From: Anaerotignum sp.
GTDB lineage: Bacteria > Bacillota > Clostridia > Lachnospirales > Anaerotignaceae
Direction: 5' to 3'
DNA length: 52,918 bases
NCBI RefSeq assembly: GCF_030625865.1
Contig: NZ_DAOUQB010000023.1
Coordinates: forward strand, 1-52,918
The notes below the pieces were generated by a model, which was not told where the DNA came from, ran no database searches, and saw nothing but the letters and a program-made list of their open reading frames with translations. Below, piece after piece: positions 1-52,918 of the stretch (its first letter is position 1; each line of letters opens with the position of its first letter). A program made the translations under genes and the position numbers.

Positions 1-2
1 TG

Positions 3-65
3 GTAATGTTCTTTACATGGCTGGTAGGTAAGCTGGAAAGGAGGCTGAGAAGCAGTGAGCGCTAA
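3..65 (+). CDS. Amino-acid ABC transporter permease, 3' end only
   Basis: The window opens inside this gene, and only about 20 codons remain. The tail contains [14 protein letters not shown], the basic C-terminal end typical of polar amino-acid ABC permeases of the HisM/GlnP type. It overlaps the GTG start of the following ATPase gene by 11 bases, as expected for translationally coupled importer subunits. The assignment rests on this short tail and on the neighbour. Confidence 0.6.
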
Positions 66-801
66 AGAAACTCTAATAAAAGTTGAAAATGTACAAAAAT
101 ATTATAACGGCGGCGTAATTAAAGCACTAGACGGGATTAATACAGAAATAAATAAAGGCGAAGTCGTTGTTGTAATTGGTCCTTCGGGCTCAGGCAAATC
201 AACCTTTTTGCGTTGCCTAAATTTGTTGGAAATTCCTACGGGGGGCAACATCTATTTTGAGGGCGTTGATATTACAGATTCAAAAACGAATATTAATATT
301 CATCGCCAGCGCATGGGAATGGTTTTTCAACATTTTAATTTGTTCCCTCATATGACAATACTGAAAAATATGATTATTGCGCCCATGAAGCTTCAAAAGA
401 AAAGCCAGGCGGAAGCAACCGAGTTGGCGATGAAACTTTTGAATCGAGTGGGATTGGGAGATCGTGCTAATGCATATCCTTCACAGCTTTCGGGGGGACA
501 GAAGCAGCGTATTGCTATTGTGCGTGCATTATGTATGCAGCCGGAGGTAATGCTTTTTGATGAGCCGACATCAGCCTTGGATCCCGAGATGGTAGGGGAA
601 GTTTTGGAAGTTATGAAACAGTTGGCCAATGAAAATATGACGATGGTAGTGGTGACCCATGAAATGGGCTTCGCAAAAGAAGTTGGCACCAGGGTAATGT
701 TTATGGCTGATGGCAAGCAAGTAGAAGAGGGAACACCCAGAGAAATTTTTGAAAATCCCAAAAGTGAGCGTTTGCAAACGTTCCTTGCTAAAGTCTTGTA
801 A
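55..801 (+). CDS. Polar amino-acid ABC transporter ATP-binding protein (GlnQ/HisP type)
   Basis: This 248-residue ATPase should power uptake of a polar amino acid from a periplasmic-type binding protein through the upstream permease. Visible motifs in order are Walker [10 protein letters not shown] (about residue 43), Q-loop [10 protein letters not shown], signature [10 protein letters not shown], Walker [13 protein letters not shown] and H-loop VTHEM. The length and the QHFNLFPH segment are typical of the PAAT family. The start is GTG, preceded by AAGGAGG about 10 bases upstream, and it lies inside the end of the permease gene. A hairpin follows the stop, so this is probably the last gene of its operon. 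The substrate cannot be read from the ATPase. Confidence 0.9.
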
Positions 802-838
802 GTGGAATGAAATATTTTGCTCGCTCTCAGAGAATAGA

Positions 839-885
839 GAACCCGTTTATTGCCGTAACGTAGCAGTAAATGGGTTCATTTATAT
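839..885 (+). terminator. Probable terminator after the amino-acid importer operon
   Basis: A 15-bp stem (839-853 with 863-877, several G-U or mismatched pairs) around a 9-base loop is followed by an AT-rich ATTTATATTTAT tract. It lies 38 bases past the ATPase stop. Confidence 0.6.
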
Positions 886-1204
886 TTATAAAAAATATCT
901 ATTATTTTTGGCTGTAAAAAAAGATGAATTATGGTATAATATAGAAATATTTTATGATGAATGAAGTGCTGATCGTTATAGCCTCTTCATATACACTGGA
1001 GTTTCATGTATGATTTGTTCAGTTTAGAGGAATAGAAAATGGGTATGATATATTTAAATCTATTTCTGGAACGAAAACAATAGTGCTCATTATAGAATTA
1101 GGATTTTTTTTATTTAAGTCCTAAAAAGTTTGATAGGATGTTTATAAAAAATGTGTGCAATAGAGATGAGCCATTTGCTTATATCGTTTTAGAGGAGGAG
1201 AATT
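886..1204 (+). promoter_or_regulatory. Intergenic region with an extended -10 promoter
   Basis: There is no convincing gene in this roughly 320-base gap. A TGG-TATAAT extended -10 box lies at 932-940, with only a weak -35 candidate (CTGTAA, 912-917). If it is used, the transcript would carry a leader of about 255 bases ahead of the YbjQ-family gene. I see no recognisable riboswitch in that leader. Confidence 0.4.
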
Positions 1205-1522
1205 ATGATTTTAGTAAATACAGATTATATTAATGACAAAGAATTAGAAATGCTGGGACTCGTTCAGGGGGCCACAATTCAGTCAAAGCATATTGGAAAA
1301 GATATTGGTGCAGGGTTAAAAAGCATTGTAGGTGGTGAGCTTTGTGGCTACACAGAGATGATGATGCAGGCGCGAAATATTGCTACGGAGCGTATGATAG
1401 AGATGGCGAATAAACTTGGGGCAGATGCGGTGATCAATGTTCGTTTTACAACCAGTGCTGTTACAACGGCGGCAGCAGAGGTTATGGCTTATGGAACAGC
1501 CGTGAAATTTAAAAGTAAATAG
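1205..1522 (+). CDS. YbjQ/UPF0145 family protein (putative heavy-metal-binding domain)
   Basis: This 105-residue protein has the family's full length and signature. An N-terminal LGLVQGATIQSKHIGKDI segment is followed by GGELCGYTEMM, a central helix ending NIATERMIEMANKLGADAVINVRF, and a C-terminal AYGTAVKF strand. The family is thought to form a small pentameric alpha/beta fold. Its heavy-metal-binding label is historical and the function is unknown. AGAGGAGGAG lies just upstream of the ATG. The next gene, a CorA-like transporter, follows after 25 bases, so the two may be co-transcribed. Confidence 0.88.
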   Translation: MILVNTDYINDKELEMLGLVQGATIQSKHIGKDIGAGLKSIVGGELCGYTEMMMQARNIATERMIEMANKLGADAVINVRFTTSAVTTAAAEVMAYGTAVKFKSK

Positions 1523-1547
1523 TTTTATACATTAAAGGATGTTTGCT

Positions 1548-2468
1548 ATGTTTATGATTATTGGCAACGGAGGGTATAAAATCTCTCCGCATTTGGAAAA
1601 AAGTCAATCAAAAGATATAGAATTTTTATCTGTTACAACCTATGAAGAAATGGAGAACAGAGCGAAAACATGGGGGATTTCTTTAAAAATTCTTGATGAA
1701 GCACGTCGTTTTGGCTATGCAAAGTATGACTCTTTTGAAAATTTTGATTGTATCAGTCTGGAAATGCCAGATTTTAATAAAATAATGCTAAGCTACGGAA
1801 GTGTAATCATATATTTGGAAAAAGGGCGAGCTTTCTTTTTCACTTCCCAAAAACAACGCGTTATGGAATTGCTTGAGGATAGTGCAAAGAATTTAGGAGA
1901 AAAAATTTCTTTGAATCGTATTATTTTCTTGTTTTTTGAAGCGCAAACAAGACAAGATTATGAGGTTTTTGATGCCATCGAAAAAGAGATTATGGATATG
2001 GAACAGATTTTAATTACATCCCAAAAGCATAATTGTGTTGGAAATATTATAAGCCTCAGGAAAAGGCTAATGTTTTTGAAAAGATACTATGAACAGTTTT
2101 TAAATGTGCTGGATATTTTAGGCGAAAATGAGAATGGTATTTTTGATGGGAAAACCCTACGTTCTTTTAAAATGCTAAACAGAAGAACAGAGCGGCGCTT
2201 TCAAAATGTGTTGAATCTCCGGGATTCCGTTACCCAGGTAAGGGAGTCTTATGAGGCAGAGGTAGATATAAGCTTGAATAAAACCATGAAGATTTTTACG
2301 GTGGTGACAACAATTTTTTTGCCTTTGACTTTGATTGTAGGGTGGTACGGTATGAATTTTGATATGCCGGAGTATGGATGGAAATATGGTTATTTTTCCG
2401 TAATTTTGGTTTCGCTGATTTTTATTGTCGCAGGAATTTATTTTTTCAAAAAAAACAAATGGTTTTGA
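1548..2468 (+). CDS. CorA-family divalent-metal transporter-like protein
   Basis: The protein has about 306 residues, with a long N-terminal cytoplasmic alpha/beta and helical domain and two C-terminal membrane helices. The first helix ends in WYGMNF, the GMN selectivity motif that defines CorA Mg2+/Co2+/Ni2+ channels, and a second hydrophobic helix and a KKNKWF tail follow. The N-terminal domain diverges from classical CorA, so ion preference is open. I place the start at the ATG at 1548, because the upstream in-frame ATG at 1539 abuts the AAAGG ribosome site. It sits directly after the YbjQ-family gene. Confidence 0.85.
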   Translation: MFMIIGNGGYKISPHLEKSQSKDIEFLSVTTYEEMENRAKTWGISLKILDEARRFGYAKYDSFENFDCISLEMPDFNKIMLSYGSVIIYLEKGRAFFFTSQKQRVMELLEDSAKNLGEKISLNRIIFLFFEAQTRQDYEVFDAIEKEIMDMEQILITSQKHNCVGNIISLRKRLMFLKRYYEQFLNVLDILGENENGIFDGKTLRSFKMLNRRTERRFQNVLNLRDSVTQVRESYEAEVDISLNKTMKIFTVVTTIFLPLTLIVGWYGMNFDMPEYGWKYGYFSVILVSLIFIVAGIYFFKKNKWF

Positions 2469-2491
2469 CTCGTGAATTTTGAAGAAAAGTG

Positions 2492-2519
2492 TTGACAGAA
2501 TTATTTTTGGTGCTATAAT
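2492..2519 (+). promoter_or_regulatory. Promoter of thrS
   Basis: Perfect -35 TTGACA (2492-2497) and -10 TATAAT (2514-2519) separated by 16 bases, placed just before the T-box leader. Confidence 0.85.
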
Positions 2520-2525
2520 CAAAAG

Positions 2526-2787
2526 TGTTTCAATTGAAAAATGAAAAGCGATGATGAGGACAGTAGTCCTTTCAAAACGACCAGAGAGGGACATCGGATT
2601 ATAATAATCTTGGGTGGAAATGTCCTGCGTTGCGAAAGAGTATGAATACCACCTCGGAGTGGCTCTAATAAAGCCCGTTGACTACGTTACAGTTATAAAT
2701 GAGTGGTTTTTTAACAAAAAGGGTGGAACCGCGGGAGAATTATGCTCTCGTCCCTTTCCGAAAGGAAAGTGGATGGGAGTTTTTTTA
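2526..2787 (+). promoter_or_regulatory. T-box leader, threonine-specific
   Basis: This RNA leader senses uncharged tRNA-Thr and controls read-through into thrS. The AGAGAG element of stem I is at 2582-2587. The specifier region reads GAAT-ACC-ACCTCGGAG, which places a threonine codon ACC at 2648-2650. The conserved antiterminator sequence GGGTGGAACCGCGGG is at 2721-2735. A terminator hairpin (about 2745-2779) with a run of seven T follows. The specifier codon matches the downstream synthetase, which supports the reading. Confidence 0.93.
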
Positions 2788-2841
2788 TTGTAATCTGCTT
2801 TCCTAAGAAAATTGTTTTATTTCGAAAAGGAGAGGATAAAC

Positions 2842-4749
2842 ATGAAAATTACTTTAAAAGATGGCATTGTAAAAGAATATGAACAGGCAGTATCCGTATT
2901 GGATATTGCAAAATCTATTAGTGAAGGTTTGGCAAGGAACGCTTGTGCAGGTATGGTAGATGGAGAAGTGAAGGATTTACGTTATGTTGTGGAAAAGGAT
3001 GCCCAAGTAAGTATCTGCACATTTGATGATGAAGCAGGTAAAATGGCATTCCGCCATACGACTTCCCATATTTTAGCACAGGCAGTAAAAAACCTTTATC
3101 CTGATACAAAATTGGCAATCGGACCTGCGATAGCAGATGGGTTCTATTACGATTTTGACCGTGAAAAAGCTTTTACTCCTGAGGAATTAGAAATAATTGA
3201 AGGGGAAATGAAGAAAATTGTAAAAGCTGATTTGCCTATCGAACGTTTTGAATTGCCTCGTGCAGAAGCAATTAAATATATGGAAGACAGAAATGAGCCT
3301 TACAAGGTAGAATTGATTCAGGATTTGCCCGAAGACGCAATCATTTCTTTCTATAAACAAGGTGATTTTACAGATTTATGTGCAGGGCCTCACTTGATGA
3401 GCACTAAATATGTAAAAGCAATTAAATTGACTTCTGTTGCAGGTGCATACTGGAGAGGCAGCGAAAAGAACAAAATGCTTTCCCGTATTTATGGTACTTC
3501 CTATCCTAAGGCATCTGAATTGGAAGCATATTTGACAATGATGGAAGAAGCAAAAAAACGGGATCATAGAAAATTGGGCAAAGAATTGAAATTGTTTGCT
3601 ATGTTGGACGAAGGCCCTGGATTTCCATTCTTCTTGCCTAAGGGTATGGTTTTGAAAAACACATTGTTGGAATACTGGAGAGAAGTGCATAAAGAAGCTG
3701 GCTATGTTGAAATTTCCACACCAATTATTTTGAATCGACAGCTTTGGGAAAAAAGCGGTCACTGGGATCATTATAAAGACAATATGTACACAACGGTGAT
3801 TGATGATATGGATTACTGCGTAAAACCTATGAACTGCCCAGGTGGTATGTTGGTTTATAAGCAGGATATGCATTCTTATCGTGATTTACCCATGCGTGTT
3901 GGTGAAATTGGGCTGGTTCACAGACATGAGAAATCAGGTGCCTTACATGGCTTGATGCGTGTGCGTTGCTTTAACCAGGATGACGCCCATATCTTCATGA
4001 CAGAAGAGCAGATTAAAGATGAAATCAGCGGCGTAATGCGCTTAATTGATGGAATTTACAAGAAATTTGGGTTTAAATATCATGTCGAGCTTTCTACCAG
4101 ACCTGAGGATAGCATGGGTTCTGACGAGGCTTGGGAAATTGCAACAACTGGTTTAAGAGATGCTTTGGACGAAAATGGCGTTGAATACGTTGTAAACGAA
4201 GGCGATGGTGCTTTTTATGGCCCTAAAATTGATTTCCATTTGGAGGATTCCATCGGCAGAACATGGCAGTGTGGCACAATCCAGTTGGATATGCAGATGC
4301 CTGAACGGTTCGAATTGGAATATACAGCTGCTGACGGAAGCAAAAAGCGTCCTATTATGATTCACCGTGTTGCATTTGGTTCTATTGAGCGTTTTATTGG
4401 TATCTTAATTGAGCATTTTGCGGGGCAGTTCCCTGCATGGATTTCTCCTGTACAGGTAAAGGTTTTGCCTATTTCTGAGAAATTTGCTGATTATGCAAAG
4501 CAGGTATCTGATTCCTTGGATGCAGAAGGCATTCGTGTGGAGGTTGATTACCGTGCAGAAAAAATCGGTTATAAGATCAGAGAGGCAAGAAACGAAAGAG
4601 TGCCTTATATCATCGTTGTTGGCGAAAAAGATGTGGAAGCAAACAAGGTTTCCTTACGTACCAGAAAGAATGGTGACGAAGGTCAGGTTGATTTGGCAGA
4701 TGTTATTGGCAGATTGAAAAAAGAAATTGCAGAAAGAAGCATGGACTAA
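2842..4749 (+). CDS. thrS: Threonyl-tRNA synthetase
   Basis: The enzyme charges tRNA-Thr with threonine in the cytoplasm. The 635-residue chain has the usual order: N-terminal TGS domain (about 1-60), editing domain with HTTSH (HxxxH zinc/editing motif) near residue 75, class II catalytic core with PMNCPGG and the motif 2 stretch RVRCFNQDDAH, motif 3 GSIERFIGILIEH, and a C-terminal anticodon-binding domain ending in a helix rich in Lys and Glu. I choose the ATG at 2842 (MKITLKDG) with AAGGAG 10 bases upstream. The longer frame beginning at a TTG at 2812 lacks a ribosome site. Regulation is by the T-box leader. Confidence 0.97.
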   Translation: MKITLKDGIVKEYEQAVSVLDIAKSISEGLARNACAGMVDGEVKDLRYVVEKDAQVSICTFDDEAGKMAFRHTTSHILAQAVKNLYPDTKLAIGPAIADGFYYDFDREKAFTPEELEIIEGEMKKIVKADLPIERFELPRAEAIKYMEDRNEPYKVELIQDLPEDAIISFYKQGDFTDLCAGPHLMSTKYVKAIKLTSVAGAYWRGSEKNKMLSRIYGTSYPKASELEAYLTMMEEAKKRDHRKLGKELKLFAMLDEGPGFPFFLPKGMVLKNTLLEYWREVHKEAGYVEISTPIILNRQLWEKSGHWDHYKDNMYTTVIDDMDYCVKPMNCPGGMLVYKQDMHSYRDLPMRVGEIGLVHRHEKSGALHGLMRVRCFNQDDAHIFMTEEQIKDEISGVMRLIDGIYKKFGFKYHVELSTRPEDSMGSDEAWEIATTGLRDALDENGVEYVVNEGDGAFYGPKIDFHLEDSIGRTWQCGTIQLDMQMPERFELEYTAADGSKKRPIMIHRVAFGSIERFIGILIEHFAGQFPAWISPVQVKVLPISEKFADYAKQVSDSLDAEGIRVEVDYRAEKIGYKIREARNERVPYIIVVGEKDVEANKVSLRTRKNGDEGQVDLADVIGRLKKEIAERSMD

Positions 4750-4758
4750 GTTTTCAGG

Positions 4759-4795
4759 GGGTGCAGACAAAGCTTTGTCTGCACCCATTTATAAG
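4759..4795 (+). terminator. Perfect 14-bp hairpin after thrS
   Basis: GGGTGCAGACAAAG (4759-4772) is followed directly by its exact complement (4773-4786), then ATTTATAA. It is very stable but has a poor T-tract, and it could act in both directions. Confidence 0.65.
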
Positions 4796-4812
4796 TATTA
4801 TTAAAAAATATG

Positions 4813-4841
4813 TTGACGAAATTGAAATAAAGTGATATAAT
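4813..4841 (+). promoter_or_regulatory. Promoter of the infC-rpmI-rplT operon
   Basis: -35 TTGACG (4813-4818) and -10 TATAAT (4836-4841) with an optimal 17-base spacer. Confidence 0.85.
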
Positions 4842-4848
4842 TCTATGG

Positions 4849-5006
4849 TAATAAAGAAGAAGTTCCGCTTCTCACCTTATGGCATGAGCTGTATAAGGTT
4901 AATACACGAATTGTAAATCAGAGAGTTTACTCTGTTTTTCTGTGTGCGGCGGATTCTTCCGGCGCAATTTTTTTGCGTTCTTGCGGAATAACGGTACAAT
5001 AATTTG
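4849..5006 (+). promoter_or_regulatory. L20-type autoregulatory leader of infC-rpmI-rplT
   Basis: The transcript leader contains GTTCCGCTTCTCACCTTA, which resembles the conserved part of the Firmicutes L20 leader. It ends in a GC-rich hairpin (4944-4966, one mismatch in the stem) followed by a run of seven T (4968-4974), which looks like an intrinsic terminator ahead of the first gene. In Bacillus, ribosomal protein L20 binds this leader and causes premature termination. I infer the same here from position, sequence and terminator, without having folded it. Confidence 0.75.
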
Positions 5007-5020
5007 GGAGGTGCTTTGCT

Positions 5021-5527
5021 ATTACAGAATTAATGATCAACGAGCAAATCAGAGACAGAGAGGTAAGATTGATCGACGAAAATGGGGAACAGTTGGGAAT
5101 CGTTTCTTCTAGAGATGCCCAGAAGCTTGCAGATGAAAAAAGGTTAGATCTGGTTAAGATTGCGCCAACTGCAAAACCTCCGGTTTGTCGTATCATGGAC
5201 TATGGAAAATACAAATTCGATCAGGCTAAGAAAGAAAAAGAAGCCAGAAAGAAACAAAAAACCGTAGATGTCAAAGAACTTCGTTTGTCTCCCGGTATCG
5301 ATACCCATGACGTTCAGGTAAAAGTAAAAAAAGCAAATGAATTCTTGAAGGATGGGGATAAGGTAAAGGTTAGCATTCGTTTTAGAGGACGTGAAATTGG
5401 TCATTCCAAAGCGGGCATGGTCATTCTGGAAGACTTTGCAAAAGAAACAGCAGAGTTTGGTGTGATTGAAAAAGAACCCAAGATGGAAGGCAGGAGCTTA
5501 GTTATGTTCCTTGCACCAAAGAGCTGA
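5021..5527 (+). CDS. infC: Translation initiation factor IF-3, AUU start
   Basis: IF-3 binds the 30S subunit and checks the start codon-initiator tRNA pair. The N-terminal part (INEQIRDREVRLID...) and the C-terminal domain (RLSPGIDTHD, FRGREIGH) are intact. The ribosome site GGGAGGTG (5006-5013) fits an ATT codon at 5021 (spacing 7). It does not fit the first in-frame ATG at 5033, which lies 19 bases away, and no ATG, GTG or TTG lies in frame between them. An AUU start is the classical device by which IF-3 represses its own translation. The resulting protein has 168 residues, beginning (M)TELMINEQ. Confidence 0.93.
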   Translation: MTELMINEQIRDREVRLIDENGEQLGIVSSRDAQKLADEKRLDLVKIAPTAKPPVCRIMDYGKYKFDQAKKEKEARKKQKTVDVKELRLSPGIDTHDVQVKVKKANEFLKDGDKVKVSIRFRGREIGHSKAGMVILEDFAKETAEFGVIEKEPKMEGRSLVMFLAPKS

Positions 5528-5600
5528 TCCGCAGGAAGGAAGAAAGCAACAAGACACAAGCAGGTTTATCTGCTAGAATTATTTTAGGAGGATTAACATT

Positions 5601-5801
5601 ATGCCTAAGTTAAAGACAAAAAAAGCAGCAGCGAAAAGATTTAAAATCACTGGCACAGGTCAGCTGAAAAGACAGAAGTCCAATACACAGCATATTCTTG
5701 GCAAAAAGTCCAGAAAGAGAAAAAGAAACTTGAGACACGCTACAACTGTTGACAAAACTGTATTGAACAGCATTAAGAAGAGACTGTTACCATACGCATA
5801 A
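5601..5801 (+). CDS. rpmI: 50S ribosomal protein L35
   Basis: A 66-residue, highly basic protein beginning [15 protein letters not shown] and containing [15 protein letters not shown], the L35 signature. TTAGGAGG lies upstream of the ATG. It sits between infC and rplT as in nearly all Firmicutes, and is part of the same L20-controlled operon. Confidence 0.98.
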
Positions 5802-5832
5802 TTTCGAGTATATTTTTTAGGAGGACTTTACC

Positions 5833-6186
5833 ATGGCAAGAGTGAAAGGCGCGTTAAACGCGAGAAAAAGACATAAAAAAGTATTGAAACTGGCTAGAGG
5901 TTATCGTGGTGCTAGAAGCAAGCAGTACAGAGTAGCAAAACAATCTGTAATGAAAGCTATGGCATTTGCATTTGCCGGAAGAAAACAGACTAAGAGAGAA
6001 TACAGAAGCCTTTGGATTACAAGAATTAATGCAGCTGCAAGATTGAACAATATTTCTTACAGCAAATTGATTCATGGTTTAAAGATGGCTGACGTTAACA
6101 TCAACAGAAAGATGTTGGCTGACTTAGCAGTTTCTGATCCTGCTGCATTTACAACATTGGTAGATACAGCAAAAGCTAAACTGTAA
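5833..6186 (+). CDS. rplT: 50S ribosomal protein L20
   Basis: A 117-residue 23S rRNA-binding protein essential for early 50S assembly. The basic N-terminus ([15 protein letters not shown]) and the globular domain with [15 protein letters not shown] are fully conserved. The ATG follows TTTAGGAGG. In this operon type L20 also acts as repressor through the leader upstream of infC. Confidence 0.98.
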
Positions 6187-6203
6187 TTAACATTTGAGAA
6201 TCC

Positions 6204-6233
6204 GACCTTTTGTTAAAGCAAAAGGTCTTTTTT
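6204..6233 (+). terminator. Intrinsic terminator of infC-rpmI-rplT
   Basis: A 9-bp perfect stem GACCTTTTG / CAAAAGGTC with a 6-base loop, followed by TTTTTT. Confidence 0.95.
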
Positions 6234-6293
6234 CATGCCCTTGCTAAGTAACCCTTTATTAGGATATAAAAGAAAACGGGAAGGAGGCTGTTA

Positions 6294-7211
6294 ATGGGAA
6301 TCGTTTTAACAAAAGCTTTTGGATTTTTATTTATGATTACAATGGGTTTTGTCTTAAAACGAGGAGGATTGTTCTCCCAAAAGGATACAGACCTTTTGAC
6401 AAGGTTAATAATGAAAATAACGTTACCCATGGTAATTATAAGTAATTTTAGGACATTAAATCTAGACATCTCATTTCTAATGGATATTTTTATGGGAGTT
6501 GTTACAAACATTATTGCAATTGCGCTGATTTTATTTATAACCTGGAAAAGGCAACCAGCTGAACGTGCGTTTTTTATTATCAATGGCTCCGGTTATAATG
6601 TTGGCCTTTGTACATTGCCTTTTATGCAGAGCTTTTTCAAGGCTGATACGGTGGCTATTGTTTGTATGTTTGATGTAGGAAATGCAATCATGGTTTTCGG
6701 GATTACTTTTACCATTGCAACGTTGATTGCCAAGGGAAAGGGAAATGTGAAAGGAAAGGAAATTGCTAGAACGTTATTATCATCTATGCCCTTTGTAGCG
6801 TATTTGATTATGATTTCATTATGTGCACTAGGGATACGTTTGCCAAATCTTATATTTGATTTTGCAGGAATGATTGGTCAGGCAAACACCTTCCTTGCAA
6901 TGATTTTAATTGGAATTATGTTTGAGCCAAAGATGAAAAAAAGTGTATTAAAGGACATGGGTAGTGTTTTTGTTTTGAGAATTCTAATTGCCTCAGTTTT
7001 TTCCTACATAATATATCATTATTTGCCAGGTCCCTTGTTGCATCGGCAAATACTTTCTATTGTGGTTTTTTCACCGATACTGAGCATTGCACCAATTTAT
7101 ACAGAGCGGTGTGGTTATGATCGCTCTGCTGCAGCAGTATTAAATTCTTTGATGCTTCCTTTTAGTTTAATTTTAATGACAATTTTACTGCTTGTTTTAA
7201 AATTATACTAA
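6294..7211 (+). CDS. AEC-family permease (auxin efflux carrier/malate permease type)
   Basis: This 305-residue membrane protein has about ten hydrophobic helices in two halves. It carries typical AEC features: an early KRGGLFSQKD loop after helix 1, a helix break GSGYNVGLCTLPF in the middle, and SPILSIAPIYTERCGYD with a broken helix near the C-terminus. Members move organic anions or amino-acid-like compounds (malate, malonate, auxin in plants), and the substrate cannot be assigned. The ATG follows AAGGAGG. It stands alone, about 110 bases after rplT and upstream of a separate promoter. Confidence 0.85.
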   Translation: MGIVLTKAFGFLFMITMGFVLKRGGLFSQKDTDLLTRLIMKITLPMVIISNFRTLNLDISFLMDIFMGVVTNIIAIALILFITWKRQPAERAFFIINGSGYNVGLCTLPFMQSFFKADTVAIVCMFDVGNAIMVFGITFTIATLIAKGKGNVKGKEIARTLLSSMPFVAYLIMISLCALGIRLPNLIFDFAGMIGQANTFLAMILIGIMFEPKMKKSVLKDMGSVFVLRILIASVFSYIIYHYLPGPLLHRQILSIVVFSPILSIAPIYTERCGYDRSAAAVLNSLMLPFSLILMTILLLVLKLY

Positions 7212-7316
7212 TCAAAAAAGTGTTAAAACAAAATAGTGATTTAAAGGTTTATTCTGTGCAAATAGTTTAGTAATTATAAATTTGTTTAAGAATACATTGG
7301 TTTTTCGTGTTTTTCT

Positions 7317-7345
7317 TTGAATTTATATAAATGCTATGGTATAAT
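7317..7345 (+). promoter_or_regulatory. Promoter of the XRE-cupin regulator
   Basis: TTGAAT (7317-7322), 17-base spacer, TATAAT (7340-7345) with an extended TGG before the -10. The leader before the ATG at 7469 is about 115 bases and AT-rich. Confidence 0.75.
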
Positions 7346-7468
7346 TGCATTAAATTAAGCAAAAGATTTTTTCGGATAATTGTGAATTTAGCAATATAAT
7401 ATGATTTTGAGAAATTTTTTGCGCTCTCATTGTTGAAGTAAAAAGATAAAAAGATAGGGGATAATTTC

Positions 7469-8029
7469 ATGATTGGAGAAAAAATTAAAGCTGCAAGAGT
7501 GGAAAAAGGTATCACTGCAAAGGATTTGGCAGAAAAGGCAGAGGTGACCCCGGGATATATTTCGCAAATTGAACGTAATTTAATCAGTCCCTCCCTCTCA
7601 GTACTAATGCGTATTGCAGAAGCCATTGAGATACCTTTGGTTTCTCTTTTCTCCCAAGAGGAGGAACAGGAGCAGGTTACGGTTATTACAAGAGATAATC
7701 GAACAAAAATTCAGTTTGCTGATATTAATATGGAATATCAATTTGTGACACCATACAGCAGAAATACAAATGCGTGTACAAAAATGGAAATGCTGTGTTT
7801 TAAGCTGGGTGCAAAAAGCTGGGGTAGCACTATGGTTCAGTATCATGAGGAAGCTGCAGAGTGTACTTTAGTTTTAAAGGGTATCCTGGAATATCATATT
7901 GGTGATAGTGTATACACTTTAAAAGAAGGGGACAGCATTTATGTTCCCCAGCAAACATACCATCAGTTGTATAACCCTGGAGATGAAGATGTGGAAGCAG
8001 TTGCAGTTATTTCACCAGCGTTGTATTAA
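7469..8029 (+). CDS. XRE-family regulator with C-terminal cupin domain
   Basis: This 186-residue protein has an N-terminal Cro/CI helix-turn-helix (residues 1-65, GITAKDLAEKAEVTPGYISQIE) and a cupin-2 barrel (about 105-180, with YHEEAAECTLVLKGILEYHIG and the second motif YVPQQTYHQLYNPG). This architecture is common in regulators of amine, polyamine and amino-acid metabolism, where the cupin is thought to bind the effector. The next operon encodes a membrane transporter homologue and a PLP aminotransferase, a likely target set. A strong hairpin terminator separates them, so they are not co-transcribed from this promoter. Confidence 0.92.
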   Translation: MIGEKIKAARVEKGITAKDLAEKAEVTPGYISQIERNLISPSLSVLMRIAEAIEIPLVSLFSQEEEQEQVTVITRDNRTKIQFADINMEYQFVTPYSRNTNACTKMEMLCFKLGAKSWGSTMVQYHEEAAECTLVLKGILEYHIGDSVYTLKEGDSIYVPQQTYHQLYNPGDEDVEAVAVISPALY

Positions 8030-8154
8030 ATGAAAATTTGGAAAATAATTATATGAAGTAAAAAAACATTTTTTTCTTAGTATTTGTTGGATATTTTGCT
8101 TTTTAGCGCAAGCGGATATCTTTTGAATTAATTAGGATTAAATTAAAATTGGAT

Positions 8155-8203
8155 GAACATATCTTTTGGCTTAAACTTGTACAAAAGATATGTTCTTTTT
8201 TTA
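8155..8203 (+). terminator. Intrinsic terminator after the cupin regulator
   Basis: A perfect 14-bp stem (GAACATATCTTTTG at 8155-8168 with its complement at 8182-8195) followed by TTTTTTTA. Confidence 0.93.
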
Positions 8204-8303
8204 TTCAAAATTTCATATTTCGACAAAAAAATATATTTAAAGAGAACAATAATTTATTTTAAACTATAAAATTTACAAATACTAAAAAATGTTTAATATT
8301 TTA

Positions 8304-8332
8304 TTGACATTTAAATATATTAAATATATAAT
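8304..8332 (+). promoter_or_regulatory. Promoter of the YkvI-like/aminotransferase operon
   Basis: Consensus TTGACA (8304-8309), 17-base spacer and TATAAT (8327-8332). The region around it is nearly all A and T, and no clear operator palindrome was found. Confidence 0.85.
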
Positions 8333-8408
8333 CCTATTAAACTAAATTTAGTATTACTATTGCGCAGTAAAAAATGAAACGAAATATGCAGTATTAAGGA
8401 GGAATCAT

Positions 8409-9503
8409 ATGAGTATTTTATCATCAAAGAAATTTCAAAAGTACTTTGTTCCCGGCATTGTTTTTCAATCGTGCGTAATAGCTGGGGGTTACGGAACAGG
8501 GCGAGAGTTAGTGGAGTATTTTATGGGTTACGGCCCCTTGGGTGGTGTATTGGGAATGTGCATTGTTTCCTTACTAACCTGGTCAATCGTTTGTGGCGTT
8601 TCCTTTGCCTTTGCTCATAAATTTAAAAAATACGATTATAAGAATTTTATGAAAAAACTGATGGGGCCCGGTTGGATCGTATTTGAAATTGCTTACATAA
8701 TTTTTATTTTGATTGTTTTGGCCGTTGTTTCGGCTTCTGCAGGTTCCATACTTCATGAACTTTTCGGTCTTAATAAGTGGGTTGGAATTATCGGAATGTC
8801 TGCCGCTGTATTTTTGTTAGTAATGAATGGGTCAGAGATGATTGAAAAAGTGTTATCTATGTGGTCCTTTGTATTATACGGTGTTTATTTTTTATTTTTA
8901 GTATTGGTAATTACAAGATTTAGCTCTGAAATCGGACAAAGCTTTGCTTCAGTTCCTGTAACAGGAAATTGGGCTTTTGGTGGTTTTCAGTATGCCTTCT
9001 ATAATTTGGCAATTATTATTGCTGTACTCTATACCATCAGACACTGTGAAACTGAAAAAGAAGCCCTTACTTCCGGCTTAATTGCAGGTGTAATTGGTAT
9101 TTTACCTGGCATTATCTTATTTGTGGCTATGGCAGGTTTTTATCCGACCATTATTGACCAAGAGCTCCCTGTAGATTACATTTTGTCTCAAATGAATATG
9201 CCTTGGTTGCGCTATGTTTTCCAAATTGTATTGTTCGGTACCCTGATTGAGACAGGATCAGGATTGATTTATTCTATAACAGACCGTATTGCCGAAGGCT
9301 ATAAAAGTAGGGGTGGGGAAGCACCAAAGTGGACGACACCTGTGATAGCAGTGTTGCTTTTGGTAGTAACAACATTTATTTCTTCCTACGGACTGATTAA
9401 TTTGATCGCAAAAGGCTATGGAACATTGGCGTGGGTATTCTTTTTCGTATATGTAATTCCTATTATGACGCTTGGTGTATATAAGCTGATGAAAAAAGCT
9501 TAA
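8409..9503 (+). CDS. YkvI-like membrane protein (transporter-like, COG3949 type)
   Basis: This 364-residue protein has about ten membrane helices. The first carries VFQSCVIAGGYGTGRELVEYF, an unwound glycine-rich segment that resembles the substrate site of LeuT-fold transporters. Its overall pattern matches the uncharacterised Bacillus YkvI group, related to amino-acid/polyamine carriers. The ATG follows AAGGAGG. The aminotransferase gene starts 37 bases after its stop, so uptake of the amino compound used by that enzyme is the simplest role. This role is inferred from context and not shown. Confidence 0.8.
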   Translation: MSILSSKKFQKYFVPGIVFQSCVIAGGYGTGRELVEYFMGYGPLGGVLGMCIVSLLTWSIVCGVSFAFAHKFKKYDYKNFMKKLMGPGWIVFEIAYIIFILIVLAVVSASAGSILHELFGLNKWVGIIGMSAAVFLLVMNGSEMIEKVLSMWSFVLYGVYFLFLVLVITRFSSEIGQSFASVPVTGNWAFGGFQYAFYNLAIIIAVLYTIRHCETEKEALTSGLIAGVIGILPGIILFVAMAGFYPTIIDQELPVDYILSQMNMPWLRYVFQIVLFGTLIETGSGLIYSITDRIAEGYKSRGGEAPKWTTPVIAVLLLVVTTFISSYGLINLIAKGYGTLAWVFFFVYVIPIMTLGVYKLMKKA

Positions 9504-9540
9504 AAGAGTTAGTAGGGGCAATAACAAGGAGATGAAGGTA

Positions 9541-10890
9541 ATGAGTTTAACAACAACAAAAAGTCAAGCTTGGATAGAGCGTGACAAAAAAGTAATGGCA
9601 CCATGTCAGCATCTGTCCTATTATCCGTTAACGGTACAAAAGGTTGAGGGAGAAATTATTTTTGATCAGGACGATAATCAATTTATAGATTTTCTAAGTA
9701 GTGCGTCCTCTTTAAATTTAGGCAGCAACTTTCCTGCTGTTAAGGAGGCAATGAAAAATCAATTGGAGTTATATACACAGTATACACCTGCCTATATCAA
9801 TAATACCCCTAACATTGCTTATGCGGAAAGGTTAACATCTGTTTATCCAGGGGGGATTCAAGCTAAGGTATGCTTTGGCAATTGTGGTTCTGATGCCAAT
9901 GATGCAGCAATAAAATTTGCAAGAGCATATACGGGAAGAACTAAAATTATTACATTCATTAACGGATATCACGGTAATACCTATGGTTCTATGTCACTCA
10001 GTGCTGTTACAACAAGAATGCGCTCGAAAATGGGTCCTTTCCTTCCCGACATTTTTAATTTTCCTTTTTATGGTGATGATTTGGATGATGGGGTCTGTCA
10101 AAGGGACTGCACAAAAGAAATTGAAAGAGCCTTTGAAACGTATCTGCCGGCAGAAGAAGTTGCCGCTATAATCATTGAACCGATTCAAGGGGATGCCGGT
10201 CTAATTGCGGCCCATCAGATTTTCATGGATAAGTTGTATTCTCTTTGTAAAAAACATGGGATTTTATTTTTTTCCGAAGAAGTTCAACAAGGATTTTATA
10301 GAACAGGAAAATGGTTTTCGATTGAGCACTACAATATCGTTCCCGATGGAATTATATTAGGAAAATCTGTAGGGGCAGGTTTACCACTGGGTGTTTTTAT
10401 GGCTAGAGAGGAAATTATGGAATCTCTGCCTGCTCCTGCACACCTGTTTACTTTGGGTGGTCATGCGCTGGCTTGTGCAGCAGGATGTGCTTCTTTTGAT
10501 TATATGCAGGGAGAGGAATTCCAAGAAATTTTAGCCACAAATGAAAAAGCCATGGAAAGCTATTTGAATGATGTCATGAAAAAATATCCTGAAATGGCTA
10601 CAAAAATAAGTGGTAAAGGAATGTCAAGAGGTCTGGTTTTGACAAAGAAAGATCCTGTGACTCATGAGCTTGTTCCAGATGAAATAGGAACCTATAAAGT
10701 ATTGTATCGTTCATACGAAAAGGGCTTGGTTGTTATTTCTCTTGGTAAAAATGTTTTGCGTATTCAACCACCTTTGAATATTAAGCCTGAAAATCTCAGA
10801 CGAGGATTTGAAATTATAGGAGAATCCATACAAGAATACTTAGACGGGAAAATCTCCGATGAAGTGTTGCAGTTTAGAAAAGGATGGTAA
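9541..10890 (+). CDS. Class III PLP-dependent aminotransferase
   Basis: This enzyme of about 449 residues belongs to the 4-aminobutyrate/ornithine/diaminobutyrate aminotransferase family. It has the N-terminal D.D.NQFIDF strand, the phosphate-binding region FGNCGSDANDAAIKFARAYTG, the cofactor-contacting IIEPIQGDAG, and the PLP-lysine segment ILGKSVGAGLPLG. The expected acidic residue of the LxxDEVQ motif reads FFSEEVQQGFYRTG, so Asp is replaced by Ser and followed by Glu, a deviation from most relatives. I set the start at the ATG at 9541, 9 bases from AAGGAG. The upstream ATG at 9532 touches the ribosome site. The substrate is probably an omega-amino acid or diamine. Confidence 0.88.
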   Translation: MSLTTTKSQAWIERDKKVMAPCQHLSYYPLTVQKVEGEIIFDQDDNQFIDFLSSASSLNLGSNFPAVKEAMKNQLELYTQYTPAYINNTPNIAYAERLTSVYPGGIQAKVCFGNCGSDANDAAIKFARAYTGRTKIITFINGYHGNTYGSMSLSAVTTRMRSKMGPFLPDIFNFPFYGDDLDDGVCQRDCTKEIERAFETYLPAEEVAAIIIEPIQGDAGLIAAHQIFMDKLYSLCKKHGILFFSEEVQQGFYRTGKWFSIEHYNIVPDGIILGKSVGAGLPLGVFMAREEIMESLPAPAHLFTLGGHALACAAGCASFDYMQGEEFQEILATNEKAMESYLNDVMKKYPEMATKISGKGMSRGLVLTKKDPVTHELVPDEIGTYKVLYRSYEKGLVVISLGKNVLRIQPPLNIKPENLRRGFEIIGESIQEYLDGKISDEVLQFRKGW

Positions 10891-10924
10891 GTTTTTTAAA
10901 CACAAGTATGAATACACACATAGT

Positions 10925-10960
10925 AAAGGGAGGGGATTTACACAATCCCCTCCCTTTTTT
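10925..10960 (+). terminator. Intrinsic terminator after the aminotransferase gene
   Basis: AAAGGGAGGGGAT pairs with ATCCCCTCCCTTT around a short loop and is followed by TTT. It also lies 8 bases past the end of the convergent lipoprotein gene and may serve both. Confidence 0.9.
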
Positions 10961-10968
10961 ATATTTTA

Positions 10969-11757
10969 CTAGGAAATCATTTCCTGTCCAATAGAATAAG
11001 TCCATTTTCCATTTTCCTTTTTTGCATCACAGTTGTTAAAATAATATGCGCCCAGAGAGGAACGCCACTTTTCAGCAGTAAAGGTGAAGTTCTCGTCCTC
11101 TGCTTTTGTTGATTCCAATTTCAATAGCATACCGTTTTCTAGTTCAGAAAATCCTGTATTTTTGTTGATAGTAATCAAATTTTCAGCAAGCAAATCATCA
11201 TAAGTTGCCAATCTTGTTTCTATTAGCATATCACACCAAAGTAAATAAAGAAGGGCATTCTTTTCGCTGGGAGTAAGATTTTTGTCCTTTGTCAAATCCA
11301 AGGCAATATAGTCAATATCACTGTTTAAGCCGGAGTCGGTTTCATATAAATCCATAAAAATATCATGATAAAGACCCACAAAATCTTCCCCTTTTTCCAA
11401 AAACATGATGTAATCCACATTGGCAATGATCCCAGGATAAATTTCCAAAATTAAACCATCAAATCCAATTTCAACGATATCTCCGACGCTTAAATTTGAA
11501 GTTTCATCTGCAAATTCACTGGCTGAAATCTGATATAATCCATGTTCATCCTCTGTGTCAGCAACGAAAATACTGTCGCTATCTATCTTAATTATTTTAC
11601 CTATCATAGTTTCTTCGGATTTTATGGAAGGTTTATGATTTGTTTCAACAACTTGGGAATTGTCGGAGGAATTAGGTTCTTTTATTTTCTCATTCGAACA
11701 CCCGGTGTACAAAAATAAACAGCAAATGAATGCGGCAAAGCAGAAATATTTTTTCAT
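10969..11757 (-). CDS. Putative lipoprotein with a DUF3221-like domain
   Basis: A 262-residue exported protein. It has a signal peptide with lipobox LYTGC (Cys about residue 20), then a Ser/Asn-rich linker and a compact beta-domain around residues 50-120 (MIGKIIKIDSDSIFVAD, VGDIVEIGFDGLILEIYPG). That domain resembles the small OB-like domains of Bacillus YobA-type lipoproteins. The C-terminal half is helical and ends with a KWTYSIG strand pair. I recognise no enzyme motif. It is a single gene on the minus strand, between a terminator and the nucleoside phosphorylase gene. Confidence 0.75.
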   Translation of the reverse strand: MKKYFCFAAFICCLFLYTGCSNEKIKEPNSSDNSQVVETNHKPSIKSEETMIGKIIKIDSDSIFVADTEDEHGLYQISASEFADETSNLSVGDIVEIGFDGLILEIYPGIIANVDYIMFLEKGEDFVGLYHDIFMDLYETDSGLNSDIDYIALDLTKDKNLTPSEKNALLYLLWCDMLIETRLATYDDLLAENLITINKNTGFSELENGMLLKLESTKAEDENFTFTAEKWRSSLGAYYFNNCDAKKENGKWTYSIGQEMIS

Positions 11758-11878
11758 TTTTTCGTCTCCTTTTTAATTTTCTTATTAAGACGATAAAAAT
11801 GAGTAAATGTTTCAACTTAATATAAAAAAATGCAAACTTCAATTTAAGTGAAGCATACTTACGTTATGAACACTGAAA

Positions 11879-12625
11879 TCAGCAAAGCCCATTTTCTAAC
11901 TTAACAAAAGCTTCCAAAGCAACAAGTATCTCGTTTTTTTCACCTTGTACGGAGAGGGATTCACCGTCTATATAATTTGCAATACTATCAAAGGTGTCTC
12001 CTTGGTATTCTACAATATTATTTAAAATGGAAGCAGTTTTGGCTCCTCTTAAATGGCCAATTGTAAATAAGGCGGCTGTTTCCATATCACAGCCAAGGAC
12101 ACCCATTTTTGACCAATACGCATCAATTGCATCCTCATTATCTGTATAGAAACTGTCATGGCTTCTGGCAATTCCGGTATGAAAGGGGATGTTTTTTTCT
12201 TTTGCAGCTTCTATGCAGGCAAATAAAAGATTTGTGTCAGGCACAGCAGGAAACATGGAATCTACATAAGTTTTCGATGCACCGTCATCACGCACAGCAC
12301 CGCTTACCAAAATAATATCCCCCATTTTTACCCTTGGTTGTAAACTGCCACAACTTCCAATGCGGATCATTGCTTCCACACCGATTTTGCACAGTTCCTC
12401 TACACCAATTCCCGTTGAAGCGCCCCCCATACCGGTGGACATTGCTAATATTTTAATTCCTTTATAGGTGCCCACTAAACTTCTGTATTCACGGTTAAAC
12501 ATCAGTTCTTGAACATTTTCCAAAAAAGGAGAAATTCGGTCCAATCTGCCTGGGTCGCCGGGAAGCAGCGCATATTTTATGCCGAGAGAATCATCCAATT
12601 GAATATGGGGTTGTAGGTTTGCCAT
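11879..12625 (-). CDS. Nucleoside phosphorylase (uridine phosphorylase-like)
   Basis: This 248-residue member of the PNP/UDP phosphorylase family would cleave a nucleoside with phosphate to a base and ribose-1-phosphate. Motifs seen are the phosphate-binding LLPGDPGRLDRI near the N-terminus, GMGGASTGIGVEEL, the RIGSCGSLQP strand, and CDMETAALFTIG with the ribose-contacting Met-Glu pair. The order and length fit uridine phosphorylase better than MTA/SAH nucleosidase, but base specificity is uncertain. It is divergent from an operon holding a PfkB-type kinase and transporter genes. GGAGG lies upstream of the ATG on the minus strand. Confidence 0.87.
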   Translation of the reverse strand: MANLQPHIQLDDSLGIKYALLPGDPGRLDRISPFLENVQELMFNREYRSLVGTYKGIKILAMSTGMGGASTGIGVEELCKIGVEAMIRIGSCGSLQPRVKMGDIILVSGAVRDDGASKTYVDSMFPAVPDTNLLFACIEAAKEKNIPFHTGIARSHDSFYTDNEDAIDAYWSKMGVLGCDMETAALFTIGHLRGAKTASILNNIVEYQGDTFDSIANYIDGESLSVQGEKNEILVALEAFVKLENGLC

Positions 12626-12707
12626 GTGTGTTCCTCCTTGATTTATGTTCTTTTTTTATAATTTACCTTAATTTTTGAAAAAATGCAATGTTGCACTTCA
12701 TATAAAT

Positions 12708-12735
12708 TGAATCTCTTAGAAGAATATGCTAAAAT
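12708..12735 (+). promoter_or_regulatory. Possible promoter of the DMT transporter/kinase operon
   Basis: TTGAAT (12708-12713), 16 bases, then TAAAAT (12730-12735) with an extended TGC before the -10. It lies 50 bases ahead of the first ATG in the divergent intergenic region. Confidence 0.45.
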
Positions 12736-12784
12736 CATTGGAAGAAGAGGGAAGGAAAAGCCTTGTGCTTTTAAGGAGGAAAAC

Positions 12785-13210
12785 ATGGTTTATTTTATTT
12801 TTTTGATCTTGGCTGGAATTTTCCAAGGGTTCATGGTTTCATTAAATGGGCAGTTGGGGAATTATTACAGCCTTTTTGGTATCTGTTTTTTTGTTCATAT
12901 TATTGCCGCAGTTCTTCTTTTTTTATATATAACATTAAAGGAGAAAAAAAAGATTACTTTTAGAGGCGTGCCAAAGTATGTTTATACCGTAGGCTTTATG
13001 GGGGTAATCATGGTGGCAACCAGCAGTTGGTGTACCTTGCATATTGGGGCAACGGCAATGTTAAGCTTATCGGTCATAGGGCAAATGATTTCCTCGGCCA
13101 TTGTTGATCATCGGGGATGGTTTAATGCAACCGAAAGGCCGTTTCACCTTAAGCAGCTCCCTTGCTACTTACTTGTGTTAGCTGGTGTTCTGGTTGTTGT
13201 TTACGGTTAA
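12785..13210 (+). CDS. Half-size DMT-superfamily transporter (DUF606/EamA-like), subunit 1
   Basis: A 141-residue protein of about five membrane helices. It starts MVYFIFLILAGIFQG and contains a SLNGQLGNYY loop, features of the DUF606 branch of drug/metabolite transporters, in which each half can be a separate gene. The ATG at 12785 follows AAGGAGG (8 bases), and the longer open frame upstream has no ribosome site. The next gene encodes a second five-helix half 14 bases on, and the two should form one heterodimeric transporter. Substrate is unknown, but the neighbours suggest a nucleoside or sugar. Confidence 0.82.
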   Translation: MVYFIFLILAGIFQGFMVSLNGQLGNYYSLFGICFFVHIIAAVLLFLYITLKEKKKITFRGVPKYVYTVGFMGVIMVATSSWCTLHIGATAMLSLSVIGQMISSAIVDHRGWFNATERPFHLKQLPCYLLVLAGVLVVVYG

Positions 13211-13224
13211 GGAGGCAAAATAAT

Positions 13225-13701
13225 ATGATGTTTTATGTGGTTGCAATTGCCAATGGGTTTTTAAATACAATCAATAAAATGGTGAATGTAAAAGCGGGGG
13301 AATGCTTGGGAACAGCAAGGGGAGCGTTAATAAATTATATTGAAGCAACTTTGATTGCCTTTTGCTTTGTATATATTACCGGTAAAGGCGGCGAATTTAG
13401 CCTTGCCCACGTGAGAGAGGTTCCTTTTTTGTATTATATGGGTAGTATTTGTGGTTTGATTGCCATGATTTTTTTAATTATTGGAACAGTAAAGGCCGGC
13501 GCAATGACATCCACTGTCTTAATGCTTTTTGGTCAGCTTAGTACATCTATTGCGCTGGATTATGTTTTTTTTGGAACTTTTCGTCCCATTCAAATATTGG
13601 GGATTTTTTTAATTTTGTTAGGAATTGCTTGGAAGGAAAAAATTCGGGAAAAAGAATTTAAGGAAGCTGTTCTAAATAGAGAAGAGGAGGAAACAGAATG
13701 A
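13225..13701 (+). CDS. Half-size DMT-superfamily transporter (DUF606/EamA-like), subunit 2
   Basis: A 158-residue protein with about five hydrophobic helices and a charged C-terminal tail (KEKIREKEFKEAV...). The INKMVNVKAGECLGTARGALINY segment parallels the loop of subunit 1. I place the start at the ATG at 13225, 10 bases from GGAGG. Its stop overlaps the ATG of the kinase gene (ATGA), so transporter and kinase are likely translationally coupled. Confidence 0.82.
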   Translation: MMFYVVAIANGFLNTINKMVNVKAGECLGTARGALINYIEATLIAFCFVYITGKGGEFSLAHVREVPFLYYMGSICGLIAMIFLIIGTVKAGAMTSTVLMLFGQLSTSIALDYVFFGTFRPIQILGIFLILLGIAWKEKIREKEFKEAVLNREEEETE

Positions 13702-14621
13702 AAATATTGAATTTTGGATCTTTGAATATGGACTACGTTTATGAGGTGGATCATTTTGTTCAACCGGGGGAAACAATGTCCTCAAAAAGCCTTTTTGTAA
13801 ATTGTGGTGGGAAGGGCTTAAACCAATCTATTGCTGCTGCAAAGGCCGGAAATATGGTCTATCACGCTGGTTTTGTTGGCAAAGGCGGCGAAATTTTGGA
13901 AGGAAAACTTGCCGAAAATGGCGTAGACATTGCCTATTTGGAAAAGATTGAGGAAAGCACTGGACATGCAATGATTCAGGTGGATTGTAACGGACAAAAT
14001 TGTATTTTACTGTATGGTGGTACAAATCAACTTCTCACAAAGGAATATATTAACGAAACGTTGGATCATTTCGGCAACGAGGGTCTTGTTTTACTTCAAA
14101 ATGAAACAAATTTGGTGGGTTATATCATAGAAGCGGCCCATAAGAGAGGATTGCAAACAGCTTTAAATGCTGCACCTATGGATGAGAAGGTCTTAGAATA
14201 TCCTCTGGAGCTTTTGGATTGGTTGATTGTGAATGAGGTTGAAGGCAAGCAGATAGCAGGTTGTGAAAAAGACGAAGAAATTTTACCTGTTTTAAAAGAA
14301 AAGTATCCCAGTGTCAATATTCTTCTAACCCTTGGAAGCAAAGGCGCCATTTGTGCTTCCGCCGCCGAAACTTATAAAATCGGTTGTTTTCAGGTTGATG
14401 TGGTAGACACCACAGCAGCAGGGGATACTTTTAGCGGGTTCTTTTTGTATGGCGTGTTAAACGGAAAATCAATTCCCGAAGCCTTATTGTTGGCAACAAC
14501 AGCAAGTACCTTAGCCATCGGCAAAAAAGGCGCATCTGATTCCGTTCCGTTGAAAGAAGAAGTGGAACAGGTATTGAAAGAAGAAAAATTTGGGGTTTTG
14601 GTGGCAGAGAAAATTGACTAA
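13698..14621 (+). CDS. PfkB-family carbohydrate kinase (ribokinase-like)
   Basis: This 307-residue ATP-dependent kinase probably phosphorylates ribose, deoxyribose or a nucleoside. It shows the N-terminal substrate segment NCGGKGLNQSIAAAKAG, VNEVEGKQIAG in the middle, and the catalytic signature DTTAAGDTFSGFF, where the usual GAGD reads AAGD. Length and motifs match RbsK-type enzymes. The gene overlaps the stop of the second transporter half, which implies that the imported compound is its substrate. Together with the divergent phosphorylase this looks like a nucleoside or ribose salvage locus. Confidence 0.88.
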   Translation: MKILNFGSLNMDYVYEVDHFVQPGETMSSKSLFVNCGGKGLNQSIAAAKAGNMVYHAGFVGKGGEILEGKLAENGVDIAYLEKIEESTGHAMIQVDCNGQNCILLYGGTNQLLTKEYINETLDHFGNEGLVLLQNETNLVGYIIEAAHKRGLQTALNAAPMDEKVLEYPLELLDWLIVNEVEGKQIAGCEKDEEILPVLKEKYPSVNILLTLGSKGAICASAAETYKIGCFQVDVVDTTAAGDTFSGFFLYGVLNGKSIPEALLLATTASTLAIGKKGASDSVPLKEEVEQVLKEEKFGVLVAEKID

Positions 14622-14634
14622 AGGAGGGACTTGT

Positions 14635-15225
14635 GTGGAAAAGGTATTATTTGTGAATTGCTGTATTCGTAAAGAAGATTCTCGTACGAAAAAACTAGCG
14701 GATTTTTTTCTAAATGAGCTGAAAAAAACAGGGGCTTATGAGATTACAGAGCTTTCTCTTATGGATGAAGGAATGACTTATCTGTCAGAGGGGTTTTTTC
14801 ACCAAAGAGATGAATTATTGGCAAAAAAAGATTTTTCTCACCCTCGTTTTCGTTATGCCCGGGCTTTTGCTCAGGCGGATAAACTTGTTGTGGCTGCTCC
14901 CTTTTGGGACTTGAGCTTTCCTGCTTTATTAAAAGTATATATAGAAAATTTGTGTGTCGAGGGTATAACTTTTGCTTGTAATGAACAGGGCTGTTTTGGT
15001 ACCTGCAAAGGGGATCATTTGGTTTATATCACTACTCGAGGCGGGTTTTACGAAGGAACACCCATGGAAATGGGTTCAAGATACATAGAAGCCATGTGCG
15101 GATTTTTTGGGATTCAACGATATGATTGTATTTCGGCCGAGGGCTTGGATATGGGATTGCGCCCGGTAGATATAATTTTACAAGAGGCTATGGAACAAGG
15201 GAAAGAGATAGCAGTAAACTTTTAA
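14635..15225 (+). CDS. Flavodoxin-fold NAD(P)H-dependent oxidoreductase
   Basis: A 196-residue protein with the N-terminal strand-loop VLFVNCCIRKEDSRTKKLADFF that binds FMN phosphate. A central APFWDLSFPALLKVYIENL motif and an HLVYITTRGGFY strand are as in azoreductase/quinone reductase-like (AcpD) enzymes. The start is a GTG at 14635, six bases from AAGGAGGG. The longer frame reaching back into the kinase gene has no ribosome site. It may regenerate or reduce a cofactor for the adjacent dehydrogenase, but no specific substrate can be named. Confidence 0.82.
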   Translation: MEKVLFVNCCIRKEDSRTKKLADFFLNELKKTGAYEITELSLMDEGMTYLSEGFFHQRDELLAKKDFSHPRFRYARAFAQADKLVVAAPFWDLSFPALLKVYIENLCVEGITFACNEQGCFGTCKGDHLVYITTRGGFYEGTPMEMGSRYIEAMCGFFGIQRYDCISAEGLDMGLRPVDIILQEAMEQGKEIAVNF

Positions 15226-15245
15226 ACACAGAATCGAGGGTTTTA

Positions 15246-16304
15246 ATGGAAAAAATGATGAAAGCAGTTGTATATAAGGGAAATGGTGAGATTTCCTTGG
15301 AAGATCGTCCTATGCCTGTGATTCAACAGGATAGAGATGCCATTGTACGTGTAACCAGATCGACCATTTGCTCCAGTGATTTGCATATTAAGCATGGTTC
15401 CGTACCCAGAGCGAAGGAAAATACTGTTTTAGGTCATGAATTTGTGGGTGAAGTAATTGAAATCGGCAAAGGTGTAAAGCATTTTCAAGTGGGCGATCGT
15501 GTATCTGTAAATGTGGAAACTTTCTGTGGGGAATGTTTTTTCTGCAAACAAGGTTATGTAAATAACTGTATTCATGGAGGATGGGAACTGGGTTGTTGTA
15601 TTGATGGAGGACAAGCTGAGTTTGCTCGTATTCCTATGGCTGACCAAGGACTTACTAAAATCCCTGATGATGTTTCTGACGAGGATGCATTATTTAACGG
15701 TGATATTTTAGCAACGGGTTATTGGGCGGCAAGTATTGGGGAGCTGAAACCTGCGGACACAGTAGTTGTTTTAGGAGCCGGACCCACGGGAATTTGTACC
15801 TTATTGAGTATTAAATTATATAGCCCTGCTACGGTAATTGTTGTAGATACAAACAACGAGAGAATGGCCTTAGCAAAAGCCCAGGGGTTGGCTGATATTT
15901 GTCTAAATCCTTTGGAAGTAAATATAGAAGAGGAAATTTTGAGCCTAACGCAAGGAAGAGGGGCAGACCGTGTATTTGAGGTTGCCGGTGGGGAAAATAC
16001 CTTCCAGTTGGCATGGCAGATTGCTAGACCTAATGCCATTGTCGTTTTGGTTGCACTTTACGAAAAAGAACAAATGTTGCCTTTGCACCAAATGTATGGA
16101 AAAAATCTTGTATTTAAAACAGGTGGTGTGGATGCAAACTCCTGTGATGATATAATGAAAATGGTACAAAGCAAAAAAATAGATACAAGTTGTTTAATTA
16201 CCCATCGGGCGCCTTTAAACAACGTTATGGAAGGCTATCGTATTTTTGAAAAAAAGTTGGATGGGTGTATAAAATGGGTGATTACACCCTACGAACGAAA
16301 TTGA
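15246..16304 (+). CDS. Zinc-dependent medium-chain alcohol/sugar-alcohol dehydrogenase
   Basis: A 352-residue MDR enzyme. It has a catalytic-zinc Cys in STICSSDLHI, GHEFVGEVIEIG with the His-Glu pair, the structural-zinc site CGECFFCKQGYVNNC (four Cys), and a Rossmann motif VVLGAGPTGICTL. It resembles threonine/sorbitol/secondary alcohol dehydrogenases. The ATG at 15246 follows GAGGG, and alternative in-frame ATGs lie 9 and 12 bases on. It is the last gene of the five-gene operon and precedes a terminator, so it may oxidise or reduce a downstream sugar product. Confidence 0.88.
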   Translation: MEKMMKAVVYKGNGEISLEDRPMPVIQQDRDAIVRVTRSTICSSDLHIKHGSVPRAKENTVLGHEFVGEVIEIGKGVKHFQVGDRVSVNVETFCGECFFCKQGYVNNCIHGGWELGCCIDGGQAEFARIPMADQGLTKIPDDVSDEDALFNGDILATGYWAASIGELKPADTVVVLGAGPTGICTLLSIKLYSPATVIVVDTNNERMALAKAQGLADICLNPLEVNIEEEILSLTQGRGADRVFEVAGGENTFQLAWQIARPNAIVVLVALYEKEQMLPLHQMYGKNLVFKTGGVDANSCDDIMKMVQSKKIDTSCLITHRAPLNNVMEGYRIFEKKLDGCIKWVITPYERN

Positions 16305-16377
16305 TGATGAATGATAACGGAAAGCTAATAAAAGAATAAAAGATAGTACAACGCAATGTATGATTCATCAAGTGGGG

Positions 16378-16405
16378 GCAGATATCTTATGGGATGTCTG
16401 CTTTT
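16378..16405 (+). terminator. Terminator after the alcohol dehydrogenase operon
   Basis: GCAGATATC pairs with GATGTCTGC (one G-U) around a short loop, followed by TTTT. Confidence 0.75.
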
Positions 16406-16461
16406 AAACCATAGAGTCATTTTTCATTCTATTATATACTCATGAAAAAAGGAGGGGGAGC

Positions 16462-17595
16462 ATGAAGTTTTTTCATATTGGAGATTTGCATCTGGGTAAA
16501 AAAATCTATGATTTTTCCATGATAGATGACCAAAAATACATTCTTTCTCAAATATTGAAAAGGGCAGAGGAGGAGGACATTGACGGTATTTTTATTTCAG
16601 GGGATGTGTACGATAAGGGTGTTCCCCCTGTGGAGGCCGTAAATTTATTAGACGAGTTTCTGACTGAACTTGCTAAGCGCAATATCGCAATTTTTATGAT
16701 AGCCGGAAATCATGACTCTGCACATCGTTTGAATTTTGGAAGTCGTCTTTTTCAGGAGAACAAAATTCATATTTCCGGAAGTTTTAATGGCAGGCTTGAA
16801 CCAATTATTCTGCAGGATGAATTTGGGGAAATTGAAGTTTATCTATTGCCATTTATTAAACCTGCACTGGTAAGTCCTTATTATCAAGAGGAAATGCCCA
16901 CATATCAGAGGGCAGTAGAAATTGTCTTACAAGGGACAACATTGAGAAAAAAATGTAGAAATATTCTATTGGCACATCAATATGTAACATGGCATGGTAC
17001 GGCAGAGCAGAGTGACTCCGAAACTTACTCTTTAGGTGGTTTGGATGAGGTGGATGCCGGAGTTTTTTTTGATTTTGACTATGTTGCTTTGGGGCATTTG
17101 CATAGTCCGCAAAGAATTGCCAAAGATGAAATACGCTATGCAGGATCTCCCCTTGCCTATTCTTTTTCTGAGATTAGACGCAAAAAAAATATTACAAAAC
17201 TAGAGCTGAGGGAAAAAGGCGATATAAAAATGGAGTTTATCCCCCTGATACCGAAACGCCCTTTGCGAGAAATGAAAGGGCCTTTACAAAGCCTTATAGA
17301 CGCAGGAAGGAAAGAAGGCGGTTCGGAGGATTATATTCGGGCAATTTTAACAGATTCTATGGCACAAAATGACCCTGTGGGGCAGCTGCGAACGATATAT
17401 CCGAATTTAATGACAATGGAGATGGAAAACAGCGGCAGCTACAAAGAAAAAGAGCTTGCCTATTCTGCGGAGGATACTTCACCACAGGAATTGTTTGATA
17501 TCTTTTTTCAAAGGCAAAATCAGAAAGAAATGGACGAAATACAAGAAAAAGTTGCAAAAAATACTTGGGAAGATTTGGGGGATGAAATGGAATGA
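16462..17595 (+). CDS. sbcD: Exonuclease SbcCD subunit D (Mre11-like nuclease)
   Basis: This 377-residue metallophosphoesterase is the nuclease partner of SbcC and removes hairpins and protein-blocked DNA ends. Metal-binding motifs are in order: HIGDLHLGK (residues 5-13), GDVYDKG, GNHDS, an internal LLAHQYV, and ALGHLHSPQ. GGAGGGGGAG precedes the ATG. The stop overlaps the sbcC start (ATGA), so the subunits are made together. No promoter was clear beyond the preceding terminator. Confidence 0.95.
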   Translation: MKFFHIGDLHLGKKIYDFSMIDDQKYILSQILKRAEEEDIDGIFISGDVYDKGVPPVEAVNLLDEFLTELAKRNIAIFMIAGNHDSAHRLNFGSRLFQENKIHISGSFNGRLEPIILQDEFGEIEVYLLPFIKPALVSPYYQEEMPTYQRAVEIVLQGTTLRKKCRNILLAHQYVTWHGTAEQSDSETYSLGGLDEVDAGVFFDFDYVALGHLHSPQRIAKDEIRYAGSPLAYSFSEIRRKKNITKLELREKGDIKMEFIPLIPKRPLREMKGPLQSLIDAGRKEGGSEDYIRAILTDSMAQNDPVGQLRTIYPNLMTMEMENSGSYKEKELAYSAEDTSPQELFDIFFQRQNQKEMDEIQEKVAKNTWEDLGDEME

Positions 17596-20500
17596 AGCCA
17601 ATACACTTAACCATATCTGCTTTTGGTCCCTTTGCCAATAAAGTCGAGATTCCCTTTGAAAAACTTGGGAAAGGGGGGCTTTTTCTTGTTAGTGGAGACA
17701 CCGGAGCAGGGAAAACAACAATTTTTGACGCAATCTGTTTTGCTTTATTTGGAGAGACCAGTGGTTCTAATCGTGGCATCGACAGTGTACGCAGTGACTT
17801 TGCACCGGATAAAGCCAAAACATTTGTGGAATTATTATTTCAGCATAGGGGGAAGGTTTATTGTGTTACCCGAAATCCTGCGTATCGTCGTCCGAAAAAA
17901 AGCGGTGAAGGGACGACAATGGAGGTTGCTGATGCGGTTTTATATTGCGGGGATACTACAATTTCAACAGGGTTTGTACAGGTGAAAAAAGCCGTTGAAG
18001 ATCTTTTGGCTGTAGATGCAAAACAATTTAAGCAAATTGCAATGATTGCCCAAGGTGAATTTTTAAAGCTTTTATACGCCGATAGCGGTGAAAGAGGGAC
18101 AATCTTTCGTAAAGTATTTCATACCGATCTTTATGCCGATTTTCAACAAAGATTAAAAGAAGCAGAACGGCAAAATAGAATTGAATATGAGGATAGCGAA
18201 AAGAGATTACTCTATTATTTGCAGCAACTTTCTAACCATGAGACGATGGATGAAAAAAGTATGTTATACCAGGCAGAAGTTATACTGGAAAATGAGGAAA
18301 AAGAGTTTATTTTTTCTCAGGAAAAAATAAAAAAATTAAAGCTGGAAAAGGAGTCTTACGCAAAAAAAGAACAAGAAATAACTGCTCTTATCAGTAAAGG
18401 CGAGATCAATAATAAACGTATTGATGATTTGGAAGAAGCAAAGCAAGAATTGCTTATCTTATCAAAAGAAAAAGAAGGTAACACAACGAAGCAAAATTTT
18501 CTTGTGAAGCAAAGAATTGCCCAAGATTATCTTTTACCATTACAAGAAAACATGCTTCGTGAAGCTGAAGCATTGGAAGAGGTCAAAAATCAGGTTTTCA
18601 ATATTACAAAAAAATTAGAGGTACTGTACCCTGTTTTAAAAGAAAAGGCGGAAGAAAGAGAAAAATTTGAGAGGGAGCAGCCAAAACTGAATGAGGATAG
18701 GATTCGGTTGAAAAGAATGGAAAGGGATTTTGCTGATTATTCCAGAAAAGAAAAAATAATTGAAGAAAGAAACATTTTGCTGCGAGAAAAAGATACCTTT
18801 GAAAACCAGGCAAAGGAAATGCAAATTAAGCTGGATATTTCAGAAAAAAGAATGAATGAGATAAAATTGAAGTTGGAAGAGAAGCCTATTTGGGAAAAAC
18901 GAGAGTTGATAACATCTCAAATGATTCAGACAAAAAAAGAGTTTCTGAATCGAATGAAACAGATTCTTACTTTGCAAGAAGGGCTTAAAATCGATGAAAA
19001 AACCTTAGAAGATATGCGAATAGAATACAAAAAGGCTGATTTAGCCTGGAAAGCTGCAAGGCACCATCGAGAGAATGTGGAATCTGCTTTTTTGGCAGAA
19101 CAAGCGGGTATTCTAGCATCCAAGCTGACAGACGGCGAAGCATGTCCTGTTTGCGGTTCTAAGGAACATCCTCAAAAAGCAGTACTTTCTTTTCATGCCC
19201 CTACAGAAAAGGAATGGAAAATTGCCAAGGAGCAGGAGGATTCTACCCACAGGAAATTGCAGGAATTTGCTACGGAAGGGAAGGGCCTTTTGGCGAAATG
19301 CCAGTTGCAAAAAGAATCTATTTTAAAAGTGTATGGGGAATTGTCAACAACAGAGGAAACTTTTTATGAGGATCTTAAAATTCTTGAGAAAGAGATCAAT
19401 CGCTTGGAAATGGAGCTCAAGACGCAAAAAAAAGAACTCCTGGAGTTTTTAAAAGTGGAACAAGTTCAAGAAAATGAAAAAGCAGTGTTTTTGCAATTAA
19501 AAGAGAAATTGGAAAATATTGATGGAAAAATCAAAGAAATCGTGGAAAAAAATAGCCTGTTACAAGGGGAGCTTGTAACCTTGGAAGAACGGCTTGAACA
19601 AAATACCACTTCTGACCAGGCAAAAACGGCAATTGAAACGTTACGGCGTTATATTGAAAAAGGGGAGAATGAATATAGCCGAATTCTTACACTTTATCAA
19701 GAAAAAAAAGAGGAAGTGCAGAAGCTAGAGACCCGGTTGGATGAGACAAAAAATTTGGAGATACAAGGAAAAAAACGAATGGAGAAGGCAAAAGGAAGCT
19801 TTGAATCAATGATCGTTGAAAAAGGTTTTGCTTCAAAAGAAGAATATAATTTAGCTTTGCCAGAATCCAGAGAGGCTTTGGAAAAAGATGAGCAAAAAAT
19901 CCGTATTTTTTTTAATAAACTTAACCAACTTCAGGACTTTATACAACGAACAGAGTCAGGAGAAAAAGTTGAAAAAACTGACCTGGAAAAACTTCATTCA
20001 GAAAAAAATGAAACAGCTTTTCGTTTACAGGAATCAGACCATATCCTTGAAGAGTTAAGCAGAAGTATTGCTGTAAAAGAAATTGCATTGAAAAAAGGAA
20101 AACAAGAGTTAACAGTGCGTCAGAAGATGGAAAAGCAGTATTTGCCAATTCTTGAACTTTCAAAAACGGCAAATGGAGAGCTTTCCGGAAAAGATAAAAT
20201 TACTTTTGAGTCCTTTGTGCAAGGATTTTACTTCGACCGTGTGCTTCGTGCTGCAAACTTACGTTTAGGCGAAATGACGGGGGGACAATATCATCTTTCC
20301 CGTGCCGAAAATGCTTCAGATAGACGGAGTCAAAGTGGTTTAGAAATGGAAGTAATGGACTTTTTCACCGGAAAAAGCCGCTCCGTGAAATCTCTTTCCG
20401 GCGGTGAGGCATTTAAAGCCTCCCTATCTTTGGCCTTAGGGCTTTCTGATGTGATTCAGCGTCATGCAGGAGGGGTTCAAATTGATTCCATGTTTATTGA

Positions 20501-20684
20501 TGAAGGCTTTGGCGCTTTAGACGAACATTCCAGAGAGCAGGCAATTCATGTGTTACAGCGTCTTTCTTATGGGAATAGACTTGTAGGTATTATTTCTCAT
20601 ATTACAGAACTAAAGGAGAATATTGATAAAAAAATATTGGTTCAACGGGGGTTGTCAGGAAGTTCTGTAGAAGTAATTGTTTAG
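17592..20684 (+). CDS. sbcC: Exonuclease SbcCD subunit C (Rad50-like ATPase)
   Basis: A 1030-residue SMC-like ATPase. The N-terminal Walker A GDTGAGKTTIFDAI is followed by two very long charged coiled coils. These surround the zinc hook CPVCG near residue 518, and the C-terminal half has the signature KSLSGGEAFKASLSLALG and Walker B MFIDEGFGALD. Two SbcC plus two SbcD form the nuclease complex. The length is normal and no break is seen. Confidence 0.96.
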   Translation: MKPIHLTISAFGPFANKVEIPFEKLGKGGLFLVSGDTGAGKTTIFDAICFALFGETSGSNRGIDSVRSDFAPDKAKTFVELLFQHRGKVYCVTRNPAYRRPKKSGEGTTMEVADAVLYCGDTTISTGFVQVKKAVEDLLAVDAKQFKQIAMIAQGEFLKLLYADSGERGTIFRKVFHTDLYADFQQRLKEAERQNRIEYEDSEKRLLYYLQQLSNHETMDEKSMLYQAEVILENEEKEFIFSQEKIKKLKLEKESYAKKEQEITALISKGEINNKRIDDLEEAKQELLILSKEKEGNTTKQNFLVKQRIAQDYLLPLQENMLREAEALEEVKNQVFNITKKLEVLYPVLKEKAEEREKFEREQPKLNEDRIRLKRMERDFADYSRKEKIIEERNILLREKDTFENQAKEMQIKLDISEKRMNEIKLKLEEKPIWEKRELITSQMIQTKKEFLNRMKQILTLQEGLKIDEKTLEDMRIEYKKADLAWKAARHHRENVESAFLAEQAGILASKLTDGEACPVCGSKEHPQKAVLSFHAPTEKEWKIAKEQEDSTHRKLQEFATEGKGLLAKCQLQKESILKVYGELSTTEETFYEDLKILEKEINRLEMELKTQKKELLEFLKVEQVQENEKAVFLQLKEKLENIDGKIKEIVEKNSLLQGELVTLEERLEQNTTSDQAKTAIETLRRYIEKGENEYSRILTLYQEKKEEVQKLETRLDETKNLEIQGKKRMEKAKGSFESMIVEKGFASKEEYNLALPESREALEKDEQKIRIFFNKLNQLQDFIQRTESGEKVEKTDLEKLHSEKNETAFRLQESDHILEELSRSIAVKEIALKKGKQELTVRQKMEKQYLPILELSKTANGELSGKDKITFESFVQGFYFDRVLRAANLRLGEMTGGQYHLSRAENASDRRSQSGLEMEVMDFFTGKSRSVKSLSGGEAFKASLSLALGLSDVIQRHAGGVQIDSMFIDEGFGALDEHSREQAIHVLQRLSYGNRLVGIISHITELKENIDKKILVQRGLSGSSVEVIV

Positions 20685-20928
20685 TTTTTCGTTTCAAAGT
20701 CAATTTTTCTGTAATTTCATTTTAAGAATTAATTTTAGAATTTAAGGATGCAAACAAAATGAACCTCTTTTATTTAATGGAAAGCCCAAGGGCAACCACA
20801 AAAAATAAAGGAGGTTTTGCTTTGTGATAATCTTGGAAAATAGGCGTACTAAAGTTTCTTCCTAATGTGCAGACTTTGAAATTAGATACGTTTGGATAGC
20901 GTTAAAATAATTATATTACTGGATTTCA
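20685..20928. other. Intergenic region with an imperfect long hairpin
   Basis: There is no gene here. The segment 20756-20820 can fold into an imperfect stem (CCTCTTTTATTT against AAATAAAGGAGG plus flanking CAAAA/TTTTG). Its right arm resembles a ribosome site followed by GTG, but that frame stops after 13 codons. It could be the sbcC terminator or the edge of a decayed element. Confidence 0.3.
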
Positions 20929-21563
20929 TTAGACACCACGGATTTTTTTAGAGACAGCTTTTCCCCATGGCGTTTTAATAAATGTAACTTTTCTGCCTGA
21001 GCCTTTGCATGGCTTTTTCGGTTGACACCCGGTTTTCAGTTTCAATACCTGCGGTTTTGCAGTCGATATGGGTTTTATGGGTTGCGTCTGTTGTTTCAAA
21101 AAACGAGGTATTGGATGGCCTGGGTCCGTATGGCCAGAATTAAATTGTTTAGAAATGCTACATCATTATCACAACCACATTTGTTCAACAGATGTAAAAA
21201 TGCCCCAACCCTCATCTTTACAACGTGTATGACACAGGATGTCAGCTGGTTCTTCATTCTTCTGAGCAAAGGAAATTTGCACCATTTTTTTTGTAAAATA
21301 CTGGTAATGCCACATCGCACAGATGTCCACTTTCGTTTTGGAGCTTTTTCTTGAAGCCAGGTTTTCACAACTTCTCTATTTCCCAAACGAAGTTGGATAC
21401 GGCAAATCATTGCAAGGATGTTTGGCAGGAAGGCGGTGGAGACGGACACCGGAAAAGTTTTTCTGGACTGTGGCTTACTATCTGAAAAAATACTTATTCT
21501 TTTAGAACGATCACGCTTTTCCATTATAGGAATGATACAAACACATGATTTTATTTTGAGCAT
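20929..21563 (-). pseudogene. Possible decayed gene of unknown family, minus strand
   Basis: The minus strand has a 155-codon frame ending at 21096. It continues in another frame (SGHTDPGHPIPRF ... PKKPCKGSGRKVTF ... SKKIRGV) to a stop at 20929, as if one or more frameshifts split one basic protein. The opposite-strand frame at 21022 is rich in aromatic residues like a shadow. I do not recognise the family, and a degenerate transposase is one possibility. The fragment just precedes the dipicolinate genes on the other strand. Confidence 0.3.
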
Positions 21564-21569
21564 ATTTTA
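21543..21569 (+). promoter_or_regulatory. Sigma-K-like sporulation promoter of dpaA-dpaB
   Basis: AC (21543-21544) lies exactly 16 bases before CATATTTTA (21561-21569), matching the sigma-K consensus AC-N16-CATANNNTA. In Bacillus the spoVF (dpa) operon is transcribed by sigma-K in the mother cell. The implied transcript starts only a few bases before the ribosome site. Confidence 0.65.
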
Positions 21570-21592
21570 ATCAAAGATAGGAGGTGGAAAAA

Positions 21593-22465
21593 ATGGAATG
21601 GTCGGATAAAAAAATTCTTGTTATTGGGGGAGATCAGAGACTTCTTTATTTGGCTGATTTATTAAAAAAATCCTTCTTATTGGTTCAATCCTATGCTTTG
21701 AATGGTGCGGATCGATTAGAGGGAATTGAAAAGGCTGATTCTTTAGAAAGTGCAATGGAAAAAGCCGATATTGTTATTGCACCTGTTCCTTTTACGAAAG
21801 ATGGTGTTCATTTGTTGACTAAGGATAATACAATCGTTTTATTGAAGGATTTTAGCAAAAATTTGCGAGAAAACAGCATTGTGTTTGGTGGAAATATTCC
21901 AAGCAACGTACTGGAATCAGCGAAAATGAAAAATGTTGAGTGCTTTGATTTTATGAAAATGGAGGATGTAGCACTGGAAAACGCAATTACCACGGCAGAA
22001 GGGGCAATTGCAGAAGCCATAGCCTTAAGTACCCAAAATGTAAATCAGGAACATTGTTTGGTATTGGGATACGGGCGGTGTGCACAGGCGATTGCAGAGA
22101 GATTGAAAGGATTAAATGCTAAAGTGACCATTGGGGCAAGAAAAGAAGAAGCGCGTAAAGATGCAATGGCACAAGGTTATCAAGGGGTTTCACTGGGAGA
22201 ATTACAAGCTCTTATTTCCCGTGAACAATTCGTTTTTAACACAATTCCGGCGATGGTGTTAGATGCAGAACTTATCGAAAAAATGGACGCGGATTCAATT
22301 ATTATTGACATTGCTTCAGCGCCGGGGGGGACAGATTTTGACGCCTGTGAAAGAACGGGTATCAAAGCGAAATTATCACTTGGCATTCCTGGGAGATATT
22401 CGCCAAAAACAAGCGCAAACATCCTGCTTAGGGGGATTAAGGCTTCATTAGAATTAAAAATTTAG
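21593..22465 (+). CDS. dpaA: Dipicolinate synthase subunit A
   Basis: With subunit B it oxidises dihydrodipicolinate to dipicolinic acid, the calcium-binding spore-core solute, in the mother cell. The 290-residue protein has an N-terminal GGDQR segment, a later Rossmann dinucleotide site VLGYGRCAQAIAERL (about residue 155) and a C-terminal ASAPGGTDFDACERTGIKA segment typical of SpoVFA. The ATG at 21593 follows AGGAGGTGG. An in-frame GTG at 21584 lies inside the ribosome site and is rejected. The B subunit starts 12 bases downstream. Confidence 0.95.
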   Translation: MEWSDKKILVIGGDQRLLYLADLLKKSFLLVQSYALNGADRLEGIEKADSLESAMEKADIVIAPVPFTKDGVHLLTKDNTIVLLKDFSKNLRENSIVFGGNIPSNVLESAKMKNVECFDFMKMEDVALENAITTAEGAIAEAIALSTQNVNQEHCLVLGYGRCAQAIAERLKGLNAKVTIGARKEEARKDAMAQGYQGVSLGELQALISREQFVFNTIPAMVLDAELIEKMDADSIIIDIASAPGGTDFDACERTGIKAKLSLGIPGRYSPKTSANILLRGIKASLELKI

Positions 22466-22477
22466 GGGGAGTTTATC

Positions 22478-23056
22478 TTGAAATTAGAAGGGAAAAACGT
22501 TGGATTTGCAATTACCGGTTCTTTTTGCACATTTGATAAAATTATGAAAGAGCTTGAAAGATTAAAACAAGAGAAGGCCAATATCATACCCATCTTATCT
22601 ACCAATGCTGCAACTATGGATACAAGATTTGGGAAAGCTGAAGATTTCATGCAAAAAGTAGTTGAGATTACAGGAAACGAACCAGTTTTAACAATTGTAG
22701 ATGCCGAACCTCTTGGCCCTCAGGGAATGTTAGATATATTAATTATTGCACCATGTACAGGCAATACCATTGCGAAATTAAGCAATGGAATTACCGATAC
22801 CTCTGTTCTCATGGCGGCAAAGGCGCATATGCGAAACAATAAACCCTTAGTAATTTCCATTTCTACAAATGATGCTTTGGGATTAAATTTAACCAATATC
22901 GGATGTTTAATGAACACCAAAGGCATTTATTTTGTGCCATTTCAGCAAGATAATTATGAGGGTAAGCCTAAGTCCATGATCGCAAAGACGGAACTAATTG
23001 TTCCAACTTTAGAGCTTGCTTTTGATGGAATTCAAATTCAGCCTTTATTACAATAG
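22478..23056 (+). CDS. dpaB: Dipicolinate synthase subunit B, TTG start
   Basis: This 192-residue flavoprotein-fold subunit (SpoVFB family) shows VGFAITGSFCTFDKIM at the N-terminus, IIAPCTGNTIAKLSNGITDT in the middle and a GIYFVPFQQDNYEGKPKSM segment near the end. All are standard for the family. The start is TTG at 22478, 7 bases from AGGGGGA. It forms the dipicolinate operon with dpaA and marks the host as a spore former. Confidence 0.95.
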   Translation: MKLEGKNVGFAITGSFCTFDKIMKELERLKQEKANIIPILSTNAATMDTRFGKAEDFMQKVVEITGNEPVLTIVDAEPLGPQGMLDILIIAPCTGNTIAKLSNGITDTSVLMAAKAHMRNNKPLVISISTNDALGLNLTNIGCLMNTKGIYFVPFQQDNYEGKPKSMIAKTELIVPTLELAFDGIQIQPLLQ

Positions 23057-23848
23057 TGAAAGAAAAGCCAGTACCATTTTGCCAAAGGATGGTTGGTTTG
23101 CAGATATAAAGAGCCAGTTAGTTGTGCATCAAAGACAAGATACAGTATCCTTTGAGTATTGCTTAAATAACGAAATTTTTTTTCCAAAAGCAGAGATTAG
23201 CTTTCGATCCTTTTTACGTTGTGCTTTTTTTTTCAATGCAACCCATATCCTGTAAGTATAATCGGGATCATTCGCATTAACTGCAGGGGCTATAAATCTG
23301 CTGATTCAGTTTGTTAAAAGCTTCCGGCATTGTTCCTATGCACTTGAACACTGTGTAGGTATGTGCCGGAAGTTCCACTAATACAAGGTTTTTCTATAAT
23401 CAGGATACTATTATTGTGTTTGCTGATGCAATAGTTTGAATTTGCTTTGTTTCCGTTTTTACCGAAGCTTATATTACCAATGCAATTTTGGGAGATATCA
23501 TTCTTTGGAATGTATTTGCAAAGGCCAAAATCGTTTCGTTTGTTTTACACTGTTCCTATAGATCAGAAATTTTTCCACTGTCCAGAATCAGTTTTATGCA
23601 GAGGCGGAAAAAACATTTTAGATGAGCAACCCCTTGTGCTCGGTAGGTAGTACGCTGTGAAAGCGTGTAAAAGCGTGGTGATCCAGTATTTTTTCTTTAA
23701 GAACTAAGTTTTTTTAGGCAAGGGAAAGGCGGTGCATGCAGATATAGTCCAATTGTAACTTGGGTGCATTATCTTAATAAATCGTCAAAAAAGGAAGAAT
23801 TATGTAGATATTTTGTTTTCCTAATTTTATTTATTTTAAAAAGTTTTT
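23057..23848. other. Long intergenic region with a stem-loop and coding-like scraps
   Basis: No intact gene is supported in these roughly 790 bases. The 9-bp arms CTTCCGGCA (23321-23329) and TGCCGGAAG (23364-23372) enclose a second smaller stem (23335-23343 with 23353-23359), but no T-run follows. Around 23455-23550 the plus strand reads like part of a hydrophobic protein (TNAILGDIILWNVFAKAK) interrupted by stops. This may be a dead gene or chance. Confidence 0.35.
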
Positions 23849-23849
23849 A

Positions 23850-23877
23850 TTGACAAACAAAAATCAGATGCTATAAT
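23850..23877 (+). promoter_or_regulatory. Promoter of the metY-metA unit
   Basis: TTGACA (23850-23855), 16-base spacer and TATAAT (23872-23877), directly ahead of the T-box leader. Confidence 0.85.
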
Positions 23878-23884
23878 AAAACAA

Positions 23885-24157
23885 ATCAAATATAAAAGGC
23901 TATGACGAAGAGGGCTGAGCTGTTGCGTTCACAGAGAGTCGGGGATGGTGCGAACCGATAATAAGATTGCTTAATGTCTATGGCTTCTGAGCTGAAGGTT
24001 CGAAAACATGTAAATGTCGGTAGGCTCCTTCCGTGATTGCTGCGTAAAGGCATAGGGCTTGTTGGAGCCTGAGAGGTGGCATTATTTTTTAATGCAATTT
24101 GAGTGGTACCGCGGGAATATCCCGTCTCAAAGTTTAACTTTGAGGCGGGTTTTTTTA
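23885..24157 (+). promoter_or_regulatory. T-box leader, methionine-specific
   Basis: The leader has the AGAGAG element of stem I (near 23932). The specifier position reads ATG followed by GCTTCTGAG, so the methionine codon is at 23980-23982. The antiterminator core is GAGTGGTACCGCGGG (about 24101-24115). A perfect terminator hairpin (CCCGTCTCAAAGT 24121-24133 with 24137-24149) has eight T after it. Uncharged tRNA-Met would allow expression of the methionine genes downstream. Confidence 0.93.
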
Positions 24158-24184
24158 TTTCAAATAAAACGAAGGAGGTAATAC

Positions 24185-25474
24185 ATGATGAGTGATTTCA
24201 GAATTGAAACAAAATGCGTACAGGGAGGGTATACTCCACAAAACGGTGAACCCAGACAAATTCCTATTATTCAAAGCACCACATTTAAATACGCAACCAG
24301 CCAGGAAATGGGGAAACTCTTTGACCTAGAGGCGAATGGATATTTTTATTCAAGATTGCAAAATCCTACTTGTGATTATGTAGCAGCAAAAATTTGCGAA
24401 ATGGAAGGCGGTACTGCGGCTATGCTGACTTCTTCCGGGCAAGCGGCCAACTTCTTTTCTATTTTTAATATTGCAACTTGCGGGGATCATGTTGTTTCCT
24501 GCTCAACCATATATGGAGGCACCTACAATTTATTTTCCGTTACAATGAAAAAAATGGGGATTGACTTTACATTCATTACCCCTGATTGCACAGAAGAAGA
24601 GTTAGAAGCTGCATTTAAACCCAATACGAAAGCTGTATTTGGAGAAACCATTGCTAATCCTGCGCTAACAGTTCTTGATATTGAGCGTTTTGCAAATGCG
24701 GCACATGCCCATGGGGTACCCCTTATTATAGATAATACCTTTGCTACCCCTGTGAATTGCCGTCCATTTGAGTGGGGGGCGGACATTGTAACACACTCCA
24801 CAACAAAATATCTTGATGGGCATGGTTCGGCAGTAGGCGGTTGCATTGTGGATTCCGGTAAGTTTGATTGGAAAGCGTATGCAGAAAAATATCCGGGGCT
24901 TTGCACACCGGATGACAGTTATCATGGGATTACTTATGTGGAAAAATTCGGGTTAGAGGGAGCTTTTATTACAAAAGCGACTGCACAGCTTATGAGAGAT
25001 TTTGGTTCTTGCCAATCTCCTCAATCAGCTTTTCTTTTGAATCTGGGGCTGGAAAGCATCCATGTGCGAATTGCCCGTCATTGTGAAAATGCCCTTGCAG
25101 TTGCGAAGTTTTTGAAAGAAAACGATAAAATTTCTTGGGTTGTATACCCTGGATTGGAAGGAGATAAATATTACAAGACGGCGAAAAAGTATATGCCCGA
25201 TGGTACTTGCGGCGTAGTAAGCTTTGGTGTAAAAGGAGGAAGAGATGCAGCGGAAAAATTTATGAGCGGTCTCAAGCTTGCCTCCATTGCTACCCATGTT
25301 GCGGATGCAAGAACCTGCTGTTTGCACCCTGCAAACGCAACCCATAGACAAATGAATGAAGAAGAATTAATTGCGTGTGGTATATCCGGAGACTTGGTTC
25401 GTTTTTCCTGTGGGCTTGAAAATGCACAAGATTTAATTGATGATATTACCCAGGCATTAGATGCTATCCAATGA
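24185..25474 (+). CDS. metY: O-acetylhomoserine sulfhydrylase (Cys/Met metabolism PLP enzyme)
   Basis: It makes homocysteine from O-acetylhomoserine and sulfide. The 429-residue enzyme shows TSSGQAANFFSIF near residue 80, DNTFATPVNCRPFEWGADIV, and the PLP-lysine site THSTTKYLDGHGSAVGG. The long insertion with a PDDSYHGITYVEKFG loop is typical of MetY rather than MetB or MetC. It begins at ATG 24185 (or 24188) after GAAGGAGG. T-box control by Met and the following metA support the pathway assignment. Confidence 0.94.
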   Translation: MMSDFRIETKCVQGGYTPQNGEPRQIPIIQSTTFKYATSQEMGKLFDLEANGYFYSRLQNPTCDYVAAKICEMEGGTAAMLTSSGQAANFFSIFNIATCGDHVVSCSTIYGGTYNLFSVTMKKMGIDFTFITPDCTEEELEAAFKPNTKAVFGETIANPALTVLDIERFANAAHAHGVPLIIDNTFATPVNCRPFEWGADIVTHSTTKYLDGHGSAVGGCIVDSGKFDWKAYAEKYPGLCTPDDSYHGITYVEKFGLEGAFITKATAQLMRDFGSCQSPQSAFLLNLGLESIHVRIARHCENALAVAKFLKENDKISWVVYPGLEGDKYYKTAKKYMPDGTCGVVSFGVKGGRDAAEKFMSGLKLASIATHVADARTCCLHPANATHRQMNEEELIACGISGDLVRFSCGLENAQDLIDDITQALDAIQ

Positions 25475-25568
25475 GCAAAAAAATTTCCATGTGCTTCAGA
25501 CCAAGAACTTTGTGAAGCCCATGACTTTAGTAATAAATTTGATAAAGAAAGGAAAGCGGTGATAGAAA

Positions 25569-26489
25569 ATGCCAATCAAAATACCCAATGAATTGCCGGC
25601 AGTAAAGGTATTGTCAGAAGAAAATATTTTTGTTATGACTGAGCATAGAGCCATAAACCAGGATATACGCCCTTTAAAAATATTGTTGCTCAATCTGATG
25701 CCAACAAAAGTTGATACGGAAACACAAATTTCCAGACTTTTAGGGAACACTCCTTTGCAAATTGAGCTTGAGTTAATTCATATTAAAACGCACATCACTA
25801 AGAATACCCCCAGTGAACATTTGCTGGCCTTTTATAAAACATTTGATGATGTAAAGGGCGAAAAATTTGATGGGTTCATTATTACTGGTGCCCCCGTTGA
25901 AAAAATGGGGTTTGAAGAAGTAGACTATTGGGATGAGCTGAAAGAAATAATGGAGTGGAGCAAGACGAATGTACACAGCACGTTTCATATATGCTGGGGT
26001 GCCCAAGCAGGACTATATTATCATTTTGGTATTCCCAAGTATGAAATGAAGGAAAAGCTTTTTGGTGTATTTCCCCATGTAATCAAACGGAAAAACTCTA
26101 TGCTTTTTAGGGGGGCGGATGATATATTTTTTGCACCCCATTCACGATACACAACAGTAAATAAGGAAGATATTTTAAAAGAAAAATCTTTGGAAATCTT
26201 GGCGTATTCAAAGGAAGCGGGGGTATATGCTGTTTCTACTTTAGATGGCAAACAAATTTTCATTATGGGTCATTCCGAGTATGATCCGCAAACATTAAAC
26301 AACGAATATATCCGAGACAAAAATGCAGGGTTGCAAACGGCAGTCCCATGCAATTATTTTCCCTATGACGATGACACAAAAGAGCCTCTGGTTCGTTGGC
26401 GTGCCCACGGAAATTTACTTTATTCCAATTGGCTGAATTATTATGTCTATCAGACCACACCTTATGATATTACAAAAATAAGTCATTAA
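25569..26489 (+). CDS. metA: Homoserine O-acetyltransferase (MetA family)
   Basis: This 306-residue enzyme activates homoserine for sulfhydrylation. The catalytic Cys lies in [18 protein letters not shown], the catalytic Glu/His region in [10 protein letters not shown], and HSRYT contributes to the active site. Many Firmicutes MetA proteins use acetyl-CoA despite being named succinyltransferases, and pairing with the O-acetylhomoserine enzyme metY argues for acetyl-CoA here. It lies 94 bases after metY with no terminator between, so both are likely under the Met T-box. Confidence 0.95.
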
Positions 26490-26934
26490 TCCAGTGTTTT
26501 CAAGGGATTAGAGGATTTTGAATGTATTCTAAAACTATCGTAAAGTATCGTAAATAGCATTGTTTGGTGTAAAAATGGGGTATGAGAAAGACCATTAAAT
26601 AATATTTTAGACATCTGCATAAGTGTCTGTGTGTAATTAGAAATGTGAGCATACAGGCACTTATTTTAGTGCCTAAATTAATCAAATTTAGAAGTACATA
26701 GGGCAAAGGAAATGGGTAGTTAAAATCTATATCTCAACTGCTGTCTATGATGAAAAATGACATATTCAGAGTGCAGAAGAACAAAAGATTTGGAGACGTT
26801 CGAATAAGCGTTGATAAAGACATTTGCGGGTAAATATTGAAAATACAACAAGAGCTACTGCATTTAAAAATACAGTGGCTCAGTTTTGTCGAATATTAAA
26901 TTATAGGATTTTATTCGCACACAGGATAATTGAT
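26490..26934. other. Intergenic region between convergent genes
   Basis: No gene was seen. AGGCAC...GTGCCT (26655-26674) forms a short hairpin followed by AAATTAATC, a weak terminator candidate. A tandem TATCGTAAA repeat occurs near 26539. Confidence 0.4.
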
Positions 26935-27909
26935 CTATGTTAAATCTTCCCATAGAATCGTTGAAAATGTTTTGTATAGCACGTTTTTAGCACCTTTTTT
27001 TAAATAATAAAGTGAGTCGTCTTTTTTTGAAAACAATTGCCTCTCGACTTGTTTTTCACCATTAAAAGTTTTTTTGTGGCTTTCCACAATAAAGTATTCA
27101 CAAGATTTGTCAGGGAGGATTTCTTCCGGTACCTTTTCGGGCAGATATTCATTTTTTGTAATGATATTATTTTCGCTGTCCATTTGATAAATAGCTATTT
27201 TTTCTGTGGGATTTATTGTTGCAATTGATAGCTTTATGCTTGCTGTATATGTGGTTGTTATTTTATTATCTGTTATACTTGCAGAGTCCTCCATGGTGTT
27301 GGTGAAAAGTTCACCCTCGTCGAGATTATCACTTGAAAAACCTTGACCGCTTAGCAAATACACCTTGCCGTCATTGCTTTGATAGACAGGATTTGTAAAA
27401 AGTGTCTTTGACATTGCTCCTGATGCAATGTATATCGTTCCTTCGAGCTCTATGCCTTTCTCATTATCTCCGACGTTCACATGATATTTTAAGTCAGAAA
27501 TTCCATTATGGGAGCTACTTGAAGAATAACTGTCCCCTGTAACCGGATCGATTATTGTGGGAGAAAACATGGAAATGCCATCCACACCTTCAAAAACATA
27601 CTTGTAATTTGTATGCTTTTCGCCGTCTGTTGTGGTTATCTCCTCATCAACCAATGTTGCATATAATCGGTCATTGTATTGATTGTCAGTACCATCTATT
27701 TTAATTTCCCCACCGTTTGCAAGTTTGCCGATATTGTCATTAAGGTAGCCTTCAAAATCAAATAAATCAATATACTCGTAAGAAACAAACACACCGATCA
27801 GTCTGTCATTTATCTTCGCTTGCGCTAAATCCTCATGAGCAAGCTGACAGCCGGTAAAACCAACCATTGTAACTATGGCAAGAATTATGCAGATTATTTT
27901 ATTTTTCAT
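26935..27909 (-). CDS. Putative lipoprotein of the XRE/DUF2975 operon
   Basis: A 324-residue exported protein with a signal peptide and lipobox VGFTGC. It is followed by a beta-rich body without recognisable enzyme motifs (KYVFEGVDGISMFSP, DSYSSSSSHNGISD, IYIASGAMSKTLF). The start is the ATG at 27909, or the adjacent in-frame GTG, 6-9 bases from GGAGG. It overlaps the end of the small regulator gene by 11 bases. Because it is coupled to a regulator and a membrane protein, a cell-envelope sensing role is possible, but the function is unknown. Confidence 0.75.
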   Translation of the reverse strand: MKNKIICIILAIVTMVGFTGCQLAHEDLAQAKINDRLIGVFVSYEYIDLFDFEGYLNDNIGKLANGGEIKIDGTDNQYNDRLYATLVDEEITTTDGEKHTNYKYVFEGVDGISMFSPTIIDPVTGDSYSSSSSHNGISDLKYHVNVGDNEKGIELEGTIYIASGAMSKTLFTNPVYQSNDGKVYLLSGQGFSSDNLDEGELFTNTMEDSASITDNKITTTYTASIKLSIATINPTEKIAIYQMDSENNIITKNEYLPEKVPEEILPDKSCEYFIVESHKKTFNGEKQVERQLFSKKDDSLYYLKKGAKNVLYKTFSTILWEDLT

Positions 27910-28129
27910 CACTGGTGTCCTCCAAAACTCCATTAAATTTTAATATGTCACCAACATCACATTCGAGGTAGTAGCAGATTTTATTTATTGTGCTAAACCG
28001 CACCCCTTTTGCTTTTCCGCTACGGAGTATAGATAGATTGGCTTCGGTAATCCCGATCAAATTGCACAGTTCCTTTGATGTCATATTTTTTCTTTTGAGT
28101 ATTTGTTCAATGTGTATTTGTATAGCCAT
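27899..28129 (-). CDS. Small XRE/Cro-CI family regulator
   Basis: A 76-residue protein that is almost entirely a helix-turn-helix (KRKNMTSKELCNLIGITEANLSILRSG), with a C-terminal YYLECDVGDILKF typical of the YozG-like group. Such mini-regulators are often encoded beside DUF2975 membrane proteins. It is the middle gene of a three-gene minus-strand operon, starting 10 bases after the upstream gene ends. Confidence 0.9.
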   Translation of the reverse strand: MAIQIHIEQILKRKNMTSKELCNLIGITEANLSILRSGKAKGVRFSTINKICYYLECDVGDILKFNGVLEDTSDEK

Positions 28130-28138
28130 ATCCTCACC

Positions 28139-28999
28139 TCATATAATGCTGTTATTATCATCTTTAAGTTCTTTGCCCTCACTGATAATTTTGGAAAAAA
28201 TAAGAATTGCCAAGGCAAAGATAATAGACAGAACAGGGATCGTTATATTACTGTTGATTTGATGAAGGTTGGAAGCAAAGAGAAATTGTGAAATATTGAA
28301 TATCATTGCGCTTAAAACTGTTACTATAAGGGATAATTTACAAACACTTGATAGTTTATGCGCTGCTATAACTGTTTTTTCAGTATATCGGTCTGTGGAA
28401 AAGCCCTTTACAAATAGAATAGCGAAAAGCACGATTATAATATTACCTAAAAGAGGAATGATGTCCACAAGCATACCTAAAAACATAAAAGCATATGTCA
28501 TTCCCAGCATATCATGGTTTCCCGCATTTGCTGCCTGTAAGGCTTTGATAGACGCCCCAAAGCTAATCATACTGGTGTACAAAACAGAGTAAGCAAATAC
28601 AATGTTAACTGCCCAAAGCAGTAGAATAAGGTATTTGCACAGCTTATTAATACTCTTGCCATTAAATAATTCTATCAACTTTAATATGACATAGGTACAA
28701 ATGACGGAGTACAGAGTTATACATGGAAAAGCTTTCGTTGCAGCTGCATTACTAATAAGCCCTGGGTTAATCAGTTGATACATTACCACAAATAGTAAAA
28801 CTGACATAAGTAGCAGTAGAGCATCAATATAACTTAGTTGATGCTTTGACCTTTGTAACATCAAAAATATAATTGGGAGTAGGCAAATGGTACCATACAA
28901 AATAATTGCCACAATGTTTCCAAACGAACTTGAAAGAGAGAGATAACGTAGACCATCCGCTATCTGTATAAATGGAAATGTAATAATGCTTTCAAACAT
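28139..28999 (-). CDS. Multi-pass membrane protein with a DUF2975-like C-terminal part
   Basis: About 286 residues with roughly eight hydrophobic helices. The last 110 residues, ending ILIFSKIISEGKELKDDNNSII, match the pattern of DUF2975 proteins (four helices and an acidic ExxELKxDNDxxI tail), and the first part is an additional membrane domain. The ATG at 28999 is chosen because an in-frame GTG at 29008 falls in the GAGGTG ribosome site. It leads the operon with the small XRE regulator and the lipoprotein. Confidence 0.7.
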   Translation of the reverse strand: MFESIITFPFIQIADGLRYLSLSSSFGNIVAIILYGTICLLPIIFLMLQRSKHQLSYIDALLLLMSVLLFVVMYQLINPGLISNAAATKAFPCITLYSVICTYVILKLIELFNGKSINKLCKYLILLLWAVNIVFAYSVLYTSMISFGASIKALQAANAGNHDMLGMTYAFMFLGMLVDIIPLLGNIIIVLFAILFVKGFSTDRYTEKTVIAAHKLSSVCKLSLIVTVLSAMIFNISQFLFASNLHQINSNITIPVLSIIFALAILIFSKIISEGKELKDDNNSII

Positions 29000-29031
29000 A
29001 AAAATCACCTCAATTATTGTTTTACAATAAT

Positions 29032-29060
29032 AACATAGTAAAAAAATTATCGTTTGTCAA
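29032..29060 (-). promoter_or_regulatory. Promoter of the DUF2975-like operon
   Basis: On the minus strand TTGACA (complement of 29055-29060), a 17-base spacer and TATGTT (complement of 29032-29037) lie 33 bases before the start codon. Confidence 0.8.
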
Positions 29061-30201
29061 TAATTTTTCTTTGAATAGAAAATAAAAACAAATATAAGTC
29101 AATTCACAGCCCTTTTGCAAGGATACTCTGGACTATTTTGGGTATGTAGGTAAAGCAAGAGCCGTTGGATCAAGATAAAGATGCAACGGTTCAATTTTGT
29201 GATAAGCCGGATTTTATTTTCTAGGTAAAGTTAAGTGCTAACAGCGGGGTGCTCATACCCTGTATACGAATAACAAGACATATGCCTTTTATTAATAATT
29301 CAATAAATTTTATATGGGCTGAACCTGTTCTGCTGATGAAAAAGGTGTATTAGTTTTCATTGCTGGACGGCAAAGTTTGCATGAGGACGAAGGAATATTG
29401 GGGCTTACCGGTACAAAATATTCATACTATGTTTCCAGTGTGTCTGATTGAAAAACACTTAAATGCGCAATAATCTGTTTCGCCCACAGGAAACATCAAC
29501 TGGAATCTGCGGCAATAAAGTTGCGATCCGACACGATGGTCAGTTTACCCATTGTACGGATTGGCTCCTTGGGAGCAACTAACTGTTTTGAGAAATACAC
29601 GCGGTGCATCCTTTTTGAAAAAATGAACGGAATTCAGCTCCAAAGTAACATACTCCAATTTTTGGTCGGCAAAAGTACAAGGGAATGATTTTCAAGTATT
29701 TTGTTGATTTTTCTTGTGAAAAGTTTTTTAATAGAGTAAAATATCAATATCTTTTTATACATTGTTATTGTTAGTGAAGATAAGTAAAACTCAATGTTAA
29801 GGGTCTATTAAAAAATTGGTATAAATGGCGGACAAATAAAACGGTTATAAAGATAATTTCATTAATTTTGCAGATGAATCAATAAAATATTATAAAATAA
29901 AAATAATTGCTGGGAAATATATTACGAAATAATTATAGTAGAAAAAAACGGATATTTTAAGGAAGAAATCTTATGAATCAAAGAGAATATTATCAACATA
30001 AAATTAAGTTTAAGCCGTTTTTTATGTAATCGAATAGTGATTGATGAATGGGATATTGAAAGCAATTTTTATTCAGAAGTGCTTTTATAGGAAAAAATTT
30101 AGAAAACCAGATATTTGGCAATGAGTATTCTTTTGTTAATCGTAATCAGCTCAATTGCCAAACATAATGAAGTAACAAGGTCAAAAATCATTATTTTTTT
30201 A
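29061..30201. other. Long non-coding or decayed region
   Basis: No intact gene was found in about 1.1 kb. Parts near 29200-29650 have a base composition like coding DNA but are broken in all frames. From about 29970 to 30200 the plus strand has stretches that read as protein (RFLCNRIVIDEWDIESNFYSE, then SILLLIVISSIAKHNEV) interrupted by stops, and they run into the GGDEF remnant. They may be the N-terminal half of that dead gene. Confidence 0.4.
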
Positions 30202-30648
30202 AAGAGATATATGGAATGTTTACAAAAAGAAATTGGAAAATGAAAAAATTCCTTTTTCCGAAATATGTGTAATATAATCACTTTAAGAATGTTATTGATA
30301 TCTATGGTTACAATAATGGGTTCTTTTGCTGAATAATAGCACGAAAATATTTAAAAAACAGTAAGAGATTCAGATGAGCTTTTTAGGGGGGGAAGAAGTT
30401 CTTATTCTTTTATCAAATTCAAACTAGAAACAGGCGTATGAATTTTTTGAAAGAATAAGAAAAGAAATTGAGAAAAGTATTACATATGCTGGCAAATATA
30501 AAATTAAGTGCACAATGAGCCTTGGGTTATGTGAATATCAATTTGAATTGGATGAAAAAAATTTATAAAGTGTGCAGATGATCAACTCTTTATTGCCAAA
30601 CAAACTGGCAGAAGCAAAATGTGTTTTGTTTCAGCAGAAAGCAGATAG
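30202..30648 (+). pseudogene. Broken GGDEF-domain (diguanylate cyclase) gene
   Basis: Scattered over three frames are the parts of a GGDEF domain in the right order: RYMECLQKEIGK, then NHFKNVIDIYGYNNG (the DxDxFKxxND region), VRDSDELFR, GGEEVLILLSNSN (the GG[D/E]EF loop), YEFFERIRKEIEKS, a CTMSLGLCEY strand, and ADDQLFIAKQTGRSKM. At least two frameshifts and several in-frame stops separate them, so no active enzyme can be made. It lies shortly upstream of three receiver-domain genes and may once have been part of that signalling set. Confidence 0.8.
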
Positions 30649-30684
30649 GCTAAAAATTATGAACATTATTGGAGGAATATTACT

Positions 30685-31035
30685 ATGCAAAAAAATATGA
30701 TTATTACGTTACTACTCTCAATTATAATAGCATTATTTGCGATATTAAATGCAGAAGCAATTCCCATTAATTTGGTTTTTGCTAAATTAAATGTTTCAGC
30801 TGCGTTAGTTATTTTAATATCTGCAAGTATTGGTGCTATCATTGTTTATTTGCTGGATGCTATTTCTAAATTTAAAGCAAGAAAAAAATTAAAGGACTAT
30901 GAAAAGTTAAACGCAGCCTTAACTGATGAAAATAGTCAACTAAGTGAGCAAGTTAAAAAATATGAGTTGGAGATTAAAGAGTTGAAAACGGCAGCACATG
31001 TTTATAAAGAAGCACAAGTAAATGTGCAAGAATAA
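30685..31035 (+). CDS. LapA-domain membrane protein
   Basis: A 116-residue protein with two membrane helices (residues 5-25 and about 40-62), separated by the INLVFAKLNVSAALVIL segment typical of LapA. A charged coiled coil (KFKARKKLKDYEKLN...) follows. In proteobacteria LapA helps lipopolysaccharide assembly, while in Gram-positives its role is unknown. TTGGAGG precedes the ATG. The SLC12-like transporter gene starts 92 bases after its stop. Confidence 0.82.
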   Translation: MQKNMIITLLLSIIIALFAILNAEAIPINLVFAKLNVSAALVILISASIGAIIVYLLDAISKFKARKKLKDYEKLNAALTDENSQLSEQVKKYELEIKELKTAAHVYKEAQVNVQE

Positions 31036-31127
31036 AGTGAGTTTAATTTATATATGCGGAATTTTAGTTGGCAATTTTGAGGGGAATTTGCCAAGTGGGA
31101 TTTATTAAAAGGAGAAAGAGAAATTTT

Positions 31128-33260
31128 ATGATAAATAAAACTGAGAATATGCAAGAAAAGAAATCCGGACTTAAGACTTTTGAAGGGGTGTATACACCGA
31201 CACTATTAACAATTTTAGGTGTAATCTTATACTTGAGAATGGGATGGATCGTTGGGAACGTCGGACTGACAGGGACGATAATAATAATTTTACTTGCACA
31301 TGTGATAACTCTTTCCACAGCGCTATCAATGTCTTCCATGCTTACCAATATAAAAATCGGGGCTGGTGGTGCGTATGCAATTATTACTAGGTCACTTGGT
31401 CATGAAATGGGAGGAGCTATCGGAATTCCTCTTTATATTTCCCAGACATTTTCAATAGCTTTTTATATTACTGGTTTTAGTGAATTGTGGGTGTCATTTT
31501 TTCCCTCGCATTCTCAAGTTTTTGTTGGAGTAATTACGTGGGCTTTATTATCTGCAATATCATTAAAAAGTACGAAACTGGCTTTTAGAATTCAGTATGT
31601 TATTCTTGTGGCAGTGATGCTTTCTCTGATTTCTTTTTTATTAGGAACGAATTTAAATAATGGTTCACTTGTTTTGAAAGGCACCTTTTCGAATGGAAAT
31701 TTCTGGTCGACATTTGCAATCTTTTTTCCGGCAGTTACGGGTATTTTAACGGGAGCAACGATGTCTGGAGAACTGGCTAACCCAAGAAAGAGTATCATTA
31801 AAGGAACGCTGGGGGCTGTTTTTACTGGTTTAGTGGTGTATTTGTTTGTTGCGTATTGGTTTGCTCATCAAGCGACGCAAGAAATGCTGCTGACAGATCC
31901 ATCGGTAATTTTTAAGCTGTCAAAAATTAAAATTCTAGTTATCGCAGGCGTCATGGGAGCTGTATTATCATCTGCGCTGTCTACGTTGGTTAGTGCGCCA
32001 AGAACGCTTGCGGCTTTGGCTGAAGATAGAGTGATACCGTTTAGTGGATATTTGGCAAAACAAAGTGAAAAAGGAGAACCATTTAATGCAATTATCCTTT
32101 CTTCAGTTATTTCTGTAATTGTTATAGTCGCAGGGAGTTTGGATAGTCTGGCAGAATTGTTAACGATGTTCTTTTTGACAACATATGGCATGATAAATCT
32201 AGTAGTATTTTTAGAGCAGATTACAGGCGTAATAAGTTACAGACCAAGTATGAAAATGACCATATTTGTTCCGATTACTGGTACGCTGGGATGTTTGTCT
32301 GTTATGTTACTTATAAACCCAATTTTCACAGTGTTTACATTTTCAACAATTATAATTTTATATATTTACTTAAAAAAGAAAAATTTGACATCACCTTGGG
32401 GAGACGTTAGAGGTGGAATATTTATTTCCATTGCTGAATGGGCGGCACAAAAGGCATCCTCTATACCATATCATCCAAGATTGTGGAAACCATCTGTTGT
32501 AATACCAATAGAAAATCCTCATGATTTTAAGCGTTTATCTGGAATTGTACATGATTTGGTATTTCCATCTGGCAGAGCATACTATCTTTCCTCAACAGAA
32601 GATGAAAAAGTAGAATATCTCAACCAAAAAGAAATTGGAGAGGTGCTGGCTCCTCTAAGAGAAGACAATATTTTTATACAGGAAACACTAATAACGTCAG
32701 CTAAATTTGAGTCGGTCCTATTTCCAGCATTACAATGCATGAAAAGTTCGTTTTTAGCACCGAACATTGCTTTGTTTACAATCAGTGAAGAAGGAGAGAA
32801 AAGGGATAAACTTTTTAGGCTTATTGATTCCATGAAAGGATTAAAGCTATCTCACTGCTATTTGTGGCTTCACCCAAAACAAGGGCTGGGATTGGAAAGA
32901 AAAATAAATTTATGGTTACGCGATAAAAGTCCTAATAATGATCTTGCTGTCTTATGTGCATTACAGTTGTCTAGAAATATGGGGGCAGAGCTTACTTTAT
33001 GTAGAGTTGTAAAGGTGGATGAAGAAAAGAAAGAAACAGCAAAAAAATTGTTATTATTCATTGAAGATGCAAGGTTACCTGCAAATACAAAGATACGTGT
33101 TTTTTCTGGAGATTTCATAAAACACTTAAAAGAAATTAATTCGGATTTGAGTATTATTGGTATGCCACCTGATAGTGAGTTGCTTACTAAATTTATTAAA
33201 GAATCACCAAGTAGTATCTTATTTGTTTCTTCAAGTGGATTTGAGGATGCACTGTTATAA
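31128..33260 (+). CDS. SLC12-type cation-chloride cotransporter homologue (APC superfamily)
   Basis: A 710-residue protein. The N-terminal 12-helix transporter begins KKSGLKTFEGVYTPTLLTILG and contains VILYLRMGWIVGNVGL and GAGGAYAIITRSLG, which match the first helices of Na-K-Cl cotransporters. A cytoplasmic domain of about 280 residues follows (SIPYHPRLWKPS, IFIQETLITS..., ending SSSILFVSSSGFED), again like the SLC12 C-terminal domain. I chose the ATG at 31128. The GGAG site is 13 bases upstream, which is long, so the exact start is uncertain. Transported ions in bacterial members are largely unstudied. Confidence 0.85.
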   Translation: MINKTENMQEKKSGLKTFEGVYTPTLLTILGVILYLRMGWIVGNVGLTGTIIIILLAHVITLSTALSMSSMLTNIKIGAGGAYAIITRSLGHEMGGAIGIPLYISQTFSIAFYITGFSELWVSFFPSHSQVFVGVITWALLSAISLKSTKLAFRIQYVILVAVMLSLISFLLGTNLNNGSLVLKGTFSNGNFWSTFAIFFPAVTGILTGATMSGELANPRKSIIKGTLGAVFTGLVVYLFVAYWFAHQATQEMLLTDPSVIFKLSKIKILVIAGVMGAVLSSALSTLVSAPRTLAALAEDRVIPFSGYLAKQSEKGEPFNAIILSSVISVIVIVAGSLDSLAELLTMFFLTTYGMINLVVFLEQITGVISYRPSMKMTIFVPITGTLGCLSVMLLINPIFTVFTFSTIIILYIYLKKKNLTSPWGDVRGGIFISIAEWAAQKASSIPYHPRLWKPSVVIPIENPHDFKRLSGIVHDLVFPSGRAYYLSSTEDEKVEYLNQKEIGEVLAPLREDNIFIQETLITSAKFESVLFPALQCMKSSFLAPNIALFTISEEGEKRDKLFRLIDSMKGLKLSHCYLWLHPKQGLGLERKINLWLRDKSPNNDLAVLCALQLSRNMGAELTLCRVVKVDEEKKETAKKLLLFIEDARLPANTKIRVFSGDFIKHLKEINSDLSIIGMPPDSELLTKFIKESPSSILFVSSSGFEDALL

Positions 33261-33607
33261 AATATAAGAAATAATTTGCAAAAACGTGCTTCTAATCTTA
33301 AGTGGAAAAAATAGTTAATGGCTAGAGGCTCATTTTTAAGAATAGATGTTACAATGAAATAGTGGGTATGAGTTTATAATAAATCAGGAAGATGGAAGAT
33401 TATGATGAGGCATGCATATTGTGTTTACAAAATATGCGGAAAAATATATAATAATAGATAAAAAATGTCTTTATTAGAAAATTACCTACAATAATATTCA
33501 ACTGTATTGCAATAAATGAATTTTGGAGATTGTAGAGTTTGTTGAAAAATAAAAGGTGATTCAAATTGGTGAAGGATATCCTAACAGTTTAAAAGGGGTG
33601 TTGTTTT
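33261..33607. other. Intergenic region before the receiver-domain genes
   Basis: About 350 AT-rich bases with no gene, no clear terminator and no confident promoter. Confidence 0.5.
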
Positions 33608-34900
33608 ATGAAAATTTTGGTTGTTGATGATAGTAAATTAAATTTAGTTACTGCTGAAAACCAGCTTAAAAAAATACCAAGCATAACTCAAATATTTTTA
33701 TGCCAAGAGTCTCAAAATGTCGAGTCGCTTATTCAGGAAATGCAATTTGACATTATATTATTGGATGTAGTAATGCCGGTACTTTCGGGTTTTGATATAT
33801 TAAAATTAATAAAATCAAATGCTCAATATGATGATATCCCTGTCATAATGTTTACTTCTTTATCAGATGAAGGAAGCTTTGAAAAATGCTTTAATCTTGG
33901 AGCATCCGACTATATAACTAAACCAATTATACCAATTGAATTTAATGCGAGAATAAAAGCAGCAATTGAAAATAGAGCGAAATCAATTAAATTGAAAAAG
34001 ATGATTTTGGATGCTCAAAAACAGAATAATGAATTTAAAGAAATTAATTTGCAGTTAAGAAGTACGCAATTTCATTTAGTACAATCTGAGAAAATGGCAG
34101 CAATCGGGCAACTGGCAGCAGGTGTTGCACACGAAATTAATAATCCTATTGGGTTTATAGGAAGTAATCTTGAAATTCTTTCTAAATATTTAAACAGGAT
34201 TAGTGAGTATCTTTTATTTATTGAAAAAAAACAAAATGAACTTAAAAGCATTTCAAATGCTGAATGTGATAGGATAATTAATGAAACAATGGAAAAGTAC
34301 AATAAATTGAAAATTAAATATATATTAGATGAATTATCAAATATCGTATCCGATTCAGAAAATGGCGTTGAACGTGTTAAGAATATAGTGCAATCCCTTC
34401 GTGTATTTGCAAGATCAGCTGACGATGATGAAAAAGAAACTTATTTACTATTAGATATAATAAATTCTGTTATAAATATTAGCATTAATGAAATAAAATA
34501 TGTTGCTAAAGTTAAAGTTGACTTTGACCGTGAATTAATGGTTTATTGTAATAAAGTTCAATTAGGGCAGGTATTAATTAACATTATTGTAAATGCTGCT
34601 CAAGCTATAAAATCCCAACAAAATAATACGCTTGGTGAAATTTCAATTGGGGCTTATATTAAGGAAGAATATCTATGTATTAAAATTAAGGATAATGGGC
34701 CTGGAATCCCTAAAGATATTATTAGTAAAATATTTGAGCCATTTTTTACAACAAAGGACGTTGGACAAGGAACGGGCCTTGGACTTAGCGTATCATATGA
34801 TATTATTACCAAAAAACATAATGGTTTAATAGAAGTAGATAGTATAGTTGATAACGGTACTACTTTTACAATCAAACTTCCTACTTATATATCAAAATAA
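33608..34900 (+). CDS. Hybrid response regulator-histidine kinase (REC-HisKA-HATPase)
   Basis: A 430-residue soluble protein. The receiver domain (1-120) has acidic pair DD at 7-8, phospho-Asp 53 in LLDVVMP and Lys in ITKPI. After a coiled linker comes a dimerisation helix with the phospho-acceptor His 175 in AAGVAHEINNP. The ATPase domain has an N-box (INIIVNAAQAI), G1 DNGPGIP, F-box FEPFFTT and G2 GTGLGLSV. There are no membrane segments, so input should come through the receiver. The ribosome site is AAAGGGGTG. The next gene encodes another receiver protein 18 bases away. Confidence 0.94.
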   Translation: MKILVVDDSKLNLVTAENQLKKIPSITQIFLCQESQNVESLIQEMQFDIILLDVVMPVLSGFDILKLIKSNAQYDDIPVIMFTSLSDEGSFEKCFNLGASDYITKPIIPIEFNARIKAAIENRAKSIKLKKMILDAQKQNNEFKEINLQLRSTQFHLVQSEKMAAIGQLAAGVAHEINNPIGFIGSNLEILSKYLNRISEYLLFIEKKQNELKSISNAECDRIINETMEKYNKLKIKYILDELSNIVSDSENGVERVKNIVQSLRVFARSADDDEKETYLLLDIINSVINISINEIKYVAKVKVDFDRELMVYCNKVQLGQVLINIIVNAAQAIKSQQNNTLGEISIGAYIKEEYLCIKIKDNGPGIPKDIISKIFEPFFTTKDVGQGTGLGLSVSYDIITKKHNGLIEVDSIVDNGTTFTIKLPTYISK

Positions 34901-34918
34901 AAGAATGGGTGTGTTACT

Positions 34919-35959
34919 ATGCATGAAGAATTTTCGGTGTTGTTTGTGGATGACGAGGTAAGCATTTTAAGGTCTATTGAAAGAAGTTTATTCGACGAAG
35001 AGTACACATCTTATTTCGCTAGTAGTGGAAAAAAAGCTTTAGAGATAATGGAAAGTAAAAAAATTGATGTTATAGTTACAGACATGAGAATGCCTGAAAT
35101 GAATGGATTAGAATTACTAAACATTATAACTGAAAAATGGCCGAACACTGTTAAAATTGTTTTAAGTGGATATGCACAGCTTGGACAAATATTAGCTACG
35201 ATAAATCAAGTTGATATATTTAAATTTTTGACAAAACCTTGGAGTTTTGAGGAGCTAGAAACATCTATATATAAAGCGTTAGAATATTGCAGAGTTCAAC
35301 AAGAAAATATTCAGTATAAGAAAGCCCTCGAAATTAAAAATCAAGCTTACCAAAATATTTTAAAGAAAGTTAATGAGGTAGTTAACGAAGCAAAAAGAAG
35401 CACCCAAATAATAGGACGTTGTGGCATAGCAATCCTTAAATTTGGGAAGGAGTTTGATATAGAACAAAAGCATATGTATAAAGACATTTTTGATATGGAA
35501 GATAAATTATTTGAAATCTTGGTAAAACATATTTCCGTGGAAAAAAAAGAAGTTAGTACGAAAGAACTTGCAAATGTTTTATATGATTTTATTATAAATA
35601 AAATTCCAAGCGCAAAAATTGAAAAAAAAGAAATGCAAGAATTTTCATTTTTTGTTAATTTAGGCTTATTAAAAGCTATGATAGAAATAATTTTCACCCT
35701 GTTTTATAAACAGTTTAAAAAAACGGGTGTATTCTTAAATATTGGAGTAGACCAAGAAAATAAATTTATTATTTCAATTCTATTTCCTATGGCATTTGTA
35801 AATAGTGAAAAGGATGAAAAAAATAATTTAACCTTCTTAGATATTAAACTTCAGTTGATTAAAGACATTTTTCAAGAAGCTTTACATGATGGCAATATAA
35901 AGTTTCAACCTATCAAACTTGATGATAATCTTTTATTTGCTATAGGCATAAGTAAGTAG
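34919..35959 (+). CDS. Response regulator with unusual, degenerate kinase-like C-terminus
   Basis: A 346-residue protein. The receiver domain (1-125) has VDDE, phospho-Asp 55 (VTDMRMPEMNG) and Lys in LTKPW, of the RpfG-like type. A long helical stretch (about 125-240) follows, and a final region around 240-340 (FFVNLGLLKAMIEIIFTLFYKQ, VFLNIGVDQENKFIISI) recalls the N-box and core strands of a GHKL ATPase. I see no G1 or G2 glycine motifs and no phospho-acceptor H-box. It may be a phosphotransfer or inactive-kinase partner of the preceding histidine kinase. The domain reading is tentative. Confidence 0.8.
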   Translation: MHEEFSVLFVDDEVSILRSIERSLFDEEYTSYFASSGKKALEIMESKKIDVIVTDMRMPEMNGLELLNIITEKWPNTVKIVLSGYAQLGQILATINQVDIFKFLTKPWSFEELETSIYKALEYCRVQQENIQYKKALEIKNQAYQNILKKVNEVVNEAKRSTQIIGRCGIAILKFGKEFDIEQKHMYKDIFDMEDKLFEILVKHISVEKKEVSTKELANVLYDFIINKIPSAKIEKKEMQEFSFFVNLGLLKAMIEIIFTLFYKQFKKTGVFLNIGVDQENKFIISILFPMAFVNSEKDEKNNLTFLDIKLQLIKDIFQEALHDGNIKFQPIKLDDNLLFAIGISK

Positions 35960-36547
35960 GAGATCGGCTATGAAAAGTCAGGAATTTTCTCTAACTGGAT
36001 ATCTAATAACTTAATCCTAGCAATGGAACGGGCTGTCTGAATAGATAAACGTTGTCACTGGTATCCGTTGACTTTTGTACAAGAACTTTTCGTATCTTCT
36101 TTTTGTGAAGTGACTGTGGGAGGAGATTTCAAGTGCATGAGCGGATGAGCCATATGCGTGGAAGAAATTTCATTCAGTGTTGGAGCCGCTTATCATAGGC
36201 AGAGACAGATTTCAGATGCAGAACGGATTAGAAAAAATACTGTAGTTCCAAGAATAGCTAATCGATATAGGAGGTTAGCTGAAACTTTAATCGGGTTCGC
36301 TTTTCGATTGTTTTTGAAGAAAACGGGACAAGCGACTCCATCAGATTTAGATCTTAATAAGTTGAAAATCTGAAGGAATCCTACACCATAAGGTTTAGCA
36401 ATAATATAAGTGTCTGCCTTGTCAGTTCTCGTTTATTTTGACAGGCGGAAATCAAAAGTCCACAGTATACGCATTGTATTGAACTACGATATTAAAAAGA
36501 AAGGAAGTTATGGTGTTGTGCTTATGAAAACATCATAGAAGGATATA
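35960..36547. other. Intergenic region with a doubtful small frame
   Basis: About 590 bases separate the second and third receiver genes. A 71-codon frame (36158-36373) is rich in Arg but has no ribosome site and no recognised family. Composition suggests remnant DNA, and no terminator or promoter was clear. Confidence 0.4.
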
Positions 36548-37708
36548 ATGAAAAAAATTTTACTGGTAGATGATGAAATTCCAATACTAAAAGCATTGGA
36601 AAGAGCTTTTTTTGATACCGATTATGATATCTATACTGCACAAAGTGGTGAACAGGCTCTTGGAATATTAGAAAATACTGAAGTTAATCTTGTAATAAGC
36701 GATATGAAAATGCCGTTTATGGATGGTTATGAATTGTTAAGCAAAATTAAGGAGAAATATCCTCAAACAATCAGAATAATTTTAAGTGGCTATACAGAAG
36801 AAAAAACAATAATTAAAGCTATTATAAAAAATATTGCGAAGGTATATTTTTTCAAACCATGGAATAATGAGGAACTTATCCATTGTGTTGAACAACTCTT
36901 TTACGTTGAAAGTATATTAAATGCTAACAATTTATTAGTTTTAATTAATAATTTGGATTCAATCCCCACAATTTCATTGAACTACAGAAATATCTTATCT
37001 TTGCTTGAAACAGATGAAGACATTAAAACGATTTCTTATGAGATAGAAAAAGACTTAGCTATTTCAACAAACTTACTACATGTTGCAAATTCTGCTCTTT
37101 ACGGAGTCAAAATAGGTTCTGTAAAACAAGCTGTAACTTATTTAGGCCTTCAAAATACGAAGCTTCTCATTACTTCAACTTCAATACTAAGCTCAATAAA
37201 TTCTAATGGTTATAAAAATCGTGATTTTGAAAAACTGTGGGATCATTCACGGCTAGCAAATAAAATATTAACTATAATCTACGAGAAATTCCTAAACAAA
37301 AAACTTCCGGAGACCTGTTTTTCAGCAGGATTGTTACATAACATAGGCATTTTAGCTATGAATTATGAATTGAATAGTAAGTTCATTGGTACAGATGAAA
37401 ATTTCAATAATTTGTTAGATTTGGAGAATAATGAATATGGGTTTACCCATCAAGAGGTAGGGGGTTATTTGCTAAGTTGGTGGGAATTACCTTTCCCGAT
37501 TGTGGAAGCTGCATTATTCCATCATCATCCTTTTAACGATGCAATTGTAAACAAGGAATTAGTATTTTGCGTGCACATTGCGCAAAAGTATGCATGGGAA
37601 ATTATGAATGAACCCATGAGAACACCGTTTTACCCCAAGACGTTTACAGTACTTGAAATAGAACAATATTGTTTTGAACAAAGGCTTAAAGAATTTCTAG
37701 AACAGTAG
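36548..37708 (+). CDS. Response regulator with HDOD output domain
   Basis: A 386-residue protein. The receiver (1-120) has phospho-Asp 52 in ISDMKMPFMDG and Lys in FFKPW. The HDOD domain (about 125-330) has IEKDLAISTNLLHVANSALYG, SVKQAVTYLGLQNTKLLI, and later CFSAGLLHNIGILAM and FTHQEVGGYLLSWWELP. HDOD domains are HD-GYP relatives that usually lack phosphodiesterase activity and act as signalling scaffolds. The ribosome site is weak (GAAGGAT). The two other receiver proteins upstream probably share a pathway with it. Confidence 0.9.
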   Translation: MKKILLVDDEIPILKALERAFFDTDYDIYTAQSGEQALGILENTEVNLVISDMKMPFMDGYELLSKIKEKYPQTIRIILSGYTEEKTIIKAIIKNIAKVYFFKPWNNEELIHCVEQLFYVESILNANNLLVLINNLDSIPTISLNYRNILSLLETDEDIKTISYEIEKDLAISTNLLHVANSALYGVKIGSVKQAVTYLGLQNTKLLITSTSILSSINSNGYKNRDFEKLWDHSRLANKILTIIYEKFLNKKLPETCFSAGLLHNIGILAMNYELNSKFIGTDENFNNLLDLENNEYGFTHQEVGGYLLSWWELPFPIVEAALFHHHPFNDAIVNKELVFCVHIAQKYAWEIMNEPMRTPFYPKTFTVLEIEQYCFEQRLKEFLEQ

Positions 37709-37917
37709 CGGCCTAGGCTGTAAGCTGATATTACTTTTAGCTTTGCCTTATATCCTTTCATCTGATTGTAATAGATGAATACGTAGCTGAAGCAGATAGT
37801 CCAAACTGATGTAAAATTAATTTATACAGCCTGCAAATAAAAAATTAACTAATCTTATAGGAATTAAAATGGCATTAATTAAGACCGTCATATTACGCTG
37901 GTCTAAGATTAAAAGTA

Positions 37918-38075
37918 TAGTTTACCTGGCTTCTGAAATGGAATCTGGGTATTTTTTACACGTGGATCTATTCCGGCAAAAGCAGTAAATGTACCTTTGT
38001 GAAAACGTGTCATTCACTTATTTTTGCTATGATTGAGGAACAAGTGTTGGACCAACATCCTTTATGGCCATTATG
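37918..38075 (-). mobile_element. Remnant of an IS110-family transposase
   Basis: On the minus strand, across frames, one reads AIKDVGPTLVPQ, IIAKISE and TFTAFAGIDPRVKNTQ. This is the order of the helix-hairpin-like and AFAGLDP segments of the C-terminal domain of IS110-type transposases. Stops and frameshifts interrupt it, and the rest of the element is missing. The flanks 37709-37917 hold no gene. Confidence 0.6.
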
Positions 38076-38219
38076 ATTGAATAATGTTTTCAGTCAGTTG
38101 CGGAGTGTCATTACGGAGCAAAATAATATTATTTTTTAATGTTATATTTCTTTGGAAAGCTTTGAGAGTATTTTTTTGAATGCTGTGTTAGATTATATAT
38201 TATGGCAAGCTAAGTGCAC

Positions 38220-38342
38220 ATGGAATTTGAACGTACAATGGCTTTCAGAGATGACGATTTTGTTGCAACTGTCGATAATGTAAGGATTCCTTTTATTTCA
38301 AAGAAAGATTTAGAAATGGACTTGACAAAATCGGCTCATTAG
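38220..38342 (+). pseudogene. Small frame resembling the C-terminal end of a nucleotidyltransferase
   Basis: A 40-residue frame contains FVATVDNVRIPFISKKDL, which recalls the VPFISLEDLIKxK strand-turn near the end of MNT-type nucleotidyltransferases. It lacks the catalytic GSxxG and a ribosome site, and it runs into the TetR promoter. It is most likely a fragment. Confidence 0.4.
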
Positions 38343-38350
38343 AATACTAT
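38322..38350 (+). promoter_or_regulatory. Promoter of the tetR-type gene
   Basis: TTGACA (38322-38327), 17-base spacer and TACTAT (38345-38350), 48 bases before the start codon. Confidence 0.8.
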
Positions 38351-38363
38351 TTATGTAACAGTG

Positions 38364-38384
38364 TTATATAACGCCGTTATATAA
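38364..38384. promoter_or_regulatory. Palindromic operator, probable TetR binding site
   Basis: TTATATAAC and its exact reverse complement are separated by GCC. The site begins 13 bases after the -10 box and spans the region just downstream of the predicted transcription start, a classical position for TetR-family autorepression. Confidence 0.72.
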
Positions 38385-38398
38385 GCGTGGAGGATAGT

Positions 38399-39016
38399 AT
38401 GAGCACAAATGATTTAAATACATTGCAGAAAATAATGGCTGTGGGTAAAAAAGAGTTTTTAGAAAAAGGCTTTAAAGATGCTTCCCTGAGAAATATTGTA
38501 AAATGTGCAGGTGTTACCACAGGCGCATTTTATGGGTATTACCCTGATAAAAAAGCCTTGTTTGAGGCACTGGTATCACCTGCGGTAAATGGGCTTAGAG
38601 TAATGTTTATGACAGCGCAACAGGAGTTTGATCAGTTGACGGAAGCAGAAAAAAAGGAAGCTGTGTATGAGTATTCGTCTGATGAGGTTAAAAAATTCAT
38701 GGCATATGTTTATGATTATTTTGACGAGTTCAAGTTACTTGTTTCCTGTGCAGAAGGAACAGACTTTTCGGATTTTATACACGATCTTGTAGAAATTGAG
38801 GTGGAGTACACCTTAAGGTTTATGAAGTCTACAGGTAATGATGCATTAGCATCTGGAAGGGCTACGCCTGAGCTGTTACACATTATTTCAAGTGCTTTTT
38901 TTTCTGCAATTTTTGAGACGGTTAAACATAATATGCCCAGAGAAACTGCGGACAATTATATAGATAGCTTAAGGCAGTTTTTTACCGCAGGATGGAAAAG
39001 AATTTTAAATTCATAA
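38399..39016 (+). CDS. TetR/AcrR family regulator
   Basis: A 205-residue protein with an N-terminal helix-turn-helix (FKDASLRNIVKCAGVTTGAFYGYYPDKKALFEALV), the standard TetR signature, and an all-helical ligand and dimerisation domain. The ATG at 38399 follows GGAGG. An in-frame GTG at 38387 overlaps that site and is rejected. It lies upstream of feoABC, the methyltransferase and the ABC pair, all in the same direction, so it may control them as well as itself through the palindrome upstream. Confidence 0.92.
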   Translation: MSTNDLNTLQKIMAVGKKEFLEKGFKDASLRNIVKCAGVTTGAFYGYYPDKKALFEALVSPAVNGLRVMFMTAQQEFDQLTEAEKKEAVYEYSSDEVKKFMAYVYDYFDEFKLLVSCAEGTDFSDFIHDLVEIEVEYTLRFMKSTGNDALASGRATPELLHIISSAFFSAIFETVKHNMPRETADNYIDSLRQFFTAGWKRILNS

Positions 39017-39385
39017 AAAGTTTATTAGTACGGTAAGCAATAAATTGAGGTTCAATAGAACCTCAAAAAAAATATTGGAAAGTTAGTGATTGCTAACTTT
39101 AAAGGCGGAAAAATAGTTTTTAAAATTAGAGAAGGAACAAAAGCATTTGTGTTTAAGATGCGGGATATGAAATGTGATGTTGGTTTTATCTTACTGAATT
39201 TGCGTTGAGATGAATTATGGCTGGGTCAGTAGTTATCTTTATAGCTTTTGTTGCATATCTGCTATCTCAGATTAGGGTGAGAATTGCCTGACTGAGAAGC
39301 AACTGGGCAAGGAATATTTAAAATATCAAATAGTTAAAAAATTTAAAATTAATTTATACACAAATAAAGTATAAGGAGGTTAAAT
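39017..39385. other. Intergenic region between tetR and feoA
   Basis: A hairpin at 39045-39066 (TTGAGGTTC/GAACCTCAA) is followed by A, not T. A perfect 8-6-8 inverted repeat, AAAGTTAG...CTAACTTT, lies at 39079-39100. A 24-residue hydrophobic frame at 39217-39291 (MAGSVVIFIAFVAYLLSQI) has no ribosome site. I found no convincing feo promoter and no classical Fur box here. Confidence 0.4.
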
Positions 39386-39616
39386 ATGAAAAAATTAAAT
39401 GAGGTAAAGAAAGGCGAAAAAGGCAAAATTTCATGCCTTCAGGGAGATTCCCGCTTTTTAAGCCGGATCACTTCTATTGGGCTCACGGTGGGAAGCGAGG
39501 TTGAAGTTATGCAAAATCAGAAAAAACAGCCAGTTTTGGTTTATGGAAGAGATACCATGATTGCGGTTAACCGAGATGAATGCGAAAAAATTATTATGGA
39601 GGTATCTACAAAATGA
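39386..39616 (+). CDS. feoA: Ferrous iron transport protein FeoA
   Basis: A 76-residue SH3-like protein that assists FeoB. It has the expected RITSIGLTVGSEVEVMQ segment and a C-terminal VYGRDTMIAVNRDECEKI. TAAGGAGG precedes the ATG. The stop overlaps the FeoB start (ATGA). Confidence 0.93.
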   Translation: MKKLNEVKKGEKGKISCLQGDSRFLSRITSIGLTVGSEVEVMQNQKKQPVLVYGRDTMIAVNRDECEKIIMEVSTK

Positions 39617-41652
39617 GTGATACAACAATAGCGTTGCTGGGACAGCCAAACTCAGGAAAATCAACATTATTTAATGGCCTTACCGGTTCTCGTCAGCATG
39701 TGGGAAATTGGCCGGGTAAAACTGTTGAAAAAAAAGAAGGCGCTTTTCACTACAACGGAATAAACTATGCTGTTGTAGATTTGCCGGGTACATATAGTCT
39801 TTCTGCCAATTCCGAGGAGGAAGTTGTTACGAGAGATTACATAGCAGGGAATAAGGCTGATTTGATTTGTATTCTTGCAGATGCCTCACAGCTAGAGCGG
39901 AGTTTGTTTATGCTGGCGGATTACACAGGTATCAATAAGCCTGTGGTATTGCTTCTCAACATGATGGATGTAGCGATTCAGCAGGGTAAAACCATTGATA
40001 GTCAAGCTATTTCAAAAAAACTTGGAATTCCAGTGATACCTATTACGGCTTTAAATCGAAAAGGTTATGAAGAATTCTACAAAATTATTGAAACCTCACA
40101 AAAATCAAATTCCACACTCAAAGAGAAAGAACTAACAGATATTTTCTTTGAAGTGATTGGTGAGCCGTTTAAGCAGTTGTTAAAGCTGTTGCCGAAGGAT
40201 GGCATAGGTGCGTTTTCCTCCTCGTGGTTGGCAGCAAAGTTACTGGAACAGGATAATCATGCAATGCAGCTTGTAAAATCCAAGGTTGATGTAAGCTGTT
40301 GGAGAGAGGTTGAAACTGTACTCTCCAGTGTGAAAAACGGTAATTTATTCACAGCAGACTGTAAATTTAAGTGGATAGAAAGTTTACTTAAGAATAGTGT
40401 AAAAAAAGCAGCAAATAAGCAAGGCAGGATGAATCGCTTCGATCGTATAGCCACAAGCAGGATTTGGGGAAAGCCCCTTGCAGTGGGAATCATTATATTA
40501 GGGCTCATTTTGTCCATGGTGATTGCGATTCCCATCATGGGGGTATTCCAGAAAATATCTCAAATTGCTACTGTGCAGCTTTCGACTGCGTTGGTTGCCG
40601 TTGGTGTCCCGAAAGTGGTAATTTCGCTGCTCTGCTATGGTATATTGACTGCGGTTACTTTTGCCTTAATGATGGTGAGTTTTGTGTTTGGCATCAGTCT
40701 AGTGTTTGGATTTATAGAAGAAATAGGTTATATGGCTCGTATTTCTTATGTATTTGATAGCACCATGTCTAAACTTGGACTACAGGGAAAGGCAATTATG
40801 CCTTTCTTAGTAAGCTTTGGTTGTAATATTGGCGGTGTGAGCGGAAGCAGGGTGATTGATTCTTGGGGACAGAGAGTAACTACGATAGCGCTTTCATGGG
40901 TTGTTCCATGTGCTGCCACATGGAGCGTTGTTGGGCTTGTGAGTACCGTTTTTTTTGGGAGTCATGCTTTATTGGTTGTGCTTTCCCTATTTGTAGTGGC
41001 CTCATTGCACATGGCAATTACTTCAAGACTATTCGGCAAACACTTAATTAAAGAAAGTGACAGAATTGGACTGATTATGGAGTTACCACCATATCACAAG
41101 CCACAATACAGAAATTTATTCCGGTTTGTTTTTATGCGTATGGGAGATGTACTGAAGCGTGCACTTAAGACCATTATTTTCGTAGCAGTTATATTCTGGG
41201 CTTTATCCTATACGTCAGACGGTAATGTAGCAAATAGTGTGATTTATAAGATTGGAACCTTTATCGAACCAGTGACCATGTGGTTTGGATTACGTTGGCA
41301 GACCTTTATGGCATTTTTATCCGCCGCTATGGGGAAAGAAGCGGCTCTTGGTGTATTGGCTGCGTTGTTTAATTCTCAGGGGCAGGCTGCTGGCATATGG
41401 GATGTTATTTCCAAGCAGGCGGAGGTAAGCACATCTGGTCTTGGCAACGCTATGCTTACTGATATTTCCAAGGCAGAAGCCTTAGCGTTTATTTATGCAT
41501 TTTTCTTTAATGTGCCTTGTCTAATGGCTGTCGTAACTACGCTACAGGAAACCCATTCACTAAAATGGACATTACGCATAGCAGGATATTACATGGGGGT
41601 TGCCTTACTGATGTCGGCTATTGCATATCATGTTGGACTTTTGATCTTTTAA
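39613..41652 (+). CDS. feoB: Ferrous iron transporter FeoB
   Basis: A 679-residue membrane GTPase for Fe(II) uptake. The G domain has G1 GQPNSGKST, G3 DLPGTYSL and a G4-type NMMD. A helical linker follows, and then the membrane part with two gate-like regions (including MPFLVSFGCNIGGVSGSRVI) and C-terminal helices (AALFNSQ, MLTDISKAEALAF, FFFNVPCLMAVVT). The ATG at 39613 overlaps the feoA stop. The earlier ATG at 39580 is inside feoA and rejected. Confidence 0.95.
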   Translation: MSDTTIALLGQPNSGKSTLFNGLTGSRQHVGNWPGKTVEKKEGAFHYNGINYAVVDLPGTYSLSANSEEEVVTRDYIAGNKADLICILADASQLERSLFMLADYTGINKPVVLLLNMMDVAIQQGKTIDSQAISKKLGIPVIPITALNRKGYEEFYKIIETSQKSNSTLKEKELTDIFFEVIGEPFKQLLKLLPKDGIGAFSSSWLAAKLLEQDNHAMQLVKSKVDVSCWREVETVLSSVKNGNLFTADCKFKWIESLLKNSVKKAANKQGRMNRFDRIATSRIWGKPLAVGIIILGLILSMVIAIPIMGVFQKISQIATVQLSTALVAVGVPKVVISLLCYGILTAVTFALMMVSFVFGISLVFGFIEEIGYMARISYVFDSTMSKLGLQGKAIMPFLVSFGCNIGGVSGSRVIDSWGQRVTTIALSWVVPCAATWSVVGLVSTVFFGSHALLVVLSLFVVASLHMAITSRLFGKHLIKESDRIGLIMELPPYHKPQYRNLFRFVFMRMGDVLKRALKTIIFVAVIFWALSYTSDGNVANSVIYKIGTFIEPVTMWFGLRWQTFMAFLSAAMGKEAALGVLAALFNSQGQAAGIWDVISKQAEVSTSGLGNAMLTDISKAEALAFIYAFFFNVPCLMAVVTTLQETHSLKWTLRIAGYYMGVALLMSAIAYHVGLLIF

Positions 41653-41663
41653 GGGGATGGACT

Positions 41664-41897
41664 ATGCTAAATGAAATTTTAGACCAATTTAAAAAAGGAA
41701 GAACATTTTCTTTTCAGGAGCTTGCGGACAGTTTAAATACGGATGTCCAAACTGTTAAGGCGCAAATAGATTATCTGGAAAGACAGGGTTATATAAAGAA
41801 AGTCGAGGTTTATACGAGTTGTGCTGGTGGATGCAGTAGCTGCGCAGGTTGTAATCAAGGGACACAGAGATCAATCATCTGGGAACTGTCTCAATAG
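41664..41897 (+). CDS. FeoC-like winged-helix protein with Cys cluster
   Basis: A 77-residue protein. The winged helix (FSFQELADSLNTDVQTVKAQIDYLERQGYIKKV) is followed by CAGGCSSCAGC, four cysteines able to bind a metal or iron-sulfur centre as in FeoC. The ATG at 41664 follows AAGGGG, 11 bases after the feoB stop. A larger frame starting inside feoB is a chance extension. It probably senses iron or oxygen state for FeoB or for transcription. Confidence 0.85.
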   Translation: MLNEILDQFKKGRTFSFQELADSLNTDVQTVKAQIDYLERQGYIKKVEVYTSCAGGCSSCAGCNQGTQRSIIWELSQ

Positions 41898-41949
41898 TTA
41901 TATAAGGATAATTAATTTAATAAGAGTGGATAAGAAATGGAGGGAAACT

Positions 41950-42972
41950 ATGACGCATTGTTCGCATGTAGACGCAAGCGTAAAAAAGCTGCTTGATATG
42001 ATTTATGCCCCAATGTATACGAAAACACTGTTTACGGCTATCGAGCTGGAACTTTTTTCGGAGCTTGAAGAGGGGAAAGTGTTTACGGAAGTAGCTGAAA
42101 AGCGAATGCTACATCCGGAAAATACGAGATTACTTCTCAATGCATTAACAGGTATGGAGCTTCTGGAAAAGAATGAGGGTCGTTATAGCAATACGGCATT
42201 GGCAAATAAATATCTTTTAAGAAAATCAGAGTGGTTTATTGGAGATCATCTTAGGGTGTATCACGCTGGTACCGGTTTTGATGAAATTGATATGGTTAAG
42301 CTGATAAAGGAAGGTCCCGGCGGTGAAGCTGAAGGAAAAGAGGGATTAGAGGCGTATGCCATATTTGGGGATTGGGCTGAAATGATGAAGACGCAGCAAA
42401 GGGGTGGAAGAGCCAAGGAAATTTCGGATATGGTTTCTGGGCTTTCGGAATTTAAGGGCTTTCAAAAAATGCTGGATCTTGGAGGAGGCCCGGGATTAAT
42501 CTCATTGGCTATTGTTAAACGTCATCCTGAACTTACGGCTATTATTTTTGATACGGCCGAGGTTGGCAGGGTTGCGGAGGAGTCGATAAAGGAAAATAAC
42601 CTTGAAAGCCGTGTTGAGGTAATGACGGGAGATTACCTAAAGGATTCCATTGGCGAGGGTTATGATTTTATTCTTGCCATAGGAACCCTAAATTTTGCAA
42701 AGCACAACCTAGACATGGTGGTTAAGAAAATATATGATGCACTAAACCCTTATGGCGTATTTATGTGCATTTCAGAGGGCTTAACCGATGAGGAAACCAG
42801 CCCCAAGGAGATGGTGGTTTCATGGTTGCCAAGCGTTTTGAGGGGCTTTGACTTTCAATTGAACCAGGGAGAGGTTAGTGATGCCATGCTTAGAAATGGA
42901 TTTAGAAATGTTTTTAAGCAGACGGTCAGTATGCTCACTGGGGACATGGACGTGGATATTGCAAGAAAATAG
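41950..42972 (+). CDS. SAM-dependent O-methyltransferase-like enzyme
   Basis: A 340-residue enzyme. The N-terminal winged-helix dimerisation domain (MIYAPMYTKTLFTAIELELF, ENTRLLLNALTGMELLEK) is followed by a Rossmann methyltransferase with motif I LDLGGGPGLISL and AIIFDTAEV. This fold is used by plant-type and polyketide O-methyltransferases and by tetrapyrrole and antibiotic methylases. The ATG at 41950 follows AGGGAAAC. It lies between feoC and two ABC half-transporters. A substrate, perhaps a small metal ligand, cannot be named from sequence. Confidence 0.87.
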   Translation: MTHCSHVDASVKKLLDMIYAPMYTKTLFTAIELELFSELEEGKVFTEVAEKRMLHPENTRLLLNALTGMELLEKNEGRYSNTALANKYLLRKSEWFIGDHLRVYHAGTGFDEIDMVKLIKEGPGGEAEGKEGLEAYAIFGDWAEMMKTQQRGGRAKEISDMVSGLSEFKGFQKMLDLGGGPGLISLAIVKRHPELTAIIFDTAEVGRVAEESIKENNLESRVEVMTGDYLKDSIGEGYDFILAIGTLNFAKHNLDMVVKKIYDALNPYGVFMCISEGLTDEETSPKEMVVSWLPSVLRGFDFQLNQGEVSDAMLRNGFRNVFKQTVSMLTGDMDVDIARK

Positions 42973-42986
42973 GAGGAATGCAAAAT

Positions 42987-44792
42987 ATGTCAAAAAAGAA
43001 AAAGAAATTCATATTAAAAAGATTTACACCTTATATGGGTAAGAAGAAAATTCTTTTGCCTTTTGCCTTGATTTTATCAGGATTATCGGCAGTACTTAAT
43101 ATCGTTCCCTTTGTATTGGTATGGTATATTACACGGGATATTTTGTCAAATTCCCAGTCCGCTAATTTATCAAGCATCGGGTTTTATGCGTGGCTTGCAT
43201 TTGGTAGTGCTGTAGGAGGCATCTTAGTATATTTTCTTTCCCTTATGTGTTCTCATTTGGCAGCCTTTCGTGTGGAAATTGGCATGCAGAAGCTTGGAGT
43301 GAAAAAGATTCTTTCAATGCCATTGGGTTTTTTTGATCAACATTCCAGCGGGAAAATCCGTAAAATTGTCAATGATGGCGCAGCAACGACACATAGTTTT
43401 TTGGCTCATCAGCTTCCTGATATGGCAGGAAGTGTTGTTTCGCCAATCATTCTAATTGTTTTGATTTTTACTGTTGATTGGAGAATGGGCGTAGCTTCTC
43501 TGGTACCGATTGTATTGGGTTTTATAACCATGCGGTTTATGATGAGTGCAGAAGGGAAAAATTTTCAGAAAATGTATTTTGATTCTTTGGAGGAAATGAG
43601 CTCTGAATCAGTAGAATACATCCGTGGCATTCCTGTGGTAAAAACCTTTGGGCAAAGCATTTTCTCGTTCAAGCGTTTTTATGACAGCATTATCAAATAT
43701 AAGGAGATGGTTCATGCATATACATTGCTTTGGCAAAAGCCAATGTCGTTTTACAGTACAATTATGCAGTCGGCAGCATTCTTTTTAATTCCAATGGCTA
43801 TTTTTTTAATAGGAAGAGGAGAAAATCTAGCGCTTGTCATTGCAGATTTTGTTTTTTATATTCTTATATCACCAATTTTCACTATGCTTTTAATGAAATC
43901 TATGCACTTTCAGCAAAACACCATGATTGCTGAGCAGGCAATCGACAGGCTGGATCAGCTTCTAGACTACCCTGCCATGAGTAATACAGAAAACAAAATC
44001 AGCATAAAAAATCATAATTTGGAGTTTAAAAATGTGGTTTTCTCCTATGCAGGCAGTGATAAGCCTGCCGTGGAAAAAATCAGTTTTAAATTAAAGGAAG
44101 GAGAAACCATAGCCCTCGTTGGAGCTTCGGGGGGTGGAAAAACTACGATTGCTAGGCTGGCAGCTAGGTTTTGGGATGTTGATGAAGGGGAAGTATTAGT
44201 TGGAGGCGTAAACGTAAAGGAAATTCCCAAAAAAGAGCTGATGGACAGCATTTCCTTAGTATTCCAAAACACCAAACTATTTAAAGATTCTTTAAAAGAA
44301 AACATTATATTTGGAAAAGAAAATGTTACAAAGGAAGAACTTGACAAAGCCATTGATTTTTCGCAGTCAAGAGAGATTATTGAAAACCTTTCAGCTGGAA
44401 TTGATACAATTATAGGTTCTAAAGGGATCTATCTTTCTGGTGGGGAGCAGCAAAGAATAGCCATTGCAAGAGCAATTGTAAAGAATGCTCCTATTGTGTT
44501 ACTAGATGAAGCCACTGCTTTTGCAGATCCGGAGAATGAGCATTTAATTCAAAAGGCTTTAAAGGAACTCAGTCGAGGAAAAACCACCCTTATGATTGCA
44601 CATCGTCTTACAACAGTGCAAAATGTGGATCGAATTTTGGTCATTCAAGAAGGAAAAATTGCGGAAGAGGGAAGTCACAAGGAATTGTTGAAGCGGGGAG
44701 GTATTTACAAAGCAATGTGGGAGGAATACCAAAAATCCGTAGATTGGAAAATAAAGGATAACGATGCAGCGATAGGAGGTCAATATGCTTAA
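42987..44792 (+). CDS. ABC transporter, permease-ATPase half 1
   Basis: A 601-residue protein with six N-terminal membrane helices and a C-terminal ATPase carrying Walker A GASGGGKTT, signature LSGGEQQRIAIARA, Walker B IVLLDEATAFADPE and H-loop IAHRL. The next gene encodes a second half, so a heterodimer is expected. The pair resembles YbtPQ/IrtAB-type metallophore transporters and drug exporters about equally. Starting ATG 42987 is 10 bases from AGGAGG, and the ATG at 42978 is too close to it. Confidence 0.9.
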   Translation: MSKKKKKFILKRFTPYMGKKKILLPFALILSGLSAVLNIVPFVLVWYITRDILSNSQSANLSSIGFYAWLAFGSAVGGILVYFLSLMCSHLAAFRVEIGMQKLGVKKILSMPLGFFDQHSSGKIRKIVNDGAATTHSFLAHQLPDMAGSVVSPIILIVLIFTVDWRMGVASLVPIVLGFITMRFMMSAEGKNFQKMYFDSLEEMSSESVEYIRGIPVVKTFGQSIFSFKRFYDSIIKYKEMVHAYTLLWQKPMSFYSTIMQSAAFFLIPMAIFLIGRGENLALVIADFVFYILISPIFTMLLMKSMHFQQNTMIAEQAIDRLDQLLDYPAMSNTENKISIKNHNLEFKNVVFSYAGSDKPAVEKISFKLKEGETIALVGASGGGKTTIARLAARFWDVDEGEVLVGGVNVKEIPKKELMDSISLVFQNTKLFKDSLKENIIFGKENVTKEELDKAIDFSQSREIIENLSAGIDTIIGSKGIYLSGGEQQRIAIARAIVKNAPIVLLDEATAFADPENEHLIQKALKELSRGKTTLMIAHRLTTVQNVDRILVIQEGKIAEEGSHKELLKRGGIYKAMWEEYQKSVDWKIKDNDAAIGGQYA

Positions 44793-46518
44793 GTATTTTC
44801 AAAATAAATATGCTTTATCGGAAAAAGGAGCAAAGGATCTTTTTCATGCTATCATCTGGACAATAATTTTGGATATCAGCTTTATGGCTCCGGTTGTTAT
44901 AGGCTTTAAATTTTTGGATGAATATATGGGTAAGCTATTGAATTCATCCAGTGCAACGCAAAGAAACATCCCCTACTATGCAGTTATGTCTTTAATATTC
45001 TTCGTCGTCATGTTGGTGATTGGCTATTTTCAATATGATTCGACTTATACGAAGATTTACGAAGAAAGTGCCAAAAGAAGAATTAGTTTGGCTGAAACGC
45101 TAAGAAGGTTACCATTGGCTTTTTTCGGCAAAAAAGATATTGCCGATTTGAGCGCAACGATCATGGAGGATGCAACCCAGATCGAAATGCTCTTTTCCCA
45201 TTCGGTACCTCAGATTTATGCAGCATCAGTAACTGTTTTTATTATGGGCGTGATGATGTTTTTTTATAATTGGCAGTTGTCCATTGCGGTTTTCTGGGTA
45301 GTCCCAGTTGCAGCCTTTATTTTTATCTTAACAAAGTCACTTCAAAAAAATATGCATGTAAAGCTATACGATATAAAAAGGGATATTTCAGAAAAAATCC
45401 AAGAGGGGCTTGACTCAGCCCATGAAATAAAATCCTACAACAGAGAAGAATCTTTTTCAAATGATTTAAATACTCAGCTTGATGCTCTTGAAAAATTTAT
45501 GATTAAAGGGGAGCTTTTAATCGGCGCATTTATTAATCTGTCCTATGTCTTTTTAAAGCTTGGGCTGCCCAGTGTAATCCTGTACGGTGCATATCTTCTG
45601 ACAAAAGGGGATATCGGGATATTTACTTATTTGGTATTTCTTATTGTAACAGCCCGCATTTATAATCCTATCATGGAGGCAATGGAAAATTTTGCACTGC
45701 TCCTATTTTTAAATGTGCGGATTAATCGCATGAAAGAGATGGATAAAATGCCAAGACAGGATGGAAGAGATATATTTAGTCCAAAGAATTATGATATAGA
45801 ATTTAAAAAAGTTGATTTTTCTTATCAGGATGGTAAGCAAATTTTAAATGATGTCAGCTTTACGGCGAGGCAGGGGGATGTAACAGCACTTGTAGGACCC
45901 TCAGGTGGCGGAAAGAGCACGATAGCAAAGTTGGCTGCAAGATTTTGGGATATTGATAATGGCTCAATAACCTTAGGTGGAGAAGATATTTCACAGGTTG
46001 ATCCGGAGACACTTTTGCAGCATTATTCTATTGTCTTTCAGGATGTTACACTGTTTAACTCAAGTATTCTGGATAACATTCGTCTGGGAAAGAAGGATGC
46101 TACTGACGCGGAAGTCATTCGGGCAGCAAAGCTTGCTCGATGCCATGAATTTGTCAGTAAACTGCCCCAGGGATATAAAACCTTAATTGGCGAGAATGGA
46201 GAAAAATTATCTGGTGGTGAAAGACAGCGTATCTCTATCGCAAGAGCGATTCTAAAGGATGCTCCTATTATTCTTCTGGATGAGGCAACAGCATCTCTTG
46301 ATGCAGAAAATGAGAGAAAAATTCAAAGTGCCCTTGGAGAGCTTGTGAAAAACAAGACGGTTTTGATTATTGCCCATCGTATGAGAACGGTGTTAGGCGC
46401 TGATAAAATTGTTGTAATCAAAGACGGTGCGATTGGAGAAACTGGTACACCATTAGAATTAAAGGAAAAACAAGGGGTATTCTCATCCATGTTAAAAACA
46501 CAATATCAAAATAGTTAG
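44785..46518 (+). CDS. ABC transporter, permease-ATPase half 2
   Basis: A 577-residue protein with six membrane helices, then Walker A GPSGGGKST, signature LSGGERQRISIARA, Walker B IILLDEATASLDAE and H-loop IAHRM. Its start overlaps the end of the preceding half by 8 bases, which favours equal synthesis of both. Both sites keep full catalytic motifs. The direction of transport (import or export) is not decidable from the motifs alone. Confidence 0.92.
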   Translation: MLKYFQNKYALSEKGAKDLFHAIIWTIILDISFMAPVVIGFKFLDEYMGKLLNSSSATQRNIPYYAVMSLIFFVVMLVIGYFQYDSTYTKIYEESAKRRISLAETLRRLPLAFFGKKDIADLSATIMEDATQIEMLFSHSVPQIYAASVTVFIMGVMMFFYNWQLSIAVFWVVPVAAFIFILTKSLQKNMHVKLYDIKRDISEKIQEGLDSAHEIKSYNREESFSNDLNTQLDALEKFMIKGELLIGAFINLSYVFLKLGLPSVILYGAYLLTKGDIGIFTYLVFLIVTARIYNPIMEAMENFALLLFLNVRINRMKEMDKMPRQDGRDIFSPKNYDIEFKKVDFSYQDGKQILNDVSFTARQGDVTALVGPSGGGKSTIAKLAARFWDIDNGSITLGGEDISQVDPETLLQHYSIVFQDVTLFNSSILDNIRLGKKDATDAEVIRAAKLARCHEFVSKLPQGYKTLIGENGEKLSGGERQRISIARAILKDAPIILLDEATASLDAENERKIQSALGELVKNKTVLIIAHRMRTVLGADKIVVIKDGAIGETGTPLELKEKQGVFSSMLKTQYQNS

Positions 46519-46557
46519 ATAGCTTTGTTGATAAAGTAGAATAGTTGGGGAATAAGC

Positions 46558-46747
46558 ATGGGAAGAAAAGAAGAATAAGTGTGGAGCAGACTTTCCCTTG
46601 TATATGACCTTTTTATGAAAATGATAAAGCCGCCTATAAGAAGATCATCCGACGGGTGGGGGAGCTTTTAAAGACTGAGGAGCATATGATGGAGATCGCC
46701 ACGGGAAACCATGTGTATGGCGGCAAAAAGACTTCAAGAAAATTTTA
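46558..46747 (+). pseudogene. Remnant of a class I SAM methyltransferase
   Basis: A short frame starts ATG at 46558 and stops after 6 codons. Downstream one reads VYDLFMK and, after a one-base shift, NDKAAYKKIIRRVGELLKTEEHMMEIATGN. That matches the start of small methyltransferases up to motif I (LEIATGTG), and then it breaks off. It lies directly after the ABC pair, so the operon probably once had a further methyltransferase gene. Confidence 0.65.
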
Positions 46748-47114
46748 AAGCAATAAAAAGAAGTGGAATTAGGCTTTCACCCTTTAAATTGAACTTTTTT
46801 GTACATACTTCCCGCGTCTATGCTTGCCTTTTTCTACAAGAGGTTTATATAAAGTGAATTCGGAAATGTTTTTATGTATCAACAGGCTATGAAGGCACCG
46901 GAAGAAATGAAGTGCTTTGAAAAAGCATTTGACAACTTCTTAAAATCATATATGGTCTGAACAAATTGTAAATAAAATATTCCAGAAAAATTATTTTAGC
47001 TGGCAGGTTCATATTGATCTGTCAGCTTTTATTGGTGCTTTAGATATTTGGTATATCAATGTCAGACTGGCGAGAAGTGACGTAAAAATAATGCAAATTA
47101 TCAAATAAAATTAT
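46748..47114. other. Intergenic region after the ABC operon
   Basis: A 28-codon frame (46874-46960: YQQAMKAPEEMKCFEKAFDNF) reads like the end of a protein but has no start or ribosome site. A hairpin GCTGGCAG...CTGTCAGC (47000-47027) followed by TTTTA is a weak terminator. Confidence 0.4.
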
Positions 47115-47792
47115 TTATTTTTGAAGTAAATCAATAAGAGCGTTTTCATCCAAAATAATAATTTTATCTTTATTTATTTCAATTATATTGTCATTACAAA
47201 GCTTTTTAAGTTCTCGATATAATGATGGTCGGGATACGTTTAAGTATTCTGCCCATGTTTTTTTTGTAAAAGATAAATGAATGATTGAATTGTCAGCTGT
47301 TTTTATTTCGTGAATTAAAAAATAGGCTATTTTCGTTTTAATTGATGAGTATGAAAAAAGTTCGAGCCTTTTTTCGTAATAGATAATTCTATTTGCAAAA
47401 GCATTTAATATGTTCTCTGCAATCAAAGCTTCCTTGCACATTTCAAAGATACTTTGCTTAGGGAAAAAAAGAATCTTACTGTTGGTTCTTGAAAATACAT
47501 CACAAGGGTATGTGGTTTCGGTTGAAAAAACAACAGCACCGCCGAATAAATCCCCTTTGTTTTTATGAAAGATACAAATTAAATTTCCCGACGCAAGTAA
47601 CTTCTGTATTTCTATGCTGCCCAAAATGATAATTCCGACATTTTTCGAAAACTGATCTTCTCGGCAGATAAATTCGTTTTTTCCGTATTCCTTGATATGA
47701 TAGCGAGTTCTTGATAAAACAAGTCGTATTTGGGCTTTATCTAAACCTCTAAATATAATGCATTTATATAAAACTTCAATGATATCGTCCAT
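47115..47792 (-). CDS. Crp/Fnr-family regulator 1
   Basis: A 225-residue protein. The N-terminal cyclic-nucleotide-type beta-barrel (about 10-120) is followed by the long dimer helix and a winged helix with recognition segment TWAEYLNVSRPSLYRELKKL. There is no N-terminal Cys cluster as in FNR, so the effector may be a small molecule or heme. It is divergent from the importer operon. The ATG at 47792 is preceded by AGAGGGG. It is a paralogue of the regulator at 50913-51602. Confidence 0.92.
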   Translation of the reverse strand: MDDIIEVLYKCIIFRGLDKAQIRLVLSRTRYHIKEYGKNEFICREDQFSKNVGIIILGSIEIQKLLASGNLICIFHKNKGDLFGGAVVFSTETTYPCDVFSRTNSKILFFPKQSIFEMCKEALIAENILNAFANRIIYYEKRLELFSYSSIKTKIAYFLIHEIKTADNSIIHLSFTKKTWAEYLNVSRPSLYRELKKLCNDNIIEINKDKIIILDENALIDLLQK

Positions 47793-47815
47793 TTGAGCCC
47801 CTCTTTAATTTTGAA

Positions 47816-47833
47816 GTGTATCCACAGATACAC
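47816..47833. promoter_or_regulatory. Operator GTATC-N4-GATAC (copy 1)
   Basis: An 18-bp perfect inverted repeat, GTGTATC-CACA-GATACAC, lies between the Crp/Fnr gene and the importer operon. The 5-4-5 core has the geometry of CRP/FNR sites but an unusual half-site. It ends 22 bases before TACTAT (47854-47859), a likely -10 box, which would put its centre near -41.5. An alternative -10, TATATA (47857), would move this by 3 bases. Confidence 0.75.
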
Positions 47834-47914
47834 CGTTTTGGTTAGCCATGACTTACTATATAAATGTATCACAACTGAAAATGCATGTCAAAATCAATTA
47901 GGAGGAACCAAATT

Positions 47915-48919
47915 ATGAAAAAATCAATTCCATTAATGATTGTATTGATTATCAGCCTGATTACGGGTTGTGGTCAATCCAATTCAAAGGTAACAAGTAA
48001 TGGTAGTCCCCAAAACGCTGAATTAAAAGTGCAAACAACAATAACGGTGGTAGCTCCGAAATCGCCTGCAACAATTCCTATTTTAAGGATGATTGAAGGT
48101 AATTGCATGGGAGATAAAATTAAAATAGATCTTCAGCTTTACAGTGATATGGAAACTATGATGGCTATGGCTTCTGAAGGTGACTATGGAATTTTAATTG
48201 TCCCTGCGCATACAGCTGCTAATCTCAACAATAAGGGTGTTGATGTAAAACTGCTCAACGTATTTAACTGGGGTGGAATGTGTTTAAGTACAACGGACTC
48301 CGACTGTAATAGCTGGGAAGATCTAGCTGGTAAGGAGTTATATGTTCCTTCAAAAGGCTCAGTACCTGAAATATTAACTCAATATTTCTTAAAACAAAAT
48401 GGACTTGCAGTGGGTGAAAATATTGAAGTTGTATATTCTTCTCATAATGAAATAGCACAACTGTTATCAGTGGGGACCATAAAGTACGCTGTTGATGCGC
48501 AGCCATTTGTTACTTCGAATACGAATAATGTACTAGGCTACAAAGTCATATCGGAATTTTCTGAGGAATGGAGGCTTACACAGGGAGAAGAGTATAGTAT
48601 GCCTGCCAATTGTATGGTTTCAAGTAACGAATACTTAAGCAAAAACGAGGAACTTATAAATAGCTTTAATAAAAAATTCTCAGAAGCAGTTGAGTGGACA
48701 GTAGAAAACCCAGCTGAGGCAGGTGCTTTGGCGAGCGCTAATTTAAATGCTAATGCGGAACTGATTGCGGAGGCTATGCAGGGTTTCGGTTTTGATTATC
48801 AATCAGCTGTGGATTCTCAAAAGGATTTAGAACAATATTATAATGTTTTGTTGGAGATGAAACCGGAAAGTATCGGAGGGACAATTCCTAATAAAGAATT
48901 TTATCATTTACAAAAGTAA
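47915..48919 (+). CDS. Lipoprotein substrate-binding protein of an SsuA/TauA-type importer
   Basis: A 334-residue exported binding protein with lipobox LITGC (Cys about 20). The body (TITVVAPKSPATIPILRMIEG, YGILIVPAHTAANL, DLAGKELYVPSKGSVPEILTQYFLKQNG, AVDAQPF) is of the type that captures sulfonates, nitrate or pyrimidine precursors (COG0715). The ATG at 47915 follows AGGAGG. Specificity is unknown, and its setting among Crp/Fnr, Fur and Feo genes suggests a metal-related or redox-related compound. Confidence 0.87.
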   Translation: MKKSIPLMIVLIISLITGCGQSNSKVTSNGSPQNAELKVQTTITVVAPKSPATIPILRMIEGNCMGDKIKIDLQLYSDMETMMAMASEGDYGILIVPAHTAANLNNKGVDVKLLNVFNWGGMCLSTTDSDCNSWEDLAGKELYVPSKGSVPEILTQYFLKQNGLAVGENIEVVYSSHNEIAQLLSVGTIKYAVDAQPFVTSNTNNVLGYKVISEFSEEWRLTQGEEYSMPANCMVSSNEYLSKNEELINSFNKKFSEAVEWTVENPAEAGALASANLNANAELIAEAMQGFGFDYQSAVDSQKDLEQYYNVLLEMKPESIGGTIPNKEFYHLQK

Positions 48920-48957
48920 GATTAAGATGGTAAAAGATGCATCCTTCTGCGTAATAA

Positions 48958-49140
48958 AAGGCAACGAATAGTACGTTTTTATCCCAGAATAAAGAATTTG
49001 CAAAAAGTTTTATAGAAGAATTCAAAAAAACAGTCAATTGGATGGTCAATAATACAGAGGATGCTGGAAAACTTGCCGAGAAACACCTAAATGCTGATGA
49101 TGTTCTTTACAGACTTGAGATGATAGGAGGAAAATACCAG
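48958..49140 (+). pseudogene. C-terminal remnant of a second substrate-binding protein
   Basis: In frame with the permease and with no stop, this stretch reads SQNKEFAKSFIEEFKKTVNW and then NTEDAGKLAEKHLNADDV. It aligns with the KNEELINSFNKKFSEAVEW...NPAEAGALASANLNANAEL part of the intact binding protein upstream. The rest of the second copy is missing. It is a decayed tandem paralogue, and the ATG at 49042 in it is not a gene start. Confidence 0.75.
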
Positions 49141-49950
49141 ATGAAAGCTTTTATCACAAAGATGAATCGTGTTTTTAAAAATAAAAAATTATATAATAGG
49201 TGGTCATCCAGCGTAGGGATCATTATCATTTCTCTAATAATCTTGTTGCTTTGGCAAGGACTGTCATCTATCTATACGCCGTTAGTACTCCCCAGCCCCT
49301 TTTTGACTGCTAAATCTCTATTGAAAATATTACAAAGCAAGTGCTTTTTTATAGAACTGTTTTCTACCCTTCAGAGACTTCTGATCGGACTAATCGCATC
49401 AATATTAATTGGAAGCATATTCGGAATTATGATGGGTTGTAGCAAAAAAATAAAGCATTTACTTGAACCCCTTGTTTATCTTGTTCAGGCAACTCCGCCT
49501 ATATTGTATATGACACTAGCCATGCTTTGGTTTGGCTTGAACGGGAGAGCGACAATTTTTATTGTATTTATTGGGAGTGCGCCGGTTATGGCTGTCAATA
49601 TTGCGGAGGGATTTGAAAACATTGATGTGAAACTAATTGAAATGGGAAAAGCCTTTCAGTTTTCCAGAACAAAAATGATTCTGGAAATTATCATTCCGTC
49701 ATTAAAGGCATACTTTAAGACCGGTTTGATAACAGTATTTAGCTTTGGATGGAAGCTTGTTGTCATGGGTGAGGTTTTAAGTGCAAGCACTGGGCTTGGA
49801 GCACAGATTACAGATGCCAGAATGAACCTAGAAACAAACATGGTATTTGCATGGGGTATCATTGTTATTTTACTTTGCTTTCTCTTTCAAAAAATCACTG
49901 CAAAGTTGTTTGAATTTAGATTAAAACGGAGAAAAAATTATGAGGGATAA
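49141..49950 (+). CDS. ABC importer permease (SsuC/TauC type)
   Basis: A 269-residue membrane protein with six helices. The cytoplasmic coupling loop reads EMGKAFQFSRTKMILEIIIPS, the EAA motif, and it is preceded by AEGFENIDVKLI as in SsuC/TauC. The ATG at 49141 follows AGGAGG with 10 bases spacing. Upstream in-frame sequence is the binding-protein remnant. It overlaps the start of the ATPase gene by 11 bases. Confidence 0.92.
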   Translation: MKAFITKMNRVFKNKKLYNRWSSSVGIIIISLIILLLWQGLSSIYTPLVLPSPFLTAKSLLKILQSKCFFIELFSTLQRLLIGLIASILIGSIFGIMMGCSKKIKHLLEPLVYLVQATPPILYMTLAMLWFGLNGRATIFIVFIGSAPVMAVNIAEGFENIDVKLIEMGKAFQFSRTKMILEIIIPSLKAYFKTGLITVFSFGWKLVVMGEVLSASTGLGAQITDARMNLETNMVFAWGIIVILLCFLFQKITAKLFEFRLKRRKNYEG

Positions 49951-50665
49951 AGTATTATTAAAAATTTTGAACATTGAAAAGAACTTTGAAGAAGTTAGGG
50001 TACTGCATGATTTTTCTATGGAAGCAAATCGGGAAGAAATTGTATGTATTATAGGACCTTCAGGTTGTGGAAAGTCTACCATGCTGAATATTATTTCGGG
50101 GCTAACTTTGCCCTCCTGCGGTGAAGTAATCAATAATAGTCAAAATACGAGCTATGTTTTTCAGGAAGACAGACTTTTACCTTGGAAGGATGTATATGAA
50201 AATATTAGGATAGTAAATGATAAGAGTTCACACAAAACCTGTATGGAACTAATTGAAAAGGTAGGTTTAAAAGGGTTTGAAGGTTTTTTTTCATGCGAGT
50301 TAAGTGGTGGAATGAGGCAGAGGTGTTCTATCGCAAGAGCATTTAACTATGAAGCTGATTTACTGCTTATGGATGAACCCTTTAAATCCCTTGATTTTAA
50401 CTTGAGGATCGGAATGATTCACTATCTGCTTACACTTTGGGAAAGCAAGAAGAAAACGATTATATTTGTAACGCATGAGATTGACGAAGCGCTTTTGCTT
50501 GGAGATAGGATACTTTTTTTAACAAACAGGCCAACGAAAGTTTTGACAGAATTTCGTATTGAAACACCTAAGATGAAAAGAAGCTTAACTGACCCTTCGT
50601 TAGTTAAAGTTAGAAATCAAATTCTTGACTTGCTGCAAAATGAAAATCAGCCAGTTGATAGTTAA
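49940..50665 (+). CDS. ABC importer ATP-binding protein (SsuB/TauB type)
   Basis: A 241-residue ATPase with Walker A GPSGCGKST, Q-loop VFQEDRLLPWKDVYENI, signature LSGGMRQRCSIARA, Walker B LLLMDEPFKSLD and H-loop VTHEIDEALLL. The DRLLPW segment is typical of nitrate/sulfonate/taurine importers. It completes the importer with the binding protein and permease. A terminator follows closely. Confidence 0.94.
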   Translation: MRDKVLLKILNIEKNFEEVRVLHDFSMEANREEIVCIIGPSGCGKSTMLNIISGLTLPSCGEVINNSQNTSYVFQEDRLLPWKDVYENIRIVNDKSSHKTCMELIEKVGLKGFEGFFSCELSGGMRQRCSIARAFNYEADLLLMDEPFKSLDFNLRIGMIHYLLTLWESKKKTIIFVTHEIDEALLLGDRILFLTNRPTKVLTEFRIETPKMKRSLTDPSLVKVRNQILDLLQNENQPVDS

Positions 50666-50669
50666 TAAA

Positions 50670-50718
50670 AAACAAGGCGGGAACCATACCATAATTATGA
50701 GTTTCTGTCTTGTTTTTT
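50670..50718 (+). terminator. Intrinsic terminator of the importer operon
   Basis: AAACAAGGCGGGAAC (50670-50684) pairs with GTTTCTGTCTTGTTT (50701-50715, with G-U pairs) and is followed by TTT. Confidence 0.85.
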
Positions 50719-50739
50719 CGTATAGGAAATTAATTAGTC

Positions 50740-50890
50740 AAACCCTTGAGGGGTTTGCCCTCAAACACCCACGAGGTTTTCACCCTTGACCCATTATAAA
50801 ACCGCATGAATATGCGGTTTAAACAAAAAGTTTTTGGTCTTGCTTTTTATAAAAAGCAAGTGGGTTTGGGCGGCGCCCAAGGTTTCTCGA
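50740..50890. repeat. Cluster of four short hairpins (intergenic repeat-like element)
   Basis: In 150 bases there are four hairpins: TTGAGGG/CCCTCAA (50746-50764), AAACCGCAT/ATGCGGTTT (50799-50820), CTTGCTTTTT/AAAAAGCAAG (50839-50860) and TTGGGC/GCCCAA (50866-50880). Base composition is higher in GC than the flanks. It resembles the extragenic palindromic repeats scattered in many Clostridia, but no second copy is in this window. Confidence 0.6.
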
Positions 50891-50912
50891 CAGCCACTTT
50901 GTTCAATTTATT

Positions 50913-51602
50913 TTACAGTGAAACTATTTTACTTAATCGATTAATATCCATTACCTCTATTGTTCTATTTTGAAAAGATAATATACCTTCAACTTCAAGT
51001 TTTCGCAACTCTCTGGATAAAGAGGTTCTTGAAACATCCATATATTCCGCCCAGGCTTTTTTTGAGAAAGGAAGTAAAACGATATTTGTATTGTTGGGTT
51101 CGTTTTCATACTGAAGGTAATGAACCAAATATCCGGCAATCTTTTCTTGGATGGAATCTAAAGACAATATACCGATTTTATGTTTCAACATCAGCATTGA
51201 ATTTGAAGTTAATTCGAGAAAATTAAGCATGAATTGGTTATCAAGGGTAAAAAGCTTAAGCAAATCGGTTTTTAAAATAAATAAAATTTTTGTGGGCTTG
51301 CATACACAGGCGTTATCAGGATAAAAACTGTATTTTGAGAAAATGCATTCTCCAATTACTTCACAAGCTTTCTTTCTCTCTATAATAACCATTTTGCCAT
51401 TTGGAAAAATCTTTTGCACATCAACACTGCCCGATAGCAAAATTCCGATTTTGTCGGCAATTTGAACAGGTGAAAAAATAATATCATTTTCAGCAAAGCT
51501 TTCTACCCTATAACTGATTTCTGATAGCAGAGCTTCAATTTCATCAATGCTTTTATTCTGAAACAAGGTGCATTTTTGAAGTACAGATAATTTATGCTTC
51601 AT
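50913..51602 (-). CDS. Crp/Fnr-family regulator 2
   Basis: A 229-residue paralogue of the regulator at 47115. It has an N-terminal beta-barrel, a dimer helix, and a helix-turn-helix AWAEYMDVSRTSLSRELRKL whose recognition part (SRTSLSREL) is almost the same as SRPSLYREL in copy 1. That predicts closely similar DNA targets. It is divergent from fur. The start ATG at 51602 is preceded by AAGGAG. No FNR-type N-terminal Cys cluster is seen. Confidence 0.92.
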   Translation of the reverse strand: MKHKLSVLQKCTLFQNKSIDEIEALLSEISYRVESFAENDIIFSPVQIADKIGILLSGSVDVQKIFPNGKMVIIERKKACEVIGECIFSKYSFYPDNACVCKPTKILFILKTDLLKLFTLDNQFMLNFLELTSNSMLMLKHKIGILSLDSIQEKIAGYLVHYLQYENEPNNTNIVLLPFSKKAWAEYMDVSRTSLSRELRKLEVEGILSFQNRTIEVMDINRLSKIVSL

Positions 51603-51632
51603 TCTATTCTCCTTAAAAAAACTTAATAATAT

Positions 51633-51646
51633 GTATCTTGAGATAC
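51633..51646. promoter_or_regulatory. Operator GTATC-N4-GATAC (copy 2)
   Basis: GTATCTTGAGATAC has the same arms as copy 1, and flanking bases T before and C two positions after also match. It lies in the Crp/Fnr 2-fur divergent region. It ends 22 bases before the TATAAT of fur, the same distance as in copy 1. On the other strand it falls within the likely promoter (TATTAT, 51626-51631) of the regulator itself. Confidence 0.72.
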
Positions 51647-51668
51647 GCTTTTTGCGATTTTATTATAC

Positions 51669-51702
51669 TATAATACAAATGGAATGTAAATGATAATCAT
51701 TT
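51669..51702 (+). promoter_or_regulatory. fur promoter with Fur-box-like site
   Basis: -10 TATAAT at 51669-51674 has a poor -35, which fits an activator-dependent promoter. AAATGAT-A-ATCATTT (51688-51702), a perfect 7-1-7 inverted repeat of the TGATAATNATTATCA type, lies just past the predicted start, where Fur would repress its own gene. Confidence 0.7.
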
Positions 51703-51749
51703 TTAAAATGAAGCGCAAACGTATTTCATGGTTTGGAGGTGATAATGCT

Positions 51750-52199
51750 TTGAACATCGACACAATAGATTTTGAGAAAATGCTTCATACCTGCGGATAT
51801 AAGATGACAGTACAGCGACAGGCAATACTGGATATTATTCGGGAAGAAAAGAAGAGGCATTTATGCACGGAAGAAATATATGATGAGGTTAAAAAAGCTT
51901 ATCCCGGAATAGGGCTTGCCACAGTTTACCGTACCCTGCAGCTGTTTGAAAAGCTTGGAATTGTACATCACATATTACTGGATGATGGTTGCATGCGATT
52001 TCAGATTATGGATTCAAAGGAAAAGCACCAACACCATCATCTTGTTTGTGATATTTGCGGCGAAGTAATTGATGTGGAGGAGGATATGCTGGGAACGTTG
52101 GAAGAGAAGCTATTAACGGAAAAAGGCTTCACTGTAAAAGACCATAAGGTTCAATTCTTTGGAATATGTAAAAAATGCGCTAACGAGCAAAATCAATAA
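51750..52199 (+). CDS. Fur-family metalloregulator, TTG start
   Basis: A 149-residue protein. The winged helix (YKMTVQRQAILDII, IGLATVYRTLQLFEKLGIV) is followed by the metal-binding domain with KHQHHHLVCDICGEVIDVEE and the second CKKC pair, i.e. the four-Cys structural zinc site. I place the start at TTG 51750, 9 bases from GGAGGT. The ATG at 51690 lacks a ribosome site and lies inside the Fur box. Fur is more likely than PerR or Zur because of the feo genes nearby, but this is not certain. The next gene is 17 bases on. Confidence 0.88.
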   Translation: MNIDTIDFEKMLHTCGYKMTVQRQAILDIIREEKKRHLCTEEIYDEVKKAYPGIGLATVYRTLQLFEKLGIVHHILLDDGCMRFQIMDSKEKHQHHHLVCDICGEVIDVEEDMLGTLEEKLLTEKGFTVKDHKVQFFGICKKCANEQNQ

Positions 52200-52216
52200 A
52201 ATCAGGAGGAAAACAA

Positions 52217-52918
52217 ATGTACAGTATTGGAATTGATATTGGATATTCATCCGTTAAGGTTATCTTGACGGATGAAACAAATAAAATTAGGTTCAGCAGA
52301 TACCAAATGCATAAGGGAAGGATTAAGAGTAATCTATTAAAAATTCTGAAAGAAATGACGGCTGTTTTTGATCCACGGGAAATTGTATTCGGCGCCGTAA
52401 CAGGCAGTGGAACCAAATTTTTAAGTGCAGACAGTAAAATCAAGGCTGTCAATGACGTAACAGCTGTGATCGAAGGTGCAATGGCTGAAAATGTAAGCGT
52501 AGGCTCAATCATTGACATTGGGGGCGAAAGTGCACGGTTTATTACCGGATTGAGTGAGAAAGATAAATCGCGTATCGAAATCTCCATGAATTCTAATTGC
52601 TCTTCGGGAACAGGGTCTTTTCTTGAGGAACAGATGTCCAGGCTGAATTTAAAGCTAACTGATTATACGGAGCTGGCAAAGGAAGCAAAGTCTATTCCCA
52701 GAATTGCAGGGCGTTGCAGTGTATTTGCCAAAACGGATATCACCCATCATCAGCAAGAGGGCGTACCCGCTGCGGATATCTTGTTGGGCTTGGCTTATGC
52801 CCTTGTCAGAAACTATAAGGGTACGGTGATGAAAAAGCTTCCCGTGAAAAAACCCATTCTTTTTTCCGGCGGTGTTGCCTATAACGGAGCAATTCTTACT
52901 GCATTAAAGGATGTATTG
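52217..52918 (+). CDS. BcrAD/BadFG/HgdC-family ATPase activase, 5' part only
   Basis: The open frame runs off the window end after 234 codons. It begins SIGIDIGYSSVKVIL (ASKHA phosphate-1 motif) and has SIIDIGGESARFI (phosphate 2). It also has NCSSGTGSFLEEQ and GRCSVFAKTDITHHQQEG, whose cysteines bind the [4Fe-4S] cluster shared by the dimer, followed by LFSGGVAYN. Such proteins deliver an electron to 2-hydroxyacyl-CoA dehydratases or benzoyl-CoA reductases, and long variants of unknown role exist. AGGAGG precedes the ATG. It probably shares a transcript with fur. Confidence 0.88.
   Translation, partial: MYSIGIDIGYSSVKVILTDETNKIRFSRYQMHKGRIKSNLLKILKEMTAVFDPREIVFGAVTGSGTKFLSADSKIKAVNDVTAVIEGAMAENVSVGSIIDIGGESARFITGLSEKDKSRIEISMNSNCSSGTGSFLEEQMSRLNLKLTDYTELAKEAKSIPRIAGRCSVFAKTDITHHQQEGVPAADILLGLAYALVRNYKGTVMKKLPVKKPILFSGGVAYNGAILTALKDVL

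Follow-up and report, generated by a model that had tools for sequence, protein, structure and literature searches.

A GTATC palindrome beside two paralogous Crp/Fnr regulators of Anaerotignum sp., a candidate class II operator for an importer operon and a fur operon

At promoters of class II, the Crp/Fnr regulators CRP and FNR act from operators centred at -41.5, and the -35 element is poor. Their half-sites are TGTGA and TTGAT, respectively. In anaerobes, another member of the superfamily, HcpR2, regulates hcp and frdX (Rodionov et al., 2005, PMC1274295). Its operator is given as GTAACnnnnGTTAC, and protein positions 180 and 181 correlate with bases 3 and 6 of the site (Rodionov et al., 2005, PMC1274295). 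Passages of the same paper assign a different motif to the HcpR2 proteins of C. thermocellum and C. difficile (PMC1274295). For C. acetobutylicum, genes of flavodoxin, iron uptake and benzoyl-CoA reductase are cited as subject to iron control through Fur (PMC6311696).

The window analyzed here is a stretch of 52,918 nucleotides from Anaerotignum sp. (contig NZ_DAOUQB010000023.1). Its end holds, in order, the regulator gene R1 (minus strand), operator 1, an importer operon (47915-50665), the regulator gene R2 (minus strand), operator 2, fur and the start of a BadF/BcrA-type gene:

47115-47792, minus strand: R1, Crp/Fnr regulator of 225 aa (Pfam HTH_Crp_2 2e-12, cNMP_binding 1.4e-11), R1-type subclade
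47818-47831, no strand: operator 1, GTATC-CACA-GATAC (palindrome extends over 47816-47833), 25 nt upstream of the R1 start codon
47854-47859, plus strand: TACTAT, probable -10 of the importer operon; +1 predicted at 47866, which puts the operator centre at -41.5
47877-47895, plus strand: weak Fur-like sequence in the importer promoter, 12/19 (shuffle p 0.21, not significant)
47915-48919, plus strand: importer substrate-binding protein, NMT1/SsuA-like; orthologues of 46-49% identity share the operator
49141-49950, plus strand: importer permease, likely start chosen by eye (BPD_transp_1 7e-23 for the frame 49042-49950)
49940-50665, plus strand: importer ATPase (ABC_tran 3e-28)
50913-51602, minus strand: R2, Crp/Fnr regulator of 229 aa (Pfam HTH_Crp_2 1e-11, cNMP_binding 1e-9), R2-type subclade
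51633-51646, no strand: operator 2, GTATC-TTGA-GATAC, 30 nt upstream of the R2 start codon
51669-51674, plus strand: TATAAT, predicted -10 of the fur operon; +1 predicted at 51681, which puts the operator centre at -41.5
51686-51704, plus strand: Fur box GTAAATGATAATCATTTTT, 15/19 to the Fur consensus, predicted +6 to +24 (0/500 shuffles as good)
51750-52199, plus strand: fur, 149 aa from a TTG start chosen by eye (FUR 4e-36; ggagg at 51735)
52217-52918, plus strand: BadF/BadG/BcrA/BcrD-type protein, cut by the contig end

R1 and R2 each score above both Pfam cut-offs, which places them in the Crp/Fnr superfamily; in the NCBIfam equivalog for CRP, the cAMP receptor, they reach 25.4 and 17.3 bits against a cut-off of 266. 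An AlphaFold2 model of R2 (pLDDT 88.7, pTM 0.74) contributes the fold only. The recognition helices read VSRPSLYREL in R1 and VSRTSLSREL in R2, nearly identical as the initial annotation had stated. Five other Crp-like proteins were found in this genome by profile, on contigs C84, C12, C79, C72 (a fragment) and C66; their helices differ, and the clean sites of two of them are GTTGT and GTTGC. Weaker family matches on C54, C61, C53 and C29 escaped that profile.

Among the closest described systems is HcpR2, which R1 and R2 resemble as Crp/Fnr proteins with a 5-4-5 palindrome and, judged by eye, without the FNR-type cysteine cluster. The differences are clear as well. The HcpR2 operator GTAAC-N4-GTTAC is found at neither window site, both of which carry GTATC, a half-site that departs from GTAAC at base 6 alone. 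The operator had been called unusual, and with respect to TGTGA and TTGAT it is; at one base per half-site from that of HcpR2, it is less so. Position 181 (CRP numbering), where the HcpR2 criterion is Pro, holds Pro in R1 and Thr in R2. Neither hcp nor frdX adjoins the regulators, whose divergent neighbours are the importer and fur with the BadF/BcrA-type gene. HcpR2 targets hcp and frdX, whereas the predicted targets of the clade using GTATC are importer, fur, BadF/BcrA-type proteins and flavodoxin, with Fur boxes. Among sister loci with GTAAC, a ferredoxin-like gene lies opposite in all four examined. We infer that the R1/R2 clade is HcpR2-like, in a tree whose rows include no named HcpR2 protein, and the divergent motif of C. 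thermocellum and C. difficile may be GTATC.

Two exact copies of the palindrome GTATC-N4-GATAC are present in the window, compared with 0.01 expected from shuffles (0/100 reach two), and a scan of the whole window found no third. The presence of the palindrome once per divergent region with identical arms, described in the initial annotation, is exact at both places. Both 5-bp arms are the same in operators 1 and 2; further out, site 1 forms a 7-bp palindrome (GTGTATC/GATACAC) and site 2 one of 5 bp only. When up to two mismatches are allowed, the window contains 18 matches against 11.8 expected, a number reached by 5/100 shuffles, so the exact form alone stands out clearly. A motif scan of the 2.75 Mb genome places the exact palindrome at four positions and a reversed control pattern at two. 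The two copies outside the window fall within ORFs which, named from sequence only, resemble a dihydroorotate dehydrogenase electron-transfer subunit (L001) and a cold-shock protein (L002). Both window copies have a correctly spaced -10, and the palindrome followed by TANNNT at 21-23 bp returns these two sites only in this genome, with none for the control. A large regulon in this genome was considered and rejected: a 42-base pattern of operator, 22 bp and TANNAT gives 338 strand matches at up to three mismatches versus 299 for the control, the window sites having no mismatch and the next best of the matches listed having two. Across ten genomes the operator and -10 pattern yields 39 strand matches versus 13 for the reversed control, and 10 of the 13 matches in genome G177 are copies of one repeated sequence that resembles rRNA; the pattern alone is therefore not specific.

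Conservation was followed in relatives picked by protein similarity alone. An alignment of 12 regulators led to 32 loci in named genomes, three of which were dropped as C-terminal matches only. Of the remaining 29 relatives, 20 keep the exact palindrome no more than 200 nt upstream of the regulator match, three have it there with one mismatch and six lack it; elsewhere in these loci there are seven exact copies in 288,406 bp. The nearest relative is Anaerotignum sp. MB30-C6, whose R2 is 75% identical, and further ones come from MAGs or strains assigned to Tissierellales, Vallitaleaceae, Alkaliphilus, Propionispora and Acetoanaerobium, along with two spirochaete MAGs. The best -10-like hexamer of the 20 exact loci, searched from 18 to 26 bp, lies at 22 bp in 15 and at 23 bp in five, and 17 of these hexamers match TATAAT at five or six positions (L198, L206 and L207 at four). 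A larger set of 127 Crp/Fnr homologues shows the same peak, at 22 bp between palindrome and TATAAT-like box (51 pairs); a second distance class at 17 bp, with 38 pairs, probably reflects the repeat TATACTATAAT.

Both window sites conform to this geometry. The operator ends exactly 22 bp before the divergent -10 in each, as had been claimed, and its centre at -41.5 from the predicted starts matches class II placement. The fur promoter has an equal layout in relatives, and its -35 place reads CGCTTT, a poor match to TTGACA, as is expected of an activator-dependent promoter. The window promoters thus resemble those of CRP and FNR in the -41.5 centre, counted from predicted starts, and in the poor -35, whereas the half-site GTATC belongs to neither. 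Two options had been left for the importer -10, and TACTAT is probably the correct one, since the aligned hexamer at locus L205 is TATTAT at 23 bp and four importer orthologues have TATAAT at 22 bp.

The importer is of the NitT/TauT-like kind, and among the hits listed (for the ATPase, the best 25 of 190) none reaches the NCBIfam equivalog or subfamily cut-offs for Sao, SsuABC, TauABC and Nrt. The first residues of the open frame from 49042 resemble the end of a second binding protein. A search with the binding protein gave 58 matches in 54 of 392 genomes, and 30 loci were examined. The exact operator, 22 bp and a -10 precede the window importer and all four close orthologues (G140, G131, G205 and G211; 46-49% identity), the operators of all five standing 94-117 nt before the start; before distant homologues of 34% identity or less, the exact operator was found in 0 of the 25 examined. 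No Crp/Fnr-like ORF was found 5' of the operators of these four orthologues in the DNA examined there. G131 and G205 have an R1-type regulator without its own site at the opposite end of the operator-bearing importer, and the spirochaete MAG L206 mirrors the window order of regulator, operator (23 bp to TACACT) and importer.

Other genomes connect the importer with the BadF/BcrA-type genes. In G211 one copy of the operator precedes the importer and a second, at a distance of about 30 kb, precedes a BadF/BcrA-type gene that has an R1-type regulator next to it. G140 has the operator before the importer and before an ABC operon that, by sequence only, resembles iron-siderophore importers; R2 sits at the far end of the importer operon, which runs towards it, and the R2/fur site, before a BadF/BcrA-type operon, carries one mismatch. 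At L205, DNA resembling the window importer promoter precedes a BadF/BcrA-type gene, and at L192 and L196 such a gene is followed by an importer-like ATPase. From these layouts the targets of R1 and R2 belong together. The operator also precedes a Pfam flavodoxin at L190 and, with TATAAT at 22 bp, a gene named flavodoxin-like from its sequence in G217. The two promoters of the window are very probably one regulon of R1 and R2, as judged from the common operator and from its position before both operon types in G211 and G140. With a shared operator and similar helices, each regulator would bind both sites. The core of the initial annotation, in which two paralogues use one operator at the class II position to control an importer and fur, gains support from this comparison.

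It could instead be that R1 serves only the importer and R2 only the fur operon, that the shared operator is ancestral and that specificity comes from expression or signal and not from DNA. Each subclade is old, many members adjoin their own site and R1 and R2 are just 31% identical, all of which would fit such a division of labour. However, among matches scored at E up to 1e-20, with some searches scoring only part of the first-look candidates, G211 has no R2-type member and G140 no R1-type member, and in both genomes the operator stands before importer and BadF/BcrA-type operons alike. The importer operator is also remote from the regulator, by about 30 kb in G211 and by the length of the importer operon in G140, and the window operators are identical in both 5-bp arms. 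Separate service is for these reasons unlikely, and a single regulon of R1 and R2 is the preferred reading.

The regulator genes seem to have promoters of their own around the same site. In 23 of 25 cases, 12-35 nt separate the end of the operator from the regulator start codon. On the regulator strand the operator is preceded by a -10-like hexamer, at 15 nt in 10/25 and at 20 nt in 14/25, and the sister classes have similar peaks. These positions suggest a promoter that works in both directions and whose regulator transcript begins shortly before the operator, an arrangement for autorepression. They would also suit a mainly repressive site, at which a transcript roadblock keeps down the divergent operons or the regulators themselves, but the constant 22 bp to the divergent -10 is the spacing of class II activators, and four relatives retain it at importer promoters where no Crp/Fnr-like gene was found beside the site. 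A mainly repressive role is accordingly rather improbable next to activation of the divergent operons.

Sister classes of Crp/Fnr proteins have palindromes of equal size at 22 bp, namely GTAAC, GTTAC, GTTGN and TTAAC. Among 64 rows with a clean site, the half-site is GTATC in 25, GTTGN in 22, GTTAC in eight, GTAAC in six and another in three. A quick tree built without the helix columns groups all 25 rows with a clean GTATC site into one clade (SH-aLRT 98; 43 rows), which splits into an R1-type part (SH-aLRT 96) and an R2-type part (84); 14 of the 39 rows of the clade have no clean GTATC site with a -10 under the rule used. That the palindrome is bound by an unrelated protein, as any dimeric repressor may use a 5-4-5 palindrome, or that it forms an RNA hairpin, is hardly credible against its enrichment just 5' of Crp/Fnr genes and the other same-size palindromes of the sister classes.

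The R2 helix VSRTSLSREL also occurs in three regulators of the GTTAC clade that have no clean GTATC site, and the operator is therefore not fixed by the helix alone. Residue 179 shares 1.71 bits with the half-site versus 0.43 in shuffles (65 pairs, of which the TTAAA pair is probably chance). A one-residue recognition code is not taken as proven, with two to three independent pairs on the tree and 31 of 60 S179 rows lacking a clean site. The clades also differ in cysteines: the residue at R2 position 118 is Cys in 66/88 sister-clade rows versus 2/39 GTATC-clade rows, that at position 28 in 45/88 versus 1/39, and Cys11 is commoner in the GTATC clade (31/39 versus 21/88). The signal of the GTATC clade may hence have changed relative to its sisters.

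The initial annotation missed that fur heads a longer operon. Its product passes Pfam FUR and scores 154 bits against the cut-off of 220 for the NCBIfam Fur of Bacillus type; the longest frame begins at an ATG (51690) inside the Fur box. The cut BadF/BcrA-type gene is overlapped by contig C53 of G000 over 506 bp at 96.6%, not identical, and its remainder likely lies there. On C53 this remainder is followed by SAM-methyltransferase-like and DtxR-like genes, as in G026, and both probably belong to the fur operon. The G026 orthologue has BadF/BcrA ATPase, DUF2229 and HGD-D parts above cut-off; the window gene itself is cut. BadF/BcrA-type proteins of this kind are presumably linked to double-cubane cluster proteins.

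Another feature missed earlier is the Fur box that lies across the predicted transcript start at many GTATC promoters. Counting at least 14/19 positions of the Fur consensus within 70 nt after the -10 (1/65 promoters dropped as too short), a Fur box follows in 15/25 GTATC promoters versus 1/39 promoters of sister regulators, the sole exception being L090 (operator TTAAC), near a FeoB-like gene. Three of the four importer orthologues have boxes of 17-18/19, two with the same sequence, and the fourth has 13/19; none is significant at the flavodoxin-like promoter of G217. A promoter under two keys, Fur and the regulator, is likely at the fur operon, given the significant Fur box there compared with 12/19 at the importer.

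Fur boxes at GTATC promoters are new here. The gene kinds behind GTATC operators are similar to those of clostridial Fur regulons, whose account, in the passages considered, makes no mention of a Crp/Fnr operator at -41.5 such as the window fur promoter has (PMC6311696). No account of a GTATC regulon was found in the listed literature matches and paper passages, with RegPrecise outside this scope. Among the matches listed, nothing useful concerned GTATC with Crp/Fnr, double-cubane proteins with Fur or enzyme activase with Fur, and there were no matches for the recognition helix or for the BadF/BcrA family with Fur.

The DNA itself shows the operator, its geometry and conservation, the Fur boxes and the shared use in relatives; binding, activation, autorepression and cross-control are what we infer in the following account. 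GTATC-N4-GATAC would be the operator of an HcpR2-like Crp/Fnr clade that includes R1 and R2. A regulator bound at -41.5 would activate the divergent operon by the class II route, that is, the importer on one side and, on the other, fur with the BadF/BcrA-type gene and probably the methyltransferase and DtxR-like genes. When iron is plentiful, Fur at about +6 to +24 would repress the fur operon, as it would many promoters of the clade, and the fur promoter would fire only when Fur is off and the regulator is on. Upstream of each regulator gene, the operator would probably serve autorepression, and by sharing it R1 and R2 would probably form one regulon. We hold this explanation as a whole, from the GTATC operator and class II activation to Fur at the fur operon and sharing by R1 and R2, with considerable confidence. 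That the clade supplies the activating side of a two-key iron-stress circuit, in which two paralogues feed two signals into one operator, is a proposition to which we give even weight for and against.

The operator ties a NitT/TauT-like importer, a BadF/BcrA-DUF2229-HGD-D protein and an ArsM-like methyltransferase into one candidate regulon of anaerobes, and it recurs, often with a Fur site after it, before like kinds of genes in many other anaerobes. With the 22-bp geometry, candidate operators of many Crp/Fnr proteins become readable 5' of their own genes. The locus marks where iron control by Fur and sensor control by Crp/Fnr proteins may meet. If the circuit is real, the clade would activate, from GTATC at -41.5, operons that Fur represses at a box across their start, namely fur itself and those of a BadF/BcrA-type reductase, a dedicated importer and iron transporters.

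Across 127 regulators, the palindromes of the sister Crp/Fnr classes have the half-sites GTAAC, GTTAC, GTTGC/T/A and TTAAC, with the same 22 bp spacing as the GTATC operator (GTATC-N4-GATAC), and the half-site covaries with residue 179 of the recognition helix (CRP numbering), albeit through few independent changes. Two distant homologues of the importer, L258 (genome G284) and L259 (genome G022), are preceded by GTTGC-N4-GCAAC, with a -10-like hexamer at a distance of 22 bp. This importer type thus looks as though it has switched to a different Crp/Fnr operator; L259 also contains a Crp-like gene.

Other genes also neighbor these operators. ArsP_1-type permeases lie opposite the regulators of L200, which has a GTATC operator, and of L151 and L169, which have GTTAC operators. 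The domain scan covered these three loci, and L195 and L198 appear similar to them. A further GTATC operator precedes an uncharacterized reading frame:

L252:5582 (G140:C70): GTATC operator followed at 22 bp by TACAAT, plus a Fur box matching 15 of 19 consensus positions

In the window, the genes before R1, the Crp/Fnr regulator beside the importer operon, are:

39580-46518: FeoB-like gene (recognized by eye), O-methyltransferase gene and two ABC exporter genes

A FeoB-like gene is also found near the regulator-operator-importer module of the spirochaete locus L206, and the presence of such neighbors at both loci is a further pointer to iron. Within the importer operon, the stretch between the binding protein and the permease (48960-49140) seems to hold the remnant of a decayed second binding-protein gene, since the permease frame opens with residues that, by eye, resemble the end of another binding protein. 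The R1-importer module has probably been lost in G020, a sister genome of the same genus, because its R1-type match (L049, G020:C9:39531-39635; 71% identity) spans only 35 residues; this match follows ABC exporter and methyltransferase genes.

Cysteines at R2 positions 28, 49 and 118 are common in the sister clades and almost absent from the GTATC clade, which includes R1 and its paralog R2, whereas Cys11 is more common in the GTATC clade. These differences hint that the GTATC clade and its sister clades may differ in sensing.
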